64,000 nt of DNA, from assembly GCF_011040385.1 (NCBI RefSeq), contig NZ_JAAIKB010000002.1, positions 248,001 through 312,000 on the forward strand, read 5' to 3'. The DNA is from Falsiroseomonas algicola (lineage in GTDB: Bacteria; Pseudomonadota; Alphaproteobacteria; Acetobacterales; Acetobacteraceae). Positions 1 to 64,000 of the stretch are shown in pieces; positions within the stretch are counted from its first letter, which is position 1; each line of letters opens with the position of its first letter. The notes below the pieces were generated by a model. The model was given only the letters and a program-made list of their open reading frames with translations. It searched no databases and had not been told where the DNA came from. A program made the position numbers and the translations under genes.

Positions 1-247
1 GATGGCTGCGCGCCACTTCCTCCATCACCAGGCAGTAGGTCGGCAGGTCGGCACCGCCGCCGCCATCCGCTTCCGCCAGCAGCATGCCGAGCCAACCCTG
101 GCCGCGCATCAGGTCCCAGGCGGCGTCGGGGATCTCCCCTTCCGCATCGATGCGCGCCGCGATGGGTTCCAGCTGTTCCATGACGAAGCGGCGGATCGGG
201 CCGCGCAGCTCCGCGAGTTCGGGGGAGAGTTCAGTGCGCATCGTCAT
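1..247 (-). CDS. acyl-CoA dehydrogenase, N-terminal part (cut by window edge)
   Basis: The minus-strand frame runs from an ATG at 247 (or an in-frame ATG at 241) off the left edge. It reads about 80 residues with the all-helical start typical of acyl-CoA dehydrogenases: a segment beginning RTELSPELAELRGPIRRFV, then a helix with GWLGMLLAEADGGGG and a conserved VMEEVARS stretch. The family oxidises an acyl-CoA to the 2-enoyl-CoA with FAD. The catalytic C-terminal half is outside the window. The start overlaps the end of the enoyl-CoA hydratase gene, so it is the third gene of a ligase-hydratase-dehydrogenase operon, a sensible set for activating and oxidising a carboxylic acid. The acyl chain is unknown. 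Confidence 0.85.
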   Translation of the reverse strand, partial: MTMRTELSPELAELRGPIRRFVMEQLEPIAARIDAEGEIPDAAWDLMRGQGWLGMLLAEADGGGGADLPTYCLVMEEVARSH

Positions 248-950
248 GGACCTGCGAATGGGCGGCTTCGGCGGCGGCCGCGGCGGCGATGATTCGCGCG
301 CGCAGCGGGCCGTTCAGCCAGGCCTTGTTGGTGGCATAGGCGGCGTGATCGAGCGTACCCAGCGCGGCCGCCCGCGCCGCCGCCGTAGCATCCAGCGCCA
401 CATCGTCCTGCACGTCATCGGCGATGCTGCAGGCCAGCGCTGTTTCGGCATCCATCGGCCGGTTCGCCTGCATCAGCCGATGCGCCGCCTGCCGTCCGCC
501 CCGCGCCTGGATGATGGTGATTCCGAGCGGGGAGGGCATGGCCAGCGCGATCTCCGGCATGCTCACCGATGCGCCTGTCTCGAGAATCACCTCATCCGCC
601 ATCAGCGCCAGCATGGCGCCGCCGCCGACGCATTTGCCCCGCACCATCGCCACCACGGGCTTCGGGCAATCCAGCACGGCCAGGATGCTCCGCAGCAGCA
701 GCGCGCGGCGCAGCTTCTTAGCCTCCAGCAGCGGAAGCCCGAGATCCTCCCGCAGATCGGCGCCCGCGCTGAACACGCGGCCGCCCGCGCCGGTGATCAG
801 CACGCCGCGCACCGCATGGTCGCCCGCCGCATCCTGCAGCGCCGCCACCAGCGCGTCCTGCAGTGCGCGGGACAGCGCATTGGCGGCCTGGGGCCGGTTC
901 AGGGTCAGGCGGCGCACGCCGCCATCGAGGTCGTCGATCAGAAGGGTCAT
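231..950 (-). CDS. enoyl-CoA hydratase/isomerase family protein
   Basis: This 239-residue protein has the crotonase fold pattern: a start containing LTLNRPQAANALS, the first oxyanion-hole segment GRVFSAGADLRED near residue 58, and the second GKCVGGGAMLALMADEV near residue 105. The family adds water to, isomerises or otherwise processes enoyl-CoA thioesters in the cytoplasm. The ATG at 950 overlaps the stop of the upstream acyl-CoA ligase in an ATGA arrangement, which implies translational coupling. The downstream dehydrogenase start overlaps its end. The C-terminus is Ala- and His-rich. The exact substrate cannot be read from the sequence. Confidence 0.9.
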   Translation of the reverse strand: MTLLIDDLDGGVRRLTLNRPQAANALSRALQDALVAALQDAAGDHAVRGVLITGAGGRVFSAGADLREDLGLPLLEAKKLRRALLLRSILAVLDCPKPVVAMVRGKCVGGGAMLALMADEVILETGASVSMPEIALAMPSPLGITIIQARGGRQAAHRLMQANRPMDAETALACSIADDVQDDVALDATAAARAAALGTLDHAAYATNKAWLNGPLRARIIAAAAAAEAAHSQVHDDAH

Positions 951-3124
951 GCCGCAGCGTCCCGCGTCACGATCAGCGCGTCCAGCACCCGCACGCTCTG
1001 CGGCAGCACGGCGATGGGGTTCACGTCGATCTCCGCCACCAGGTCGCCGAGATCGGTCGCGAGCCAGGAGAAGCGCGCGATGGCATCCGCCAGCGCCGCA
1101 ATGTCGCAGGCGGGCGCGCCGCGATGGCCATGCAGCAGCGGCGCGAGGCGCAGCGATTCCAATGCCTCGGTCGCCTCCGCGACCGAGATCGGGGGCAGGC
1201 GGAAGGTCACGTCGCGCAGCACTTCCACCAGCGTGCCGCCGAAGCCGATGGTCAGCACGGGGCCGAAGCTCGGGTCGCGCGTCACGCCGAGCAGCATCTC
1301 CTGCCCGCCCGTCACCATCTCCTGCACCAGCACGCCCTCGATCCGCGCCGCCGGGGCGTAGGCGCGGGCGCTGGCCAGGATCGCTGCGACGCCGCTGCGC
1401 ACGGCGTCCTCACCCTGCACGCCGAGCAGCACGCCGCCGGCTTCCGTCTTGTGCGGGATGTCCGGGGACAGGATCTTCAGCGCGACCGGGCTGGCGATCC
1501 GCGCGGCCTGCGCCACGGCGTCCTCCGCCGTCCTCGCCACGTCTTCCCGCGGCCCATGCAGGCCGTAGCAGGCCAGCACGGCGCGCGATGCCGCTTCGCT
1601 CAGTGCGCCGGCGGGGGCGGCTGCCAGCAAGGCCCGCGCCCGCGCCGCATCCAGGCCTTCCGGCCGCGCGGCCGGCGCGGAGCGGCGGCGCAGGAAGGCG
1701 GCCCAATCCATGCTCCGCGCCAGCGCCTGGGCGCAGGGCAGGGGGTCGCGGAACACCGCATGGCCCTCCCGCACCAGCACCTCCGGCGTCAGGGTGGGAT
1801 CGGCGGCGGAGCGCCCGGTCCAGAGGATGGCGACCGGCTTGTCGGCTTCCTCCGACAGCGCCGTGATGGCGCGGATATCGTCATTCGGCGCGATGGTGAT
1901 CACCGGCACCAGCGCATCCACCGCCGGGTCCTCCAGCATGATGCGCGCCGCATTGGCGAAGGTGTCCTTGCTGCCGATGGCGCCAGCGCTCAGGTCGGTC
2001 GGGTTGTTCACCGCGGCGAAGCCCGGGATCAGCGTCCTGAGCTTCGCCGCCGTCTCCGCCGCATAGGGCGGGAAGGCGATGCCGAGCCCCGCCGCCTGGT
2101 CCGTCAGCGCCACCAGGTTTCCGCCCGAGACCGCCAGCGCCGCCGCACCATGCCCCGCCGGGCGCTGCCGGCGCCGCAGCAGCATCGCGACCTCGTAGAG
2201 TTCGCGCGCATCATTCACCCGGATCAGGCCGAGCTGCCGTGCCGCGGCGTCAAAGACCGCATCCGATCCCGTGATGGCGCCGGTATGGGATGCCGCCGCG
2301 CGCGCGCCCGCTTCCGTCCTCCCGAACTTCACGAGGGCGATCGGCTTCTCCAGCTCCGCCGCGCGCGCCGCCAGCAGGCGCAGCCGCGCGCCATCCTTGA
2401 TCCGCTCGGCCAGCATCAGCACGACCCGGGTATGCGCGTCCTCCAGCATGAAGCCGGCATAGTCCAGGATATCCATGTCGGCGTCGTTGCCGCTGCTGAC
2501 CTGGCAGGAGATGCCGAGCCCCATCTCCTGCGCGCGCCACATCACGTTGACCTGCGCCGCGCCGCCACTCTGCCCCACCACGCCGATATCGCCGGCGGGG
2601 CGCCGCGGCCCGCTGATCGTGGCCGTGGAGGTCAGGGCGAAGCCGTCGGTGAAGTTGATCAGCCCGTTGCAGTTCGGCCCCATGATCCGCACGCCGCCGG
2701 CCCGCGCCACGCGCACCAGCTCCGCCTGCGCGGCCTGGGTCTCCTCGCCCGGCAGCTCCCCGAACCCCGCGGAGAAGACCGTCGCGAAGGGAATGCCCAG
2801 CCGCCCGCATTCCGCCACCGCCTCGATGCAGGCCCTGGCCGGCAGCACGATGCCGACATGGTCGGGGCGCGCGGGCAGGGCGGCGAGGTTCGGGAAGCAG
2901 GGCCGGCCGAACACCGTCTCCCGGTTCGGGTTCACCGGGAAGACGTCACCGGAAAAGCCGAAATCCAGCATCTGCCGCAGGCAGCGCCCGCCGAACTTTC
3001 TCAAATCTTCCGTCGCGCCGAGCAGCGCGACGGCTTTCGGCGCGAAGAATCGTCGGAGATCGGGGAAGCCGTGGGCGGCCAGTGGCCCGGGTTTGAATTC
3101 GCTGTGCGGATTGGCTATTTGCAT
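947..3124 (-). CDS. acyl-CoA synthetase, ADP(NDP)-forming
   Basis: The 725 residues follow the single-chain ADP-forming acyl-CoA synthetase plan. A CoA-binding Rossmann domain lies at about 25-120 (FFAPKAVALLGATED). A succinyl-CoA-ligase-like domain follows, with GVVGQSGGAAQVN near 181 and the phosphohistidine motif ASHTGAITGSDAVF with His at about 280. The C-terminal ATP-grasp domain starts near 500 (PVALKILSPDIPHKTEAGGV). The enzyme interconverts acid + ATP + CoA and acyl-CoA + ADP + phosphate through a phospho-His intermediate. It is first in an operon with enoyl-CoA hydratase and acyl-CoA dehydrogenase and divergent from an IclR regulator 80 bp away, which probably controls it. Pimeloyl-CoA or other acid ligases of this family would look the same. 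Confidence 0.9.
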   Translation of the reverse strand: MQIANPHSEFKPGPLAAHGFPDLRRFFAPKAVALLGATEDLRKFGGRCLRQMLDFGFSGDVFPVNPNRETVFGRPCFPNLAALPARPDHVGIVLPARACIEAVAECGRLGIPFATVFSAGFGELPGEETQAAQAELVRVARAGGVRIMGPNCNGLINFTDGFALTSTATISGPRRPAGDIGVVGQSGGAAQVNVMWRAQEMGLGISCQVSSGNDADMDILDYAGFMLEDAHTRVVLMLAERIKDGARLRLLAARAAELEKPIALVKFGRTEAGARAAASHTGAITGSDAVFDAAARQLGLIRVNDARELYEVAMLLRRRQRPAGHGAAALAVSGGNLVALTDQAAGLGIAFPPYAAETAAKLRTLIPGFAAVNNPTDLSAGAIGSKDTFANAARIMLEDPAVDALVPVITIAPNDDIRAITALSEEADKPVAILWTGRSAADPTLTPEVLVREGHAVFRDPLPCAQALARSMDWAAFLRRRSAPAARPEGLDAARARALLAAAPAGALSEAASRAVLACYGLHGPREDVARTAEDAVAQAARIASPVALKILSPDIPHKTEAGGVLLGVQGEDAVRSGVAAILASARAYAPAARIEGVLVQEMVTGGQEMLLGVTRDPSFGPVLTIGFGGTLVEVLRDVTFRLPPISVAEATEALESLRLAPLLHGHRGAPACDIAALADAIARFSWLATDLGDLVAEIDVNPIAVLPQSVRVLDALIVTRDAAA

Positions 3125-3204
3125 CGTGGGTGAAGCCTCGCGCCGTGCCCGCCCGGCGTCAACGGCCTGGCCATGCGGCGCAGCATCACGGAACGGGGGG
3201 CAGG

Positions 3205-3957
3205 GTGGAGGCGGAGAAGGACCGGCAATTCGTCACCGCGCTCGCCCGCGGCGTGGCCGTGCTGCGCTGCTTCACTGCGGCGCGGCCGGAGCTCGGCACC
3301 ACGGAGATCGCGGCGCTGACGGGGCTCGCGCAGTCCACGGTCTGGCGTCTCTGCCACACCCTGCAGGGCATGGGCGTGCTTGTGGCGGGGCGCGACCCCG
3401 GGCGCCTGCGGCCTGGCTATGGCCTGCTGTCGCTGGGCTATGCCGCGCTGGCCAAGGGTGGCATCGCGGAAGCCGCGCAGCCCGGCATGCAGCGCATCGC
3501 GGACCGCTTCGGCGTGCAACTGTCCCTCGCCACGCGGCAGGACGACATGATGCTGATCGTGGCGCGGGCGGAGGCGCCGACCATCCTGCGGCTCTCCTTC
3601 ACCGTCGGCGCCACCCTGCCCATCGCGACCACGGCACTGGGCTGGGCGTATCTGGCCGGCACGGGCGCGGCGGAACGCCGCGCCGTGCTGGCGCGGCTGG
3701 ATGCGGCGACACGGGCGGAGATCGAGGCCGCGCTCGAGAACCATGCGCGGCACGGCTTCGTGCTGAACCTCCGCCGCGCGCACCCGGACGTGAACTCGAT
3801 CGGCGTGCCCATCGTCTCCGCGGATGGCGCTCGCGTGATGGCGCTGAATTGCGGGGGGGCCGTTTCCGTCGTCACGCCCGAATTGCTGGCGGGTCCGGTG
3901 GCGGAGGCGGTGAAGGCGCTGGCCGCGAGCCTGTCGCCGGCGCTGGACTCCGCGTGA
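3205..3957 (+). CDS. IclR family transcriptional regulator
   Basis: Start chosen at GTG 3205, which follows a purine-rich stretch (GGAACGGGGGGCAGG) and gives a 250-residue protein, the usual IclR length. An in-frame ATG at 3130 would add 25 atypical residues. The N-terminal winged helix (LARGVAVLRCFTAARPELGT, then LTGLAQSTVWRLCHTL) is followed by an IclR effector domain. IclR proteins bind short palindromes as dimers or tetramers and sense small acids. It is divergent from the acyl-CoA ligase operon, its likely target. Its stop codon abuts, base to base, the stop of the convergent binding-protein gene at 3958. Confidence 0.9.
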   Translation: MEAEKDRQFVTALARGVAVLRCFTAARPELGTTEIAALTGLAQSTVWRLCHTLQGMGVLVAGRDPGRLRPGYGLLSLGYAALAKGGIAEAAQPGMQRIADRFGVQLSLATRQDDMMLIVARAEAPTILRLSFTVGATLPIATTALGWAYLAGTGAAERRAVLARLDAATRAEIEAALENHARHGFVLNLRRAHPDVNSIGVPIVSADGARVMALNCGGAVSVVTPELLAGPVAEAVKALAASLSPALDSA

Positions 3958-4917
3958 TCAGCGTCCCCGCCGGGCCTCGATCGGCGGCAGGAAGTCCGGC
4001 GTGAAGACCTCCGCCGCACCCGGCCGGCGGGGCAGGGACAGCGCCTCGGCCAGCTGCGCGATGCCCTGCGCCAGGCGCGCGGGGTGGGCATCGCCCAGGC
4101 CGAGGATCGCGCCTTCGGGATGCGCCATCTCCCGCGCGATGGTGCCGCGCCAGCGCTTGGTCTCGATCCGCAGGTCGATGGCGGGCGCCACGCGGCGCAC
4201 GGCCTCCACGCCGCGATCGGGGTCCGCCACGGCCGCCGCAAAGCCGCGCGCCACCGCATCGACCAGGGCGCGCAGCACCTCCGGCTCCCGCTCCACCAGG
4301 TGGCGCGACGCCACCAGCGCGTTGCCGTAGAGGTCCGGCAGCCACTGCGCGTAGTCGAGGAAGCGGATCGACCCCGCCAGGTTCAGCCCGGCCCCTTCCA
4401 GGGAGGCGATGATGGTGTTGGCAAAGCCGAAGACGCCATCGGAGGCATCGCCGAGGATCATCTGCCGCACCTGTTCCGCGAGCGTCGCCTCGGAGGGCTG
4501 GATGCGCACCGTGCTGGCATCCAGCCCGACCACGCGCGCCAGTGCCGGGAAGGCGAGCAGCGCGGCATCCCGCGCATGGCCCGTCAGCAGCCGTCCCGCG
4601 AGGTCCGTGGGATGCCGCGCGCCGCCGGCGATGGGTACCGCGATGGTCAGCGGCGTGCGGTTGAAGCCGATGAACACCGCCTGCGGCCCGCTGCCCGGCG
4701 CGCTGTGGCCGAGCCGCATGACCAGGGCGGAAAGGTCGCCATAGGCGAGGTCGCAGACATCCTCCGCCATGTCGGCGATGACGGCGGCCGCGCCATTCCC
4801 GGGCTGCCATTCCGCCGTGATCCCGGCCTGCGCCAGCAGCCCCATCTCCTCCGCCAGCAGGAAGCCGGCATGGGGGCCGGAGAAGCCGGCATTTAGGCGA
4901 ATGCGGAGGCGTCGCAT
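3958..4917 (-). CDS. NMT1/THI5-like (SsuA-type) solute-binding protein, copy 1
   Basis: This 319-residue protein starts RLRIRLNAGFSGPHAGFLLA, the ligand-binding opening of the NMT1/THI5/SsuA fold (LNAGFSGPxA, then DLAYGDLSALV near residue 57). Families of this fold bind pyrimidine precursors, sulfonates, taurine and similar ligands. No signal peptide or lipobox is visible: the fold begins at residue 3. The ATG at 4917 overlaps the stop of the neighbouring paralog in an ATGA arrangement. No ATPase or permease lies nearby. It could be exported by another route, be mis-started, or be a cytoplasmic binding protein or enzyme. Confidence 0.7.
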   Translation of the reverse strand: MRRLRIRLNAGFSGPHAGFLLAEEMGLLAQAGITAEWQPGNGAAAVIADMAEDVCDLAYGDLSALVMRLGHSAPGSGPQAVFIGFNRTPLTIAVPIAGGARHPTDLAGRLLTGHARDAALLAFPALARVVGLDASTVRIQPSEATLAEQVRQMILGDASDGVFGFANTIIASLEGAGLNLAGSIRFLDYAQWLPDLYGNALVASRHLVEREPEVLRALVDAVARGFAAAVADPDRGVEAVRRVAPAIDLRIETKRWRGTIAREMAHPEGAILGLGDAHPARLAQGIAQLAEALSLPRRPGAAEVFTPDFLPPIEARRGR

Positions 4918-5828
4918 CAGGCGTCTCCCAGGAAGCGATCGGTGAAGAGGCGGGCGGGATCGGGCGGCGCCAGGCCGAGGCTGCGCGCGAATCCGGCGCA
5001 GGACCGGGCCAGGCGTCCGTGATCGACGCCACCCGGCCGCGGCGCGGCGGGGCCGGCCATCTCCACGGCCAGTGTCGTCTCCCAGCGCAGGCGCTCCGCG
5101 GCGGCGTTGGCGGCGGGGGCGAAGGACAGCACGGCCTCCATCGCGGCCTCCGGCTCCGCGATCGCTTCCCGCAGACCGCGCGCGAAGCCGGCGGCGAGAG
5201 CCCGCAGCGCCTCCGGCTGCTGCGCCACGACGCGCCGGGAGGCCATGACGACGCTCCCCAGGCTGTCCGGCAGCGCGGCGTCGTAGCGCAGGAAGCGCAG
5301 CGCCCGCGTGGCCTCCGCCCCGATGGCCGCGGTGATGGTGCTGACATAGCCGAAGAGCCCAGCAGCCTCCCCGGCCTGCATCCGGCCGATGAGCGCCGCC
5401 ATCGGCCCCTCCGCCACCGGCACCTCGACGCTGGCGGGATCGAGGCCACAGGCCGCCGCATAGGCGGGGAAGAGATGCCGCGCGACGTCGGAGGCATGGC
5501 CGACGACCCGCCGCCCCGGCAGGTCGCCAGGGCCCGCCACCGGCCCCGCCGCCGGCACCGCGATGGCGCAGGGGGAGGCAGTGTGCACGGCGAAGAAGCC
5601 GATCGGTGCCACCGCCGGTTGCCGCGCGGCCACCGCCATCAAGGAATGGACGTCGCCATAGGCGAGGTCATGCCCGCCCGCGACCAGCCCCGGCGCCGCG
5701 TTCCAGGCGCCGGTCCCCGGCCTGAGGTCCAGCGCGACATCGCCGAGATAGCCCCGCCGGATGGCCAGCAGCAGCCAGGCCTGGGGGCCCGAGAAGCCGG
5801 CATTCAGCAGCAGGGACAGGCGCGGCAT
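4917..5828 (-). CDS. NMT1/THI5-like solute-binding protein, copy 2
   Basis: Start taken at ATG 5828, which gives 303 residues beginning PRLSLLLNAGFSGPQAWLLL and aligns directly with the start of the downstream paralog. Longer in-frame extensions are Arg/Pro-rich and non-homologous. The shared blocks with copy 1 are LNAGFSGPxA, HDLAYGDVHSL, the DLPGR and GHASD region, LFGYVSTITAAIG and LRFLRYDAALPDSLG, so this is a tandem duplication that has diverged. As in copy 1, no secretion signal is visible. It is probably co-transcribed with copy 1. The ligand is unknown. Confidence 0.7.
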   Translation of the reverse strand: MPRLSLLLNAGFSGPQAWLLLAIRRGYLGDVALDLRPGTGAWNAAPGLVAGGHDLAYGDVHSLMAVAARQPAVAPIGFFAVHTASPCAIAVPAAGPVAGPGDLPGRRVVGHASDVARHLFPAYAAACGLDPASVEVPVAEGPMAALIGRMQAGEAAGLFGYVSTITAAIGAEATRALRFLRYDAALPDSLGSVVMASRRVVAQQPEALRALAAGFARGLREAIAEPEAAMEAVLSFAPAANAAAERLRWETTLAVEMAGPAAPRPGGVDHGRLARSCAGFARSLGLAPPDPARLFTDRFLGDA

Positions 5829-5920
5829 GAGCGGTCTTCGGGACCTCGTCATCGGGGGAGGGAAGGCGTGGCACGGGACTGGCATGCAAGGCCCATACCG
5901 AACGCGACGGAGCCGTGCCG

Positions 5921-6886
5921 ATGACCAGCCGCAGGGTCCTTCTGGGTGCCGCAGCCGCGACTCTCGCCGCGCCGGCCTACGCCCAGCCCGCCTGGCCAGC
6001 ACGCCCGGTGCGCATCCTGATCTCCTTCCCGCCGGGCGGGTCGAGCGACTTCGTCGCCCGCGTCATCGCGCCGCAGATGGCGGAGATGTTCGGCCAGTCC
6101 TTCGTCGTGGATAACCGGCCCGGCGCCGGCGGCATGCTGGCGGCGGAGGCGCTGAAGCGCGAACCCGCGGACGGTCACGCCTTCCTGCTGTCCAACAACG
6201 CGCCCTTCACCATCGCGCCGACGATGTTCCCGCGCATCACCTACGACGCGCTGCGCGATTTCTCCCATGTCGCCTATCTCGGCAGCACCTTCGGCGGCGC
6301 GGTGGCGCATCCCTCGCTCGGCGTGCGCAGCCTGGCGGAGCTGGTGGCGAAGGCGAAGGCGGCACCGGGGACGATCAATTTCGGCTCCTCCGGCATCGGC
6401 AGCATCGGGCACATCACGGGGGTGAATTTCTGCCTCCGCGCCGGGATCGACATGGTGCATGTGCCCTATCGCGGGGCGGGGCCGCTGCGCATCGACCTGA
6501 CGACGGGCGTGGTGAAGCTGAACTTCGAGGGCATCGTGAGCAGCCTGCCCGCCATCGCCGCCGGGCAATTGGTGGGCCTTGCCGTCGCCGCGGAGGATCG
6601 CATCCCCGCCGCGCCGGACCTGCCGACCTTCCGCGAGCTGGGCCATGACCTGGTCATCAAGAACTGGCACGGGCTGAGCGCGCCCGCCGGCCTGCCGCCC
6701 GCCATCGCGGATCGCCTGCAACGCGGCCTGGCCGAGATCTGCGCGCGCGCCGCCACCACCGCGCAATTCGCCACCATCGGCAACTACTACGCCCCGATGG
6801 CGGCTGCCGACTTCCCGCGCTTCGTCGCCGACCAGATCGCACTCTGGCGGCCGATGATCATCGCCGCGGATGCGGTGGACAAGTAG
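5921..6886 (+). CDS. Bug/TctC-family tripartite tricarboxylate solute-binding protein
   Basis: The 321-residue protein starts at ATG 5921 (a GTG at 5915 is also in frame). A twin-Arg-like signal peptide (TSRRVLLGAAAATLAAPAYA) is cleaved after AYA. The mature part carries Bug-family hallmarks: WPARPVRILISFPPGGSSDFVAR, VVDNRPGAGGMLAAEA, GTINFGSSGIGSIGH and VHVPYRGAGP. Bug proteins are periplasmic receptors for carboxylates and related solutes, and most genomes hold far more of them than TctAB membrane partners. It lies divergent from the THI5-like pair and stands alone. The first of four related hairpin repeats follows its stop. Confidence 0.9.
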   Translation: MTSRRVLLGAAAATLAAPAYAQPAWPARPVRILISFPPGGSSDFVARVIAPQMAEMFGQSFVVDNRPGAGGMLAAEALKREPADGHAFLLSNNAPFTIAPTMFPRITYDALRDFSHVAYLGSTFGGAVAHPSLGVRSLAELVAKAKAAPGTINFGSSGIGSIGHITGVNFCLRAGIDMVHVPYRGAGPLRIDLTTGVVKLNFEGIVSSLPAIAAGQLVGLAVAAEDRIPAAPDLPTFRELGHDLVIKNWHGLSAPAGLPPAIADRLQRGLAEICARAATTAQFATIGNYYAPMAAADFPRFVADQIALWRPMIIAADAVDK

Positions 6887-6924
6887 CCCTGCGAAGCGCC
6901 GGTCTTCGATGGCGCTGATGGACT

Positions 6925-6950
6925 CCCTCCCCCGCGCTTGCGGGGGAGGG
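6925..6950. repeat. intergenic hairpin repeat, copy 1 (type A)
   Basis: Perfect 11-bp inverted repeat (CCCTCCCCCGC / GCGGGGGAGGG) around a GCTT loop, followed by TTGGGGTGGGG. It sits between the convergent Bug and permease genes. An identical 26-nt core occurs at 51404-51429. It lacks a T-run but could act as a bidirectional terminator or mRNA 3' end. Confidence 0.8.
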
Positions 6951-6997
6951 TTGGGGTGGGGGTCGCGCCAGCCGCTACTGACGAGGCGCCGCCATCA

Positions 6998-7762
6998 TCA
7001 CCCAACCCGCCGCACGCCCTGGTCGGCGCCCATCTTCTTCTCCAGCCAGCGCACCGCGAAGGAGATCAGCAGGATCAGCACCAGGTATTCCAGGATGAGG
7101 ATGGTGTAGAGCTCCAGCGGCCGGAACACCGTGACCACCAGCTCATTCGCCTTCCGCGTCAGCTCCTGGTAGCCGATGACGCTGGCCAGCGAGGACATCT
7201 TCACGACGTAGATGAACTGGTTGGCAATCGGCGGCAGCACGCGGCGGATTGCCTGCGGCAGGATGACGAAGCGCATGCGCTGCCAGGGCGACAGGCCGAG
7301 CGCCATCGCCGCCTCCCGCTGCCCCTGTTCCACGGACTGGATGCCGGCGCGGAAGATCTCCGCCTCGAAGGCGCTATCGCAGATCGCGATCGCCAGCATC
7401 GCGGCGACGAAGACGTCGAGCCTGATGTCGAGCACCACCGGCAGCCCGTAGAAGACCCAGAGGATCATCACCAGGATCGGGATGGCGCGGAAAAGCTCCA
7501 CATAGGCGCGGTTGGTCCAGCGCAGAACGCGGTACCGCGCCATGCCCATCATCGCGACGGCCAGGCCCAGCAGCACCGACAGCAGCATGGTCGCCAGGCT
7601 GAGCGAGACCGTCGCCCAGAAGCCCGACAGCATGAAGGAGAGGTTGGCCTGGCCGCGGGAATCCCGGGGATCGACGACGTGCCAACCCCAATTCCCCCCG
7701 CAACCCGCGAGCAGGGGCAGGGCGACGAGCAGAAGGATGGTGGCGCGCGCCTGGAGTTTCAT
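6998..7762 (-). CDS. polar amino-acid ABC transporter permease (HisM/GlnP type)
   Basis: The 254-residue membrane protein has the PAAT permease pattern: a transmembrane start with a lipobox-like LLAGCGG, then FWATVSLSLATMLLSVLLG, YVELFRAIPILVMILWVFYG, the EAA loop EIFRAGIQSVEQGQREAAMALG, and PQAIRRVLPPIANQFI. It forms the inner-membrane channel of an amino-acid-type importer. It is divergent from the binding protein that starts at 7869, and the two probably belong to one transporter. No ABC ATPase is encoded nearby. Confidence 0.9.
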   Translation of the reverse strand: MKLQARATILLLVALPLLAGCGGNWGWHVVDPRDSRGQANLSFMLSGFWATVSLSLATMLLSVLLGLAVAMMGMARYRVLRWTNRAYVELFRAIPILVMILWVFYGLPVVLDIRLDVFVAAMLAIAICDSAFEAEIFRAGIQSVEQGQREAAMALGLSPWQRMRFVILPQAIRRVLPPIANQFIYVVKMSSLASVIGYQELTRKANELVVTVFRPLELYTILILEYLVLILLISFAVRWLEKKMGADQGVRRVG

Positions 7763-7868
7763 GCGATGCGGTGTCCCATCGAATCCCGGCGCACCCGTTG
7801 CACCTGGCCAACCGTTGTCGCACCCTCATCTTTCAAAGCAAGCCCGCTTGCTGCTCAGGAGACCCCCC

Positions 7869-8669
7869 ATGCAACGCCGCTTCCTCCCCGCCGCTGCCGC
7901 GGCCGCCGCTGCCGTGGCGATGCCCGGCCAGGCCAGCGCCCAGGCGGCCGGGGCCTCCCGCCTCCAGGCCATCCAGTCCTCGGGCCGCATCCGCTTCGGC
8001 ACGACGGGCGACTTCAACCCGATGAGCTTCCGCGACCCCGCCAGCCGGGAGTATCGCGGCCACCAGATCGATGCCGGCAACCAGCTGGCCCGCGACATGA
8101 ACGTGCGCGCGGAATTCATCGCGACGGATTGGCGCACGCTCATCAACGGGCTGCAGGCGGACCAGTATGACGTGGTCTTCACCGGCACCTCCATGTCCGT
8201 CCCCCGCGCCATGGCCGCCAGCTTCACCATCCCCTGGGGCCGCAACGCCTTCGTGCCGCTGGTCCGCCGGCGCGATGCCAACCGCTTCGCCAATTGGGAC
8301 GCGCTGAACCAGCGCAACGTCACCATCGGCGTGAACCTCGGCACCACCATGGAGACCTGGGTGCAGTCCGCGCTGCCCGGCGCCACGCTGCGTCGCGTGG
8401 AAAGCCCGGCGCGGGACTGGCAGGAACTGCTCGGCAACCGGGTGGACGCGACCATGTCCTCCCTGATCGAGGCCGCCTTCCTCACGAAGGAATACCCGGA
8501 CCTCGTCGCCATCTTCCAGAACACGCCGCGCAACCCGATCCCGATGGCCTTCCTGGCGCCGGTCAACGACATGGTGTTCACGAACTTCCTCAACGCCTGG
8601 ATCACCATCCGCACCGCCAGCGGCTTCTTCGAGGAGATCAACACGCGCTGGGGCGTGTCGCAGGGGTGA
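7869..8669 (+). CDS. amino-acid ABC transporter periplasmic binding protein (SBP_bac_3)
   Basis: The ATG at 7869 gives a 266-residue precursor with a clear signal peptide (QRRFLPAAAAAAAAVAMP...ASA). The mature part has the SBP family 3 pattern: IQSSGRIRFGTTGDFNPMSF, a GHQIDAGNQLARDM helix, DWRTLINGLQADQYDVV and VTIGVNLGTTMETWVQ. It captures a polar ligand in the periplasm for the divergent permease. The stop overlaps the GTG start of the following Rid gene, suggesting co-translation. The ligand cannot be assigned. Confidence 0.9.
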   Translation: MQRRFLPAAAAAAAAVAMPGQASAQAAGASRLQAIQSSGRIRFGTTGDFNPMSFRDPASREYRGHQIDAGNQLARDMNVRAEFIATDWRTLINGLQADQYDVVFTGTSMSVPRAMAASFTIPWGRNAFVPLVRRRDANRFANWDALNQRNVTIGVNLGTTMETWVQSALPGATLRRVESPARDWQELLGNRVDATMSSLIEAAFLTKEYPDLVAIFQNTPRNPIPMAFLAPVNDMVFTNFLNAWITIRTASGFFEEINTRWGVSQG

Positions 8670-9058
8670 GCCCTCGGCAATCTCACGCCACCGACCGGCC
8701 CTGGGAGGTCGCCTGCGGCTACAGCCGGGCGGTGCGCGTGGGGCCCTATGCGGAGACGGCGCTCTGCAGCCCCTGCGCGCCGGATGGCACGGTGCTGCAC
8801 GCCGGCGATGTCTACCGCCAGACGCTCCTCTGCCTCGACATCATCCGGGAAAGCCTGGAGGCCGTGGGCATGACGATGGCCGATGTGGTGAAGACCCGCA
8901 TCTACGTCGTCGATCCCGAGCATTGGAAGGAAAGCGGCCGCGCGCATGGGGAGGTTTTCTCCACTATCCGCCCTGCGCTCGGCTGGATCTACATGAGCAG
9001 CTTCTTCGCCCCGGGGATCACGGTGGAGGTGGAGGCGACCGCCTACCGCGCCGCATGA
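8666..9058 (+). CDS. RidA/YjgF family protein
   Basis: The start is GTG 8666, overlapping the preceding stop (GTGA), and gives 130 residues. The chain shows the Rid fold: WEVACGYSRAVRVGPYAETA, GDVYRQTLLCLDIIRESLEAVG, MADVVKTRIYVVD and a C-terminal VEVEATAYRAA. Archetypal RidA deaminates reactive enamines and imines with an Arg just before the VEV strand. Here that segment reads FFAPGITVEVEA, so the Arg is absent and the protein fits one of the other Rid subfamilies, with unproven activity. A Rid protein beside an amine oxidase suggests handling of imine products. Its 3' end overlaps the convergent creatininase gene by 16 bp. Confidence 0.85.
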   Translation: MSPRQSHATDRPWEVACGYSRAVRVGPYAETALCSPCAPDGTVLHAGDVYRQTLLCLDIIRESLEAVGMTMADVVKTRIYVVDPEHWKESGRAHGEVFSTIRPALGWIYMSSFFAPGITVEVEATAYRAA

Positions 9059-9831
9059 TCCGGCGCCGCCTGGAACGCCGCGAAGACCTCCGCCACATCG
9101 GCGGTCGCGGCCTCCAGCAGCGCGTGGCCATGCTCGGCCCGGGCCAGCGACGGATCGCTGCCGATCAGCCCATCCGGGAACATCGCGCGGTGGCGCGCCG
9201 CGTCCAGATGCCGGTCGCCGCCGGCATCATGCAGCGGGTCGGCGGGCAGGGGGCGGAAGGTGGGCCAGCCTTCCGGCGCCGCCTCCGGGTGCAGCGCCAT
9301 GGCGATCGCGACCTCGGACGGCGTCGCATGGAAGCCCTCTCGGTCCCCGTACAACGCCCGCCGCAGCCCGATGAGACGCGGCCCCTCCCACCACGCCCGC
9401 AGCTTGACGGTGAGCGGCGCGGGCAGCGCGAGGCGCCCCATCGATACCTCCGCCATCACCTCCTGCACCGCGGCCTGCGCCGGCGCGATGTTCCCGCCAT
9501 GGCCGGTCAGCAACAGTACCCGGGTGAAGCCGCCCAGCGCCAGGCTGGTCATGACATCCACCAGCACGGCCATCAGCGTGGAGGGCCGCAGGCTCGCCGT
9601 CCCCGCCCGCCCCAGATGGAACTGCGCCTGGCCATAGGCCAGCACCGGCGCGCTGACGCCATCCGCCCGCGCCGCCGCGCCATCCGCCACCGCCTGCGCG
9701 CAGATCGCATCCGTCCCCAGCAGCCCCGGCGCGCCATGCTGTTCCAGGCTGCCGAGCGGGAGGATGATGCCCCGCTGGCCCGCGGCGAAGCGCGCCTCCA
9801 GCGCCGAGACGCTCATCCGGTCGAGACGCAT
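9043..9831 (-). CDS. creatininase-family amidohydrolase
   Basis: The ATG at 9831 gives 262 residues starting MRLDRMSVSALEARF; an ATG at 9816 is also possible. Metal-ligand motifs of the creatininase family are visible: LGSLEQHG (Glu, His) followed by LLGTDAI (Asp), TGHGGNIAP, and HATPSEVAIA with the late Glu. The usual HLPL between the first two is replaced by APGLL. Members open cyclic or linear amides such as creatinine or formamides. It is divergent from the FAD oxidase with only 2 bp between start codons, so at least one promoter must lie inside the neighbouring gene. Confidence 0.85.
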   Translation of the reverse strand: MRLDRMSVSALEARFAAGQRGIILPLGSLEQHGAPGLLGTDAICAQAVADGAAARADGVSAPVLAYGQAQFHLGRAGTASLRPSTLMAVLVDVMTSLALGGFTRVLLLTGHGGNIAPAQAAVQEVMAEVSMGRLALPAPLTVKLRAWWEGPRLIGLRRALYGDREGFHATPSEVAIAMALHPEAAPEGWPTFRPLPADPLHDAGGDRHLDAARHRAMFPDGLIGSDPSLARAEHGHALLEAATADVAEVFAAFQAAPDHAAR

Positions 9832-9833
9832 CC

Positions 9834-10997
9834 ATGGACTCCCTGACACGCCGAATCGCGGCACCCCCGCAGGATCGCACGGACCGCCCGCTGCGCATCG
9901 CGGTGGTCGGTGCCGGCATCCTGGGCCTGACCACCGCCTGGGCGCTGGCGCGACGCGGCCACCGGGTGACCGTCCTCGATGGCGGCCTGATCCCCAACCC
10001 CGCCAGTTCCTCCGCCGATGAGGGGCGCATCATCCGTCACGCCTACGGCACCATGGAAGGCTACGCCGCCATGATGCCGGCCGCCTTCGCCGCCTGGCGG
10101 GCGATCTTCGCGGAGACCGGCCAGGACCGCCTGGTGCCGACGCGGGCCATCTATGCGCTGCGGGAGGAGACGCCCTGGCAGGGCGCCGTCGCCCGCACCC
10201 AGGCCTGCCACGGCCTGCCCTTCACGGAACTCGACCCCGCCTCCATCCCCGTCCTCAACCCCGATGGCGTCATCCGCGCCATGGAAGTGGGGGGATCGGG
10301 GATGCTGCTGGCCGCCCCCATCCTGATGGATCTGGTGCGGCTGCTGCCCCGCCTCGGCGCCGACCTCCGCTCCCACACCCATGTCGCCGCCTGCCCCGAA
10401 GGCGGTCCGGTGCTGGCGGATGGCACGCGCGTCGCCGCCGACGCCACGATCGTCGCCGCCGGCGCTGGCGTGCTGACCCTGCTGCCGGAGGCCGCGCGGC
10501 GCTTCGGGCTGCGGGCGTCTCTGCAAACCGTGGCCTATCTGGGACCGCCGCCAGGGTTGTGGGAGGAGGCGCCGATGCTGCTCTGCCGGCTGCCTGGGCA
10601 CCCGACCGGCGGCGTCTATGTGCTGCCGCCTCGGGCGGGCACGCGGCTCAAGATCGGGGATTACGACACCTCCCTCACCGTCGATCCCACCGCACCGCGC
10701 GATCCGCCCCGGGCCTCGCGCGTCGCCGCGCTGCTGGATGCCGGCGCCCGCGCCATCGCGGGCTTCGACCGCTACCGCCTGATCGCGGCGCGCCACTGCC
10801 TCTACACCATGGCGCCGGGGGACCGTTTCGTGCTGCGCCCCGTCGCCCCCGGCGTGACGCTCGCCAGCGCCTGTTCCGGCCATGGCTTCAAGCTGGCGCC
10901 GCTGATGGCGTTGGGCCTCGCGGCGGCGGTGGAGGGACACGTGACGCGCGAGGAACTCGCGCTCTGGGCTGGCGGCCACGCCGCTTCCGACGGATGA
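9834..10997 (+). CDS. DAO-type FAD-dependent oxidoreductase
   Basis: The 387-residue protein has the FAD-binding start RIAVVGAGILGLTTAWALARRGHRVTV at about 21-47, then SSSADEGRIIRHAYG, a DAO family cofactor and substrate region, and a C-terminal GVTLASACSGHGFKLAPLMALGLA. Family members (sarcosine or N-methyl-amino-acid oxidases, D-amino-acid oxidases) oxidise a C-N bond with O2 or an acceptor. It precedes the 2OG oxygenase by 22 bp on the same strand, so it is likely in the same operon and acts on the same imported compound. The N-terminal 20 residues may not be translated. Confidence 0.9.
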   Translation: MDSLTRRIAAPPQDRTDRPLRIAVVGAGILGLTTAWALARRGHRVTVLDGGLIPNPASSSADEGRIIRHAYGTMEGYAAMMPAAFAAWRAIFAETGQDRLVPTRAIYALREETPWQGAVARTQACHGLPFTELDPASIPVLNPDGVIRAMEVGGSGMLLAAPILMDLVRLLPRLGADLRSHTHVAACPEGGPVLADGTRVAADATIVAAGAGVLTLLPEAARRFGLRASLQTVAYLGPPPGLWEEAPMLLCRLPGHPTGGVYVLPPRAGTRLKIGDYDTSLTVDPTAPRDPPRASRVAALLDAGARAIAGFDRYRLIAARHCLYTMAPGDRFVLRPVAPGVTLASACSGHGFKLAPLMALGLAAAVEGHVTREELALWAGGHAASDG

Positions 10998-11019
10998 TGC
11001 GCCGCAGAGGAGAGTCACC

Positions 11020-12003
11020 ATGTCCTATGCGACCGCGAAGCCGATCGCCGTCAGCGAGATCCCCGTCATCGACATCGCCGGCCTGGTGGCGGGCGACCCC
11101 GCAGCCAGCGCCGCCGCTGGCCGCGCCATGCGGGAGGCCAGCGAGCGCATCGGCTTCTTCTACGTCGCCAACCACGGCATTCCCCAGGCGCTGATCGACA
11201 GCGTCTTCGCCCGCGCACGGGACTTCTTCGCCCTGCCGGAGGAGGCGAAGGCCGCGGTGAAGGTGAACAAGCGCCACCGCGGCTGGATCGGCCATGGCGG
11301 CGCGAAGATGTATACGGGCGCCAAGGTCGATCTGAAGGAAAGCTTCGTCTTCGGCCTCGAATTGCCGGAGGATGATCCGGAGGTCGCCGCCGGCACGCCG
11401 CTGATGGGCCCGAACCAGTGGCCCGAAGCGCTGCCCGCGCTGCGCGACACCGTCTATCCCTATTACGAGGCGGTGCTCGGGCTCGGCCAATCCGTGCTGC
11501 GCGGGCTCGCCTTGAGCCTCGGCCGCGATGCCGGCTTCTTCGCGGAACGCTTCGCCCGTCCCTTGGCGCGCGGATCGCTCATCTGGTACCCGCCGCAGCC
11601 GCCCGACCTCGGCCAGGACCAGTTCGGCGTCGCGCCCCACACGGATTACGGCGGGCTGACCTTCCTCTACCAGGACAATACCGGCGGGCTGCAGGTGCTG
11701 AACGCCGCGGGCGAATGGGTCATGGCGCATCCCATCGAGGGCACCTTCGTCGTCAATATCGGCGACCTCATGCATCGCTGGACGAATGACCGCTTCCATT
11801 CCAACCCGCATCGCGTGGTGAACACCTCCGGCCGCGCGCGCCAGAGCCTCGCCGTCTTCTACGATCCCGGCTTCCACACCGTGGTCGATCCGCGCGACCT
11901 GCTGGACGATCCCACGCAGGCGAAGCACGCGCCCGTGGCCTGCGGGGAATGGGTGGTGGGCCGCTTCGACAAGGCCTTCCGCTACCGGGCGCCGACGGGC
12001 TGA
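11020..12003 (+). CDS. 2-oxoglutarate/Fe(II) oxygenase, isopenicillin-N-synthase-like
   Basis: The 327 residues contain the DIOX_N opening (IPVIDIAGLVAGDP, GFFYVANHGIPQALID) and the double-stranded beta-helix core. The iron triad is visible as APHTDYGG (His207, Asp209) and NPHRVV (His264). RARQSLAVFY supplies the probable 2-oxoglutarate Arg and Ser. The family couples decarboxylation of 2-oxoglutarate to hydroxylation or related oxidations in the cytoplasm. A good RBS (GAGGAG) precedes the ATG. The next gene, 8 bp later, is an HD-domain protein, and the pair resembles PhnY/PhnZ and TmpA/TmpB, although PhnY itself belongs to the phytanoyl-CoA-hydroxylase branch. Substrate unknown. Confidence 0.9.
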   Translation: MSYATAKPIAVSEIPVIDIAGLVAGDPAASAAAGRAMREASERIGFFYVANHGIPQALIDSVFARARDFFALPEEAKAAVKVNKRHRGWIGHGGAKMYTGAKVDLKESFVFGLELPEDDPEVAAGTPLMGPNQWPEALPALRDTVYPYYEAVLGLGQSVLRGLALSLGRDAGFFAERFARPLARGSLIWYPPQPPDLGQDQFGVAPHTDYGGLTFLYQDNTGGLQVLNAAGEWVMAHPIEGTFVVNIGDLMHRWTNDRFHSNPHRVVNTSGRARQSLAVFYDPGFHTVVDPRDLLDDPTQAKHAPVACGEWVVGRFDKAFRYRAPTG

Positions 12004-12011
12004 CCCTGGCG

Positions 12012-12623
12012 ATGGCGGCGGACCGTTCCCCCCTGCTTCAGCCGGATTGGCGCTATGTCGAGGCCCCGAGCCTCGATGCCTTCCAGCGCGCCGATTGGGA
12101 CCTGCTGGCTCGCCAGCGCCGGGTCTTCGATGCCGGGCAGCAGGCCGCCCATGCGCTGCGCCTGCTGGAATCGACCGCCGCCGATCCCGGCTTCGGCTAC
12201 CAGGTGAACAACTACCGTCACAGCCTGCAGGCCGCGACGGCGGCGCTGCAGGATGGGCGGGACGAGGAATACGTCGTCGTCACCCTCTTCCACGATGTCG
12301 GCTTCACCATCTGCCCGACCAGCCACGGCGCCTTCGCCGCCGCCATGCTGGCGCCCTATGTCAGCGAGGCCAGCCGCTGGATCCTGGAACGCCACCAGAT
12401 CTTCCAGGCCCATCACTGCCACGACCATCCGGATGAGGCGGTGGACCCGGATGCCCGCGAACGCTGGCGCGGCCACCAACACTTCGCCGCCACGGCGGAG
12501 TTCGTGGAGCGCTACGACATCACCACCATCGCCGCCGGCCTGCCGGAGGCGCCGCTCTCCGTCTTCGCCCCCATGGTCGCGCGCATCCTGGCGCGCCCGC
12601 CACGGCGCCTGCACCTGCCGTGA
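12012..12623 (+). CDS. HD-domain protein, PhnZ/TmpB-like candidate diiron oxygenase
   Basis: ATG 12012 gives 203 residues. The chain shows an HD ligand series: NNYRHSLQAAT (His70), TLFHDVGF (His94, Asp95), PTSHGAFAA (His105), ERHQIFQAHHC (His128) and FVERYDI (Asp169). The order H...HD...H...H...D matches the mixed-valent diiron HD oxygenases PhnZ and TmpB, which cleave a hydroxylated C-P bond after a 2OG enzyme hydroxylates it. The RYD element near the last ligand also recalls PhnZ. Ordinary HD phosphohydrolases remain possible. Its stop overlaps the GTG of the following permease. The upstream 2OG oxygenase is 8 bp away. Confidence 0.75.
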   Translation: MAADRSPLLQPDWRYVEAPSLDAFQRADWDLLARQRRVFDAGQQAAHALRLLESTAADPGFGYQVNNYRHSLQAATAALQDGRDEEYVVVTLFHDVGFTICPTSHGAFAAAMLAPYVSEASRWILERHQIFQAHHCHDHPDEAVDPDARERWRGHQHFAATAEFVERYDITTIAAGLPEAPLSVFAPMVARILARPPRRLHLP

Positions 12624-13432
12624 GGCCGCCGCCCGCCGCGGCGCGATGGCAGGGCCGCCGCCGCGCCCTGCTCGACCTCGCCCAATTCGCGCTCTTTGCC
12701 GGGGCGCTGGTCTGGCTGGTCGTCTCCGGCGCGGCGGGCATGGGCTACAACTGGCAATGGCAGCGCGTGCCGCGATACCTGTTCCAGGTCTTCGAGGGCG
12801 AGTTCTTCCCCGGCCCCCTGCTGATGGGCCTGGTCGTCACGCTGGAGATCAGCGCCATCGCGCTGCTGCTGACCATCATCATCGGCCTCGGCGCCGCGAT
12901 CCTGCGGCTCTCGGGCTCCATCGCCGGGCGCTGGATCGTGCTCGCCTATGTCGAGGCCATCCGCAACACGCCGCTGCTGGTGCAGCTCTACATCGTCTAT
13001 TTCATCCTGGCCCCGATCCTCGGCATGGACCGCTTCTGGGCCGGCGTGCTGGCGCTGGCGATCTTCGAAGGCGCCTTCGCCGCCGAGATCTTTCGGGGTG
13101 GGATCCAGGCCGTGCGCCTCGGGCAATGGGAAGCCGCATGGACGCTGGGTCTTTCCCGCGCCCAGGCCTATCGCCTGGTGGTGCTGCCCCAGGCCTTGCG
13201 CGTGATCCTGCCGCCGCTCGCCGGGCTCGGCGTGTCGCTGATCAAGCACTCCGCCATCGTCAGCGTCATCGCCATCTTCGACCTGACCAATGAAGGCCGG
13301 AACGTCATCAGCGACACCTTCATGACCTTCGAGATCTGGTTGACCGTCGCCGCGCTCTATCTATGCGTCACGGTCACGCTGTCGCTCGCCGTGCAGGGGC
13401 TGGAACGCCGGCTGCGCGGCACCGCCGCCTGA
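12620..13432 (+). CDS. polar amino-acid ABC transporter permease
   Basis: The start is GTG 12620, overlapping the HD gene stop (GTGA), giving 270 residues. Membrane segments include LLDLAQFALFAGALVWLVV and MGLVVTLEISAIALLLTIII. The PAAT motifs are YVEAIRNTPLLVQLYIVYF, the EAA loop EIFRGGIQAVRLGQWEAAWTLG and PQALRVILPPLAG. It forms half of an inner-membrane channel with the permease at 14302, served by the binding protein between them. Translational coupling to the HD gene ties the transporter to the oxygenase pair. No ATPase gene is present. Confidence 0.92.
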   Translation: MRPPPAAARWQGRRRALLDLAQFALFAGALVWLVVSGAAGMGYNWQWQRVPRYLFQVFEGEFFPGPLLMGLVVTLEISAIALLLTIIIGLGAAILRLSGSIAGRWIVLAYVEAIRNTPLLVQLYIVYFILAPILGMDRFWAGVLALAIFEGAFAAEIFRGGIQAVRLGQWEAAWTLGLSRAQAYRLVVLPQALRVILPPLAGLGVSLIKHSAIVSVIAIFDLTNEGRNVISDTFMTFEIWLTVAALYLCVTVTLSLAVQGLERRLRGTAA

Positions 13433-13456
13433 ACGACACCAAGAAGGAGAGAGACG

Positions 13457-14302
13457 ATGGGTTGGATCACGAGACGCTTCCTGGCCCCCGCCGCCGCGGC
13501 CGGCGCCGCGGTGTCCATCACCGGCACGGCGCAGGCACAGGGCGCCGATGCCCGCGCCGCGCTGGCCGCGTCCTCGGTGATCGAGGAGATCAAGCGCCGC
13601 AACACGCTGCGCGTCGGCATGTCCACCTTCGTGCCCTGGGCCTTCCGCAACCGCGCGGGGGAGCTCATCGGCTACGAGATCGACGTCGCGACGCGCCTGG
13701 CGCAGGATATGGGCGTGCGGCCGGAATTCGTCCCCACCGCCTGGGACGGCATCGTCCCCGCGCTGCTGGCCGGGCGCTTCGACATGATCATTGGCGGCAT
13801 GACGGTGACGGCGGCGCGCAACCTCTCCGCCAACTTCACCAATTCCTACTCCGCCTCCGGCGTGGACCTCGCCGCCAGCAAGCGCCTGGCGGAGGGCATG
13901 GTCACGATGGAGGCCTGGAACCGCCCCAACGTCACCATCAGCGGCCGCCGCGGCACCTCGGCGCTGGCCGCCGCGCAGCGCCTCTTCCCCCGCGCGACTT
14001 TCCGGCAGTTCGACGACGATGCGCAATCCATCCTGGAAGTCGTGAACGGCCGCGCCCATGGCATGGTCGGCTCCATGCCCCGCCCGCGCTTCGCGGTGCT
14101 GGAGAATGAGGCCGCGTTGTTCAGCCCCTTCCCGCAGCCGCTCGCCCGCCAGATCGACAGCATGGCGGTGCGCAAGGGCGACCCGGATGCGCTGAACTTC
14201 CTCAACAACTGGATCGCGTCGCGCCAGCTCGACGGCTTCCTGGAGGAACGCCAGGCCTACTGGTTCCAGAACCGCGAATGGCGGGACCAGGTCCCGGGCT
14301 AA
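13457..14302 (+). CDS. amino-acid ABC transporter periplasmic binding protein (SBP_bac_3)
   Basis: The 281-residue precursor has a signal peptide ending near GTAQAQ at residue 28. Family-3 motifs follow: EEIKRRNTLRVGMSTFVPWAF, LIGYEIDVATRLAQDMGV, AWDGIVPALLAGRFDMIIGG and VTISGRRGTSALAAAQRLF. It delivers a polar ligand to the flanking permeases. An AAGAAGGAGA Shine-Dalgarno sits just upstream. The stop overlaps the next ATG (TAATG). It is a distant paralog of the protein at 7869 and probably has a related ligand. Confidence 0.92.
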   Translation: MGWITRRFLAPAAAAGAAVSITGTAQAQGADARAALAASSVIEEIKRRNTLRVGMSTFVPWAFRNRAGELIGYEIDVATRLAQDMGVRPEFVPTAWDGIVPALLAGRFDMIIGGMTVTAARNLSANFTNSYSASGVDLAASKRLAEGMVTMEAWNRPNVTISGRRGTSALAAAQRLFPRATFRQFDDDAQSILEVVNGRAHGMVGSMPRPRFAVLENEAALFSPFPQPLARQIDSMAVRKGDPDALNFLNNWIASRQLDGFLEERQAYWFQNREWRDQVPG

Positions 14303-15204
14303 TGAACCGTCCAGGAGGTCCTTTCGCGCGGGGCACCCCGCGCTTCGGCCTGCTGGACGCTGCCCTGCTGGCGATCGTCGTCGGCGCGCTGGGCTTCCTC
14401 GCCTGGCGCGCCGGCGCGGCGCTGGACTATCGCTGGAACTTCGGCCCCGTGCTGGGCTTCGTGGCGCGGCAGGATGCCTCCGGCGCCTGGGTCGCGAACC
14501 TGCTGCTGCAGGGCGTGATGACGACGCTCCGCGTCTCCTTCTGGGCGGCGATCGTCGCCGCCGTGGTCGGCACGCTGATGGGCATCGCGCGCAGCGCGAC
14601 GGCGCTGCTGCCGCGCCTCATCGCCGGCGCCTATGTCGAGACCATCCGCAACATCCCGCCCCTGGTCTTCATCTTCGTCTTCTACTTCTTCGTCACCGCG
14701 CAGATTGTCCCCGCGCTCGGCATCGAGGACTGGATCCGGCGGCAGGACGCGGAGACGCTGCGCCTGATTGGCTGGTTCTTCGGCCCGCCCCAGCAGGCGG
14801 CCGGTGTCATCGCCGCCATCCTCTGCCTCGGCCTTTTCGAGGGCGCCTATGTCGCGGAGATCGTGCGCGCCGGCATCCAGTCCCTGCCGCGCGGGCAGTG
14901 GGAGGCCGGGCAGGCGCTCGGCCTCTCGCGCCTCCGGCTGTTCCGCCTGGTGATCCTGCCCCAGGCCGTGGCGCGCGTGGTGCCGCCGCTGGCGGGGCAG
15001 GGGATCAGCCTGGTGAAGGACAGCTCCATCATCTCCCTCGTCTCCATCCAGGATCTGAGCTTCCTGGGCGCCGAGGTCGCCGCCACGACGAACCGGGTCT
15101 TCGAGACCTGGCTCATCGTCGCGCTCTTCTACTTCATCATCTGCGCCCTGCTCTCCGCCGCCGCCGCGCGGCTGGAACGGCGCTTCGCCCAGAGGACCAC
15201 ATGA
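14302..15204 (+). CDS. polar amino-acid ABC transporter permease, second subunit
   Basis: ATG 14302 overlaps the preceding stop and gives 300 residues. PAAT permease features: WVANLLLQGVMTTLRVSFWA, YVETIRNIPPLVFIFVFYFF, the EAA loop EIVRAGIQSLPRGQWEAGQALG, PQAVARVVPPLAGQGISLV. An insertion of about 40 residues with EDWIRRQDAETLRLIGWFFG lies between membrane segments, as in the longer permease of GltJ/GltK-type pairs. It pairs with the permease at 12620. The following AhpD-like gene overlaps its stop. Confidence 0.92.
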   Translation: MNRPGGPFARGTPRFGLLDAALLAIVVGALGFLAWRAGAALDYRWNFGPVLGFVARQDASGAWVANLLLQGVMTTLRVSFWAAIVAAVVGTLMGIARSATALLPRLIAGAYVETIRNIPPLVFIFVFYFFVTAQIVPALGIEDWIRRQDAETLRLIGWFFGPPQQAAGVIAAILCLGLFEGAYVAEIVRAGIQSLPRGQWEAGQALGLSRLRLFRLVILPQAVARVVPPLAGQGISLVKDSSIISLVSIQDLSFLGAEVAATTNRVFETWLIVALFYFIICALLSAAAARLERRFAQRTT

Positions 15205-15824
15205 CCGACGAGACCAACCCCGCCTGGATCCGCCTGGTGCCCTACGACGAAAGCGAGGGCTACCTGCGGACGCTCTATGACCGCGTGAAGGGCCCGGGCG
15301 GCAAGATCGACAACGTGATGCGCGCCCACAGCCTGCGGCCGCACACGATGGAAGGGCACAGCGCGCTCTACAAATCCGTCCTGCACCACACCGGCAATTC
15401 CATGCCCGTCTGGTTCCTGGAATGCCTGGCCGTCTACACCAGCCTGTCGAACCGCTGCGACTATTCCGTGGCGCACCACTTCGCCGGCCTGTCGCGGCTG
15501 CTGAAGGACGAGGCCCGCGCCGGTGCCATCTACAAGGCCTTCGCCGCGGCCCAGCCGGAACGCGTCTTCGACGGCAAGGAACTCGCCCTGCTGCGCTACG
15601 TCCGCAAGCTGACGCTCGACCCGCAGGGCATGGTGGAGGCCGACATCGCCGCGTTGCGGGAGGCGGGCGCCAATGACGGGGAGATCCTGGAGGCCAACCA
15701 GGTCTGCGCCTACTTCAACTACTCCAACCGCCTGCTGAACGGCCTCGGCGTCACGACGGCCGGGGACATCCTCGGCACCTCGCCGCCCAACACCGATTCA
15801 CTCGACGATTGGGAACACCACTGA
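15201..15824 (+). CDS. carboxymuconolactone decarboxylase/AhpD-like protein
   Basis: ATG 15201 overlaps the permease stop and gives 207 residues. The core helix reads PVWFLECLAVYTSLSNRCDY followed by SVAHHFAG near residue 80. The AhpD redox motif is normally Glu...Cys-x-x-Cys...His; here the Cys of NRC is followed three residues later by Ser, so only one cysteine of the pair remains along with the His pair. The family includes peroxidase partners, decarboxylases and uncharacterised peroxidase-related enzymes. Placement at the end of the transport/oxygenase operon suggests a role in the same pathway. Its stop is followed by a 12-bp hairpin repeat. Confidence 0.8.
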   Translation: MTDETNPAWIRLVPYDESEGYLRTLYDRVKGPGGKIDNVMRAHSLRPHTMEGHSALYKSVLHHTGNSMPVWFLECLAVYTSLSNRCDYSVAHHFAGLSRLLKDEARAGAIYKAFAAAQPERVFDGKELALLRYVRKLTLDPQGMVEADIAALREAGANDGEILEANQVCAYFNYSNRLLNGLGVTTAGDILGTSPPNTDSLDDWEHH

Positions 15825-15833
15825 CGCTTGAAG

Positions 15834-15871
15834 CCCTCTCCCCCCGACGGGGGGAGAGGGTTGGGTGAGGG
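15834..15871. repeat. intergenic hairpin repeat, copy 2 (type B)
   Basis: Perfect 12-bp inverted repeat (CCCTCTCCCCCC / GGGGGGAGAGGG) around GAC, followed by TTGGGTGAGGG. It lies between the convergent AhpD-like and Bug genes. The stem and tail match the copy at 36579-36612. Confidence 0.8.
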
Positions 15872-15891
15872 GGGGCCACCCGCCCTGTTCC

Positions 15892-16854
15892 TCACTCCGC
15901 GCTGATGCGCGCCCGCGTCGCGACCTCCCGCCACTGCGGCACTTCCACCCGCATCCGCTCCGCCAGCCGCGCGGGCCCGTCCAGCAGCAGCTTGGCGCCG
16001 CTTTCCTCCATGCGCGTGGCCAGGATGTTGCCCCGCGCCAGCGGCGCCATCTCCGCGACCAGCCGGTCCACGACGGCCGGCGGCGTGCCGCGCGGCCCGA
16101 ACATCGCGTACCAGATGAAGAGGTCGAAGCCTGGCACCACCTCCGACAGGCTCGGCACGTTCGGTAGCGCGGCGCTGCGTTCCCCGCTGGTGATGCCGAG
16201 CGCGCGCAGCCGCCCGTCCCGCAGATGCGGCAGCGCATCGATCGTGCCCGCCACCACCAGATCCGTGTCGCCGGACAGCAGCGCCGTCGTCGCCTGCGCC
16301 GCGCCGCGATAGGGCACGTGCAGCAGTTCGATCCCCGCCCGGGTGGCAAACAGCGCGCCGCCCATATGCGTGGTCGATCCGACGCCGGAGGTGCCATAGG
16401 TGATGCCATCCGGCCGCGCCTTCGCGCGCGCGACCAGGTCCGCCAAGTCCCGGATCGGATGGTCCGGCCGCGTCATGATCACCATCGGCGCGTCGCTGAT
16501 CACCGTGATCGGGACCAGGTCGCCCAGCGGGTCGTAGCCCGGATTCCGCATCAGCGCCGGCGCGATGGCGACACCGGAGGTCGAGACCAGCAGCGTGTGC
16601 GGATCGTTCGTCGCCACCACCTCCCGCGCCCCGATCGAGCCGCCCGCGCCAGGCCGCGTCTCCACCAGCACGGTCTGGCCCAGCGCGCGGCCGAGGTGGT
16701 CCGCCAGGAAGCGCGCCGGCACCTCCACCGGGCCGCCGGGGGCGAAGGGCACGATGAAGCGGATGGTCCGGCTGGGCCAGGGCGCCTGCGCCAGGGCAGG
16801 CAAGGGCAGGGTGGCGGCGGCAGCCACCAAGGCTCGGCGGGTCATGCGCATCAT
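15892..16854 (-). CDS. Bug/TctC-family solute-binding protein
   Basis: The 320-residue precursor starts at ATG 16854 (MMRMTRRALVAAAATLPLPA) with a cleavable signal ending near ALA-QA. Bug motifs follow: WPSRTIRFIVPFAPGGPVEV, VLVETRPGAGGSIGA, GITYGTSGVGSTTHMGG and LLHVPYRGAAQA. It is a periplasmic receptor with unknown ligand. It is divergent from the nitronate monooxygenase/CaiB operon across 79 bp that contains a perfect GGTTGA-N5-TCAACC palindrome, and it may deliver that operon's substrate. Confidence 0.92.
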   Translation of the reverse strand: MMRMTRRALVAAAATLPLPALAQAPWPSRTIRFIVPFAPGGPVEVPARFLADHLGRALGQTVLVETRPGAGGSIGAREVVATNDPHTLLVSTSGVAIAPALMRNPGYDPLGDLVPITVISDAPMVIMTRPDHPIRDLADLVARAKARPDGITYGTSGVGSTTHMGGALFATRAGIELLHVPYRGAAQATTALLSGDTDLVVAGTIDALPHLRDGRLRALGITSGERSAALPNVPSLSEVVPGFDLFIWYAMFGPRGTPPAVVDRLVAEMAPLARGNILATRMEESGAKLLLDGPARLAERMRVEVPQWREVATRARISAE

Positions 16855-16871
16855 TGGCGTTCCTCCCTGAC

Positions 16872-16888
16872 GGTTGACAATATCAACC
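16872..16888. promoter_or_regulatory. palindromic operator candidate between divergent genes
   Basis: GGTTGACAATATCAACC is a perfect 6-bp inverted repeat with a CAATA spacer. It sits in the 79-bp gap between the Bug gene (minus) and the nitronate monooxygenase gene (plus), and contains a TTGACA -35-like hexamer on the plus strand. A regulator site controlling both directions is plausible; the cognate regulator is not adjacent. Confidence 0.55.
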
Positions 16889-16933
16889 AATATCGCCGAA
16901 ACCCACAAGAGCCTACCGGAAAGACCTCGCCCG

Positions 16934-17899
16934 ATGGACCGCATGGGGTTCCGATCCCGCCTGCCGCGCCTGCTTGGCATCCGCCATCCGATCATCCAGG
17001 GCGGCATGAGCTGGGCGTCTTCGAGCCCCGCCCTGGCGCTGGCGGTCAGCCGGGCGGGCGGGCTCGGCGTGATTGCGGCGGGGCCGATGCGGCCCGATGA
17101 CCTGGTCGCCGCCATCCGCACCGTCCGCGCCGGCACCGACGCCCCCTTCGCCGTCAACGTGCCGCTCTACAACAAGCGATCGGCCGAGTTCCTCGACATC
17201 GCGGCGGCGGAGCGGGTGCCGGTGATGATCGGCAGCCAGGGCGGCCCGCGCGGCCATGTCGAGCGCTTCCAGCGCCTCGGCGCGAAGTGGCTGCACGTCG
17301 TCGCCGCGCCCGAACACGCCGTGAAGGCGGAAGCGGCCGGCGTGGACGCCCTGATCGTCGTGGGCGGGGAGGCCGGCGGCCACCCGCCGCCGCATGAGGT
17401 CTCGACGCTCGTGCTGGTCCGCGCCGTGGTGAAGGCCGTCACCATCCCCGTCATCGCCGCCGGCGGCATCGCGGATGGCGCCGGCATCTGCGCGGTCTTC
17501 GCCCTGGGCGCGGAGGGCGCGCAGCTCGGCACCCGCTTCCTCATGACGCGGGAGGCGACGGTCCACGACGCCTACAAGCAGGCGGTGCTCAAGGCCGGCA
17601 TCGCCGACACCGCCCTGGTCGGCAAGCAGGGCCTGCCCATCCGCCAGCTCCGCAACGACTTCTCCGCCGCCATGGCCGCCGCGGAGCGCGCGGGGGCGAC
17701 GAAGGAGACGCTGGACGAGATGTTCAAGTCCCGCACCCTGAAGGACGCCGCGCTGGACGGTGACGTCGCCAACGGCAAGACGGAGGCCGGCCAATCCGCA
17801 GGGCTGATCGACGACATCCCGGGCGCGGAGGAACTGATGGGCCGCCTGGTGCAGGAGGCCGAGGCGATGCGCCTCCGCCTGGCGGGGGCCTCGCCATGA
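16934..17899 (+). CDS. nitronate monooxygenase / 2-nitropropane dioxygenase family
   Basis: ATG 16934 gives 321 residues and excludes a non-homologous extension. FMN-barrel motifs: RHPIIQGGMSWASSSPALAL, GLGVIAAGPM, DALIVVGGEAGGHPPP with the conserved Gly-His, and IPVIAAGGIADGAGICAVFA. Class members oxidise alkyl nitronates; many homologues in CoA-ligase operons are flavin oxidoreductases or enoyl reductases of unproven role. It starts an operon with CaiB, enoyl-CoA hydratase and acyl-CoA ligase (its stop overlaps the CaiB ATG), so a CoA-pathway function is equally plausible. Confidence 0.85.
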   Translation: MDRMGFRSRLPRLLGIRHPIIQGGMSWASSSPALALAVSRAGGLGVIAAGPMRPDDLVAAIRTVRAGTDAPFAVNVPLYNKRSAEFLDIAAAERVPVMIGSQGGPRGHVERFQRLGAKWLHVVAAPEHAVKAEAAGVDALIVVGGEAGGHPPPHEVSTLVLVRAVVKAVTIPVIAAGGIADGAGICAVFALGAEGAQLGTRFLMTREATVHDAYKQAVLKAGIADTALVGKQGLPIRQLRNDFSAAMAAAERAGATKETLDEMFKSRTLKDAALDGDVANGKTEAGQSAGLIDDIPGAEELMGRLVQEAEAMRLRLAGASP

Positions 17900-19077
17900 A
17901 GCCGCTGGAAGGGGTGCGCATCCTCGACCTCTCCCGCGTCCTCGCCTGCCCCTTCGCCACCATGCTGCTGGCGGAGATGGGCGCCGAGGTCATCAAGGTG
18001 GAACAGCCCGGCGCCGGCGACGAGACGCGAAGCTTCGAGCCCTTCTTCGACTTCGGCGTCAGCGGCTACTACCTCGCCTGCAACCGCGCCAAGCGCAGCA
18101 TCACGGTGGACATGCGCAAGGAAGGCGGGCGCCAGGTGATCCGCGACCTCGCCGCGCGCGCGGATGTCGTCGTCGAGAATTTCCCGACCGGCGCGCTGAA
18201 GCGGCGGGGGCTCGACTACGCCTCGCTGAAGGAGGTCAACCCGCGCCTCGTCTATCTCTCCTGCACCGGCTTCGGCCAGACCGGTCCCTATGCGAAGCGC
18301 AAGGGCTACGACACGGTCTTCCAGGCCATGGGCGGGCTGATGAGCCTGACGGGCGAGCGTGGCGGCGGCCCGGTGAAACCGGGTCTTCCCGTCGCCGACC
18401 TGACCTCCGGCTTGTGGGTCGCGATCGGGCTGCTCGCGGCACTGCGCGGGCGGGATGCGACGGGGCAGGGCGCGCATGTCGATTTCAGCATGCTGGACGG
18501 CCAGGTCGCGCTGCTGACCATCGCGGCCGCGCGGCTGTTTGCGTTGAACGAGGTGCCGCCGCGCCTCGGCACGGAGCATCCGGGCCGCGTGCCGACCGCC
18601 AGCTTCCGCTGCCGCGACGGCCGCTTCCTGCACATCACCGCCAGCGACCAACATTGGGCGCCGCTCTGCACTGCGCTCGGCCTGCAGGAATTGTTGGCCG
18701 ATCCCGCGCTGGGCACGAATGCCGGCCGCCTGGCGCAGCGCGACCGGGTGATGGCCGCGATGACGACGGCGATGGAGGCGATGACCCGCGCGGAGGCGGT
18801 TGCCGCGCTGGATGCCGTCGACGTTCCGAACGGCCCCGTGCTCGCGCTCGACGAGGTCGTCGCCGACCCGCATGTCCAGGCTCGTGGCTGCATCGCCGAT
18901 GTCGCGCATGGCGAGGCGACGCACCCCGCGCTCCGCCTGCCCTTCCGCTTCGACGGCTTCGACGACCCCGCGCCACGCCCCGCCCCCGCGCTCGGCGCCG
19001 ATACCGACGCCATCCTCTCCGAACTCGGCTATGACGCCGCCCGCATCGCCGCGCTGCGCGAGGAATCCGCCCTATGA
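17896..19077 (+). CDS. CaiB/BaiF family CoA-transferase
   Basis: 393 residues starting LEGVRILDLSRVLACPFATML, with EVIKVEQPGAGDETR near residue 35, NRAKRSITVDMRKEGG, VENFPTGALKRRGLDY, and the catalytic Asp in GLPVADLTSGLW near 173. Class III transferases move CoA between carboxylates through an aspartyl-CoA intermediate. The ATG overlaps the nitronate monooxygenase stop, and its own stop overlaps the next ATG. Having both a CoA-transferase and an acyl-CoA ligase in one operon suggests two acids or alternative activation. Confidence 0.92.
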   Translation: MKPLEGVRILDLSRVLACPFATMLLAEMGAEVIKVEQPGAGDETRSFEPFFDFGVSGYYLACNRAKRSITVDMRKEGGRQVIRDLAARADVVVENFPTGALKRRGLDYASLKEVNPRLVYLSCTGFGQTGPYAKRKGYDTVFQAMGGLMSLTGERGGGPVKPGLPVADLTSGLWVAIGLLAALRGRDATGQGAHVDFSMLDGQVALLTIAAARLFALNEVPPRLGTEHPGRVPTASFRCRDGRFLHITASDQHWAPLCTALGLQELLADPALGTNAGRLAQRDRVMAAMTTAMEAMTRAEAVAALDAVDVPNGPVLALDEVVADPHVQARGCIADVAHGEATHPALRLPFRFDGFDDPAPRPAPALGADTDAILSELGYDAARIAALREESAL

Positions 19078-19814
19078 CCGATGCCGTCCTGCTCTACGAC
19101 GCGGCCGATGGCCTGGTGACGCTGACGCTAAACCGCCCCGCCGCCCGCAACGCGCTGAACACGGCCCTCGCGGAAGCGCTCGCCGCCGCCTGCCGTCGCG
19201 CGATGGCGGAGGCTGCGAAGCTGGTCGTCATCCGCGCCAATGGCCCCGTCTTCTGCGCCGGCGCGGACCTCAAGGAGCGGCAGGGCATGAGCGACGACGC
19301 CGTCCGCGCCCGCCGCGTGAAGGGCTTCCTGGCGTATGACCTGATCGAGCGCCTGCCCATGCCCTCCATCGCCGTGGTGGAAGCGCCCGCCATCGGTTCC
19401 GGCGTCGAGATTGCCGGCGCCTGCGACTTCATCATCGCCACCCCCAAGGCCAGCTTCCGCACGCCCGAGGCGCTGTGGGGCACGGTGGGCGCGACGCAGC
19501 GGCTCCCCCGCATCCTCGGCAAGCGCTTGGCCAAGGACATGATGTTCACCGGCCGCACCCTGACGGCGGAGGAAGCGCTGGCCGCCGGTTTCGTCACGCG
19601 CCTCCTCCCGCCCGAAGCGCTGGAGGCCGCACTCGCGGACATCACCGCGACCATCCTGAAGGCGCCTGCCACCGGCCTCGCTTTGGCCAAGCGCAGCATC
19701 GATGAGGGGCTGGAACGCGACCCGCGCGGTGCCCTCGCGACAGAACTGCTGGCGATCGAGGAAAGCCTGGCCGCCGCGGAGTGGCGCAAGACCATGGCAG
19801 GCTTCGGCTCATGA
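19074..19814 (+). CDS. enoyl-CoA hydratase/isomerase family protein
   Basis: 246 residues with crotonase motifs: LVTLTLNRPAARNALNTAL, NGPVFCAGADLKERQGM (first oxyanion loop), APAIGSGVEIAGACDFIIA (second) and FRTPEALWGTVGATQRLPR. Its ATG overlaps the CaiB stop, and its stop overlaps the acyl-CoA ligase ATG. It probably hydrates or isomerises the CoA ester made by these neighbours. Substrate not deducible. Confidence 0.92.
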   Translation: MTDAVLLYDAADGLVTLTLNRPAARNALNTALAEALAAACRRAMAEAAKLVVIRANGPVFCAGADLKERQGMSDDAVRARRVKGFLAYDLIERLPMPSIAVVEAPAIGSGVEIAGACDFIIATPKASFRTPEALWGTVGATQRLPRILGKRLAKDMMFTGRTLTAEEALAAGFVTRLLPPEALEAALADITATILKAPATGLALAKRSIDEGLERDPRGALATELLAIEESLAAAEWRKTMAGFGS

Positions 19815-21376
19815 GCTGGACGAAGCGCCTCGCCGACTTCCTCGACGCCAACGCAAGGGATCGCGGCGACGCGGAGGCCGTGGTCGCCCGCGACGCGCGC
19901 CTGACCCAGGCGCAACTGCGCGACGAGGCGCGCGCCATCGCCCGCAGCCTGCTGGCACGCGGCATCGGCAAGGGCGACTTCGTGGGCCTCCTCATGGCCA
20001 ACGATGCGCGCTGGGTCAGCAGCTTCTACGCCTGCGCACTCATCGGCGCCGTGACCGTGCCCATCAACACGCGGTTCAAGGCGCCGGAGATCGCCTTCGC
20101 GCTGTCCCGCGCGCGCTGCAAGGCCGTGCTGCTGTCTGGGACCTTCCTCGGCATCGATTTCGCCGCGGCGGTGCGCCAGGTGGCGCCGGAACTCCCCGAC
20201 CTCGCCCACATCATCGTCAGCGGCGAGGAATCCTGGGACGTGTTCCGCGCGCAGCAGGCACCCGAAGCGGCGCTGAACGCTGCCATCGCGCTAGTCGCGG
20301 CGGACGATCCGCTGCTCGTGCAATACACCTCCGGCACCACGGCGCATCCCAAGGGCGTGCTGCTGACGCATCACAACATGCTCCGCAACGCCACCGTCTG
20401 CGCCGCGAAACTCGGCGTCGGCGCGGCGGATCGCTACCTCAACTGCCGCCCCTTCTTCCACGTCGCGGGCTCGACCCTCTCGCTCCTCGTCTGCCTCGTC
20501 ACCGGCGCCACCCTCGTCACGCCCCCGACCTTCGAGGCGGGCGAGGCGCTGGCCCTGCTGGAGCGCGAGCGCTGCACCGTCACCTCCGGCAATGACGCGA
20601 TCTTCCAGCTCATGCTCGCCCATCCCGCCTTCGACCGCGCCCGCATCCACCTTCGCGGTGGTTGGGCCGCGGCGGGGCCGGAGACGATGCGCCGCATCGT
20701 GGAGGAGATGGGCGTTCGTGACCTCTGCTGGGCCTATGGCCTCAGCGAGGCGTCGCCCAATGTCGCTCTCTCTGACCACCGCGAGCCCGTCGCCGCCCGC
20801 ATCGCCGGCGGCGCCGTGCCGCATGAAGGGTTGCAGGTCCGGATCGCCCACCCCGAGAGTTTCGCCCCCCTGCCGCCCGGCACCGCCGGGGAGATCCAGG
20901 TGAAGGGCTGGTCCGTCATGAAGGGTTACCTCAATGACCCCGACAACACGGCCAAGGCCTTCACCCCCGACGGTTTCCTCCGCACCGGCGACCTCGGCAC
21001 CCTCGACGGCGATGGCCGGCTTCGCATGGTGGGCCGCATCAAGGACGTGATCCGCGTGGGTGGGGAGAATGTGGCCCCCGCCGAGGTCGAGGAAGTCCTC
21101 TCCTCCCACCCCGCCGTCGCCATGGCCCAGGTGGTCGGCGTGCCCGATGCGCGTCTGGGCGAGGTCTGCGCCGCCTTCGTGCAGCTGCGCGATGGCGCCA
21201 GCATCGAGGCCGCGGATCTCCTCGCCTGGCTCAAGCCCCAGGTCGCGAATTTCCGCCTGCCCCGGCACCTCCGCATCGTGAAGGATTTCGAGGCCATCGG
21301 CATGACGGCCAGCGGCAAGGTGCAGAAGGTGAAGCTGCGCGCCCATGCGCTGGAGGCGCTGGGGCTGGCTTCGTGA
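19811..21376 (+). CDS. AMP-forming acyl-CoA synthetase
   Basis: ATG 19811 overlaps the preceding stop and gives 521 residues of the ANL superfamily. The P-loop reads VQYTSGTTAHPKGVLLTHHN (the usual GTTG Gly is Ala). Later motifs are YGLSEASPNV, the TGDLGTLDGDGRLRMVGRIK hinge region, and the C-terminal lysine in TASGKVQKVKL. It activates a carboxylic acid via an acyl-adenylate. It is the last gene of the 16.9-21.4 kb operon. A 133-bp relatively AT-rich gap follows. Confidence 0.93.
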   Translation: MSWTKRLADFLDANARDRGDAEAVVARDARLTQAQLRDEARAIARSLLARGIGKGDFVGLLMANDARWVSSFYACALIGAVTVPINTRFKAPEIAFALSRARCKAVLLSGTFLGIDFAAAVRQVAPELPDLAHIIVSGEESWDVFRAQQAPEAALNAAIALVAADDPLLVQYTSGTTAHPKGVLLTHHNMLRNATVCAAKLGVGAADRYLNCRPFFHVAGSTLSLLVCLVTGATLVTPPTFEAGEALALLERERCTVTSGNDAIFQLMLAHPAFDRARIHLRGGWAAAGPETMRRIVEEMGVRDLCWAYGLSEASPNVALSDHREPVAARIAGGAVPHEGLQVRIAHPESFAPLPPGTAGEIQVKGWSVMKGYLNDPDNTAKAFTPDGFLRTGDLGTLDGDGRLRMVGRIKDVIRVGGENVAPAEVEEVLSSHPAVAMAQVVGVPDARLGEVCAAFVQLRDGASIEAADLLAWLKPQVANFRLPRHLRIVKDFEAIGMTASGKVQKVKLRAHALEALGLAS

Positions 21377-21391
21377 CATCTGCATGAATTT

Positions 21392-21445
21392 GCCCCTTGT
21401 ATACCTAAAGCGCGCCATCCCGTTAATCCGCCCTTCACAAGGGGC
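21392..21445. other. inverted repeat in the gap before the NUDIX gene
   Basis: GCCCCTTG (21392-21399) and CAAGGGGC (21438-21445) form an 8-bp inverted repeat with a 38-nt, comparatively AT-rich loop containing TTGTATACC. It could terminate the upstream operon or carry the NUDIX promoter. Weak evidence. Confidence 0.3.
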
Positions 21446-21509
21446 CCATGATTCTCCATGTGAAATCAACGGGGTTCACCCCCGGCCTGGTTGGGGAACG
21501 GGGCTGGCG

Positions 21510-21956
21510 ATGCCGGATGGCGTGATGATGGGCGGCAGGGCCGCGGGCGATCTGCGTCGCCAATGCGCGGCCGTGCCGTTGACGGGCGCCCCGGGCGATC
21601 TGCGCGTGGTACTGGTGACCAGCCGGGAGACGCGCCGCTGGGTGGTCCCCAAGGGCTGGGTCGAACCTGGTGAGGCGCCGCATGTCAGCGCGGCGCGGGA
21701 GGCCTTCGAGGAGGCGGGGCTGGAGGGGGAGGCCGATCCCGACCCGCTCGGCACCTACGCCTATGACAAGCGCAAGGCGAATGGCGTGCTGCTGCCCTGC
21801 GAGGTGCTGGTCTTCCGCTACCGCGTGACCCGCCTGCTGGCGGAGTGGCCGGAGCGCCACCAGCGCGAACGCCGCCTGTTCCGCCCCGAAGCCGCGGCGG
21901 CGCTTGTCCTGGAGCCCGACCTCGCCAGGCTCCTGCGCAGCCTCGCCGCCCCGTAA
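21510..21956 (+). CDS. NUDIX hydrolase
   Basis: ATG 21510 gives 148 residues. The NUDIX box is intact at about 49-71: GWVEPGEAPHVSAAREAFEE plus AGL, matching G-x5-E-x7-REU-x-EE-x-GU. The enzyme hydrolyses a nucleoside diphosphate linked to another group. A short domain with RRWVVPKGW resembles diadenosine or diphosphoinositol polyphosphate hydrolases. Upstream in-frame ATGs exist (for example near 21384) but encode unrelated residues. It stands alone, convergent with the dihydropyrimidinase gene. Confidence 0.88.
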   Translation: MPDGVMMGGRAAGDLRRQCAAVPLTGAPGDLRVVLVTSRETRRWVVPKGWVEPGEAPHVSAAREAFEEAGLEGEADPDPLGTYAYDKRKANGVLLPCEVLVFRYRVTRLLAEWPERHQRERRLFRPEAAAALVLEPDLARLLRSLAAP

Positions 21957-21963
21957 ATCCGGC

Positions 21964-22020
21964 GGTCCAGGGTCCCCCTGGACCCTGGCGAGGGGGCACG
22001 GGGGAGCAGCGCTCCCCCGT
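21964..22020. terminator. double hairpin between convergent genes
   Basis: Two stem-loops: GGTCCAGGG (21964-21972) with CCCTGGACC (21976-21984), and ACGGGGGAGC (21998-22007) with GCTCCCCCGT (22011-22020) followed by CTTCT. They separate the NUDIX gene from the convergent dihydropyrimidinase gene and probably terminate both transcripts. Confidence 0.65.
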
Positions 22021-22027
22021 CTTCTGC

Positions 22028-23494
22028 CTACGCCCCGAACCCTTCCGGCGTGATCCCCCGCGGCTTCACCATGTCGTAGGGCCCGCGCGGCAGGAAGCGC
22101 CCGGTCCCCGGCTCCGCCTGCACCTTGCCGTCCCGCATCACCACCTCGCCCCGCCGGATCGTCGTCACCGGCCAGCCCGTCACTTCCAGCCCCTCATAGG
22201 GCGTGTAGTCGATGGCGTGCTGCATCAGCGCGTTGGTGATCGTGACCTTCTTCTTCGGATCCCAGAGTGCGAGGTCCGCATCCGCGCCCGGCTGGATCGC
22301 GCCCTTGCGCGGATAGAGCCCCATCAGCCGCGCCGGGTTGGTGCTCGTCAGCTCCACGAATTTCTCGATGGAGATGCGGCCCTTGGAGACGCCCTCGCTG
22401 AAGATGATCGGTAGCCGCGCCGCCAGGCCCGGGATGCCGTTCGGGATCTTCTCGAAGCTCGCATCGCGGCCGGAGGAACCCTTGCCCTTCGTGCCTTCGT
22501 AGCTGAAGCCGCAATGGTCGGAGGAGACGACGTCGAGCGTGCCGCGCCGGATCATCTCCCAGATCCGCGCATGCTCCGCCGTGTCGCGGGGGGAGGGCGA
22601 GCACATGAACTTCGCGCCCTCGAAGCCCGGCCGGTCCATGTCGGCGGCGGTCAGCGTCACGTATTGCGGGCAGGTCTCGCCCCACACCTTCACGCCGCGC
22701 GCCTGGGCGCGGGCGATCTCCTCCGCCGCATCCTCGCAGGAGACGTGGAAGACCTGGATCGGCTGGTCCACGAGTTCCGCCAGCGCGATGGCGCGATGCG
22801 TCGCCTCCCGTTCGACGACGCGCGGCCGCGACCAGGCATGATATTTCGGCCCGGTCAGCCCGGCATCCAGCAGCGCGCGGGTGCGCCAGCCGATGGCGTC
22901 GTAGTTCTCGCAATGGACGGTGACGAGGCAGCCATGCTCGCGGGCCGTCAGCAGCACCTTGATGTATTCGGCGTCGCTCAGATGGAGCGGCTCATAGGTC
23001 AGGAAGACCTTGAGGCTGCGCACCCCCTCCGCCACCAGCTTCGGCACCTCGTCCTTCAGGACGGTGTCGGTCGGGTCGCTGATGATCTGGTGGAAGGCGA
23101 AGTCGAGCATGCCCGTCTCGCCGCGCTTGCGGGCATCGACGTAGCGTTCCCAGACGCCGAAGCCCTTCCATTGCGGGATGAAGCAGACGACGCTGGTGGT
23201 GCCGCCGGCGAAGGCGCTGGCGGAGGCGGTGACGAAGCTTTCCTCATTCACCGTGACCTGCGGCTCGCCGTCGCTCATCGTGTAGCCGCCGCGCGACGTC
23301 TCCTCGATGTGGCAGTGGCTGTCCACGCCGCCGGGCAGCACCAGCAGCCCGCCGGCGTCGATCACCTGCGCGGCGTCCGAGATGCTCTCCGCGATCGCGG
23401 CGATGCGGCCATCCCTGATGCCGATGTCGCAGCGCGTGACGCCGAAGCTGGTGGCGACCTGGCCGCCACGGATGGCGATGTCGTAGGTGCTCAT
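22028..23494 (-). CDS. dihydropyrimidinase / D-hydantoinase family cyclic amidohydrolase
   Basis: ATG 23494 gives 488 residues. Binuclear zinc ligands of the family are visible: GVDSHCHIEET (His-x-His), the carboxylated Lys in VRSLKVFLTYEP, VTVHCENYDAIG, FHVSCEDAAEE and SSDHCGFSYEG. The usual HTH is HCH here. The family hydrolyses dihydropyrimidines, hydantoins or related cyclic ureides. It is last in a minus-strand run after an ABC binding protein and permease, with only 10 bp after the permease stop, so it probably acts on the imported compound. Confidence 0.88.
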   Translation of the reverse strand: MSTYDIAIRGGQVATSFGVTRCDIGIRDGRIAAIAESISDAAQVIDAGGLLVLPGGVDSHCHIEETSRGGYTMSDGEPQVTVNEESFVTASASAFAGGTTSVVCFIPQWKGFGVWERYVDARKRGETGMLDFAFHQIISDPTDTVLKDEVPKLVAEGVRSLKVFLTYEPLHLSDAEYIKVLLTAREHGCLVTVHCENYDAIGWRTRALLDAGLTGPKYHAWSRPRVVEREATHRAIALAELVDQPIQVFHVSCEDAAEEIARAQARGVKVWGETCPQYVTLTAADMDRPGFEGAKFMCSPSPRDTAEHARIWEMIRRGTLDVVSSDHCGFSYEGTKGKGSSGRDASFEKIPNGIPGLAARLPIIFSEGVSKGRISIEKFVELTSTNPARLMGLYPRKGAIQPGADADLALWDPKKKVTITNALMQHAIDYTPYEGLEVTGWPVTTIRRGEVVMRDGKVQAEPGTGRFLPRGPYDMVKPRGITPEGFGA

Positions 23495-23504
23495 CGTGAA
23501 CCTC

Positions 23505-24194
23505 CTATCGTCGGTCTGCTGCATGGCCGGCATAGCCGCGGCCGTAGCGTTTCTCGAGCTGCCGCTGCACCAGTTCCCAGGCCGTGGTCATCACCAGGTA
23601 CCAGCAGGCGGCGGCGATGAAGAGTTCCAGCACCAGGAACTTCTCCTGGATCAGGATCTGCGTCCGCCGCAGCAACTCCTCCATGGAGATCACGCTGGCG
23701 ACGGAGGTGGTCTTGAGCAGCCCGTTCACGCTGTTGCCGAGCGGCGGGATGATGATGCGGAAGGCCTGCGGCCAGGTGATGGTGCGGAAGACCTGCATGC
23801 GGGACAGGCCGAGCGCGAGGCCCGCCTCCCGCTGCCCCGCGCTGACGGCGGAGATGCCCGATCGCACGATCTCGCTGAGATAGGCGGCCTCGTTCAGCGC
23901 AAGGCCCAGCAGCGCCGCCGTCGTCACGCTGAAGCGGATGCCGAAAAGCGGCAGGCCCGTATAGATGATCAGCAGCTGCACCAGCAGCGGCGTGCCGCGG
24001 AAGATCCAGCAATAGAAGCCCGCGATGGCCGCCAGCACCTTGTTGCCGGACAGGCGCATCAGGGCGATCAGCACGCCGAGCAGCAGGCCGAAGAAGAGGG
24101 AGGCCGCGGTCAGCCACAGCGTCGTGACCGCGCCTTCCAGGAGATAGGCATTGAAGAGGTAGTCGAGGAAACCCGACCAGGACCAGATATGGAT
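23505..24194 (-). CDS. polar amino-acid ABC transporter permease, non-canonical start
   Basis: Permease motifs are clear: VTTLWLTAASLFFGLLLGVL, YCWIFRGTPLLVQLLIIYTG, the EAA loop EIVRSGISAVSAGQREAGLALG and PQAFRIIIPPLGNSVNG. The first canonical start (GTG 24074) would delete the first membrane helix. Homologous sequence extends 40 codons further up to an in-frame TGA, with no ATG, GTG or TTG. An AGGGAG Shine-Dalgarno lies 7 nt before ATC at 24194, which I take as the start (229 residues). A rare ATC start or a single-base sequence error are the alternatives. It lies between its binding protein and a dihydropyrimidinase. Confidence 0.8.
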   Translation of the reverse strand: MHIWSWSGFLDYLFNAYLLEGAVTTLWLTAASLFFGLLLGVLIALMRLSGNKVLAAIAGFYCWIFRGTPLLVQLLIIYTGLPLFGIRFSVTTAALLGLALNEAAYLSEIVRSGISAVSAGQREAGLALGLSRMQVFRTITWPQAFRIIIPPLGNSVNGLLKTTSVASVISMEELLRRTQILIQEKFLVLELFIAAACWYLVMTTAWELVQRQLEKRYGRGYAGHAADRR

Positions 24195-24255
24195 GGGAAG
24201 GCTCCCTGCTGTTCAGTGAAGCCGGCCCCGCGGGACGCGGGGCCGGGGGCAGTTC

Positions 24256-25077
24256 TCAGTTCGGGCCGACGATCTCGAAAGCGCCGGTCCACTTGCTGGC
24301 GCCGTAGCGGTCGAACAGCCGGTCATACCAGCCATCCGCGCGCATCTCCGTCATCACCTTCGCCACTTCGTTCGCCAGCACGCGGCTGCGGAAGTTCAAG
24401 CTGGCCGGGCTGGGATAGAGGCCGTTCAGCACGCGGGAGAATTCGCCGCGCTGGTCGTATTCGGCGGCCACGGCGTCGACATTCGTCACCGCCTCCACCT
24501 GGCCCGCGCGCAGCGCCTGGAAGGCGACCGCGAAATTGTCGAAGGTGCGGATGTTCAGCGGGCGGAGGCCCTTGGCCTGCAGTTCCGTGCTGATCTGGCG
24601 CGTACGCGCTTCCTCGAAGCCGCCAAGCTCCACGCCGATGGTGCGGCCGGCCAGGTCATCGACGCTGCGGATGTTGAGCGGGTTGCCACGCGCGGCGCTG
24701 ATCGCGATCGCCTGGTTCTCGTAGCGCAGCATCTGCATGATGCGCGCGCGCTCCTCCGTGTAGAAGGTGCCGGTGTTGATCATGTCCCAGCGCCGCGCGG
24801 CCAGGCCCGGGATCATGGCGCTGAACTCGATCCGCACCCATTCCGGCGTCAGGCAGAGCCGGCGCGCGATCTCCACGCCCAACTCAAAGCGCAGGCCCTG
24901 CAGCTGGCCCTGGGCATCGACATATTGCAGCGGCCGCAGCGTCGGGTTGATCGACATCACCAGCGTGCGCGGCTTGATGAGTTCGCTGTCGGCGACGCGC
25001 GGCGTGCAGGCCGGGGTCTGGGCGAAGGCGGGTGTCGCGAAGGCGGCGAGGGCCGCGGCGAGAAGAAGGCGACGCAT
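24256..25077 (-). CDS. ABC transporter periplasmic binding protein (SBP_bac_3)
   Basis: 273-residue precursor with a signal peptide (RRLLLAAALAAFATPAFA-Q). Family-3 motifs: LRPLQYVDAQGQLQGLRFEL, GVEIARRLCL, MIPGLAARRWDMINTG, FYTEERARIMQM and RTIGVELGGFEEARTRQI. It captures a ligand for the permease immediately downstream. A Shine-Dalgarno (GGGAGAA) precedes the ATG. The neighbouring dihydropyrimidinase hints at a ureide-like or amino-acid-derived ligand. This is inference. Confidence 0.92.
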   Translation of the reverse strand: MRRLLLAAALAAFATPAFAQTPACTPRVADSELIKPRTLVMSINPTLRPLQYVDAQGQLQGLRFELGVEIARRLCLTPEWVRIEFSAMIPGLAARRWDMINTGTFYTEERARIMQMLRYENQAIAISAARGNPLNIRSVDDLAGRTIGVELGGFEEARTRQISTELQAKGLRPLNIRTFDNFAVAFQALRAGQVEAVTNVDAVAAEYDQRGEFSRVLNGLYPSPASLNFRSRVLANEVAKVMTEMRADGWYDRLFDRYGASKWTGAFEIVGPN

Positions 25078-25105
25078 GTGAGTTCTCCCTGTTTGAACGG
25101 TCGAT

Positions 25106-26017
25106 TCAGGCGGCCTGGCGGGCGCCCTCGGAAAGCAGGCCCATCTTCTGCAGCACGGCCGACAGGGCGGCGGTATCGGCCCCCGGCAGCGGCAGCCGCG
25201 GCGGGCGCGGATCGCCCATGCCCATGCCCATCAGCTTGAAACCCATCTTGGTGCCGCTGACGTAGCGCGGGCCGCCGACGAAGGGCAGCAGCGGCATCAG
25301 CTTCCGATAGAGGGGCAGCGCCTTGTCCATGTCCTTGTCGAAGGCGGCGGCATGGAACATGTCCGTGCTCAGCTTCGGCGCGAGGTTGCTGCACACCGCG
25401 ACCCAGCCGATGGCGCCGAGCCAGGCGCTTTCATAGCCGAGCACGCCGGCGAAGACCTCCATCCGGTCGCCGCAGAGATCGACGATGTCGCGCACGCGGG
25501 TCACTTCCAGCGTGCTCTCCTTCACATACTTGCAGTTCGGGATGCGGGAGATCTCGGCCAGCATCGCGGCCGTCATGTCCACATTCGCCGTGGCGGGGTT
25601 GTTGTAGACCATGATGGGAATGCCGATCGCCTTCGCCACCGTGTCGTAGTGGTGCATCAGCTCCGGCAAGGTCGGCACGGAATAGAAGGGCGGGATGATC
25701 ATCACGCCATCGGCGCCGAGCGCTTCCGCTTCCTTGGAGGTGCGCACGACTTCCCGCGTATCCTCGGCGCCCGTGCCGATCAGCACGGGCACGCGGCCGC
25801 GCGCGGTCTTCACCACCGTCTCGACGATCTGCGTGCGTTCATCGGGCGAGACGGAAAGGAACTCGCCCGTGGAGCCCAGCGGGATCAGGCCGCGTATACC
25901 TTCGCGGATCTGGAATTCCACCAGCCGCTCCAGCGCCTTGACATCGACGGCGCTGCCATCTTCCGTGAAGGGCGTGATCAGGACGGTGTAGCAGCCGCGA
26001 AAAGGCTCGCCGGCCAT
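25106..26017 (-). CDS. DapA-family (class I) aldolase/lyase
   Basis: ATG 26017 gives 303 residues. The TIM-barrel markers are GLIPLGSTGEFLS (the GTTGE-like motif near residue 45), VPVLIGTGAEDTREV, IMVYNNPATANVDM (Tyr of the proton relay) and NCKYVKESTLEV with the Schiff-base Lys. The family includes dihydrodipicolinate synthase, keto-sugar acid lyases and 1-pyrroline-4-hydroxy-2-carboxylate deaminase of hydroxyproline catabolism. It heads the minus-strand run and is divergent, across 68 bp, from the fused HcnABC-like oxidase. D-hydroxyproline dehydrogenases can be HcnABC-like, so a hydroxyproline-type pathway is possible but unproven. Confidence 0.88.
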   Translation of the reverse strand: MAGEPFRGCYTVLITPFTEDGSAVDVKALERLVEFQIREGIRGLIPLGSTGEFLSVSPDERTQIVETVVKTARGRVPVLIGTGAEDTREVVRTSKEAEALGADGVMIIPPFYSVPTLPELMHHYDTVAKAIGIPIMVYNNPATANVDMTAAMLAEISRIPNCKYVKESTLEVTRVRDIVDLCGDRMEVFAGVLGYESAWLGAIGWVAVCSNLAPKLSTDMFHAAAFDKDMDKALPLYRKLMPLLPFVGGPRYVSGTKMGFKLMGMGMGDPRPPRLPLPGADTAALSAVLQKMGLLSEGARQAA

Positions 26018-26085
26018 CGAATGACTCCCATGTCTCAAGTGGGCGCCATCCAGCCCAGTTTCCGCGAAAGCATCAAGCCCACTCC

Positions 26086-28953
26086 ATGCGCCTGACCCAT
26101 CCGGACATCCCGCCCGCTGCCGAAGCCGTGGGCATCACCTTCGACGGCCGCCCGATTCCCGCGCTGCCCGGGGAAACCGTCGCGGCCGCGCTCTCGGCCG
26201 CTGGCGAGATGGTGTTGCGGTATACGGCATCCGGCGCGCCGCGCGGGCTGCATTGCGGCATGGGTGCCTGCTTCGACTGCCTCGTCACCATCGATGGCCG
26301 CGCCAACCAGCGCGCCTGCCTGGCGAAGGTGGAGCCCGGCATGCGCGTGGAGCGCGCCGCCCCCGAACGCCCCGCGCCGCTGGCCCCTGTGGCCGAGCAT
26401 CAGGCGGAGCAGCGCGGCTGCGACCTGCTGGTGGTCGGCGCCGGCCCCGCGGGCCTCGCCGCCGCCATCGCCGCGGCGGAAGCCGGCGCCAGCGTCATCG
26501 CCCTCGATGAGCGTGATGCCCCCGGTGGCCAGTACCTCAAGCCGCTGGCCAAGAGCCACAGGCACGCTGCCCCGGACCGCCAGTTCCGCCAGGGTGACGC
26601 GCTGCGGGACCGCGCGAAGGCCGCCGGCGTGACCTTCCATTTCGGCGCCACCGTCTGGGGAGGCTTCTCCGACAACGAGGTCGCCGCGCTGGTGGAAGGC
26701 CGCAACGTGCTGTTCCGCCCGCGCCGCCTGGTGATCGCCGCCGGTGCGCATGAACGCCCCGTGCCGATTCCGGGCTGGACCTTGCCTGGCGTGATGACGA
26801 CGGGCTGCCTGCAGACCCTGGCCCGTGCCAACCGCGTCTCGCCCGGGGAGCGCGTGGTGATCGCCGGCAACGGCCCGCTGAACCTCCAACTCGCCTGCGA
26901 ATTGGTGGAGGGCCGCGTGAAGGTCGCGGCGGTGCTGGAAGCCGCGCCGAAGCCCGGTTTCTGCGCCTGGCGCCAGGCGCTCCGCCTCGCCGCGAAGGCG
27001 CCGGACCTTGCCTGGGATGGCGCCCGCTACCTCGCGACCCTGAAGCGCGCCGGCGTGCCCCTGATCTGGGGCGCCACGCCCGTCGCCGCGGAAGGGGAGG
27101 GGCGTTTCGCCCGCCTCCGCGCCGCCACCCCCGGCGGCGAGATCACCATCGAGGCCGATGCGCTGGCCCTCAACCTCGGCTTCCAGCCAGAGACCGGCCT
27201 GGCCCGCGCGCTCGGCTGCGCCCATCGCTTCACCGATTCTGGCCTGGGACGGCTGGAAACGGTCACGGATGACGACGGCCGCACCAGCCTCCCCACCGTC
27301 TTCGCCATCGGCGATGGCGCGCAGATCGGCGGATCGCGCATCGCGCTCTCCCGCGGCCGCCTCGCTGGGCTCGCCGCTGCGCGGGACCTGCTGCCCGATG
27401 TCCCGGAGGACACTGCCTCCCGCCGCGCCCTTGCCCGCGCCGTCGATTTCCAGGATGCGCTCTGGCGCTTCTTCGCCGTGCCCGCCTTCGATGTCACCGC
27501 CATCGCCGACTCCACGCTGGTCTGCCGGTGTGAGGAAGTGACGGCCGGCACGCTGCGTGCCGCCAAGGCCGAGGGCGCCTGCTCGCTGGGGGCGGTGAAG
27601 AAGGCGACGCGCGCCGGCATGGGCCGCTGCCAGGGCCGCATGTGCGGCGCGACGGTCGCCCGCCTGGTCGGCGCCTCGGAGGAAGCGGGCTTCGCCGCCC
27701 CCCGCGCGCCGCTCAAGCCCGTGCCCGCCATCGCACTCGCCATGGAGAAGCCGGAATGGAGCGAGGGCCCCTCCGCCGATCCCGGCCCCACCGCCCCTGC
27801 GACCCGCAAGCCGCCGACCGGCGAGACGCTGAGCTGCGACGTGCTGGTCGTCGGCGGCGGCGCCCTCGGCCTCTCCACCGCGCTGGCCTGCGCGCGGGAT
27901 GGCCTCGACGTGCTGGTCGTGGAACGCGCGGAGCCCGGCCAGGGCGCGACCACCGCCAATGCCGGCAGCCTCCATGTCCAGCTCCACGCCTATGACAGCG
28001 CCGGCGCAGCGGAGGGGCCGGAGAGCGCGGCGGCGCAGGTCCTCGCCATCGGCCCGGAGAGCATCCGCCTCTGGCGCGCCATCGCCGCCGACTCCGGCGA
28101 ACATCTCGGCATCCGGACCGAAGGCGGCATCATGCTGGCCGAGACGGCCGAGCAGATGCGGGCGCTGACCGACAAGGTCGCGATGGAGCGCCAGTTCGGC
28201 GTCGCCTCCGACATGCTCGGCCCGAACGAGCTCTACGCCATGGCGCCCTACCTCGCGCCCGGTTTCGCGGGCGCCGCCTTCTGCCCGGATGAGGGCCAGA
28301 TGGACCCGCTGCGCGGCCTCTCCGTGCTGATGCGCGCCGCGACGCGGGCCGGCGCGCGCCTCCGCGCCTCCACCGCCATCGCGGCGATCGAGCGCGACGG
28401 CACGGACTTCACCGCCGACACCGCCGATGGCCTTCGCATCCGCGCCGGCCATGTGGTGAACGCGACCGGCCCCTGGGCCGCGCAGCTCGGCGCCATGCTG
28501 GGCGCGCCCATCCCCGTGAAGGCGGCCGTGCAGCAGGTGATGGCGACTGAGGCTGCGGGCGGCGAGATCATGCGCCACCTGGTGCTGCATTCCGGCCGCC
28601 ATCTCTCCGTCAAGCAGGGCGATGCGGGACACCTGGTGATCGGCGGCGCCTGGCCTGGCGTGACGGACAGCGCCGGCCGGCCGCGCAACCTCCGCGCCTC
28701 GATCGAGGGCAACCTCTACGTCGCGCGCACCGTGCTGCCGGCGCTGGCGGGGCTGCATGTCATCCGCGCCTGGACGGGGGTGAACGTCCAGCTACCCGGC
28801 CCCATCATCGGTGCCGATGCCCGCGTGCCCGGGCTGCACCACGCCGTCACCTTCAATGGCTGGACGCTCGGTCCCGTTGTCGGGCAACTCGTGGCCGATG
28901 GCATCCGCGGCCGCGGCGCCGCGCCCCGGGTCTTCTCCCCCAACCGTTTCTGA
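26086..28953 (+). CDS. single-chain HcnA-HcnB-HcnC-like amine/opine oxidase fusion
   Basis: The 955 residues hold domains normally on three polypeptides. Residues 1-95 are an HcnA-like [2Fe-2S] domain (Cys57, Cys62, Cys65, Cys78). Residues 110-460 are an HcnB-like FAD/NAD disulfide-reductase fold (LLVVGAGPAGLAAAIAAAEA, then GDGAQIGGSRIAL). Residues 478-522 are a BFD-like Cys cluster (Cys480, Cys482, Cys515, Cys520). Residues 584-945 are an HcnC-like DAO domain (GGGALG at 590-595, then TTANAGSLHVQ). Relatives oxidise opines, D-hydroxyproline, proline or glycine. Only 43 bp separate it from the TIGR03364 oxidase and phnX, so it may act in phosphonate catabolism. Start chosen at the first ATG after the divergent gap. 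Confidence 0.88.
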   Translation: MRLTHPDIPPAAEAVGITFDGRPIPALPGETVAAALSAAGEMVLRYTASGAPRGLHCGMGACFDCLVTIDGRANQRACLAKVEPGMRVERAAPERPAPLAPVAEHQAEQRGCDLLVVGAGPAGLAAAIAAAEAGASVIALDERDAPGGQYLKPLAKSHRHAAPDRQFRQGDALRDRAKAAGVTFHFGATVWGGFSDNEVAALVEGRNVLFRPRRLVIAAGAHERPVPIPGWTLPGVMTTGCLQTLARANRVSPGERVVIAGNGPLNLQLACELVEGRVKVAAVLEAAPKPGFCAWRQALRLAAKAPDLAWDGARYLATLKRAGVPLIWGATPVAAEGEGRFARLRAATPGGEITIEADALALNLGFQPETGLARALGCAHRFTDSGLGRLETVTDDDGRTSLPTVFAIGDGAQIGGSRIALSRGRLAGLAAARDLLPDVPEDTASRRALARAVDFQDALWRFFAVPAFDVTAIADSTLVCRCEEVTAGTLRAAKAEGACSLGAVKKATRAGMGRCQGRMCGATVARLVGASEEAGFAAPRAPLKPVPAIALAMEKPEWSEGPSADPGPTAPATRKPPTGETLSCDVLVVGGGALGLSTALACARDGLDVLVVERAEPGQGATTANAGSLHVQLHAYDSAGAAEGPESAAAQVLAIGPESIRLWRAIAADSGEHLGIRTEGGIMLAETAEQMRALTDKVAMERQFGVASDMLGPNELYAMAPYLAPGFAGAAFCPDEGQMDPLRGLSVLMRAATRAGARLRASTAIAAIERDGTDFTADTADGLRIRAGHVVNATGPWAAQLGAMLGAPIPVKAAVQQVMATEAAGGEIMRHLVLHSGRHLSVKQGDAGHLVIGGAWPGVTDSAGRPRNLRASIEGNLYVARTVLPALAGLHVIRAWTGVNVQLPGPIIGADARVPGLHHAVTFNGWTLGPVVGQLVADGIRGRGAAPRVFSPNRF

Positions 28954-28996
28954 ATTGTCGCTTGTGCGGTTGCGAAGGCGTGCCGATGCTGTGCGG

Positions 28997-30106
28997 ATGA
29001 ATCGCTTCGACCTCCTCGTCATCGGCCACGGCATCGTGGGGCTCGCCCATGCGCTGAAGGGCGCGCAAGCCGGGCTTCGCGTCGGGGTGCTGGACCGCGA
29101 CGTGCGGGCCAATGGCGCCTCCATCCGGAACTTCGGCTTCGTCACCGTCACCGGCCAGGGTGCGCCGGATACCTGGCGCCGCGCCCGCCACGCCCGCGAT
29201 GTCTGGGCCGATGTCGCGCCGAAGGCCGGCATCCCCGTCATCCATCGCGGCACGCTGATGGCCGCGCGCCGACCCGAAGCCGTCGCCGTCATCGAGGAAT
29301 TTGCCGCCGGCCCGATGGGGGAGGGCTGCACCGTGCTGCGCCGCGACGCGCTGCCCGAACCGCTCCGCCAGGACGGCGCCGTGCTGGCCGCGCTGCACTC
29401 GCCGCACGAACTCCGCGTCGAAAGCCGCGACGCCATCCCGAAGCTGCGAAGCTGGCTTGCGACCCAGGGCGTGACCTTCTTCCCGGGCCGCGCGGCGCTG
29501 TCGGTGGAAACCGGCCGCGTCGAAACGCCGCAGGGACCGCTCCACGCCGACCGCATCGCCGTCTGCCCCGGCACGGACCTCGTCAGCCTTTTCCCGGACG
29601 CCTTCGCGAAGCGCCAGGTCACGCTCTGCAAGCTGCACATGCTGCGGCTCGCCGATCCCGGCTGGCGACTGCCGGCGGCGGTGATGAGCGACCTCGGCCT
29701 GCATCGCTACCGCGGCTACCACGGCTGCCCTTCGCTGCCCGCGCTGCGGGCCGAACTGGCGCGCGACCAGCAGCCGCATCTCGACAATGGCGTGCACCTC
29801 ATCGTCGTGCAGTCGGCCGATGGCTCGCTGGTGGTCGGCGACAGCCACCACTACGACCCCACCCCCGATCCCTTCCAGCCGGAAGCGGTGGATGCGCTGA
29901 TCCTCGACGAATACGCCAGGGTGCTCGGCACGCCGCCGCCCACCATCGACCGCTGGATCGGTGTCTATCCCTCCGGCCCCGATGACGCCTTCTTCGAGGA
30001 GGTCGCCCCGGGCGTCATGCTCGTCTCCGTCACCTCCGGCACCGGCGCTTCCACGGCGTTCGGCCTCGCCGCCGATGTCTTCACCGCATGGGGTCTGCCC
30101 GCATGA
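28997..30106 (+). CDS. TIGR03364-type FAD-dependent oxidase of phosphonate clusters
   Basis: ATG 28997 gives 369 residues. The FAD-binding start is RFDLLVIGHGIVGLAHALKG, followed by DVRANGASIRNFGFVTVTGQ, the signature of the HpnW/TIGR03364 group found beside phnX genes. C-terminal WIGVYPSGPDD and MLVSVTSGTGASTAFG close the fold. Enzymes of this recurrent group have been reported to oxidise AEP or N-methyl-AEP to phosphonoacetaldehyde, bypassing the transaminase PhnW. The stop overlaps the phnX ATG, so this enzyme likely feeds PhnX directly. The assignment rests on motif memory and context. Confidence 0.82.
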   Translation: MNRFDLLVIGHGIVGLAHALKGAQAGLRVGVLDRDVRANGASIRNFGFVTVTGQGAPDTWRRARHARDVWADVAPKAGIPVIHRGTLMAARRPEAVAVIEEFAAGPMGEGCTVLRRDALPEPLRQDGAVLAALHSPHELRVESRDAIPKLRSWLATQGVTFFPGRAALSVETGRVETPQGPLHADRIAVCPGTDLVSLFPDAFAKRQVTLCKLHMLRLADPGWRLPAAVMSDLGLHRYRGYHGCPSLPALRAELARDQQPHLDNGVHLIVVQSADGSLVVGDSHHYDPTPDPFQPEAVDALILDEYARVLGTPPPTIDRWIGVYPSGPDDAFFEEVAPGVMLVSVTSGTGASTAFGLAADVFTAWGLPA

Positions 30107-30894
30107 TCAAGGCCGTTGTTCTGGACTGGGCCGGCACGGTGCTGGACCATGGCAGCCGCGCGCCCATGGGCGCCTTCGTCGGCGCCTTCGCGCATTTCGG
30201 CGTCACCATCTCCATCGCCGATGCGCGCGGGCCGATGGGCATGGCCAAGGCCGACCACATCCGCATGGTCGGCGCCGCCGTCAACGAATCCTGGCGCGCG
30301 AAGCATGGCCGGGACTTCGACGAATCCGACGTCCAGGCGATCTTCGAGGTCTTCGAGCCCCTGAACATCGCCGCCGTCGAGGCCCATTCCGCCCTGATCC
30401 CCGGCGCCGCCGAGACCCTCGCCACGCTGGCCGAACGCGGCATCCGCATCGGCTCCACCACCGGCTACACCCGCCCCATCATGCAGCGCCTGGCGCCCCT
30501 CGCGGCCGCGCAGGGTTTCACGCCGGAGATCATGGTCTGCGCCGGCGACCTCGCCGCCGGCCGCCCCGCACCGCTGCAGATGTGGAAGGTGATGGCGGAG
30601 ATGGGCATCTGGCCCGCCGCCGCCGTGGTGAAGGTGGACGACACGCCGCCCGGAATCGGGGAAGGCCGCGCCGCCGGCACCTGGACCGTGGGCCTGGCGC
30701 TCTCCGGCAACATCGCCGGGCTCTCCGCCGAGGAACTCGCCGCGCTGACGGAGGCCGAGCGCGACGCGATCCGCGCCCGCGCCACCGCGGAACTGGTGGA
30801 ATCCGGCGCTCACCTCGTCATCGACAGCATCGCCGACCTCCCCTGGGCCATCACCGCCATCGAGGAACGGATCGCGGCCGGCGAGGCCCCCTGA
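30103..30894 (+). CDS. phnX: phosphonoacetaldehyde hydrolase (phosphonatase)
   Basis: 263 residues of the HAD superfamily with PhnX-specific residues. The nucleophile motif is VVLDWAGTVLDHGSRAP (Asp8). The Schiff-base Lys49 is in GPMGMAKADHIRMVG. IRIGSTTGYTRPIM and KVDDTPPGIGEGRAAGTWTV supply the remaining HAD motifs. The enzyme splits phosphonoacetaldehyde into acetaldehyde and phosphate in the cytoplasm. The ATG overlaps the upstream oxidase stop. An AEP importer follows after 105 bp, completing an uptake-oxidation-C-P-cleavage module. Confidence 0.95.
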   Translation: MIKAVVLDWAGTVLDHGSRAPMGAFVGAFAHFGVTISIADARGPMGMAKADHIRMVGAAVNESWRAKHGRDFDESDVQAIFEVFEPLNIAAVEAHSALIPGAAETLATLAERGIRIGSTTGYTRPIMQRLAPLAAAQGFTPEIMVCAGDLAAGRPAPLQMWKVMAEMGIWPAAAVVKVDDTPPGIGEGRAAGTWTVGLALSGNIAGLSAEELAALTEAERDAIRARATAELVESGAHLVIDSIADLPWAITAIEERIAAGEAP

Positions 30895-30902
30895 CGCGCT
30901 GA

Positions 30903-30932
30903 TTGACGCCTGACACCGAACTGAAACAGTAT
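30903..30932 (+). promoter_or_regulatory. weak promoter candidate upstream of the AEP importer
   Basis: TTGACG at 30903-30908 and CAGTAT at 30927-30932, 18 bp apart, lie in the 105-bp gap between phnX and the importer. The -10 match is poor. The gap length alone suggests a separate transcript or a processing site. Confidence 0.25.
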
Positions 30933-30999
30933 CGTCATCACAGCGACGTCAGATCGCGGCTAGGGCAGGCAACGCACGCCAGGGAAGGACCCAACCCGC

Positions 31000-32019
31000 A
31001 TGCGTTTCGCCTTGATTGCCGCCGGCCTCCTGGCCGCCCTCCAGCTCGCCGAGGCGGAGGCCCAGTCCCGGACGCGCCTCACCGTCTATACCGCGCTGGA
31101 AAACGAACAGCTTGCCCCCTTCAAGGCCGCCGCCGAGGCCGCGGTGCGGGATATCGAGATCGTCTGGGTGCGCGACAGCACCGGCGTCATCACCGCCCGC
31201 CTGATCGCCGAACGCCAGAACCCCCGCGCCGACGTCGTCTGGGGCCTTTCCGTCTATTCGCTGCTGCAGATGGAAAGCCTCGAGATGCTGGAGGGCTACA
31301 CCCCCGCCGGCGCCGAAGCGCTCCGCCCCAACATGCGCAGCGACCGCAGCCCGATGACCTGGACGGGCATGGACGCCTTCGTCTCCACCATCTGCTTCAA
31401 CACGGCCGTCGCCGCGCAACGCAACCTGCCGCGGCCCTCCACCTGGGCGGATCTGCTGGACCCGCGCTTCCGCAACCAGGTCGCCATGCCCAACCCCTCC
31501 TCCTCCGGCACCGGTTTCCTGACGGTCGCCGGCTGGATCGGCTCGATGGGGGAGGCGAATGCCTGGTCCTACATGACCCGCCTGCATGAGAATGCGCAGG
31601 TCTACACCCATTCCGGCAGCGCCCCCTGCAACAACGCGGCGCGCGGCGAATACGGGGTCGGCATCTCGCTCGACATGCGCGCCGTCACGCTCCGCAACCA
31701 GGGCGCGCCCATCGAGGTCATCATCCCGACCGATGGCGTGGGCTTCGACCTCGAAGGCACCGCCATCATGCGCGGCACGCGCAACCTGGATGCGGCGAAG
31801 CGGCTCGCGGATTTCGCGGTCTCCCGCCCCGCCATGGAACAGTATGGCCGCTTCTACGCGCTGCTCGCCATGCCGGGGGTGGATGCGACGGTGCGGAACT
31901 ACCCGCCGGAATTCGCGCAGCGCCTGGTCAATGTGAACTTCCGGGAGACGGCGCTGCAGCGCGACCGAATCCTGCGCGAATGGTCGCAGCGCTTCGACGG
32001 CAAGTCGGCCCCGCGCTGA
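31000..32019 (+). CDS. phnS2: 2-aminoethylphosphonate ABC transporter binding protein
   Basis: 339-residue precursor with a signal peptide (RFALIAAGLLAALQLAEAEA). The mature iron/AEP-type binding fold shows RLTVYTALENEQLAPF, VRDSTGVITARLIAE, RADVVWGLSVYSLLQ, PNPSSSGTGFLTVAGWIGSM and a C-terminal region typical of the PhnS2/TIGR03261 group. It binds AEP in the periplasm. It is followed 11 bp later by the ATPase and then a two-domain permease, the PhnSTU-2 arrangement. Context with phnX supports the ligand. A generic Fe(III) or polyamine-type binding protein is the alternative. Confidence 0.88.
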   Translation: MRFALIAAGLLAALQLAEAEAQSRTRLTVYTALENEQLAPFKAAAEAAVRDIEIVWVRDSTGVITARLIAERQNPRADVVWGLSVYSLLQMESLEMLEGYTPAGAEALRPNMRSDRSPMTWTGMDAFVSTICFNTAVAAQRNLPRPSTWADLLDPRFRNQVAMPNPSSSGTGFLTVAGWIGSMGEANAWSYMTRLHENAQVYTHSGSAPCNNAARGEYGVGISLDMRAVTLRNQGAPIEVIIPTDGVGFDLEGTAIMRGTRNLDAAKRLADFAVSRPAMEQYGRFYALLAMPGVDATVRNYPPEFAQRLVNVNFRETALQRDRILREWSQRFDGKSAPR

Positions 32020-32029
32020 GACAGGACGC

Positions 32030-33143
<1,114 letters not shown>

Positions 33144-33151
<8 letters not shown>

Positions 33152-34850
33152 GGCCCTGGCCGGCCCGCTGGTGCGGGTGGAGGCCTCCGCCGACCAGCGC
33201 CTGATGCGCGCGGGCCTGTGGCTGGCGGGCGCCTTCCTGCTGCTGGCGCTGGGCCTGCCCATGGCCGTGCTGCTCTCCCGCGCCTTCGAGGACCAGGCCG
33301 GCCACTTCGTCGGCCTGGCCAATTTCGCGACCTATGTCAGCACGCCCGCCCTGCTGCGCTCCGCCTGGAACAGTGTCTGGACCGCGGGGCTGGCGATGGT
33401 GATCGTGGTGCCGCTGGCCTTCACCTATGCCTATGCGCTGACGCGGTCGCGCCTGCCCTTCAAGCCGCTGTTCCGCGCGGTGATGCTGCTGCCGATCCTC
33501 GCCCCCTCGCTGCTGCCGGCGCTCTCCCTCATCTACCTCTTCGGCAACCAGGGGATGCTCCGCTGGATGCTGCCGATGGAGAACATCTACGGCGCGCCCG
33601 GCATCATCGTGGCGCAGGTCTTCAGCACCTTCCCCTCGGCGGCCATCATCCTCTCCGTCGCGCTCGCCACCGCCGATGCCCGGCTCTATGAGGCCGCGGA
33701 GGCGCTGAAGGCGGGCCGCGCGCGCGTCTTCGCCACCGTCACCCTGCCGAGCGCGCGCTTCGGCCTGGTCTCCGCCGCCGTCGTCACCTTCACCGCCGTG
33801 GTCACGGATTTCGGCATCCCGAAGGTGATCGGCGGGCAGTTCCCGGTGCTCGCCACCGATGTCTATAAGCAGGTGGTCGGGCTGCAGGACTTCAACATGG
33901 GCGCGGTGGTGGGCCTCGTGCTGCTGCTGCCGGCGCTGGCCGCCTTCGCGCTGCAGCGCTGGGCGGAGGGCAAGCGCGCCGCGACGCTGACCGGCCGCGC
34001 CGTGCCGCTGGTGCCCAAGGCCCGCCTGGCGCGGGACCTGCCGCTGACGCTGTTCTGCCTGGCCATGGCCGGCCTGCTGGTCGGCATCGTCGCCGTCGCG
34101 GCCTGGGGATCGCTGATCCGCTTCTGGCCCTGGAACCTGTCGCTGACGCTCGACAACTACGATTTCGGCCGCTTCGATTCCTCCGGCTGGGGCGCGGTCG
34201 AGACCTCCATCCGCATGGCGCTCGCCACCGCCTGCATCGGCACCGCCGTCGTCTTCCTCGGCGCCTATGTGATGGAAAGGGCGCCACGGCTGACGGGGCT
34301 CGATGCCGGGCTGCGGGGCGCGGTCGGGCTGCTGGCGACAGTGCCGCTGGCGATCCCGGGGCTGGTGCTGGGCCTCGCCTACATCCTGTTCTTCAACCAC
34401 CCCGCCAACCCGCTCGGCTTCCTCTACGGGACGCTGGCGATCCTGGTGCTGAACTCGCTGGTACATTTCTACACGGTCGGCCACCTGACGGCGACGACGG
34501 CCATCCGCCAGCTGGACCCGGAGTTCGAAGCGGTGGGGGCGAGCCTGAAGGTGCCGGTGGCGGAGACCTTCCGCCGCGTGACGCTGCCGATCTGCCTGCC
34601 GGCCATCCTGGAGATCTGGGTCTATCTCTTCGTCAACGCCATGACGACGGTCAGCGCGGTGATCTTCCTCTACGGGCCTGCCACCAAGCCGGCCTCCGTC
34701 TCCGTCGTCCATATGGGTGAGGCCGGGCAGGCCAGCGCCGCGGCCGCCATGGCCTGCGTGCTGCTGGGGGTGGCGATCCTGGCCAAGCTGGCGCAGATGG
34801 CGGTGGGCGGGCTGACGGCGCGGGCGACGCAGGGGTGGCGGCAACGCTGA
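33144..34850 (+). CDS. phnU2: 2-aminoethylphosphonate ABC transporter permease (two fused permease domains)
   Basis: ATG 33144, overlapping the ATPase end, gives 568 residues with about twelve membrane segments. Two binding-protein-dependent transport domains are joined in one chain. The first has the EAA-like LYEAAEALKAGRARVFATVT, the second has EFEAVGASLKVPVAETFRRV. The architecture matches the PhnU2/FbpB-like permeases, so no second permease gene is needed. It is the last gene of the phosphonate block. Hairpin-forming sequence follows in the 149-bp gap. Confidence 0.9.
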
Positions 34851-34864
34851 GGAAGTGCTGGAAG

Positions 34865-34910
34865 CGCGCTTCCGTTCCCGCTATGATCCCCTCATCAAGG
34901 CGGAAGCGCG
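34865..34910. terminator. hairpin after the AEP importer
   Basis: CGCGCTTCCG (34865-34874) pairs perfectly with CGGAAGCGCG (34901-34910) across a 26-nt loop, 15 bp after the permease stop. No T-run follows. It probably marks the end of the transcript or an mRNA-stabilising structure. Confidence 0.45.
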
Positions 34911-34974
34911 TCCAGTGACACCGCGAAATCGGTGCTAAACGCGCATAATCGGCTTAAACGGCATAAAGGGGTTA

Positions 34975-34990
34975 GTGACCTAAAGGTCAC
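34975..34990. promoter_or_regulatory. perfect palindrome GTGACC-TAAA-GGTCAC
   Basis: A 6-bp perfect inverted repeat with a TAAA spacer lies 10 bp before the 3' end of the convergent HtrA-like gene, in a locally AT-rich patch. It could be a terminator stem for that gene or an operator. There is no adjacent T-run. Confidence 0.4.
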
Positions 34991-34999
34991 AGTATTCCG

Positions 35000-35992
35000 T
35001 CAATGCAGCCGCGGCGCCTTCATGAAGCTGGTCCGGTCCGCGCTGATGACGGGCAGGCTGAGGCGCCGCCCATCCCGTTCCACCGCCACCTGCACCGTGA
35101 TGCCCGCATCGCCCAGCGACCAGAGGCGCCGCCAGAGTGCCGCCAAGTCCGGGGCGTCCTCGCCCTCGATGCCGATGATGCGGTCACCCGGCTTGATACC
35201 CGCCTTCTCCGCCGGCCCCTTGCTGGCGACGGAGGCGACGACGATCCCCTCCTCCTGGTCCGCGCAATAGACGCCGAGCCAGGGCCGGGCCGGCTTGTTG
35301 ACCCGGCCATAGGTGGTCAGGTCCGCCATGATCGGGTGCAGCAGCCCGATCGGCACCGCCATGTTGAGGTCGAGGCGGCGGCCCTTGGAATCGCGATGCT
35401 GGAGCACGAGGGAGCCGATGCCGATCAGCGCCCCATCCTCCCCGATCAGCGCCGCGCCACCCCAGGAGGGATGGGCCGGGGCGGTGAACAGCGCCTCCTC
35501 CAGCAGGTACTCCCAGTAGCCGGCGAAGGGTTCCTTGGCGACGATGGAGCAGGCGAGCGCGCCGCCTTCCGCCGCGTTGCGACCGGAATGGGGGGCGGCG
35601 GCCAGGATGGTGTTGCTGCCGGCTTCCGGCGGGTTGGCGGCACCGAGCGGGATGGCCGGTGCCTCCAGCTTGCCCAGCGCCTGGACCAGGCCGAAGCCCG
35701 TCTCGAAGTCATAGGCCAGGCCATGGCCCTGCACGACGCGCCCGGTGGAGGTGGTGATCCAGATGCTGTCGGCTTCGCCGATGAGGTAGCCGATGGTCAG
35801 CACCAGCCCCTTGTCGCCGATCACCACGCCGCTGCCTTCGCGCTCCGTCCCCAGCGTGCGGGCGGAGAAGGCGTCGGCCGGCACGCGCGACTTGATGGAC
35901 ACCACGGCAGCGAGGGTGCGCGCCAGGTCGAAGCGGTAATCGGCCGGGTCGGGCCGCATTTCCGGGGGAATGGTCCAGTCCTCGTCCGCCAT
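35000..35992 (-). CDS. HtrA/DegP-like S1C protein lacking the catalytic triad, with PDZ domain
   Basis: ATG 35992 gives 330 residues without a signal peptide. The trypsin-like fold of HtrA is recognisable (EGSGVVIGDKGLVLTIGYLI at about 52-71). The catalytic residues are gone. The LTNAHVV His position is Tyr69 in LTIGYLI. The Asp position falls in DFETGFGLV, where Gly replaces the usual Asp. The NSGG Ser is replaced in PSWGGAAL near 177. The PDZ domain at about 235-315 (RPWLGVYCADQEEGIVVASV, KAGIKPGDRIIGIEGE) is intact. It is therefore probably a pseudoprotease used for binding or scaffolding. It is the upstream neighbour of a small lipoprotein gene on the same strand. Confidence 0.82.
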   Translation of the reverse strand: MADEDWTIPPEMRPDPADYRFDLARTLAAVVSIKSRVPADAFSARTLGTEREGSGVVIGDKGLVLTIGYLIGEADSIWITTSTGRVVQGHGLAYDFETGFGLVQALGKLEAPAIPLGAANPPEAGSNTILAAAPHSGRNAAEGGALACSIVAKEPFAGYWEYLLEEALFTAPAHPSWGGAALIGEDGALIGIGSLVLQHRDSKGRRLDLNMAVPIGLLHPIMADLTTYGRVNKPARPWLGVYCADQEEGIVVASVASKGPAEKAGIKPGDRIIGIEGEDAPDLAALWRRLWSLGDAGITVQVAVERDGRRLSLPVISADRTSFMKAPRLH

Positions 35993-36019
35993 CACTGCTT
36001 CCGCTGCCAAGGCGGCATA

Positions 36020-36382
36020 CTAGAAGAGCCCGGGGCTGCTGGGAACGCCCCGGCGGTTGGGCGGGGTTGCGGGGGCGGGATCGGGAAGCGGCGGCAGCGG
36101 TGCCGGGGTGGCCAGCGCCTCCGCCACCGGGTCCGGCATGATCCGCGGGCAGCGGAAGGCGATCCGGTATTCGTTCGGCCAGATCTCGCTGCGGACGATG
36201 TCGAAGCCGCGTTCGCGCTGGGCGCAGTGGGCTTGCGCCAGCTCGACGCCGCGCCGCGCCGCGGTGGCGGGGGTGGAGGCGTGGGTCGTCAGGCCGAAGA
36301 CGTCCGGCGACAGCTCCACCACCTCGGACCGTGTGGCGCAGGCGCCCAGCAGGGGCAGCAGCAGGAAGGCGTATCGGGCCAG
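36020..36382 (-). CDS. small lipoprotein, probable CTG start
   Basis: Reading from CTG 36382, six bases after a GGAGAG Shine-Dalgarno, gives 120 residues with a textbook lipoprotein signal (ARYAFLLLPLLGACATRSEV, lipobox LGAC). The first GTG, at 36322, would remove the signal, and no ATG, GTG or TTG lies in frame above it. The mature part contains HCAQRERGFDIVRSEIWPNE near residue 53 and a Pro-rich tail. No family recognised. It would be anchored in a membrane facing the periplasm. The downstream HtrA-like gene on the same strand begins 28 bp after its stop. Confidence 0.6.
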   Translation of the reverse strand: MARYAFLLLPLLGACATRSEVVELSPDVFGLTTHASTPATAARRGVELAQAHCAQRERGFDIVRSEIWPNEYRIAFRCPRIMPDPVAEALATPAPLPPLPDPAPATPPNRRGVPSSPGLF

Positions 36383-36416
36383 TGTCCGCTCTCCGCAGTG
36401 TGATCGCGCTGCGAGG

Positions 36417-36460
36417 CTAGACCCGTTTCAGCGTCGGCAGCGACGCTGAAACGGGTCTAG
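36417..36460. repeat. 20-bp perfect palindrome, left half of a CTAG-bounded element
   Basis: The left arm 36417-36436 (starting CTAGACCCGTTTCAGC) and right arm 36441-36460 are exact reverse complements around GCAG. With the hairpin at 36475-36518 it forms a ~107-bp element that begins and ends with CTAG. The look is that of a dispersed intergenic palindromic repeat of alphaproteobacteria. Confidence 0.75.
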
Positions 36461-36474
36461 CAATTTGTTTTCAC

Positions 36475-36518
36475 GCATTTTCCGAGTCGTCGGGCGTTTC
36501 CGCCCGACTTGAAAATGC
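36475..36518. repeat. nested hairpin, right half of the CTAG-bounded element
   Basis: The outer arms GCATTTTC (36475-36482) and GAAAATGC (36511-36518) enclose the inner stem GTCGGGCG (36489-36496) / CGCCCGAC (36501-36508) with a TTTC loop. CTCTAG follows. It occupies otherwise gene-free DNA between the lipoprotein and malate synthase. Confidence 0.7.
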
Positions 36519-36578
36519 TCTAGGCGACGTCTCAGGGCGCCACCAGCCCGGGAATCATGCGGCGGCAGCCTCGAAAAG

Positions 36579-36612
36579 CCCTCTCCCCAAAGGGGAGAGG
36601 GTTGGGTGAGGG
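36579..36612. repeat. intergenic hairpin repeat, copy 3 (type B)
   Basis: CCCTCTCCCC (36579-36588), AAA, GGGGAGAGGG (36592-36601), then TTGGGTGAGGG. It lies immediately 3' of the malate synthase gene. Same stem and tail as the copy at 15834. Confidence 0.8.
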
Positions 36613-36614
36613 GG

Positions 36615-38792
36615 TTATCCCTTCGCCTTCGCTTCCCGCCGCCGCCGCGTCAGGATGAATTCGGTATAGCCATTGGGCTGCGTCGCCCCGTCGAAGACCA
36701 GGTCGCAGGCCGCCTTGAAGGCCGGCCCGTCGAAGCCCGGCGCCATGGGCGTGTAGAGCGGATCGCCGGCGTTCTGCCGGTCCACCACCGCCGCCATGCG
36801 CTTCAGCGTCTCCTCCACCTGGGCGCGCGTCACGATGCCGTGGCGGAGCCAGTTGGCGATGTGCTGGGAGGAGATGCGGAGCGTCGCGCGGTCCTCCATC
36901 AGGCCGACATCGTTGATGTCCGGCACCTTGGAGCAGCCGACCCCCTGGTCCACCCAGCGCACGACGTAGCCCAGGATGCCCTGGGCGTTGTTGTCGAGCT
37001 CCGCCTGCACGTCTTCCGGCGCCCAGTTGGTGTTGGTGGCGACGGGGACGGTGAGGATGTCCTCCAGCTTGCCCCGGGCGCCGCCGGCGGCGATCTCCGC
37101 CTGGCGGGCGGGGACGTCCACCTGGTGGTAGTGCAGCGCGTGCAGCGTGGCGGCGGTGGGGGAGGGGACCCAGGCGGTGTTCGCGCCGGCCTTGGGGTGG
37201 CCGACCTTCTGGTCCAGCATCGCCGCCATCATGTCCGGCATGGCCCACATGCCCTTGCCGATCTGGGCGCGGCCGCGCAGCCCGGCGGCGAGCCCGACAT
37301 CGACGTTCCACTCCTCATAGGCCTTGATCCAGGGCAGGCCCTTCATGTCGTTCTTGCGCACGACCGGGCCGGCTTCCATGGCGGTGTGGATCTCATCCCC
37401 GGTCCGGTCCAGGAACCCGGTGTTGATGAACACCACGCGGTCCTTCACGGCGCGGATGCAGGCGGCGAGGTTCACCGTGGTGCGGCGTTCCTCGTCCATG
37501 ATGCCGAGCTTGGCGGTGTAGCGCGGCAGGCCGAGCGCATCCTCGACGCGCTTGAAGAGCAGGTCGGCGTGGCGGACCTCCTCCGGCCCGTGCATCTTGG
37601 GCTTCACGACATAGACGCTGCCGGTGCGGCTGTTCATGCGCTTGCCGCGGCCGGGCGGCTGGATGTCATGCAGCGCGATCATCACCGTGACCATGGCGTC
37701 GAGCGCGGTCTCCGGGATCTCGGCGCCGTCGAGGGTGACGACATCCGTCATCATGTGGTGGCCGACATTGCGGACCAGCATGACGGAGCGGCCATGCAGC
37801 GTGATGGCGCCGCCATTGGCCGTCTTCCACACCCGGTCGGCATTCAGGCGGCGCGTGATGGTCTTTCCACCCTTCTCCAGCTCCGCCGTCAGGTCGCCCT
37901 TCATCAGGCCGAGCCAGTTGCGGTAGACGTCGATCTTGTCCGCGGCATCGACGGCGGCGACGCTGTCCTCGCAATCCATGATCGTGGTCAGCGCGGCTTC
38001 CATCACCAGGTCGCTGACCCCCGCCGGATCCTCGCGCCCGATCGCGCTGCCGCGGTCGATGTGGAGCTCCATGCGGAGCCCGTTGTTGGAGAGCAGGATG
38101 GCGCTGGGTGCCCAGGTCTCGCCCTGGTAGCCCATGCACTGGCCCGGGCGCGCCAGATGCGCCTTGGTGCCGTCCTTCAGCGTGACGACGAGGGTGCCAC
38201 CCTCGATCGCGTAGCTGGTGCTGTCGGCATGGCTGGCGCCGCCGGCCAGCGGCGCCGCCTGGTCCAGCACGCGGCGGGCAAAGGCGATGACCTTGGCGCC
38301 GCGCTTCGGGTTGTAGCCGCGGCCCTTCTCGGCGCCGTCCGCCTCAGGGATCGCATCCGTGCCGTAGAGCGCGTCATAGAGGCTGCCCCAGCGGGCATTG
38401 GCGGCGTTCAGCGCGTAGCGGGCGTTGGAGACGGGGACGACGAGCTGCGGGCCCGCCATGGTCGCGATCTCGGGATCCACATCGGTGGTGCCGACAGTGA
38501 AGGGCTCCGGCGCGGGGGCCAGGTAGCCGATCTCCTTCAGGAAGGCGGTATAGGCGGGCAGGTCCACGGGGCGGGCGGGGTTGGCGCGGTGCCAGGCATC
38601 GATCTTCGCCTGCAGCTCGTCGCGCTTCGCCAGCAGCTCCGCGTTGCGGGGCGCCCATTCCTCGAGGATGGATTCGAAGGAGGACCAGAAGCGCGCGGGC
38701 TCGATCCCGGTGCCGGGCAGGGCTTCGTCCTCGATGAAGGCGCGGAAGGTCGCCTCCATGCCGAGCTTGCCGATCTTCACGGTCTCTGCCAC
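36615..38792 (-). CDS. glcB: malate synthase G
   Basis: The start is GTG 38792, 8 nt after GGGAG, giving 725 residues, the usual length of the monomeric G isoform. Motifs: the N-terminal clasp, [47 protein letters not shown] with the catalytic Arg region, and [16 protein letters not shown]. It condenses glyoxylate with acetyl-CoA to malate. Together with acetaldehyde or glycolate breakdown from neighbouring catabolic modules it could recycle C2 units, although no isocitrate lyase or glycolate oxidase is nearby. It is monocistronic; a 121-bp gap separates it from the TerB-like gene upstream. Confidence 0.96.
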
Positions 38793-38913
38793 CGGATCAT
38801 CTCCCTGCCTGCATACCCCGGCGCCCCGGGTCGTCGTCCGGGCGCCATCTGCGGGCATTTGGCTGATGTGGCAAGGGGGATGACTGCGGGCAGCCATCCC
38901 CCTGCCGGCCGGA

Positions 38914-39339
38914 TCAGCGATCCAGCACCGCGCGGTCGTTCTTCGCGGTCAGGCTCCGGAAATGTGGCTCAAGCTCCGCCTCGCTGATCCCGAAGGCCTG
39001 GACGAAGCCCATGACCAGGCGCTGCTCCTCGGGCTCCGCCTGGCCGTCCGACATGGCGCTGTCGATCATGTTGAGGAGGATGCAGAGCTTCTGGTCGTGG
39101 CGGAGCTTCGGCGCCGCGGCGGCCGCGAACTGCTCGGCGGGCGTGGCGCGGCAGTAGCGCAGCGCATTGTCCAGCGCCTGGCGCGTGGCGCCCGGCCCCA
39201 TGACGGAGAGGAGGTGACCGATCTCCTCCTGGTCCATCTCCCCGTCCGAGGCCATGCAGTAGAGCAGGCTGGCGACCAGGCAGTTGCGCGGCGTGAGGTC
39301 GAAGGCCGGCGCCTGCGACTTGAACATCCCGAACATCAT
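38914..39339 (-). CDS. TerB-like (tellurite-resistance/DjlA N-terminal) protein
   Basis: ATG 39339 gives 141 residues, all-helical, with two acidic helical hairpins: [20 protein letters not shown] near 30 and [20 protein letters not shown] near 92. This DGxxxxEE repeat is characteristic of TerB-like domains, which bind metals or act in membrane-associated stress complexes. No other ter gene is present, so a tellurite role should not be assumed. The start could be the second Met. A hairpin pairing GGGGGATG with CATCCCCC (about 38874-38905) follows its stop. Confidence 0.8.
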
Positions 39340-39484
39340 TGATTCTCCCGGCAGGGTTGGGTGGCGCGCCAGGACTCTGGCGGTGCCGGTCGCGCCGCGG
39401 CCGCAACAGCCAGGGATTCGCGCGGCGGGCAAGGGGGAATTCTGTTGCAGGAAAGCGACACTCGCATGTTACCGCGGCGGTATC

Positions 39485-39520
39485 ATTGGTTGACGGGATC
39501 AAGGGGCTACTCGAACCAAT
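39485..39520. promoter_or_regulatory. inverted repeat upstream of the GntR gene
   Basis: ATTGGTT (39485-39491) and AACCAAT (39514-39520) are exact reverse complements 22 bp apart, 46 bp before the chosen GTG of the regulator. A TACCG-CGG-CGGTA repeat lies just upstream. Autoregulatory sites are plausible, unproven. Confidence 0.35.
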
Positions 39521-39565
39521 AGATTGAATTTAGAATGGATACGATTGACCGAGGCCCCCCGCATC

Positions 39566-40312
39566 GTGATCACCCTCTCCCCCGACGTCTCCGAGGCGCC
39601 GTCCCCCGATGGCGTGGCGGAGGTTCCGCGCCTCGCCCCCGTGCAGCCCCGCACCATGGTGGAGCAGGCGGCGGAGGCCATCGTCGCCGCCGCGGCGCGC
39701 GGCATCTTCCTGCCAGGCGACCGGCTGGTGGAGGCGGAGATCGCCCGCGACCTCGGCATCTCCCGCGTCCCGGTACGGGAAGCGCTGCGCCTGCTCGAGT
39801 CGCAGGGCATCGTCGTCAGCACGCCCTACAAGGGCATGCGGCTGATGCAGATCACCAACCGCAACGTGGCCGAGTTGATGCGCGTGCGCACGGCGCTGGA
39901 GACGCTGGCGCTGCGCGAGATTGCCGCGAGCGGCCCCGCGACGGCGGAGCGCCTGGCGCCCGCCTGGCGGGCGGCGGAGCGGTATGAGGCGGCGGCGCAA
40001 GGTCCGGATGCGGCCGCGATCGTGGCGGCGGACGAGGCCTTCCACGGGGAGCTCTGCCGCCTGTCCGGCAATGGCGTGCTGCACGGGTTGTGGCTGAGCG
40101 TGGCGCGGCAGCTTTCCGTGGTCTGGGGCCTCGGCCACGATGTCCGCCCCAAGCCCCGCATCGCGCAGGAACACCGGGAGATCCTGGAGCGCCTCTCCGG
40201 CGGCGACGCCACCGGCGCACAGGCCGCCCTCGATGCCCACCTCGCCTGGCACGAGGACCTCGATTTCGAGCGCCAGGTGGAACGCCGGCGGGTCAGCAAG
40301 AAGCGGAGCTGA
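39566..40312 (+). CDS. GntR family regulator, FadR/FCD type
   Basis: GTG 39566 gives 248 residues; TTG 39524 in the same frame is an alternative. The winged helix includes RTMVEQAAEAIVAAAARGIF and then LVEAEIARDLGISRVPVREA followed by LRLLESQGIV. The C-terminal FCD domain has MRVRTALETLALREIA, the metal-site residues of DEAFHGELCRLSGN and QEHREILERLSGGD. FCD regulators sense organic acids and repress nearby catabolic genes. It is divergent from the TerB-like gene and upstream of an unknown gene and a gamma-glutamyltransferase; the target is unclear. Confidence 0.88.
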   Translation: MITLSPDVSEAPSPDGVAEVPRLAPVQPRTMVEQAAEAIVAAAARGIFLPGDRLVEAEIARDLGISRVPVREALRLLESQGIVVSTPYKGMRLMQITNRNVAELMRVRTALETLALREIAASGPATAERLAPAWRAAERYEAAAQGPDAAAIVAADEAFHGELCRLSGNGVLHGLWLSVARQLSVVWGLGHDVRPKPRIAQEHREILERLSGGDATGAQAALDAHLAWHEDLDFERQVERRRVSKKRS

Positions 40313-40352
40313 CGGCGCCATCCCGCGCCGTCACCCAGCAGGAGATCGGCGC

Positions 40353-40823
40353 ATGTTCAAGGTCGGGCAGACGGTGTGGCACCGCGACGGCAAGCGGAGC
40401 GGCGTGGTGCTGGACTGCGACGGCGACCGCGTTTTCATCGAGCAGGAGAATGGCGCGGAGCTGGATTTCCCGGCCGGCGAGCTGAGCCTGACGGCGCCCG
40501 CGGCTGCGACGCCCGCGCATCGGGCCGCGGCACCAGTGCCCTATTCCATGGTGGACCGGACCCTGATCGTGGCCGACATCACGCCGGAGCATGTGCGGGT
40601 CCTCGGCCTGATCCCGCCCCGCACCGTGCAGGCCGTGGCCGCGCTGTATGAGAAGCGGCCGCGGGCGGGGAAGTTCAGCGCGCTGGACGTGGCGCAGAAG
40701 CTGAACCTGATCGCGGAGATCACCGAGGTGCCCTACCGCACCATGCGCGCCTATAGCGACCGGCCCGGGGAGATGGGGCTGTTGATGGGCAAGGGCCTCG
40801 CGGACAGCCAGAAGGCGCGCTGA
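40353..40823 (+). CDS. hypothetical protein with N-terminal SH3-like beta region
   Basis: ATG 40353 follows GGAG and gives 156 residues. The first 45 residues (FKVGQTVWHRDGKRSGVVLD, then RVFIEQENGAELDF) look like a small SH3/KOW-type beta barrel. After an Ala/Pro linker the C-terminal half is helical and charged (DITPEHVRVLGLIPPRTVQA, LNLIAEITEVPYRTMRAYSD). Family not recognised. It follows the GntR gene by 40 bp on the same strand. Codon use is like its neighbours, so it is likely real. Confidence 0.65.
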   Translation: MFKVGQTVWHRDGKRSGVVLDCDGDRVFIEQENGAELDFPAGELSLTAPAAATPAHRAAAPVPYSMVDRTLIVADITPEHVRVLGLIPPRTVQAVAALYEKRPRAGKFSALDVAQKLNLIAEITEVPYRTMRAYSDRPGEMGLLMGKGLADSQKAR

Positions 40824-40883
40824 GGCGGGCTTGCCCGCCCGCCGCCCCCGGCCGATCCTCCCGCCAACGGAGGACCCTGCCCG

Positions 40884-42467
40884 ATGACGCTCACCTATTC
40901 GCCGCCCGCCCATGTCAGCCAGCACTGGGAGGTGCGGAAGCCCGCCGCGACGGGGGGCCGCGGCATGGTCGCCAGCCAGTCGCGGGATGCGGCGGAGGCG
41001 GGGATCGCGATCCTCGAGGCCGGGGGCAATGCGGCGGATGCCGCGGTCGGCATGGCCTTTGCGCTGGCGGCCATGGAGCCCTGGAACAGCGGCCTCGGCG
41101 GCATCGGCTTCGCCCAGGTGGCGGCGCCCGGCAGCGCGGCGGAGACCTTCGATTTCGGGCCCGTCTCGCCCGCGGGCCTCGATGCGAAGGACTTCCCGAC
41201 CACGGGGCGGATGAAGCAGGATCTCTTCGCCTGGCCGGAGGTGGAGGGCGACCGCAACATCCACGGCCCGATGAGCTTCGTCATCCCGTCCTCGGTCGCG
41301 GGCTACGCGCTGCTGCATGAGAAGCGCGGCCGGCTGCCGGCGCGGGACGTGCTGGCGCCGGCGGTGGCGCTGGCGAAGCGGGGCCTGGCGCAGGACTGGT
41401 TCACCACGCTGAAGATCGCGAATGCGGCCTCCACCCTGAAGCTGTATGCCGAATCCGCGCGCATCTACCTGCCGGGCGGCCTGCCGCCTGTCGCGCCCTA
41501 CCAGGGCACGCCCGGCTTCTTCCAGCTTGGCAACCTGGCGGCGACGCTGGAGCGGCTGCAGAGCGCGGGATTCCGCGACTTCTATGAGGGCGACATCGCT
41601 GCCTCCATCGCCGCCGACGTGAAGGCGATGGGCGGCGTGCTGTCCGCCGCCGACCTCGCGGGCTGCCGGGCGCGGGTGCTGCCGGCGGTGTCGGTGCCGT
41701 GGCGTGGGCGGACCCTCCACCTCTCCAACGGCCTTACCGCGACGCCGACCTTCCGGCGGGTCATGGAGCTGATGGAGGGCGCGGACTGGTCGGGCGCGGA
41801 GCCCGGCACGGCCTGGCACCTCGCCTTCGCCAAGGCCATGCAGGCCGCCTATGCGGAGCGCCTGGAAGGCCTGGGCGATGCCGAGCCCAAGGGCGCCGAC
41901 AGCTGCACCACCCACCTCACGGTCTGCGACGCGGACGGCATGATGGTGGCGATGACGACGACGCTGCTCTCCTCCATGGGCAGCCGCGTGGTGCTGCCGG
42001 GGTCGGGCGTGCTGATGAACAACGGCGTCATGTGGTTCGACCCGCGGCCGGGCACGCCCAACGCCATCGGCCCCAACAAGCGGCCGCTGACCAACATGTC
42101 CCCGGTGCTGGTCTCCGATGCCAAGGGCGTGCCGGAGATCGCGCTGGGCGCCTCCGGCGGGCGGCGCATCCTGGCGGCGGTGTACCAGACCCTGGCGCTG
42201 GTGGCGGGCTTCGCGATGGACCCCGAGGCCGCGGCGCATTTCCCGCGCATCGATGTCAGCGGGCCGGAAGGCGCCACGGCCGATCGTCGCCTGCCGCAGC
42301 AGACGCTCGATGCCCTGGCCGCGCTCGGTCCGCTGGAGGTGGTGGAGCATGCCGTGCTGCCGGTGAATTTCGCCTGCCCGAACCTGATCCGCATCGCGGC
42401 CGACGGCACGCGCCAGGGTATCACGGACGTGATGTCGCCCTGGTCCGCGGCGCTCGCCCAGGGCTGA
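40884..42467 (+). CDS. gamma-glutamyltransferase family protein
   Basis: 527 residues with the Ntn-hydrolase plan. The large-subunit start is MVASQSRDAAEAGIAILEAG, then PWNSGLGGIGFAQ. The autoprocessing site is SCTTHLTVCDADG, with candidate nucleophile Thr342. The small-subunit motifs are LLSSMGSRVVLPGSGVLMNN and LGASGGRRILAAVYQ. There is no signal peptide, unlike periplasmic GGTs, so it may be a cytoplasmic member such as an amidase or cephalosporin-acylase-like enzyme. A GGAGG site precedes the ATG. The GPP34 gene follows 6 bp later. Confidence 0.88.
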   Translation: MTLTYSPPAHVSQHWEVRKPAATGGRGMVASQSRDAAEAGIAILEAGGNAADAAVGMAFALAAMEPWNSGLGGIGFAQVAAPGSAAETFDFGPVSPAGLDAKDFPTTGRMKQDLFAWPEVEGDRNIHGPMSFVIPSSVAGYALLHEKRGRLPARDVLAPAVALAKRGLAQDWFTTLKIANAASTLKLYAESARIYLPGGLPPVAPYQGTPGFFQLGNLAATLERLQSAGFRDFYEGDIAASIAADVKAMGGVLSAADLAGCRARVLPAVSVPWRGRTLHLSNGLTATPTFRRVMELMEGADWSGAEPGTAWHLAFAKAMQAAYAERLEGLGDAEPKGADSCTTHLTVCDADGMMVAMTTTLLSSMGSRVVLPGSGVLMNNGVMWFDPRPGTPNAIGPNKRPLTNMSPVLVSDAKGVPEIALGASGGRRILAAVYQTLALVAGFAMDPEAAAHFPRIDVSGPEGATADRRLPQQTLDALAALGPLEVVEHAVLPVNFACPNLIRIAADGTRQGITDVMSPWSAALAQG

Positions 42468-42473
42468 GCCGCG

Positions 42474-43136
42474 ATGGATGGCGCCCTGACCCTGGCGGAG
42501 GAGATCACGCTCCTCTCCCTCGATGACGAGACCGGGCGGCCGGTGGGCCGTTCGGGCATGGCGCCGGACCGCGCGTTGGCGGGCGCGCTGCTGATGCAGC
42601 TGGCGCTGGCCGGGCGGGTGGATACGGACCGGGACCGGCTGATCCTGGTCGATGCCACGCCGACCGGCGATGCGGCGCTGGATGGCGCGCTGGCCCGGCT
42701 GGCGGCGCCGGATGCGCCGAAGGACGCGCGCGGCGCCATCCCTCTGCTGGCGCGCGATGCGGCGGAGGCGCGCGGCGTGATCCTGGACCGGCTGGTGGCA
42801 CGCGGCATCCTGCGGCGGGTGGACCAGCGGGTGCTCTGGATCCTGCCGGACCGGCGCTACCCCAAGGCAGAGGGGCGCGCGGAGGTGACGGAAGCCCGGG
42901 CGCGGCTCCGTGCCCTGCTGCTGCAGGGGGAGATCCCGGATCCGCATGACGCGCTGCTGCTGGGGCTGGCCCGGGCGGCGGGGCTGCTGCCGCTGATCTT
43001 CTCCGCCGCCGAACTCGCCGGGGTGCAGCCCTGGCTGGAGGTGGTGACGCGGATCGAGAGCCTGAACCGGTCGCTGGCCGTGGCGGTGGCCGATATCCGC
43101 GGCGTCGGGATGGGGACCACGCAGCGGGAGGTGTAG
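42474..43136 (+). CDS. GPP34 (GOLPH3-like) family protein, copy 1
   Basis: 220 residues starting DGALTLAEEITLLSLDDETG, with ALAGALLMQLALAGRVDTDR and RLILVDATPTGDAALDGALA, the signature of the GPP34 domain. Eukaryotic GOLPH3 binds phosphatidylinositol 4-phosphate at the Golgi; the bacterial role is unknown but membrane association is likely. A helical middle part has LDRLVARGILRRVDQRVLWI. It follows the gamma-glutamyltransferase by 6 bp, and a second copy lies 1.2 kb downstream. Confidence 0.85.
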   Translation: MDGALTLAEEITLLSLDDETGRPVGRSGMAPDRALAGALLMQLALAGRVDTDRDRLILVDATPTGDAALDGALARLAAPDAPKDARGAIPLLARDAAEARGVILDRLVARGILRRVDQRVLWILPDRRYPKAEGRAEVTEARARLRALLLQGEIPDPHDALLLGLARAAGLLPLIFSAAELAGVQPWLEVVTRIESLNRSLAVAVADIRGVGMGTTQREV

Positions 43137-43298
43137 CGCAGCCTGCCAAAGCGTGGCCGGCCTGTCAGGTTACGGTCATGGCGCGGCACGCGGTTTGCCT
43201 ATCCAGAGGGCAGACAGGGGGCGTCCCACAGGTGATCAGGCGGCATGCCTGAAATTTGTGCGAAATCCCCGGTTGGTTTGACCTCTGGGAGCGCATCC

Positions 43299-44288
43299 AT
43301 GTTGCAACGTCGTCACCTGCTGGGCCTGACCGCCGGCGCCGTCGGGACGCTGGCCGCCCCGGCCGCGCTCCGCGCCCAGGGCGCCTGGCCCAGCCGCGGC
43401 ACCATCCGCCTGGTCGCCCAGTTCCCGCCGGGCGGGCTGGTGGACACTGTCGCCCGCCTGATGGCGCCGGCCATGGCCCAGGCGCTGGGCCAGAACATCG
43501 TGGTGGAGAACCGGCCGGGCGCGGGCGGCATCATCGGCACCGACATGGTCGCGAAATCGCCGGCCGATGGCTACACGCTGCTCGTCAGCCATGCCTCCGT
43601 GCATGTGTTCAGCACCGCGACGCGGCCGAGCCTGCCCTTCGACCCGATCAACGACTTCACCCACATCATGCAGCTGGTGGAGGCGCCGAACATCATCCTG
43701 GTGCGCGCCAACTCCCCGTTCCAGACGCTGGAGCAGCTGGTGACGGCGGCGAAGACGCGGCCCGTGCGCTACGGCTCCTCCGGCATCGGCTCCGCCCCGC
43801 ACCTGCTGGGCGCGATGTTGTCGGCCGAGGCCGGCGCGCCCAACCTCGACCACATCCCGTACGCCGGCAGCGCGCCGGCCATGCAGGACGTGCTGGCGGG
43901 CAACATCGAATGCATGGTGGACCCCATCACCACCAACACGCAGCAGATGCGCGACGGGTCGCTGCGCGCCCTGGCGGTCTCCACCGCGCAGCGCCTCGCG
44001 ATGTTCCCGAACGTGCCGACCTTCGCGGAGCTCGGCTATCCCAAGCTGACCTCCGCGCAGTGGCTCGGCCTGTCCGGGCCGAAGGGCCTGCCGGCGCCGA
44101 TCGTGGAGAAGCTGACCTCCATCATCCCGCCGATCCTGGCGCGGCCGGAGCTGGCGTCCCGCTTCGTCGAACTGCAGACCATGCCGCGCAACCCGCCGCC
44201 GGCGGGCGCGGATTTCATCGCGCTGATGCGGCGCGAGATCAGCGAATGGACTGCCGTGGCGCGGCAGTTCAACATCACCGTCAGCTGA
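43299..44288 (+). CDS. Bug/TctC-family solute-binding protein
   Basis: ATG 43299 gives 329 residues with a twin-Arg-like signal (LQRRHLLGLTAGAVGTLAAP, cleavage near RAQ). Bug motifs: WPSRGTIRLVAQFPPGGLVD, IVVENRPGAGGIIGTDMV, PVRYGSSGIGSAPHLLGAML and NLDHIPYAGSAPAMQD. A periplasmic carboxylate-type receptor, ligand unknown. It is inserted between the two GPP34 genes and ends in a strong rho-independent terminator. Confidence 0.93.
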   Translation: MLQRRHLLGLTAGAVGTLAAPAALRAQGAWPSRGTIRLVAQFPPGGLVDTVARLMAPAMAQALGQNIVVENRPGAGGIIGTDMVAKSPADGYTLLVSHASVHVFSTATRPSLPFDPINDFTHIMQLVEAPNIILVRANSPFQTLEQLVTAAKTRPVRYGSSGIGSAPHLLGAMLSAEAGAPNLDHIPYAGSAPAMQDVLAGNIECMVDPITTNTQQMRDGSLRALAVSTAQRLAMFPNVPTFAELGYPKLTSAQWLGLSGPKGLPAPIVEKLTSIIPPILARPELASRFVELQTMPRNPPPAGADFIALMRREISEWTAVARQFNITVS

Positions 44289-44313
44289 GAACGAGCCCAC
44301 GGTGGTGAAGCGG

Positions 44314-44340
44314 GGGCGGCCTGACGGCCGCCCCTTTTTC
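44314..44340 (+). terminator. rho-independent terminator of the Bug gene
   Basis: GGGGCGGCC, TGAC loop, GGCCGCCCC, then TTTTT: a 9-bp GC stem directly followed by a U-run, 25 bp after the Bug stop. It is the clearest intrinsic terminator in the window. Confidence 0.9.
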
Positions 44341-44357
44341 GTGCACCATTCCCACCA

Positions 44358-45029
44358 ATGCCTGGGATGGATGCGATGGCGCTGACGATGCCGGAGGAGA
44401 TCCTTCTCCTCCTCCTCGATGACCAGACGGGGAAGCCGGTCGGGTTGCCCGGACCTGCCGGGGATCTGGCGGTGGTGGGCGCCATCCTGATGGAGCTGGC
44501 GCTGGCGGGGCGGATCGACACGGACCTCGACGGCCTTTCCGTCGTCAGCGCGCAGCCGACGGGCGATCCGGTTCTGGACGGCGTACTGGCGCGGCTTGCG
44601 GCGCCAGGCCCGGCGCGCACGAGCCGCGGCTGGATCCAGGAATTCGCCAAGGGGGGCGGGCTGCTGCGCACGCAACTGCTGGAACGGCTGGTGCAGGGCG
44701 GCGTGCTTCGCCGGGTGGAGAATCGTTTCCTCTGGGTCTTTCCGGAGCGGCGCTATCCCAAGGTCGAGGGCAGGGCGGATGTGGAGGAGGTGCGGGCCCG
44801 GCTGCGGCACGTGCTGCTGGATGACAGCATCCCCGACCCCCGCGATGCGCTGCTGATCGGGCTCGCCCGCGCCACGGCACTGGTCCCGCTGCTGCTGTCA
44901 GCGGAGGAAGCCGCGAAGGCGGCGCCGCGTGTCGAACGGATCGCGGCGTTGGAGGAGTTGTCGCGCTCGCTCGGCGCCGCGACGCGCGACATCTATGCCG
45001 CGCTGATGCGGCAGGGGGCGATCCACTGA
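44358..45029 (+). CDS. GPP34 (GOLPH3-like) family protein, copy 2
   Basis: Up to 223 residues from ATG 44358; ATG 44367 or 44376 align better with copy 1. Shared blocks: LTMPEEILLLLLDDQTGKPV, AILMELALAGRIDTDLDGLS, AQPTGDPVLDGVLARLAAPG, ERLVQGGVLRRVENRFLWVF and ERRYPKVEGRADVEEVRARL. The two proteins are clear paralogs. It follows a rho-independent terminator, so it needs its own promoter. It is convergent with the DUF3225 gene, with one base between stops. Function in bacteria unknown. Confidence 0.85.
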   Translation: MPGMDAMALTMPEEILLLLLDDQTGKPVGLPGPAGDLAVVGAILMELALAGRIDTDLDGLSVVSAQPTGDPVLDGVLARLAAPGPARTSRGWIQEFAKGGGLLRTQLLERLVQGGVLRRVENRFLWVFPERRYPKVEGRADVEEVRARLRHVLLDDSIPDPRDALLIGLARATALVPLLLSAEEAAKAAPRVERIAALEELSRSLGAATRDIYAALMRQGAIH

Positions 45030-45030
45030 C

Positions 45031-45426
45031 TCAATAGGCGGGCGTCGCCTCCGTCACCGACACATGCGCTGATACCACCTTCCAGCCGAGGTCGGGGAAG
45101 CGCACCCAGGTCTGGCTCTGCCGGCCCGTCGTCGTGCGGCCCCGCATGTCGAATTCCAGGTTCACGGTCGCCATGTCACGCCCCAGCGTCGTGATCACCA
45201 GCCGCCGGCGTGCCAGCTTGATGCCGGGGCCGGGCGGGCGGCGGACGCGGTGGGCGTGGATCTCCTCGAACCCATAGCCATTCTCATGGATGGCGTAGCG
45301 GATGGTGTGGGGGCTGTTCCAGAAGGTGGCGTCCAGCACATCGACATCCTTGTCGATCAGCGCCTGTTCGTAGCGTTCGAACAGGGTGCGGATCTCCTCC
45401 ACCACCTCGGGGATGTTGACGTCCAT
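45031..45426 (-). CDS. DUF3225 / HpxZ-AtzH-like protein
   Basis: 131 residues with the SnoaL-like DUF3225 pattern: VVEEIRTLFERYEQALIDKD, DATFWNSPHTIRYAIHENGY, GFEEIHAHRVRRPPG and WVRFPDLGWKVVSAHVSVTE. Family members include HpxZ (oxalurate use) and AtzH (cyanuric acid pathway), both encoded beside amidases. Here the ATG overlaps the amidase stop (ATGA), reproducing that pairing. An ureide or carboxyurea intermediate is a reasonable guess for the substrate. Confidence 0.85.
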   Translation of the reverse strand: MDVNIPEVVEEIRTLFERYEQALIDKDVDVLDATFWNSPHTIRYAIHENGYGFEEIHAHRVRRPPGPGIKLARRRLVITTLGRDMATVNLEFDMRGRTTTGRQSQTWVRFPDLGWKVVSAHVSVTEATPAY

Positions 45427-46589
45427 CAGCTCTTCTCCAGGGCAAGGGCGGTGCGGACCAGCAGCGCATCGGCGCCGCGGGCGGCCAGCAGGGAAAGGCC
45501 GATGGGCCGGCCATCGACGGTGGCGCCGGGGATGCTCACCTGCGGATGGCCGGCCAGCCCGCCATGGGCGCAGAGCATGTTGATGGCGGCGCGGATGCCA
45601 TCGAGGTCGGGCAGCGGCAACCCGGCTTTCGGCGCGGGGAAGGGCGTGGTCGGCATGGCGAGGATGGTGCCGGGCGGCAGCAGGTGCCGCAGACGTCCGC
45701 GGGCCTCCCGCCGCACCAGCGCGGCCCAGCCCAACTCCGATTCCGGCGTCATCGACGCCAGCACCAGGCCGCGGGCGACGCCGAAGGCGAAGCGCGGATT
45801 GTCGCGCTCCACCCAGGGGCGGAAGGTCTGCCAGGCCTCCACGGGTTGCAGCGTGCGCTGGGCGCGGGACCAGGTGGAAAGGCCCTGGGGCGCCATCACC
45901 TCCTCCCGCCATTCCGGCACCAGGCGCTTCAGCCGGTCGAGCAGCGGCTCCAGGGCCTCGGCGGTAGCGGGGTCGGCGAAGCCGAAGGCGTCGGTCGCAA
46001 TCACCAAGCGGTCCGGCACCGCCGGCCCGATCGCCTCCTGCAGCAGCACGGCGGAAACGCGGGCGAAGGTCGCGGCATCCCGCGCGAACCAGCCGGCGGT
46101 GTCGGATGACGGCGCCTGCGGCATCATCCCCGTCAGGTCGAGCCGCCCATGCGTCGGCCGGATGCCGTAGAGCCCGCAGAAGCTGGCCGGCACGCGGACG
46201 GAGCCGCCCGTATCCGTGCCGAGCGACGTGTCGCAAAGCCCCTGAGCCACCGCGCTGGCGGAGCCGGAGGAGGAACCGCCGGGGACATGGCCGGGCGCGG
46301 CGGGGTTCAGCGGCGTGCCTTCGAAGGCATTCTCGCCGAGGATGCCGAGCGAGACCTCGTCGGTGATCGTCTTGGCCGTCAGCGTGGCGCCGGCATCGAG
46401 CAGCGCCTGCACGGCCCAGGCATGGCGCGAGGGCACCGGATTCTGGCGCGCCCAGTCGGGATTGCCGCCGCCGGTGACGTGTCCCGCAACGTCGAAGAGG
46501 TCCTTGGCCGCGAAGGTGAGGCCGGCGAGCGGCCCGCCGGGCCGGCCTTCCACATGCACGGACGTGCCGGGGACGAAGGGGGAGGTCAT
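45426..46589 (-). CDS. amidase signature family hydrolase
   Basis: 387 residues with the Lys-cisSer-Ser triad: Lys in LTFAAKDLFDVAG, Ser in GGSSSGSASAVAQG and the nucleophile in LGTDTGGSVRVPASFCG. The short N-terminus and HVTGGGNPDWARQN resemble the AtzE/HpxY and indoleacetamide-hydrolase branches. It hydrolyses an amide to acid and ammonia. It is coupled to the DUF3225 gene downstream and follows the binding-protein/TRIC fusion by 12 bp, so import or efflux and hydrolysis may be linked. Confidence 0.9.
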   Translation of the reverse strand: MTSPFVPGTSVHVEGRPGGPLAGLTFAAKDLFDVAGHVTGGGNPDWARQNPVPSRHAWAVQALLDAGATLTAKTITDEVSLGILGENAFEGTPLNPAAPGHVPGGSSSGSASAVAQGLCDTSLGTDTGGSVRVPASFCGLYGIRPTHGRLDLTGMMPQAPSSDTAGWFARDAATFARVSAVLLQEAIGPAVPDRLVIATDAFGFADPATAEALEPLLDRLKRLVPEWREEVMAPQGLSTWSRAQRTLQPVEAWQTFRPWVERDNPRFAFGVARGLVLASMTPESELGWAALVRREARGRLRHLLPPGTILAMPTTPFPAPKAGLPLPDLDGIRAAINMLCAHGGLAGHPQVSIPGATVDGRPIGLSLLAARGADALLVRTALALEKS

Positions 46590-46601
46590 GCGGGCTCCTT
46601 C

Positions 46602-48119
46602 TCAGGCAAGACGGGGCGGGGCCCAGCGGAAGGCCAGCGCCGCCATGCGCGTCACGACGCAGCCGATGACGGCGATGATGACGGCGGGCACCACCTCATC
46701 GATCTCCACGCCCGGGCCGCGGGCCATCAGGTAGCCCGTCAGCGCCAGGGACCAGATCACGGAGACCTCCCCGTAGAAGCCCGTGGTGAGGTTGGGGATG
46801 CTGCCGCCGCCGCGCAGCACGTCGCGAAGGATGCCGCCGCCCGCGCCCGTGATGGTGCCGAGCACCGGGCCCCAGAGCCAGAGCGGGTCCGCCCCCATGC
46901 CGAAGGCGATGGTGACGCCGAGAACGGTGGAGGCGCCGAGGCCCAGCGCATCGGCGAAGTCGAACAGCCAGCGATCCGCGCGGCGGCGGCGCAGCGCGAC
47001 CGTGACCTGCGCGATCCAGAAGGCCAGGATGGCGCGGCCGCGCAGAAGCGCCCAGGCATGGGTGACGGCCCAGACCGTCATGACGGTGCCGAAGATGAGT
47101 TGCAGGAACAGCGGATTCCGCAGGATGCCGAGGGGGTAGCGGCCCATCAGCAGGTCCCGCAGCACGCCGCCCGCGGCGGCCGTCACGCCGGCCAGGACGA
47201 AGGCGCCGAACAGCGACCAGCCGCTGTGCCGTGCGGCCAGCGCGCCGGCCAGCGCGCTGGCGACGGTGCCCGTGATCTGCAGAACCAGGAACCAGCGGCT
47301 GTCGATCGTCAGCGACAGCAGGATGGGAAAGCGGAAGCGGGCCGCGATGCGGTCCAGCGTGCCGTCTTCGGTCAGCATCTCGATCGCCGCGTCGAAGCGG
47401 CCGAGCATGGAGGCCGGCACCGTGTCCCGGCTGAAGGCGAGGTGCAGTGGGATGACGATCCGCATCGCCGCCTCCTCCACCGCCGCGGCGGCACCGAGGC
47501 GCGTGATGTCGAGTGCGACCGAGAGGCGTTCGGCGAGGAAGCCGTCGATCTCGCCCGCCAGCAGGCGGCGGATGTTGGTGGCGTCGTCATTGGCCGGCCG
47601 CACCAGGCCCGGGATCGGCGGCGATGCGATGAAGGCGTCGAGCCCGGCATCGTAGTAGGAAAAGCCAGCCCGCACGCCGAGCCGGAAGCGCGGCTCCGCG
47701 CGCAGGAAGGCAGCGAGTTCGGTGGGGTTGGCTGCGCGCACGCGCGATGCCTCGCCGCGGCGCATGATCAGCACGTTCACATCCCGCCGATAGGGCAGGG
47801 AGAGTGCGTAGCGCGCGGCGCGTTCGGGCGTCTCCGGGATGCCGGTCGCGACATCCATGCGGCCTGCCGCCACCGCATCCAGCAGCTGCAGGTAGCCCAT
47901 GGGCAGGAAGCGCACCTCCTCCCCCGCCTGGCGGGCGATGGCGCGCACCATCTCCACGTCCAGGCCGGTCAGCTCCCCCTGGCGCATGTATTGCTGCGGC
48001 TCCCCGGCATACCAGCCGGCCTGGAGCACGCGATCCTGCGCCAGGGCGGCCGGGATGGCCGCCAGCAGCAGCAGCAGCGCGGCCAGCAGCCGGCGCAGCT
48101 CAGCGAGCCTCGCCGCCAT
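46602..48119 (-). CDS. fusion of SBP_bac_3 binding domain to TRIC/YadS-type membrane domain
   Basis: ATG 48119 gives 505 residues. After a signal or anchor helix (LLAALLLLLAAIPAALA), residues 28-262 are a periplasmic amino-acid-binding domain (GELTGLDVEMVRAIARQAGE, DAVAAGRMDVATGI, NIRRLLAGEIDGFLAERLS). Residues 275-495 are a UPF0126/TRIC domain of two repeated three-helix units, each with a GGxLRD motif (GGVLRD at about 317 and GGILRD at about 428). TRIC proteins such as YadS pass glycine or cations. The fusion would place a ligand sensor beside a channel. The start overlaps the end of the deacetylase gene; the amidase follows. Confidence 0.85.
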   Translation of the reverse strand: MAARLAELRRLLAALLLLLAAIPAALAQDRVLQAGWYAGEPQQYMRQGELTGLDVEMVRAIARQAGEEVRFLPMGYLQLLDAVAAGRMDVATGIPETPERAARYALSLPYRRDVNVLIMRRGEASRVRAANPTELAAFLRAEPRFRLGVRAGFSYYDAGLDAFIASPPIPGLVRPANDDATNIRRLLAGEIDGFLAERLSVALDITRLGAAAAVEEAAMRIVIPLHLAFSRDTVPASMLGRFDAAIEMLTEDGTLDRIAARFRFPILLSLTIDSRWFLVLQITGTVASALAGALAARHSGWSLFGAFVLAGVTAAAGGVLRDLLMGRYPLGILRNPLFLQLIFGTVMTVWAVTHAWALLRGRAILAFWIAQVTVALRRRRADRWLFDFADALGLGASTVLGVTIAFGMGADPLWLWGPVLGTITGAGGGILRDVLRGGGSIPNLTTGFYGEVSVIWSLALTGYLMARGPGVEIDEVVPAVIIAVIGCVVTRMAALAFRWAPPRLA

Positions 48120-49002
48120 GGTCCTTGCACCATTGCGCGGCCTGCGCATGGGTCGCGAACCACACGCCCTCATGCTTCTTCATGCGCGTGATCAGGCGGT
48201 CGAGCAGCGGCAGGCGCGACCGGTGGCCGATGATGTGCGGGTGCATGGTCAGCAGGAACATGCCGCCGTCGGCATAGGCGCCGTCGAATTCCGCCGTGAA
48301 GATCTCCTCCACCGCGGAGGGCGGGGTATAGGGGCGAAGGCCGCTGAAGCGGAGCATGTTGAAGTAGACGGCGTCGTCGCGGATCCATTCGGGCGGCAAC
48401 TCCACGATGCCGGTCGGCTCGTCCTGGTCCAGCAGCTCATAGGCATCGTCGTCGGCCATCAGCGACGAATCGTAGAGCAGCCCCATCTCCTTGATGATCG
48501 ACAGCGTATCGATGGAGAAGTCCCAGGACGCCGTGCGGATGCCGACCGGGCGCTGGCCCGACAGCTTCTCCAGCATGTCGGCGGAACGCAGGGTCAGGTC
48601 CCGCTCCACGCCCTGCGGCAGCTTGGTATTGGCCTCGTGGATCCAGGAATGGATGCCGATCTCGTGGCCTTCATCGGCGACCGCGCGGATCTCCTCCGGG
48701 TGCAGCATGGCGCTGACGGCGGGGTAGAAGAAGGTTGCCGGGATGCCGTGCCTGGCCAGCAGCGCGCGGATGCGGGGAATGCCCTGGCGGCTGCCATACT
48801 GGCCCTGGCTGATCCGCATCGGGCTGTCGTCGGAGTCGCGCAGCGGCCCGGTCTCATGATCCGCGTCGAAGGACAGCGTCACGCAGCAGCGGGCGCCGCC
48901 GGGCCAGGAGGAAGGCCGCAGGCTGCGGCCGGCGCGGGCGCGGCCGACGATTTTCCGCCACTCGGGCTCGGTCAGTTCCCAAGGGGGAGTCGGTTCGGGC
49001 AT
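48100..49002 (-). CDS. polysaccharide deacetylase (NodB-homology) family protein
   Basis: ATG 49002 gives 300 residues. NodB motif 1 reads CCVTLSFDADHETG (Asp-x-Asp form). Motif 2 is EIGIHSWIHEANTK (His-x3-His). Later motifs are VGIRTASWDFSIDTLSII and FLLTMHPHIIGHRSRL. This subgroup includes HpPgdA-type and PuuE (cofactor-free allantoinase)-like enzymes, so a small cyclic imide or amide substrate is as likely as a polysaccharide. No signal peptide is visible, which favours a cytoplasmic small-molecule role. It begins the minus-strand set with the TRIC fusion, amidase and DUF3225. Confidence 0.85.
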   Translation of the reverse strand: MPEPTPPWELTEPEWRKIVGRARAGRSLRPSSWPGGARCCVTLSFDADHETGPLRDSDDSPMRISQGQYGSRQGIPRIRALLARHGIPATFFYPAVSAMLHPEEIRAVADEGHEIGIHSWIHEANTKLPQGVERDLTLRSADMLEKLSGQRPVGIRTASWDFSIDTLSIIKEMGLLYDSSLMADDDAYELLDQDEPTGIVELPPEWIRDDAVYFNMLRFSGLRPYTPPSAVEEIFTAEFDGAYADGGMFLLTMHPHIIGHRSRLPLLDRLITRMKKHEGVWFATHAQAAQWCKDHGGEAR

Positions 49003-49067
49003 CGGGGTTTCCTCTCGGGCTGCGTGGCGCCATGCTGCCCGGCACCGAGCCCCCCTGGAAGCCCCGC

Positions 49068-50510
49068 ATGACCACACTGACCGACCCCTTGCCGGCCGAT
49101 CCCGCGCTGATGACGGCGGAGCAGCTGCTCTCGCTCTATGCCCGGCGCGCCCTGTCGCCCGTGGAGGCGCTGAAGGCGGTGACGGAGCGGATCGCCCGCT
49201 ACAACCCCTGGGTCAACGCCTTCGCCGCCATGAACCCGCGCGCCCTGAAGGATGCCGGGGAGAGCGAGGCGCGCTGGGCGGCCGGGCGGCCCATGGGCAT
49301 GCTGGATGGCGTGCCCTGCACGGTGAAGGACCTGCTGAACATGGCGGGCTTTCCGACGCGGCGCGGCAGCCTGGTGACGGACCCGGCGCCGCAGACCGAG
49401 GATGCGCCCGCCGTGGTCGGGCTGAAGGCGGCGGGGGCCGTCATCATCGGCAAGACCACGACGACGGAATTCGGCTGGAAGACGCCTGGCGACTGCCCGC
49501 TGCATGGCATCACGCGCAACCCCTGGAACCCGCAGCGCACGCCCGGTGGCAGCTCCTCCGGCGCCGGGGCCGCGGGGGCGGCCTGCTTCGGGCCGCTGCA
49601 TATCGGCACGGATGCCGGCGGATCGATCCGCATCCCCGCCGCCTATTGCGGGCTGGTGGGCGTGAAGCCGAGCTATGGGCGCATTCCGCAATGGCCGCAT
49701 GGCGCCTTCTCCGCCGTCGCCTGCGCGGGGCCGATGACGCGCAGCGTCGGCGATGCCGCGCTGATGATGTCCGCCATGGCGCGGCATGACCTCCGTGATC
49801 CCGTCTGCCTGCCGGATGATCCGCGGGACTGGCGCACGGGCATGGACCAGGGCGTGGCCGGGCTGCGGGTGGCGGTGGTGCGGCGCCTCGGCTTCGAGCC
49901 GCCGCTGGATGAGGAAGGGGAGGCCGCGCTGCAGGTCGCGGCCAAGCTGCTGGCGGAGCAGGGCGCCATCGTCGAGGAAGCCGATCCGCAGTTGCCGGAT
50001 ACCCGCGCCATCTTCTCCCGCGTCTGGGGTGTCGCGATCGCCCGCATCTGGACCGGCACGGCGGAGGAGAAGCGCGGTCAGCTGGATGCGGGGATCGAGG
50101 AGGTGGCCCGCAGGATGGGCGACATGGGGGCGGCCGATTTCCTCGGCGCCGACATGCTGCGGGTGGAATGCGGGCATGCCATGGCGCGCTTCCACCAGCG
50201 CTATGACCTGATCCTGACGGCGGCGACGCCGACCGCGGCGCTGGATGCGGATGCGCCGACCATCCGCCCGGTGGAGGCGCTGTGGCGGGACTGGGCGCCC
50301 TGGACCTTCGCCTTCAACCTGACCCGCCAGCCCGCCATCGCCGTCCCGATCGGCCTCGATGAGGCTGGCATGCCGCGGGCGGTGCAGGTGGCGGCGGCGC
50401 TCTACCGCGACGACCTCGCCTTCCGCGCGGCACGGGCGCTGGAGACGGCGGCGAGCCTGCCCCTGGCCAATCCCTCGGAATCCGGGCAGATGCGGGCCAA
50501 GCTCAACTGA
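49068..50510 (+). CDS. amidase signature family hydrolase
   Basis: ATG 49068 gives 480 residues. Triad motifs: GVPCTVKDLLNMAGF (Lys), TPGGSSSGAGAAGAACFG (Ser) and IGTDAGGSIRIPAAYCG (nucleophile Ser). It resembles GatA-like or aryl-acylamidases without the GatCAB context. It is divergent, across 65 bp, from the deacetylase gene and precedes a FAA hydrolase by 15 bp. Together with the minus-strand amidase it suggests stepwise hydrolysis of a compound with more than one amide bond. Confidence 0.92.
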   Translation: MTTLTDPLPADPALMTAEQLLSLYARRALSPVEALKAVTERIARYNPWVNAFAAMNPRALKDAGESEARWAAGRPMGMLDGVPCTVKDLLNMAGFPTRRGSLVTDPAPQTEDAPAVVGLKAAGAVIIGKTTTTEFGWKTPGDCPLHGITRNPWNPQRTPGGSSSGAGAAGAACFGPLHIGTDAGGSIRIPAAYCGLVGVKPSYGRIPQWPHGAFSAVACAGPMTRSVGDAALMMSAMARHDLRDPVCLPDDPRDWRTGMDQGVAGLRVAVVRRLGFEPPLDEEGEAALQVAAKLLAEQGAIVEEADPQLPDTRAIFSRVWGVAIARIWTGTAEEKRGQLDAGIEEVARRMGDMGAADFLGADMLRVECGHAMARFHQRYDLILTAATPTAALDADAPTIRPVEALWRDWAPWTFAFNLTRQPAIAVPIGLDEAGMPRAVQVAAALYRDDLAFRAARALETAASLPLANPSESGQMRAKLN

Positions 50511-50525
50511 CCGGGGGACCGCGCG

Positions 50526-51395
50526 ATGCGGCTGGTGACGTTCACGGATTCCAAGGGCGCGCGCGTGGGCGCGCTGGATGCGGCGGGGCAGGTGCTGGAC
50601 CTGGCGGCCGCCGATGCCGGCCTGCCGCGGGACATGATCGGGCTGATCGCCGCCGGCGCGCTGGCGGCGGCCAAGGCGGCGGCCGCGAAGGCGCCCGTGG
50701 TGGCGGGCGCGAAGCTGCTGGCGCCCATCCCGCGCACGCCCAAGAACATCTTCTGCGTGGGCAAGAACTATCACGAGCACGCGAAGGAATTCGCGGGATC
50801 GGGCTTCGATGGCGGCGCGAAGGACGTGGTGCCGCCCTTCCCCGTGGTGTTCAGCAAGCCGCACACCAGCATCATCGCCGATGGGGAGCCGATCCTGAGC
50901 GCGATGGACCCGACCGGGGGCCTGGACTACGAGGGCGAACTCGGCGTCGTCATCGGCACGGGCGGGCGCGGGATCTCGAAGGCGGACGCGCTGAAGCACG
51001 TCTTCGGCTACACCATCGTGAACGACGTCACGGCGCGGCACCTGCAGAAGCGCCACAGCCAGTGGATCCTCGGCAAGGGACTCGACACCTTCGCGCCCAT
51101 GGGCCCGGCCATCCTTACGGCGGATGAGTGCCCGGACCCGACGACGCTGACGCTCACCACCTGGCTGAACGGGGAGCGCCGGCAGCATGCCCCCGTCTCC
51201 GACCTGATCTTCGACATCCCGACCCTGGTGGAGGCGATCAGCGCCGCCATCACGCTCGAGCCGGGTGACGTGATCGCCACGGGCACGCCGGCCGGTGTCG
51301 GCATCGGCTTCAACCCGCCGAAGTTCATGAAGGCGGGCGACGTGGTGCGGATCGAGGTGCCGGGCATCGGCATCCTGGAAAACCCCGTTGCCTGA
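50526..51395 (+). CDS. fumarylacetoacetate hydrolase family protein
   Basis: 289 residues. An N-terminal beta region (RLVTFTDSKGARVGALDAAG) is followed by the FAH core from about 75: NIFCVGKNYHEHAKEF, GGLDYEGELGVVIGTGGRG with metal-binding Glu residues, GYTIVNDVTARHLQKRHSQW, KGLDTFAPMGPAI and GDVIATGTPAGVGIGF. The family cleaves C-C bonds of diketo acids or hydrates 2-oxo-pentenoates and acylpyruvates. Co-oriented with the amidase and a Bug receptor; a type-A hairpin repeat separates it from the latter. Confidence 0.93.
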   Translation: MRLVTFTDSKGARVGALDAAGQVLDLAAADAGLPRDMIGLIAAGALAAAKAAAAKAPVVAGAKLLAPIPRTPKNIFCVGKNYHEHAKEFAGSGFDGGAKDVVPPFPVVFSKPHTSIIADGEPILSAMDPTGGLDYEGELGVVIGTGGRGISKADALKHVFGYTIVNDVTARHLQKRHSQWILGKGLDTFAPMGPAILTADECPDPTTLTLTTWLNGERRQHAPVSDLIFDIPTLVEAISAAITLEPGDVIATGTPAGVGIGFNPPKFMKAGDVVRIEVPGIGILENPVA

Positions 51396-51403
51396 TTGAT
51401 TCT

Positions 51404-51429
51404 CCCTCCCCCGCGCTTGCGGGGGAGGG
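51404..51429. repeat. intergenic hairpin repeat, copy 4 (type A)
   Basis: CCCTCCCCCGC / GCGGGGGAGGG with GCTT loop, identical in its 26-nt core to the copy at 6925-6950. It starts 8 bp after the FAA hydrolase stop. Confidence 0.8.
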
Positions 51430-51458
51430 GCTGCGACACCACCGGGAGGAACAAGAAA

Positions 51459-52430
51459 ATGATTGATCGCCGCTCGCTGCTGGCTGGCTCCGCGCTCATG
51501 CCCTTCGCGGCGCAGGCGCAGGGCACGGACTACCCGACCCGCCCCATCAACCTGGTGGTCCCTTTCCCGCCGGGCGGCCAGGCCGACCTCGCCGCCCGCC
51601 CCGTGGCCGCGGCACTCGAGAAGATCCTGAGGCAGCCGGTAGTGGTGCAGAACCGCGGTGGGGCGGCGGGGGCCATCGGCAACGGCTTCGTCGCCCGCAG
51701 CGCGCCGGATGGCTACACGCTGGTGATGGCGCTGTCCTCGCTGGCCGTGATCCCGGAAGCGGAGCGGCTGTTCAACCGCACGCCGCCCTATACCGCCGAC
51801 CAGTTCGCGCCGGTCGCGCTGGTGAATGCGGACCCGACCATGCTGGCCGTGCCGGCTTCCGCGCCGTGGCGGACCATGGAGGAGTTCATCGCGGCGGCGC
51901 GGGCCAATCCGGGCAACATCCCCTACGGCTCCTCCGGCACCTATGGCACGCTGCATGTGGCGATGGAGATGCTGGCGGCCTCCGCCAACATCCGCCTGCT
52001 GCATGTGCCCTTCACCGGCGCCGGGCCTGCCATCACGGCGCTGCTGGGCGGGCAGATCCAGGCGCTGGCCTCGGCACCCGGCACGCTGACGCAGCATGCG
52101 CGGGACGGGCGGATCCGCGTGCTGGGCTGCTGGGGGAGGGAGCGCGTCTCCGCCTTCCCGGATGTGCCCACCTTCATCGAGAAGGGGTTCGCCGATGTGG
52201 AATTCTACATCTGGGCCGGCATGTTCGCGCCCGCGGGCACGCCGGCGCCGGTGATGCAGAAGCTGCGGGATGGCATGCGCCAGGCGGTGCAGGACCCGCA
52301 ACTCGTGCAGGCCTTCACCGCCGCCGGCGCGCCAGTGCGCTACATGGATGCGCCGGACTTCGCCGCCTTCTTCGCGGAGGACAGCGCGCGGCTGGTGCGC
52401 GCCGTGCAGCGTATCGGAAGGGTCGAATAG
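51459..52430 (+). CDS. Bug/TctC-family solute-binding protein
   Basis: ATG 51459, 7 nt after GGAGGAAC, gives 323 residues with a short signal (IDRRSLLAGSALMPFAAQAQ). Bug motifs: YPTRPINLVVPFPPGGQADL, VVVQNRGGAAGAIGNGFVAR (the usual NRPGAGG is NRGGAAG), GNIPYGSSGTYGTLHVAMEM and LLHVPFTGAGPA. A periplasmic receptor probably serving the amidase/FAH pathway. It is convergent with the family-5 binding protein, one base between stops. Confidence 0.92.
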   Translation: MIDRRSLLAGSALMPFAAQAQGTDYPTRPINLVVPFPPGGQADLAARPVAAALEKILRQPVVVQNRGGAAGAIGNGFVARSAPDGYTLVMALSSLAVIPEAERLFNRTPPYTADQFAPVALVNADPTMLAVPASAPWRTMEEFIAAARANPGNIPYGSSGTYGTLHVAMEMLAASANIRLLHVPFTGAGPAITALLGGQIQALASAPGTLTQHARDGRIRVLGCWGRERVSAFPDVPTFIEKGFADVEFYIWAGMFAPAGTPAPVMQKLRDGMRQAVQDPQLVQAFTAAGAPVRYMDAPDFAAFFAEDSARLVRAVQRIGRVE

Positions 52431-52431
52431 G

Positions 52432-54051
52432 TCAGCCCACGCCGCCCCAGTTGCGCTGGGAGAAGTCCATGACGAAGGACTTGCTCGCCCGCCAGGGCAG
52501 ATCCCTGCGCTTGCCCGTGAAGTTCGCGGTCTGGAACAGCACGGTATAGGCGGGGTCCTCGCGCTCCGTCAGCGTCAGCAGCCGGCGGAAGGTGGCGCGG
52601 CGGCGCTGCAGGTCGGTCTCGGTCTGCAGCGCCTCCATCAGGCGCGGCGCTTCCTCATTCTGCCACTGCCCGGCGGCCCAGGTCTGGCCGCCCGGCGCAT
52701 AGACGGACATCGGCGCCACGGGGTCGTTGAAGACCGCGGTGTTGGAATTGTCGCAGAGCCCGCGGCCGGGGAAGCGGCCGAGGATCTGGCCCCAATTCTC
52801 CTTCATCTCCACCTGCACGTTCAGCCCGGCGGCGCGCCAGCCTTCCACCAGGATCTGCGAACTCGCGACCTGCGCAGTGTAGTAGTTGTTGAGCAGCTGG
52901 TAGGGGATCGGCTCGCCCCGGTAGTTCGCCTCCCGCAGCAGGCGGCGCGCCTCCGCCAGGTCGAAGCGGGGCGCTTCCCAGTCGCGCAGCATCATGTCGC
53001 CATAGACATCCCATTGCAGGCCCTTCGGCACCTGGGTGCGGCCGGACCAGAGGCTGTCCACGATCGCCTGGCGATCGATGCTGTGGGACATGGCGCGACG
53101 CACCAGCGGGTTCGCCAGCACGGGATGCGTCTTGTCCCAGACGATCAGCCGGATGTTGTTGATGGGGCCGCCCACGACCTGGTGGCGCGGGCTGCGCTCG
53201 ATCCCCTGGATCTGGTCGGGCGGCAGGTCGCAGATGAAGTCCCAGTCGCCCGCCATCAGCCCGGCGACGCGCGCGGCCACGTCCGGCACCTCCACGAAGC
53301 GGATCCGGCGCAGCGGCGGGCGGCCGCCCCAGTATTCGTCATGCGCCTCCAGCACCAGATCCTGCCCGGGGCGGAAGGAGGCGACGCGATAGGGCCCGGT
53401 GCCGACCGGCTTGCGCGCCCATTCCAGCCAGGAGGAGGCCTGGGCGAAGGCGGCGCGGGAGAAGATGGCGCCGGTGGTGCGCGTCAGGCGCCCTTCCAGC
53501 GTCACGTCTGGCACGGCGTTGACGAAGCGGACGGTGCGGCGATCCACCACCTCCATCCGCTCGAAATTCGGGAAATGGGCACGGCTGATCGCGACGGCCT
53601 CGGGCGGCGGCGTCTTGCCCGCGGCGCCGGCGGTGGTGGAGACGAAGAGGCCGCGATTGTCGGCGGGCAGGCCGGTCCACATGCGATCCTGGCCGAAGGT
53701 GAAGGCGACATCCTCCGCCTCCATGACGCGGCCATCATGCATGCGGACATCGTCGCGCAGCGTCAGTTCCAGGGTGCGGGCATCGATCCGGCGCCAGGCC
53801 GTGGCCAGCACCGGCTCCGCCCTTTCGGTGTCGAGCCAGTCGATGCCGATCAGCGGTTCGCTGAAGCTCGGCATGACGCGGAAGCCGACATTCGACTGTT
53901 CCCGCATCGGCTCCAGCGTGCCGGAGATGGAGACGATCTGCACCGCGATGGTGATGGAGGGGCGGCGATCGGGGCCGGCATTCTGCGCGATGGCAAAGCG
54001 CGGCAGCGGGGCGAGCGCGGCGGCGCTCAGCAGGTGGCGGCGTTGGATCAT
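52432..54051 (-). CDS. ABC transporter binding protein, family 5 (peptide/nickel/opine type)
   Basis: ATG 54051, nine bases after GAAGGG, gives 539 residues with a twin-Arg-like signal (IQRRHLLSAAALAPLPRFAI). SBP_bac_5 motifs: VMPSFSEPLIGIDWLDTERA, WRRIDARTLELTLRDDVRMH, the signature-like KPVGTGPYRVASFRPGQD, LVRRAMSHSIDRQAIVDSLW and FDLAEARRLLREANYRGEP. It binds oligopeptides or other bulky ligands in the periplasm. No Dpp/Opp permeases or ATPases are next to it. It is divergent from the M20 peptidase, which may use the imported ligand. Confidence 0.9.
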   Translation of the reverse strand: MIQRRHLLSAAALAPLPRFAIAQNAGPDRRPSITIAVQIVSISGTLEPMREQSNVGFRVMPSFSEPLIGIDWLDTERAEPVLATAWRRIDARTLELTLRDDVRMHDGRVMEAEDVAFTFGQDRMWTGLPADNRGLFVSTTAGAAGKTPPPEAVAISRAHFPNFERMEVVDRRTVRFVNAVPDVTLEGRLTRTTGAIFSRAAFAQASSWLEWARKPVGTGPYRVASFRPGQDLVLEAHDEYWGGRPPLRRIRFVEVPDVAARVAGLMAGDWDFICDLPPDQIQGIERSPRHQVVGGPINNIRLIVWDKTHPVLANPLVRRAMSHSIDRQAIVDSLWSGRTQVPKGLQWDVYGDMMLRDWEAPRFDLAEARRLLREANYRGEPIPYQLLNNYYTAQVASSQILVEGWRAAGLNVQVEMKENWGQILGRFPGRGLCDNSNTAVFNDPVAPMSVYAPGGQTWAAGQWQNEEAPRLMEALQTETDLQRRRATFRRLLTLTEREDPAYTVLFQTANFTGKRRDLPWRASKSFVMDFSQRNWGGVG

Positions 54052-54197
54052 GGCGGGCATCCCTTCCTCAGGCGGCGGGACGCTAGGCCCGCGCCGTGAC
54101 CGCGCGATGACGCGGCGGTGAAGGCTGCGGGACCATGGGCTTCCCAGCCCGCGCCCCCGGTGCCAGCCTGCGCCCCCCCGCTGACGGAGAGCACCGC

Positions 54198-55370
54198 ATG
54201 TCGCAAGAGACCGAGATCCTCGCCTGGCTATCGCAGCAGCAGGACGCCATGGTCGCGACACTACGGGAAATGGTCGATACCGATGGCGGCAGCTACGACA
54301 AGGAAGGCGTCGACCGCGTCGGCGCGCAGGTGCGCCGCTTCATGGAGGCGCAGGGCATCCCGACCGAGGTGCTGCCCCAGCAGAAGCATGGCGACTGCAT
54401 CCGCGCGATCGTCGAGGGCGGTGACCTGACGCGCGGCGGCAATGCGCGCGAGAACATCGTGCTGATGGGCCATCGCGACACGGTCTTCCCGAAGGGCGAG
54501 CCGGAGCGGCGGCCGTTCAAGGTCGAGGGCGGCCGCGCCTATGGCCCGGGCGTCGCCGACATGAAGGCGGGGCTCGTGATGAACATGTTCGTGCTCGCCG
54601 CCTTCCGGAAGTTCGGCGGCGCGCCGGGCCCGCTGGTGGCGCTCTTCACGGGCGATGAGGAGATCGGCAGCCCCGAGGGCCGGCCGGTGATCGAGGCCGA
54701 GGCGCGGGCCGCGCGGGTGGTGTTCAACTCCGAGCCCGGGCGCCCGACCGGCGGCATCGTCACGGGCCGCAAGGGCGGCGTCTTTTCCGTCTTCGACATC
54801 GAGGGAAAGGCGGCCCATTCCGGCGGCAATTTCGAGGCGGGCATCAGCGCGATCGGCGAGCTGGCGGCCAAGATCACGGCGATCCATGCGCTGACCGACC
54901 TCACGCGCGGCATCACGCTGAATGTCGGCCTGGTCTCCGGCGGGCAGTCGGTCAACACGGTGGCGCCCTGGGCGCAGGGCCAGATCGACCTGCGCTATGT
55001 CGAGCCTGCCGACCGCGACGAGATCATGGCGAAGATCGAGGCCATCATCGCGAAGAGTTTCGTCCCCGGCACCCGCGCGACGCTGACGATCAAGGGCGAG
55101 TTCCTGCCGCTGACGCAGTCGCCGGAGGCGAAGCGCCTCTTCGACCTCTACCGCGACGCGGCGCGGGAGACCGGCTTCGTGCCGGAAGGCGAGTTCAGCG
55201 GGGGCTGCGCGGATAGCGGCTTCACGGCGGCCATGGGCGCGCCGACGCTCTGCGCGGTGGGCCCCGTGGGTGGCCGGGCGCATACGCCGGAGGAATATCT
55301 GGAGGTGGCGAGCCTGGTCCCGCGCGCGCAGGCGATGGCGCGCGCCATCCTGCGCCTGGGCCCGGCGTGA
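54198..55370 (+). CDS. M20 family metallopeptidase (CPG2/ArgE-like)
   Basis: ATG 54198 follows GGAGA and gives 390 residues. Metal and catalytic motifs: IVLMGHRDTVFPKGEPERRP (His, Asp), AYGPGVADMKAGLVMNM (bridging Asp), TGDEEIGSPEGRPVIE (catalytic Glu pair), NSEPGRPTGG, and a late His in GGRAHTPEEYLEV. A dimerisation domain lies between about 180 and 290. Relatives include carboxypeptidase G2 and N-acyl-amino-acid hydrolases. There is no signal peptide, so it is cytoplasmic. Divergent from the family-5 binding protein. Confidence 0.92.
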   Translation: MSQETEILAWLSQQQDAMVATLREMVDTDGGSYDKEGVDRVGAQVRRFMEAQGIPTEVLPQQKHGDCIRAIVEGGDLTRGGNARENIVLMGHRDTVFPKGEPERRPFKVEGGRAYGPGVADMKAGLVMNMFVLAAFRKFGGAPGPLVALFTGDEEIGSPEGRPVIEAEARAARVVFNSEPGRPTGGIVTGRKGGVFSVFDIEGKAAHSGGNFEAGISAIGELAAKITAIHALTDLTRGITLNVGLVSGGQSVNTVAPWAQGQIDLRYVEPADRDEIMAKIEAIIAKSFVPGTRATLTIKGEFLPLTQSPEAKRLFDLYRDAARETGFVPEGEFSGGCADSGFTAAMGAPTLCAVGPVGGRAHTPEEYLEVASLVPRAQAMARAILRLGPA

Positions 55371-55471
55371 CGGATAGGACGCGACGAATTCGATTCCGCC
55401 CGTGCCGCGACGGCATGACGCGGATTTCATGTTCCAGTATTGTGAGGCGCGCTTGCGGTTCCGCCGCTCCG

Positions 55472-55491
55472 TTGTCAAGTTATCTTGACAA
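55472..55491. promoter_or_regulatory. perfect palindrome TTGTCAAG-TTAT-CTTGACAA
   Basis: An 8-bp perfect inverted repeat with a 4-nt spacer lies 12 bp before the GTG of a small open frame. The right arm includes TTGACA. It is a strong operator candidate in a poorly coding 1.2-kb stretch; no cognate regulator is adjacent. Confidence 0.55.
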
Positions 55492-55503
55492 TGGAGGGCG
55501 TGC

Positions 55504-55755
55504 GTGGTGGGCGCTTGGTGGGTCATGTTCGATGATCGGCCGCCGGGATGCGTCCTGGCGCCTGATGAAGACGAGGCCCTGTGCATCGCCGAGGAAGAGA
55601 CCGGCGCGAGGGCGCGTGCCGCTCGCCCGTTGCGCCGGCCGAGCTTCCCGCTGCTGAACTGCGCTGGCCCCATGCAACGCGAAGGCATGATGGCGCGGTG
55701 CCTCGCGGCGCAGGCGGATCACTGTCTGCACGACTGTCCGCTCAAGGCTGTCTGA
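55504..55755 (+). CDS. small hypothetical protein
   Basis: GTG 55504 gives 83 residues: VGAWWVMFDDRPPGCVLAPD, EDEALCIAEEETGARARAAR, then a tail with several Cys. The first half has normal codon use and composition for a real small protein; the last 25 residues are less convincing. A perfect palindrome sits just upstream of the start. Family not recognised. It lies alone after the M20 peptidase, so a spurious frame cannot be excluded. Confidence 0.45.
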   Translation: MVGAWWVMFDDRPPGCVLAPDEDEALCIAEEETGARARAARPLRRPSFPLLNCAGPMQREGMMARCLAAQADHCLHDCPLKAV

Positions 55756-55875
55756 AGGACGCTCCTTACCTCGCCGGGTCGAGATGTCGCTGTGCGGCAG
55801 GGGAGGCAGGCACCCTTCCGGCATGGAAGCCGCCCTGTTCAGATTCCGGTGCGGGTTGCCGGATACGCCGGCGGT

Positions 55876-56127
55876 ATGGCTCGCAACCCCCGCTTGATGA
55901 CCACCGAGACCCGCCTGGCCGCCATGCAGGCCGCGGATGCCGCCCGTCGCGCGGCGGTGAAAGTCTGTGCGGAGGCGCCGATCGGCAGCGCGCAATATCG
56001 GGCGGCGGCCCGAACGCTGGAGGCGCTGAGCGACCTCGCCAAGGCCTTGGCGCAGACCAAGATCACGCCGACGCCTCAGCCTGTTGAAACGGCCGAGGAT
56101 GAGGCAACCCGTTCCGGCCTGCACTGA
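55876..56127 (+). CDS. small hypothetical helical protein
   Basis: ATG 55876 (or 55897) gives 83 residues: ARNPRLMTTETRLAAMQAAD, then Ala-rich helices (RRAAVKVCAEAPIGSAQYRA, LEALSDLAKALAQT) and an acidic tail. The sequence suggests a two-helix hairpin or coiled coil. No family recognised. It has no close partner gene. Amphipathic periodicity makes it more likely real than chance. Confidence 0.45.
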   Translation: MARNPRLMTTETRLAAMQAADAARRAAVKVCAEAPIGSAQYRAAARTLEALSDLAKALAQTKITPTPQPVETAEDEATRSGLH

Positions 56128-56540
56128 CCGCCCAGATTCCGAGGCCTGACAGGCCTGGAGTAGCCGGCCGCACCGTCTGGACCATGATGCCGTGGAGGAC
56201 GGCGCACGCCCGGCCTGCCTGACGGCGCCTCGGGGTGCTTCGGCGACCCCCATGGTTCCTGTTGCCTTGTCGCACCGGCATTGTGGCACCCGCACGGCTA
56301 ACTCCCACAGTGCGATCCGCTGCCATCCGCCTTGGGTTCAGGCAGGCCTCTGGCCACGCGGTGGCGCGCAAGAAGGCCGTTGACGCTGCCGTCAAGGCTC
56401 TCTTACGCTCATCTGCGAACGACATGTTCATATATGAACGAGTCTTTGGCTGTGCATCACGCGGATGCCGCCGTCCAGCGCGTTCCCTCAGCCGCGCCGC
56501 CCGCCGGCGCATTCCAGCAACCGCCACCAAGGGCCGACCC
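56128..56540. other. 413-bp stretch without a convincing gene, carrying operators
   Basis: No frame here has convincing coding character. The stretch contains the paired GTTC-N6-GAAC-like sites at 56407-56439 that precede the Bug gene, and is probably the regulatory region at the left end of the IclR-linked catabolic cluster. Confidence 0.6.
56407..56439. promoter_or_regulatory. tandem operator pair upstream of the Bug gene
   Basis: A degenerate site GCTC-ATCTGC-GAAC (56407-56420) and a perfect site GTTC-ATATAT-GAAC (56426-56439) start 19 bp apart. The perfect 14-mer recurs at 57565-57578 with the same companion spacing. GTTC-N6-GAAC fits IclR-type half sites, and an IclR gene lies in this cluster. 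Confidence 0.7.
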
Positions 56541-57500
56541 ATGATGCCGCTTCGCCGCAGGACCCTCGCCACCGCCCTTGCCGTGACGTTCGCTGCGCCG
56601 GCCGTGGCGCAGCCGGCGCGGCCGGTCACCATCGTCGTCGGCTTCCCACCGGGCGGAGAGGCGGATGTGCTGGCGCGACTGTATGCGCAGAAGCTCTCGC
56701 CGCTGATGGGGCGATCGGTCGTGGTGGAGAACCGCAGCGGCGCCAGCGGCACCATCGGCGCCGTCAGCGTCTCCCGCGCGCAGCCGGATGGCGACACGCT
56801 CCTGATGGCGCCCAATACGCTGGCGATCGCGCCCCATGTCATGCGCCGGACCCAGACCTACGACCCGGTCGCCGACTTCTCCCCGATCATCATGACGGGC
56901 ACAAACGCGCTGGTGCTGATGGCGTCGCGGCAGAGCGGGCTGCGCAGCCTGGAGGACCTCGTTGCCGCCGCCCGCGCTGGCCGCGTCGGCAATTACGGCT
57001 CCCCGGGCTCCGGCTCGCCCATGAACATCCTGGGCGAATTGTTCAACCGCACGGCGGGCATCCAGCTGAGCGAGGTCGCCTATCGCGGGACGGCGCCGCT
57101 GGTGACGGACCTGCTGGCCGGCGTGGTGCCGGTGGGCTTCGTGACGCCGGCGGTCGTCGGCGACCATGTGCGTGCCGGTTCGATGGTGGCGCTCGCTGTC
57201 TCCTCCCGCGACCGCGCGGGCCTGCTGCCGGAGGTGCCGAGCATGGTGGAGCGCGGCTTCGACGTGGAAGTGACGGCCTGGTACGGGCTGTTCGGTGCGC
57301 GCGGCATGGCGCAAGCGGCGGTGGAGGCGCTGAACGCCATGATGAACCAGGTGCTGCGCATGCCGGATGTGGTGGAGCGGATGCAGACGCTGGGCATCCC
57401 ACCGGCCGGTGGCGATGCGGCGCGGTTGGCCCAGGCCGTGCGCACCGATTCCGAACGCTTCGGCCGCCTGGTCCGCGAGTTCAACATCAGCGCCGAGTGA
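56541..57500 (+). CDS. Bug/TctC-family solute-binding protein
   Basis: ATG 56541, 8 nt after AAGGG, gives 319 residues with a signal peptide (MPLRRRTLATALAVTFAAPA, cleavage near AVA-Q). Bug motifs: RPVTIVVGFPPGGEADVLAR, VVVENRSGASGTIGAVSV, GNYGSPGSGSPMNILGELFN and LSEVAYRGTAPLVTDLLAGV. A periplasmic receptor, probably for the substrate of the downstream SDR/hydrolase/Rieske cluster. Expression is likely under the operator pair 100 bp upstream. Ligand unknown; an aromatic or hydroxylated acid is a guess from the neighbours. Confidence 0.93.
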   Translation: MMPLRRRTLATALAVTFAAPAVAQPARPVTIVVGFPPGGEADVLARLYAQKLSPLMGRSVVVENRSGASGTIGAVSVSRAQPDGDTLLMAPNTLAIAPHVMRRTQTYDPVADFSPIIMTGTNALVLMASRQSGLRSLEDLVAAARAGRVGNYGSPGSGSPMNILGELFNRTAGIQLSEVAYRGTAPLVTDLLAGVVPVGFVTPAVVGDHVRAGSMVALAVSSRDRAGLLPEVPSMVERGFDVEVTAWYGLFGARGMAQAAVEALNAMMNQVLRMPDVVERMQTLGIPPAGGDAARLAQAVRTDSERFGRLVREFNISAE

Positions 57501-57545
57501 CCGGGCATCTCGGTTGACAAGGGCTGCGCCGACAGCGCAGTCTTC

Positions 57546-57578
57546 GTTCACAAGAGAACGAACTGTTCATATATGAAC
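57546..57578. promoter_or_regulatory. tandem operator pair overlapping the SDR start codon
   Basis: Sites GTTC-ACAAGA-GAAC (57546-57559) and GTTC-ATATAT-GAAC (57565-57578) start 19 bp apart, exactly the spacing seen at 56407/56426. The second site contains the ATG of the SDR gene (57573). A bound regulator would block transcription start or elongation here. Confidence 0.7.
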
Positions 57579-58337
57579 AATCCGCAGACCCTTGCCGGTC
57601 GCATCATTCTCGTCACTGGCGCCGCTCGCGGCGTCGGCCGTGCCATCGCGGAGGCCTGTGCCGCCGCCGGCGCGCGGCTGGTGGTGGCGGATGTACTGGA
57701 GGAAGCCGGGGAGGCCACCGCGGCGGCGCTGCGCGCGGGTGGCGCAGCGGCGCGGTTCCTGCCTGTCGACCTCGGCGATCCCGACAGCGTGGCGCGGATG
57801 GGGGAGGCGATCGCGGCGGAGGAGGGCGTACTGCACGGCCTTGTCAACAATGCCGCCATCGCGACGGGCATCGGCGGGCCGGAATTCGACACGCTGACGA
57901 TCGAGACCTGGGACCGGGCGATGCGCGTGAATGTGCGCGGCACCTGGCTCGTGACCCGGGCCTGCGCGGGGATGCTGCAGGCCTCCGGCAGCGGGCGCAT
58001 CGTCAACGTCGCCTCCGACACCGCACTCTGGGGCGCGCCGCGGCTGCTGGCCTACACCTCCTCCAAGGGCGCGGTGCTGTCGATGACGCGGTCGCTGGCG
58101 CGGGAACTCGGCCCGCGCGGCATCGGCATCACGGCGGTCGCGCCCGGCATCATGCGGTGCGAGGCGACGGAATACGTACCGGAGGCGCGCCACCGCCTGT
58201 ATGAGGAGGGGCGCGCCGTCCCGGGGCCGCAGGTGCCGGAGGATATCGCCGCTACCATCGTCTTCCTCCTGACGCCCGGCGCCATCGCGCTCACGGGCCA
58301 GACGCTGCCGGTGAATGCGGGCTTCGTCTTCGCATGA
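57573..58337 (+). CDS. short-chain dehydrogenase/reductase, classical type
   Basis: 254 residues: cofactor motif RIILVTGAARGVGRAIAEAC (TGxxxGxG), HGLVNNAAIATGI (NNA), IVNVASDTALWG (catalytic Ser), YTSSKGAVLSMTRSLARELG (Tyr-x3-Lys) and APGIMRCEATEYV. It reduces or oxidises an alcohol/ketone with NAD(P). The ATG lies inside a perfect operator-like palindrome. The stop overlaps the ATG of the alpha/beta hydrolase, so it starts the main operon. Substrate unknown. Confidence 0.93.
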   Translation: MNNPQTLAGRIILVTGAARGVGRAIAEACAAAGARLVVADVLEEAGEATAAALRAGGAAARFLPVDLGDPDSVARMGEAIAAEEGVLHGLVNNAAIATGIGGPEFDTLTIETWDRAMRVNVRGTWLVTRACAGMLQASGSGRIVNVASDTALWGAPRLLAYTSSKGAVLSMTRSLARELGPRGIGITAVAPGIMRCEATEYVPEARHRLYEEGRAVPGPQVPEDIAATIVFLLTPGAIALTGQTLPVNAGFVFA

Positions 58338-59137
58338 CGATGCAGCGCGGCATGGCGGATGGCACGAGCTTCCTGCGCTGCACGGGTCAGGGCGTGCCGC
58401 TGGTACTGCTGCACGGGATCGGCAGTCGGGCGGAAAGCTGGGCGGCGCTGATCGAGGCTCTGCCGGCCGCGACGCCGGTCATTGCCTGGGATGCGCCGGG
58501 CTATGCGGCCTCCAGGCCCGTGGCACCGCAGGCGCCGGCGCCGGCGAATTACTCGGCACGTCTGGCGGGGCTGCTGGACGCGCTGGTGCTGGATCGGGTG
58601 GTGCTGGTCGGGCATTCGCTGGGTGCACTCTTCGCCGGCGCCTTCGCCGCGCGCCACCCAGGGCGCGTCGCCGCGATGGCGCTTCTGTCGCCGGCGCTGG
58701 GCTATGGCGTCGCGGCCGGGCAGGCGCTGCCGACCGGCGTGCAGGCGCGCATCGACGAGCTTGATCGGATGGGCCCCGCAGCCTTCGCGGCCGCGCGTGC
58801 GGCGCGGCTGCTGGCGCGGCCGGCGGCGCAGCCCGATGTGCTGGCCGGCGTGCAGGCCGCGATGGCAGCGGTGCACCCCGCGGGCTACGCGCAGGCGGTG
58901 CGTGCGCTTGGGGCGGGCGACCTGGTCGCGGATGCCGCGCGCATCAATGCGCCCTGTCTCGTTGCCGTCGGTGCCGAGGATGTCGTGACGCCGCCCGCGA
59001 ATGCGGAAAAGCTGCACGCTGCCCTGCGACGCCCCGCGGGCGCGTTGCGCCTTGTCCCGGACTGCGGTCATGCGCTGCCGCAGGAAGCGCCCGCAGCGGC
59101 GGCCGCGCTGCTGGAGGAGATCCTCCATGTCGGATGA
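58334..59137 (+). CDS. alpha/beta hydrolase
   Basis: 267 residues with a full triad: nucleophile Ser95 in VVLVGHSLGALFAGAFAARH, Asp216 in VGAEDVVTPPANAEK, His246 in PDCGHALPQEAP. The oxyanion motif is LVLLHGIGSRAESW. The class includes esterases, lactonases and C-C hydrolases such as enol-lactone or meta-cleavage-product hydrolases. The first Met may be residue 1, 3 or 7. It is coupled to the SDR by an ATGA overlap and overlaps the IclR gene by 11 bp. Confidence 0.92.
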   Translation: MTMQRGMADGTSFLRCTGQGVPLVLLHGIGSRAESWAALIEALPAATPVIAWDAPGYAASRPVAPQAPAPANYSARLAGLLDALVLDRVVLVGHSLGALFAGAFAARHPGRVAAMALLSPALGYGVAAGQALPTGVQARIDELDRMGPAAFAAARAARLLARPAAQPDVLAGVQAAMAAVHPAGYAQAVRALGAGDLVADAARINAPCLVAVGAEDVVTPPANAEKLHAALRRPAGALRLVPDCGHALPQEAPAAAAALLEEILHVG

Positions 59138-59939
59138 CGCGGCGGAGGATCCCTACATCTCGCCCCCCGTGCAGCGGGCGGCGAGGCTGCTGCGCTGCAT
59201 CGCGGAAGGCGACGCCGTGACCAACATGGCGCGCACGGCGCGCAACCTTGACATCAGCCGCACCACGCTGCTGCGCCTGCTGCGCACGCTGGAGGCCGAG
59301 CGCTTCATCGCACCGCGCGGCGGCGAGGGCGCGGGCTGGCAGATCGGCACCGGCCTCATCGGCCTCGCGGCGCGAGCCTTCGCGGCGGATGACCTGATGG
59401 AGGTGGCGGGGCCGATCCTGGGGCAGCTGGCCGAGACCCTTGGCATTTCCGCCCATCTCGGCGTGCTGGATGGGCGGGAGGTGGTCTACATGATCCGCCG
59501 CACCCCCAACTTCGCCTTCGCCAGCAACATCCGCGTCGGCAGCCGGCTGCCCGCCCATGCCGCCAATATGGGCCGCATCATCCTGGCCCATCTGCCGGTG
59601 GAGGAGGTGCGGCGCATCTTCGGCAGGGCCACGCTGCAGGCCGTGACGGCCCATACGCCGACGACGCTGCCGCAGCTGCTCACGCTGCTGGAGGCCGACC
59701 GCAGCACCGGCCTGGCCTGGAGCGAGGGGCGGTTCGAGCCGACCATCGCCTCGGTCGCCGCGGTGGTGCGGGATGCTTCCGGCGCGCCCGTGGCGGCCAT
59801 CAATGTCAGCGGTCAGATCGCGCAGTTCGAGGGCGCGGAACGTCGGGCGCGCATCGGCGGCGCCGTGGCGGCGGCGGCGGCGGAGATCTCCGCGCGGCTC
59901 GGCTGGGCGGGGGCGAGCCCGATGGGCTCCGCCGCATGA
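59127..59939 (+). CDS. IclR family transcriptional regulator
   Basis: ATG 59127 gives 270 residues, overlapping the hydrolase end. The winged helix has VQRAARLLRCIAEGDAVTNM, NLDISRTTLLRLLRTLEAER. The effector domain has VAGPILGQLAETLGISAHLG, FAFASNIRVGSRLPAHAANM and GLAWSEGRFEPTIASVAAVV. It is the best candidate to bind the GTTC-N6-GAAC pairs at 56407 and 57546, controlling both the Bug gene and its own operon. IclR proteins of aromatic pathways are often activators with the pathway substrate as effector. Confidence 0.92.
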   Translation: MSDDAAEDPYISPPVQRAARLLRCIAEGDAVTNMARTARNLDISRTTLLRLLRTLEAERFIAPRGGEGAGWQIGTGLIGLAARAFAADDLMEVAGPILGQLAETLGISAHLGVLDGREVVYMIRRTPNFAFASNIRVGSRLPAHAANMGRIILAHLPVEEVRRIFGRATLQAVTAHTPTTLPQLLTLLEADRSTGLAWSEGRFEPTIASVAAVVRDASGAPVAAINVSGQIAQFEGAERRARIGGAVAAAAAEISARLGWAGASPMGSAA

Positions 59940-59955
59940 AGGGGGCTTGTTGATC

Positions 59956-60741
59956 ATGGACCTCGGCTATGCCGGCCGCGTCGCGGTCGTCACCGGCGGC
60001 ACCTCGGGCATCGGGCTGGCGACCGCGCGGCTGCTGCTCGGGGAAGGCGCGCGCGTGGCCATCTGCGGGCGTGATGGGGCGCGGCTCGATGCGGCGCAGG
60101 CTGCGCTGGACGGCGGGGACCGCCTGCTCGCAATGCGTTGCGACGTGCTGGACAAGGACCAGGTCGCGGCCTTCGCGCAGGCCGTGGCGGGCTGGGGCGG
60201 CGGCGTGCTTGATCTGCTCGTCAACAATGCGGGGCAGGGGCGCGTCTCCACCTTCGCGGCCACGACGGACGAGGATTGGCGGCAGGAGCTCGAGCTGAAG
60301 TTCTTCAGCCAGGTGCTGCCGATCCGCGCCTTCAAGCCGCTGCTGGATCGCGCAGCGGCACCCGCCATCGTCGGCGTCAACTCCCTGCTTGCACTGCAGC
60401 CGGAACCGCACATGGTCTGCACCTCCGCCGCGCGGGCGGGCGTGCAGAGCCTGCTGAAGTCGCTTTCCCACGAATTCGCGCCGCATATCCGCGTCAATTC
60501 CATCCTGCTCGGCCTGGTGGATTCCGGGCAGTGGCAGCGCCGCTTCGCCGTGCGGCCGGACACGACGCAGGACCGCGCCACCTGGTACGGCAACCTGGCG
60601 CGGCAGAAAGGCATCCCGCTGGCACGCCTCGGCGAGCCGGAGGAGCCCGCGCGGGCGATCCTGTTCCTGGGCTCGCCCGCGGCCAGCTACATCACCGGCG
60701 CCAGCCTGGAAGTCTCCGGCGGCCTGTCCCGCGGCATCTGA
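59956..60741 (+). CDS. SDR-fold protein lacking the Tyr-x3-Lys catalytic pair
   Basis: ATG 59956 gives 261 residues. The cofactor motif VAVVTGGTSGIGLATARLL and LLVNNAGQGRVS are normal, and a Ser is kept in IVGVNSLLALQPEP (Ser143). The expected Tyr-x3-Lys reads HMVCTSAARAGVQSLLKSL, so Thr156 and Arg160 replace Tyr and Lys. Such divergent SDRs occur in catabolic operons and may use another mechanism, reduce imines or act as binding proteins. Same strand as and 16 bp after the IclR gene; the ThDP enzyme follows 11 bp later. Confidence 0.88.
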   Translation: MDLGYAGRVAVVTGGTSGIGLATARLLLGEGARVAICGRDGARLDAAQAALDGGDRLLAMRCDVLDKDQVAAFAQAVAGWGGGVLDLLVNNAGQGRVSTFAATTDEDWRQELELKFFSQVLPIRAFKPLLDRAAAPAIVGVNSLLALQPEPHMVCTSAARAGVQSLLKSLSHEFAPHIRVNSILLGLVDSGQWQRRFAVRPDTTQDRATWYGNLARQKGIPLARLGEPEEPARAILFLGSPAASYITGASLEVSGGLSRGI

Positions 60742-60752
60742 GGGGAAACGCC

Positions 60753-62435
60753 ATGGACAATCTGCCCGCGGAGACGGTGGCGGCCATCGAGGAGCCGGTC
60801 GGCGACCTGCTGGCCCGCGCGCTGGCCGATATCGGCGTCACGCATGCCTTCGGCGTCATCTCCATCCACAACATGCCGCTGCTGGACGCGATCGCGCGGC
60901 AGGGCCGCATCCGCTTCATCCCCGCGCGCGGGGAGGCGGGCGCGATGAACATGGCCGATGCGCATGCGCGCGTGACGCGCTCGCTCGGCGTCTGCATCAC
61001 CAGCACGGGCACGGCGGCCGGGAATGCGGCGGGGGCGCAGGTGGAGGCGCTGACGGCGGGATCGCCGGTGCTGCACATCACCACGCAGATCGACCGCCCC
61101 TTCATGGACCGCGACCGCGCCGCGATCCACGACGTGCCGCGGCAGCCCGACATGCTGAAGGCGATCAGCAAGGCCTATATCCGGGCCTGGGAACCGCACC
61201 AGGCCGTGGATGCGCTGCTCGCCGCCGCGCAGCTGGCGCTCAGCGCGCCAACGGGCCCCGTCTCCCTCGAACTGCCGATCGACGTGCAGCGGCTGAAGAT
61301 CCGGCGTCGCGCGGCGCCGGCACGGATCGCGCCGCAATCCGTGGTGCCCGATCCCGCGCTGCTCGATGAGATGGCGGCGATGATCGCGGCGGCGGCGCGG
61401 CCGATGCTCTGGCTTGGCGGCGGGGCGCGCGGCGCGGCGGCGGCCGCGACGGCGCTGGTGGAACGTGGCATGGCGGCCGTGACCAGCACCAATGGCCGCG
61501 CCGTGGTGCCGGAAGGCCACCCGCGCAGCCTCGGCGCCTTCAATATGACGCCGGAAGCGCAGGCGCTCTATGACCAGGCCGATCTGATGCTGGTGGTCGG
61601 ATCGCGGCTGCGCGGCAACGAGACGCGCAACAACGCCATGCGCCTGCCGAAGCGCCTTCTGCAGGCGGATGCGGACCCGACCCAGGCGGGGCGCAACTAT
61701 CCCGTCGATCTCTTCCTCGCCGGTGACGCCAAGCTGTTGCTGGAGGGGCTGCTGGCGCGGCTGCCGGCGAAGCTCGCGACCGATCCTGCCTTCCTCGACA
61801 GCGTGGCCGAGGCGCGGGCCCGCAGCGAGGCGACGCTGCTGCGCACCCTCGGCCCCTATGCCTTGGTGGCGGAGACGCTGAGCGACCGTGTGCAGGCGCA
61901 GCGCCTGCCCTGGGTGCGCGACGTCACCATCTCCAACTCCACTTTCGGCAACCGCTTCGTGCGCCTCGCGGCGCCGCATCTCGGCGTGCATGCGCTGGGT
62001 GGCGGCATCGGCCAGGGCATCGCCATGGGCATCGGAGCGGGGCTGGCCGGCGCCGGCAAGGCGGTGGTGTTGGTCGGCGATGGCGCGGCGCAGCTTTCGC
62101 TCGGTGAACTGGCGACGGCGATGGAGACGCAGGCGGACCTCGTCCTCATCCTGATGAACGACCGCGGCTATGGCGTGATCCGCAACATCCAGGACGCGCA
62201 ATATGGTGGGCGGCACGACTACGCGAACATCCTGACGCCGGATTTCGGCCTTGTCTGCCGGGCGATCGGCCTGCCGCATGCGCGCATCACGGCGGCTGAG
62301 GATTTCGCGCCCGCGCTCGACGCCGCGCTGGCCTCGCCCGGGCTGCGGATGATCGAGGTGGACATGGTCGCCATCGGGCCCTTTGCCGAGAGCTTCGCCG
62401 GCCCGCCCGCCGGCGCCGCGGGCAGCGTGCGCTGA
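60753..62435 (+). CDS. thiamine-diphosphate enzyme, acetolactate synthase/benzoylformate decarboxylase type
   Basis: ATG 60753 follows GGGGAAA and gives 560 residues in three domains. The activating Glu is Glu61 in IPARGEAGAMNMADAHAR. A central domain holds RPMLWLGGGARGAAA. The ThDP/Mg motif is VLVGDGAAQLSLGELATAME with Gly442-Asp443-Gly444 and ends at Asn469 (ILMNDRGYGVI). The family decarboxylates 2-oxo acids or joins acyl groups. In an operon with a Rieske oxygenase, a benzoylformate- or oxo-acid-decarboxylase role is plausible. Start of the chain carries GVISIHNMPLLDAI, typical of this divergent subgroup. Confidence 0.9.
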   Translation: MDNLPAETVAAIEEPVGDLLARALADIGVTHAFGVISIHNMPLLDAIARQGRIRFIPARGEAGAMNMADAHARVTRSLGVCITSTGTAAGNAAGAQVEALTAGSPVLHITTQIDRPFMDRDRAAIHDVPRQPDMLKAISKAYIRAWEPHQAVDALLAAAQLALSAPTGPVSLELPIDVQRLKIRRRAAPARIAPQSVVPDPALLDEMAAMIAAAARPMLWLGGGARGAAAAATALVERGMAAVTSTNGRAVVPEGHPRSLGAFNMTPEAQALYDQADLMLVVGSRLRGNETRNNAMRLPKRLLQADADPTQAGRNYPVDLFLAGDAKLLLEGLLARLPAKLATDPAFLDSVAEARARSEATLLRTLGPYALVAETLSDRVQAQRLPWVRDVTISNSTFGNRFVRLAAPHLGVHALGGGIGQGIAMGIGAGLAGAGKAVVLVGDGAAQLSLGELATAMETQADLVLILMNDRGYGVIRNIQDAQYGGRHDYANILTPDFGLVCRAIGLPHARITAAEDFAPALDAALASPGLRMIEVDMVAIGPFAESFAGPPAGAAGSVR

Positions 62436-62437
62436 CC

Positions 62438-63370
62438 ATGGCAGGCACCCTCACGCTTCGTCTGCGCGGCCTGCGCTGGGAAGCGGAGGGCGTGTTCGCG
62501 CTGGAACTGGAAGCGGCGGATGGCGGCGTGCTGCCGCGCTTCGAGCCCGGCGCGCATATCGACCTGCTGCTGCCCGGTCTGCCACCGCGGCAATACTCGC
62601 TCTGCGGCGATCCCGCCGATGTGGCGCGGTGGCGCATCGGCGTGCGCGCCGTTGCGGGCGGGCGCGTCTCGCAGCTCATCCACCGCGCCCTGCGTCCAGG
62701 CGCGCTGCTGGAAGCGAGCCTCCCGCGCAACAACTTTCCCCTGTTAGCGTCGACGAACTATCTCTTCATCGCCGGCGGCATCGGCATCACGCCGCTGCTG
62801 CCGATGCTGCGTGCGGTCGGGCCACGCGGCACGCTGCTGTTCTGCGCGAAGAGCGCTGCCGATGCGCCCTTCCTGGCGGAAGCCCGGGCCACGGGCGGTA
62901 CGGTGGAGGTCTTCGCCTCCTCCGAGGGGCAGCGCCTCGACATCGCGCGGCGTCTCGCGACCGTGCCGGCGGAGACGCGGCTCTATTGCTGCGGGCCGGA
63001 GCGGCTGATGCTGGCGGTGGAGCAGGCCGCGGCGCATTGGCCGCAGGACAGGGTTCATTTCGAATGGTTCGCGGCGCGGTCGCGACCGGAGGATGAGGGC
63101 TCGGAGTCCTTCGACCTGGTCTGCGCCCAGCGCGGCCTGACACTTTCCGTCGCCGCCGGCACCAGCGTGTTGCACGCACTGCGCGGCGCGGGGATCGACC
63201 TGCCATCCTCCTGCGAGCAGGGCGTCTGCGGCACCTGCGAATGCCGCGTGCTGGAAGGCGAAATCGACCACCGCGACAGCATCCTCTCCGCCGCCGAGCG
63301 TGCGGAGGGCGCGGTGATGATGGCCTGCGTGTCGCGCGCGCGCGGCAAGCGTCTCGTCCTCGATCTCTGA
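62438..63370 (+). CDS. VanB-type ferredoxin reductase of a Rieske oxygenase
   Basis: 310 residues: FMN/FAD-binding RQYSLCGDPADVARWRIGVR at about 51-70, NAD-binding IAGGIGITPLLPM near 111 and YCCGPERLML near 183, then a plant-type [2Fe-2S] domain with Cys259, Cys264, Cys267 and Cys297 (SSCEQGVCGTCECRVLEGE). This is the phthalate-dioxygenase-reductase/vanillate demethylase layout. It passes electrons from NADH to the Rieske oxygenase encoded just downstream. It begins 2 bp after the ThDP gene stop. Confidence 0.94.
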   Translation: MAGTLTLRLRGLRWEAEGVFALELEAADGGVLPRFEPGAHIDLLLPGLPPRQYSLCGDPADVARWRIGVRAVAGGRVSQLIHRALRPGALLEASLPRNNFPLLASTNYLFIAGGIGITPLLPMLRAVGPRGTLLFCAKSAADAPFLAEARATGGTVEVFASSEGQRLDIARRLATVPAETRLYCCGPERLMLAVEQAAAHWPQDRVHFEWFAARSRPEDEGSESFDLVCAQRGLTLSVAAGTSVLHALRGAGIDLPSSCEQGVCGTCECRVLEGEIDHRDSILSAAERAEGAVMMACVSRARGKRLVLDL

Positions 63371-63388
63371 GCAAGGCAGGAGGCAGCC

Positions 63389-63616
63389 ATGGCAACCTAC
63401 CGCTTCCCCCATCTCGACCCGCATCAGAGCCGGGAGAGGGAGCCGAGCGACTGGGAGATGGCGCTGGCCGGCGCCATCGAGGCCGCCTTCGGCCAGGGCC
63501 ACCACGAGTTGCCCGCGCTGGTCGCCGCCCTCAACGCCTCCCGCATCCGGCCGCAGGAGGGCGGCGCCTGGACGGAGGAAGGCTTCACTGCGCTGATGCG
63601 CCAGCTGGGGAATTGA
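63389..63616 (+). CDS. small recombinase-like helix-turn-helix protein
   Basis: 75 residues: ATYRFPHLDPHQSREREPSD, then a helical part with HELPALVAALNASRIRPQEG and GAWTEEGFTALMRQLGN, resembling the small HTH piece of serine recombinases. Proteins of this kind accompany Rieske oxygenase genes; their role is unknown. An AGGAGG Shine-Dalgarno precedes the ATG. It lies between the reductase and the Rieske oxygenase. A DNA-binding role is not established. Confidence 0.75.
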   Translation: MATYRFPHLDPHQSREREPSDWEMALAGAIEAAFGQGHHELPALVAALNASRIRPQEGGAWTEEGFTALMRQLGN

Positions 63617-63622
63617 GGCCAT

Positions 63623-64000
63623 GAGCAGCACGACCCTCGCGCGCCCGGTCGCGACCGTGGCAGCGCCGACCGACAAGGAGGTGCAGGCGGCGCTCGCCAC
63701 CGGCTTGCGCAACCGCTGGTATCCGGTCCTGCCCAGCCGCTTCGTGGAGACCGGCGGCAAGCCTGTCGGCCTGACGCGCCTCGGCGAGAAATTGGTGCTC
63801 TGGCGCGATGCGCGCGGCGCCGTCCATGTGCAGACCGATCGCTGCCCGCATCGCGGCGTGCCGCTTTCCCGCGGTCAGAATGAGGGCGACCGGCTGCGCT
63901 GCAACTACCATGGCGTGGAGGTCTCGCCCGACGGCACCGTGCTCGCCGTGCCGGGTCAGCCGGGCTGCCCGCTGGAAGGCAAGAAGGCCGTGCGGACCTG
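63623..64000 (+). CDS. Rieske [2Fe-2S] ring-hydroxylating/demethylating oxygenase, N-terminal part
   Basis: ATG 63623 opens a frame that leaves the window after 126 residues. The Rieske cluster is complete: DRCPHRGVPLSRG (Cys75, His77) and LRCNYHGVEVSPDG (Cys94, His97). The preceding RNRWYPVLPSRFV is typical of VanA/phthalate 4,5-dioxygenase-type alpha subunits. Such enzymes hydroxylate or O/N-demethylate aromatic or amine substrates using electrons from the VanB-like reductase encoded upstream. The mononuclear-iron domain is outside the window, so the substrate class cannot be judged. Confidence 0.92.

Follow-up and report, generated by a model that had tools for sequence, protein, structure and literature searches.

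Only three HD oxygenases are named in the excerpted text of PMC8177086 (2020). According to the same excerpt, the substrate of the known enzymes is bound at Fe1 and O2 at Fe2, and hydrogen abstraction and C-X cleavage are followed by a return to Fe(II)/Fe(III). It further states that MIOX acts without a 2OG partner, that the six-ligand motif H..HD..H..H..D is found in the diphosphatase YqeK as well, and that an Arg three positions before the first His is a conserved trait of HD phosphatases. According to the excerpt of PMC10574752 (2023), four versions of a pathway with a 2OG oxygenase and an HD protein are known, and those it describes act on phosphonates. Here we report on a window from Falsiroseomonas algicola (the whole stretch of 64,000 nucleotides that was analysed, to which all coordinates refer), in which an IPNS/EFE-like 2OG oxygenase gene is followed by an HD gene inside an operon with an amino-acid-type transporter. 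Among the titles and abstract openings listed by searches of an open-licence library, none described this HD family or an IPNS-like 2OG plus HD pair.

Gene layout at the locus

The 2OG oxygenase gene (11020–12003, plus strand) starts with ATG and encodes 327 amino acids including H207, D209, H264 and R274-Q-S276. Its product matches Pfam DIOX_N and 2OG-FeII_Oxy over cut-off and is, as an IPNS/EFE-like Fe(II)/2OG oxygenase, our candidate hydroxylase for a first step. The HD gene (12012–12623, plus strand, stop at 12621–12623) begins 8 bp past the 2OG stop and encodes 203 amino acids, for which ligands, profile and fold model suggest a diiron oxygenase acting in a second step. The ATG at 12012 is most likely its translation start; the longer ORF-list start at 11949 would overlap the 2OG gene. 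From the translation we read H70, H94-D95, H105, H128 and D169, the latter within an RYD element. The adjacency of both genes with these residues, as given in a preliminary description of this DNA, is hence confirmed, including the spacing and the ligand numbering.

That description had further claimed a GTGA coupling of the HD gene to an amino-acid-type permease, with a DAO-type oxidase and a Rid protein upstream, and all of this was found. The GTGA combines a GTG start at 12620 with the HD stop, and the permease that begins there (12620–13432, plus) is a HEQRo-type (polar amino acid) ABC permease that matches TIGR01726 over cut-off. It is followed on the same strand by a family 3 solute-binding protein (13457–14302, PF00497 over cut-off), a second HEQRo-type ABC permease (14278–15204, TIGR01726 over cut-off) and a CMD/AhpD-like peroxidase-related protein (15201–15824, TIGR01926 over cut-off), which is conserved near HD. 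This plus-strand run opens with the DAO-family flavoprotein (9834–10997), an N-methyl-L-tryptophan/sarcosine-oxidase-like protein over the Pfam DAO cut-off and below the equivalog cut-off (NF008425, 124.8 bits, cut-off 257). The Rid/L-PSP family gene (8666–9058, plus, PF01042 over cut-off, GTG start read by hand) is coupled by another GTGA to the gene of a second, family-3-like binding protein (7869–8669, plus), which resembles the other binding protein by BLAST and is kept in close loci. So is a divergent third ABC permease (6998–7762, minus, PF00528 over cut-off). Between Rid and DAO, and divergent from the latter, we also found the gene of a creatininase-family amidohydrolase (9043–9864, minus, PF02633 over cut-off), which the earlier description did not contain. 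Among named genomes, the locus has its nearest relatives in the Acetobacteraceae: Roseomonas ponticola, Falsiroseomonas stagni and a MAG (87–91% for the HD protein).

The HD protein and its two sister clades

The window HD protein gave no match against Pfam at 0.01, and a single-sequence search of solved structures up to E 1 returned only PhnZ (three sequences) and TmpB, at E 0.001–0.003. When we searched the PDB with a profile of 86 family members, PhnZ (1.4e-15) and TmpB (2.5e-13) stood out, and nothing else came below E 0.05; next were Lmo0812 (0.05), a Cas10 (0.076) and MIOX (0.15 and 0.34). The curated models TIGR03276 (PhnZ-type) and NF049941 (TmpB) match 85 of the 86 members at E≤0.01 (best 7.1e-15 and 1.7e-11), and the NCBIfam PhnZ1 model matches 74 of 86 at the same threshold. 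PF05153 (MIOX) matches 15 of 86 (best E 3.9e-05) and not the window protein. An AlphaFold2 model built with 79 sequences (mean pLDDT 95.2, pTM 0.89) found ten PDB matches at E≤0.001, all of them PhnZ or TmpB (prob 1.0, TM 0.58–0.63 by query length), while two MIOX chains followed with prob 0.98 at E 0.2 and 0.5. The six ligands are invariant in the 79-sequence alignment. Throughout the 102 unique homologues H70, H94, D95 and H105 are invariant, as are H128 and D169 in all 101 that reach them (one is truncated). From its sequence, the HD protein is probably a branch of the HD oxygenases without prior description.

Would a diiron or other phosphohydrolase of the YqeK kind, present in the operon for another reason, fit as well? 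The motif H..HD..H..H..D is indeed that of YqeK (excerpt of PMC8177086), and a sister clade described below keeps an Arg at H-3 as in phosphatases. We still hold this identity to be quite unlikely, as it is disfavoured by the profile search, which is significant only for PhnZ and TmpB with Lmo0812 and Cas10 at E 0.05–0.08, and by the fold matches: among the best 50 of 166, a glycyl-tRNA synthetase has prob 0.51 and no hydrolase exceeds 0.47, against 1.0 for PhnZ and TmpB. In addition, the H-3 Arg is missing from the window's own clade (33/33). The preliminary description had proposed to compare the HD protein with PhnZ, TmpB and hydrolases at the level of structure; the predicted model appears to fit PhnZ and TmpB rather than hydrolases and leaves its oxygenase reading standing.

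The homologue set comprises the window, 42 loci from named genomes, 6 plasmid loci and 54 loci of family and class genomes, taken with flanks of about 8 kb unless the contig was too short, which gives 102 unique HD proteins from 103 loci. Matches occurred in 32 of 397 family genomes and, at E≤1e-10, in 109 of 385 sampled class genomes. The family and class searches gave best matches only (at most the best 30 each), which leaves the Arg clade, as the more distant one, undersampled. Position 67 (H-3) is Arg in 69 members and another residue in 33 (N 25, M 6, I 1, A 1; N67 in the window). A tree rooted on 25 PhnZ-type proteins, which form a clade with support 1.0, divides the family into two sister clades, one of 69 tips and a non-Arg one of 32 with support 0.85; the truncated L013 was left out. 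Two further positions follow this division: position 98 is D in 69/69 Arg members, F in 25/33 non-Arg members and H in 23/25 PhnZ-type proteins, and position 135 is Y in 64/69, H in 31/33 and L in 23/25, respectively.

The use of Arg at H-3 alone as a divider between hydrolases and oxygenases was weakened, since eight Arg members adjoin TmpA/BBOX-like 2OG genes; in three others a TauD-like match is no more than 9.5 kb away. A phylum-wide search, used as a check only, matched 59 of 398 genomes at E≤1e-30. In the 29 loci it gave beside the window, position 67 is Arg in 28 and was unread by the pattern in one; none of the 29 has an IPNS-like 2OG, and one (L217) carries a BBOX-like gene on a short stretch. 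Among plasmids 15 records matched. Six were examined, of which four carry annotation; the neighbourhoods are heterogeneous, none of the six has an IPNS-like 2OG, and L125 has a TauD/TfdA gene.

The proximity to PhnZ and TmpB raises the question of whether the pair is a divergent phosphonate system of the PhnY/PhnZ or TmpA/TmpB type, for which the broad reach of TIGR03276 and NF049941 over the family (85/86 at E≤0.01) and the nearest folds of the HD model would speak. The window protein itself, however, scores far under both curated cut-offs (25.9 bits against 214.6 for TIGR03276; 23.3 against 300 for NF049941). The residues differ as well. In the 25 PhnZ-type reference proteins (TIGR03276 matches at E≤1e-20, some of them below the TIGR03276 cut-off) Y60 is conserved in 24, E63 in 17, and K132, R133 and R166 in all 25. 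The window protein has G60, Y63, Q132, A133 and E166 instead, so that the YxxE loop and all five residues are missing. Neither Y60 nor E63 is found in any of the 33 members of its clade, and in the whole 102-member family K132 occurs in none, R133 in four, R166 in three and the full YxxE in one (L135). Furthermore, the transporter is of the amino-acid type, and the genome has its own separate PhnZ-type gene on contig C11, just over the cut-off (214.9 vs 214.6 bits). Because the YxxE loop and the K/R/R set are missing and a separate PhnZ-type gene exists, we judge a phosphonate substrate unlikely, and the divergent phosphonate system as a whole very improbable. The earlier suggestion of another substrate class likewise gains support from the absence of residues that are invariant in PhnZ-type proteins.

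The partner oxygenase and the neighbouring genes

In 20 of the 33 non-Arg loci and in none of the 69 Arg loci, an IPNS-like 2OG gene is found no more than 9.5 kb from HD; once loci with less than 6 kb on either side are set aside, the numbers are 13/19 and 0/47. The distance is below 2.2 kb in 18 of the 33. Given five PF03171 matches in the 6.56 Mb of the own genome, any one gene would by chance have such a match no more than 9.5 kb away in about 1.4% of cases. These counts come from related genomes, which are non-independent samples, and kinship inflates them. All 20 linked loci fall into one subclade of 26 (support 0.98), every member of which has an IPNS/EFE-like 2OG somewhere in its genome; the remaining 6 non-Arg tips, outside the subclade, show no linked IPNS-like 2OG. 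In the six unlinked subclade genomes the 2OG is encoded elsewhere and is 51–54% identical to that of the window; around these split genes we found a window-type DAO in 5/6 and an SBP3-type binding protein with permeases in 3/6. These data show the two genes to be kept together, as the earlier reading required. The pair recurs, but the gene order of 2OG before HD that the preliminary description saw is not kept: 2OG precedes HD in 11 linked loci and follows it in 9, with 19 of the 20 on the same strand. The HD and 2OG distances correlate with r 0.85 over the 20 loci, a value that shared ancestry alone could give.

All 20 HD-linked 2OG proteins, window included, keep HxD..H and RxS (H207/D209/H264/R274/S276). 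The window 2OG has no NCBIfam match. Its model (pLDDT 87.3) is nearest in fold to the IPNS-like Pseudomonas aeruginosa protein 6jyv and to 9ovh, an ancestral EFE. Both are 39–43% identical to the window 2OG in the fold alignment, and on this ground we assign the latter to the DIOX_N type; Pseudomonas EFE is about 22% identical. Stretches with CMD and 2OG but without a detectable HD gene exist as well (L263, L267 and L269; L264 ends at the contig end), so that HD is not obligatory for the CMD-2OG module. For the protein beside the 2OG in L263 and L269, an identity like 2,5-dihydroxypyridine dioxygenase was considered and then not supported.

The neighbouring genes separate the two clades in the same way. 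SBP3/HEQRo transporter genes occur in 20/33 non-Arg vs 2/69 Arg loci and DAO, SoxA, SoxB or Rieske genes in 18/33 vs 5/69. CMD is no further than 9.5 kb from HD in 16/33 non-Arg loci, creatininase-like genes occur in 11/33, and Rid and HisC-like aminotransferase genes in 9/33 each, all four against 0/69. The window-type DAO scores highest of the DAO types in 9/33 HD loci, window included. The recurrence of DAO, SoxAB, Rieske, Rid and SBP3 transporter genes bears out the amine- or amino-acid-like substrate proposed earlier. Taken with the creatininase-like and CMD genes and with hut genes in three loci, it suggests that the imported substrate may be an N-methylated amino acid, perhaps derived from histidine. 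For the histidine part, the hut genes beside HD, CMD and 2OG are a lead only: HutU and HutH match in 3/33 loci (L011, L013, L114), over cut-offs in L114, with a CMD ortholog between them in L011 and L013. Hut genes also accompany CMD where HD is absent, in L268 (HutU, HutH) and L269 (HutH). Of 20 CMD stretches examined separately, none had an HD match and 18 had no hut match, and CMD alone is therefore no marker. An ectoine pathway was considered as well and set aside: a DoeB-like gene is present in 2/33 loci (L104, L106), in L104 below cut-off.

In the sister clade, a TmpA/gamma-butyrobetaine-hydroxylase-like 2OG adjoins HD in 8/69 loci; the NCBIfam TmpA model is itself related to gamma-butyrobetaine-dioxygenase models. 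In L134 and L112 the gamma-butyrobetaine model is the best for one flanking gene and the TmpA model for the other, with scores under the cut-offs. L132 has the same layout by eye and BLAST, with a carnitine 3-dehydrogenase 4–5 kb away (654.7 bits, cut-off 592) and, in that place too, a GbdR-like regulator below cut-off. With IPNS/EFE-like enzymes in one clade and TmpA/BBOX-like enzymes in the other, the HD family adjoins at least two 2OG families, in agreement with the earlier idea that different 2OG families were recruited. Altogether that first reading is partly supported.

Proposed chemistry and comparison with known systems

We consider it probable that the operon serves to degrade a compound taken up by the cell, amino-acid-like and probably N-methylated, by 2OG-dependent hydroxylation, followed by an HD-catalysed, O2-dependent cleavage beside the new OH group. 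Judged by its family, the IPNS/EFE-like oxygenase would hydroxylate the C-H adjacent to the scissile bond. Fold, ligands and pairing then suggest that a mixed-valent Fe(II)/Fe(III) site of the HD protein could chelate the new alcohol and its neighbour and, by analogy with the known HD oxygenases, convert R-CH(OH)-X with O2 into R-COOH and X-OH. X would most likely be carbon rather than phosphorus, either a vicinal amino-carbon or a carboxylate. With CH(NR)COOH as X, the second product should give glyoxylate and an amine or imine, in keeping with the presence of Rid; with COOH as X, it would be CO2. The DAO, Rid and creatininase-like proteins may process the nitrogen-bearing parts. The proposed C-X cleavage is independent of whether the substrate is an N-methylated, perhaps histidine-derived, amino acid.

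For this proposal speak the fold and profile matches, the invariant ligands, the linkage of 2OG and HD with the recurring transporter and amine-oxidase genes, the known 2OG plus HD pairs, and the absence of the phosphatase-type Arg at H-3 in 33/33 of the window's clade. Against it stand the missing YxxE substrate loop of PhnZ and TmpB, the moderate TM-scores (0.58–0.63), the six-ligand motif of YqeK with the phosphatase-like Arg of the sister clade (69/69), the kinship of the sampled genomes with the thin sampling of the Arg clade, and the CMD-2OG stretches without HD together with the six subclade members without linked 2OG.

These last cases could also mean that both proteins are oxygenases of one pathway which act on separate intermediates and not in sequence on one carbon. 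The 2OG is apart from HD in 6 genomes with DAO near in 5, CMD-2OG stretches do without HD, and L107 and L108 combine HD, HisC and DAO without a linked 2OG. This arrangement is unlikely, though not strongly so, in our view, given the 2OG within 2.2 kb of HD in 18/33 loci in varying order, the eight sister-clade HD genes that adjoin TmpA/BBOX-like 2OG genes, and the known 2OG plus HD pairs, which act in sequence (excerpt of PMC10574752).

Returning to sequential hydroxylation and cleavage, one may tentatively extend it to the whole family, an idea we put forward as a possibility rather than an expectation: after a 2OG hydroxylase, the HD proteins would perform O2-dependent C-C cleavage of hydroxylated amino acids. 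In the window's clade this might be the N-methylated, perhaps histidine-derived, amino acid; for the sister-clade members beside TmpA/BBOX-like enzymes, one with a carnitine dehydrogenase nearby, the reaction might lead from 3-hydroxytrimethyllysine to gamma-butyrobetaine without an aldolase.

If true, 2OG-then-HD chemistry would be a more general way to break bonds. The analysis provides a widespread HD family whose profile significantly reaches only PhnZ and TmpB among solved structures, discriminators at the level of single residues (Arg/Asn at 67, Asp/Phe at 98, Tyr/His at 135), and operons at hand for substrate finding.

Compared with known systems, the window 2OG shares the DIOX_N and 2OG-FeII_Oxy domains, HxD..H and RxS with the EFE/IPNS-like oxygenases; its closest solved relatives by fold are 6jyv and 9ovh, and its identity to Pseudomonas EFE is about 22%. 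The HD protein has all six ligands in common with the YqeK-type diphosphatase, but its clade lacks the Arg before the first His. MIOX is likewise a diiron HD oxygenase and cuts a C-C bond (excerpt of PMC8177086). It is found as a fold match with prob 0.98, but the relation is weak (profile E 0.15–0.34, fold E 0.2–0.5), and the window HD does not match PF05153. TmpA/TmpB, for trimethylaminoethylphosphonate, follows the same two-gene 2OG plus HD logic, and TmpB is among the top fold matches; however, the TmpB loop is missing in the window HD, and the TmpA model is BBOX-related while the window 2OG is of the DIOX_N type. PhnY, too, probably belongs to another 2OG branch. With PhnY*/PhnZ, the pair for 2-aminoethylphosphonate, the locus shares the combination of a 2OG oxygenase with an HD protein, the HD fold and the six diiron ligands. 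It differs in the absent YxxE loop, in Q132, A133 and E166 in place of the K, R and R of PhnZ-type proteins, and in an operon context of amino-acid transport and amine oxidation.

Genes upstream of the operon

Upstream of the operon that holds the putative diiron oxygenase gene HD, we recognized by eye two adjacent ABC/NMT1 substrate-binding-like genes on the minus strand (3958–6002). In L003 and L004, two of the loci compared with the window, relatives of the first of these genes give a match at each of the two positions (second match 40–43%), showing that the pair is retained beside the operon in close relatives. A second, divergent binding-protein/permease set (6998–8669) likewise lies upstream of the operon and is retained in close relatives; its binding protein is GTGA-coupled to the Rid family gene. 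A single query for an ATPase within 9.5 kb of HD gave no match.

CMD and 2OG genes in related loci

Four loci (L263, L264, L267 and L269) combine a CMD/AhpD-like gene (CMD) with an isopenicillin-N-synthase (IPNS)-like 2OG oxygenase gene, and in these no HD gene was detected, L264 ending at a contig end. Creatininase-like genes and genes of a transporter with a family 3 solute-binding protein are also found in L263, L264 and L269. A protein of about 360–370 aa is encoded nearby in L263 and L269, for which Pfam returned no match.

The histidine-utilisation genes HutU and HutH abut CMD, HD, 2OG or creatininase-like genes in L011, L013 and L114, and by eye we also saw HutI- and HutF-like genes in L114.

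Further HD genes and the PhnZ/TmpB systems

Arg-clade HD genes, whose products carry Arg at position 67, directly adjoin a TmpA/gamma-butyrobetaine-hydroxylase-like 2OG gene in L112, L129, L132, L133, L134, L138, L139 and L140; in L112, L132 and L134 one such gene stands on each side of HD. These loci may possibly serve a route from trimethyllysine to carnitine.

In the Pseudomonas locus L029 (7526–7936), the Arg-clade HD gene comes after a small membrane protein gene, which by eye we take to be DUF962/Mpo1-like, a family tied elsewhere to 2-hydroxy-fatty-acid oxidation. A carnitine 3-dehydrogenase gene, scoring over the cut-off, lies near HD in L132.

On contig C11 of the genome to which the window belongs (208384–208911; L163) lies another, distinct HD gene of the PhnZ type, which scores just over the curated cut-off. 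Among the 102 family members, only L135 has the complete YxxE where the PhnZ loop lies, and it keeps Arg at position 67 alongside.
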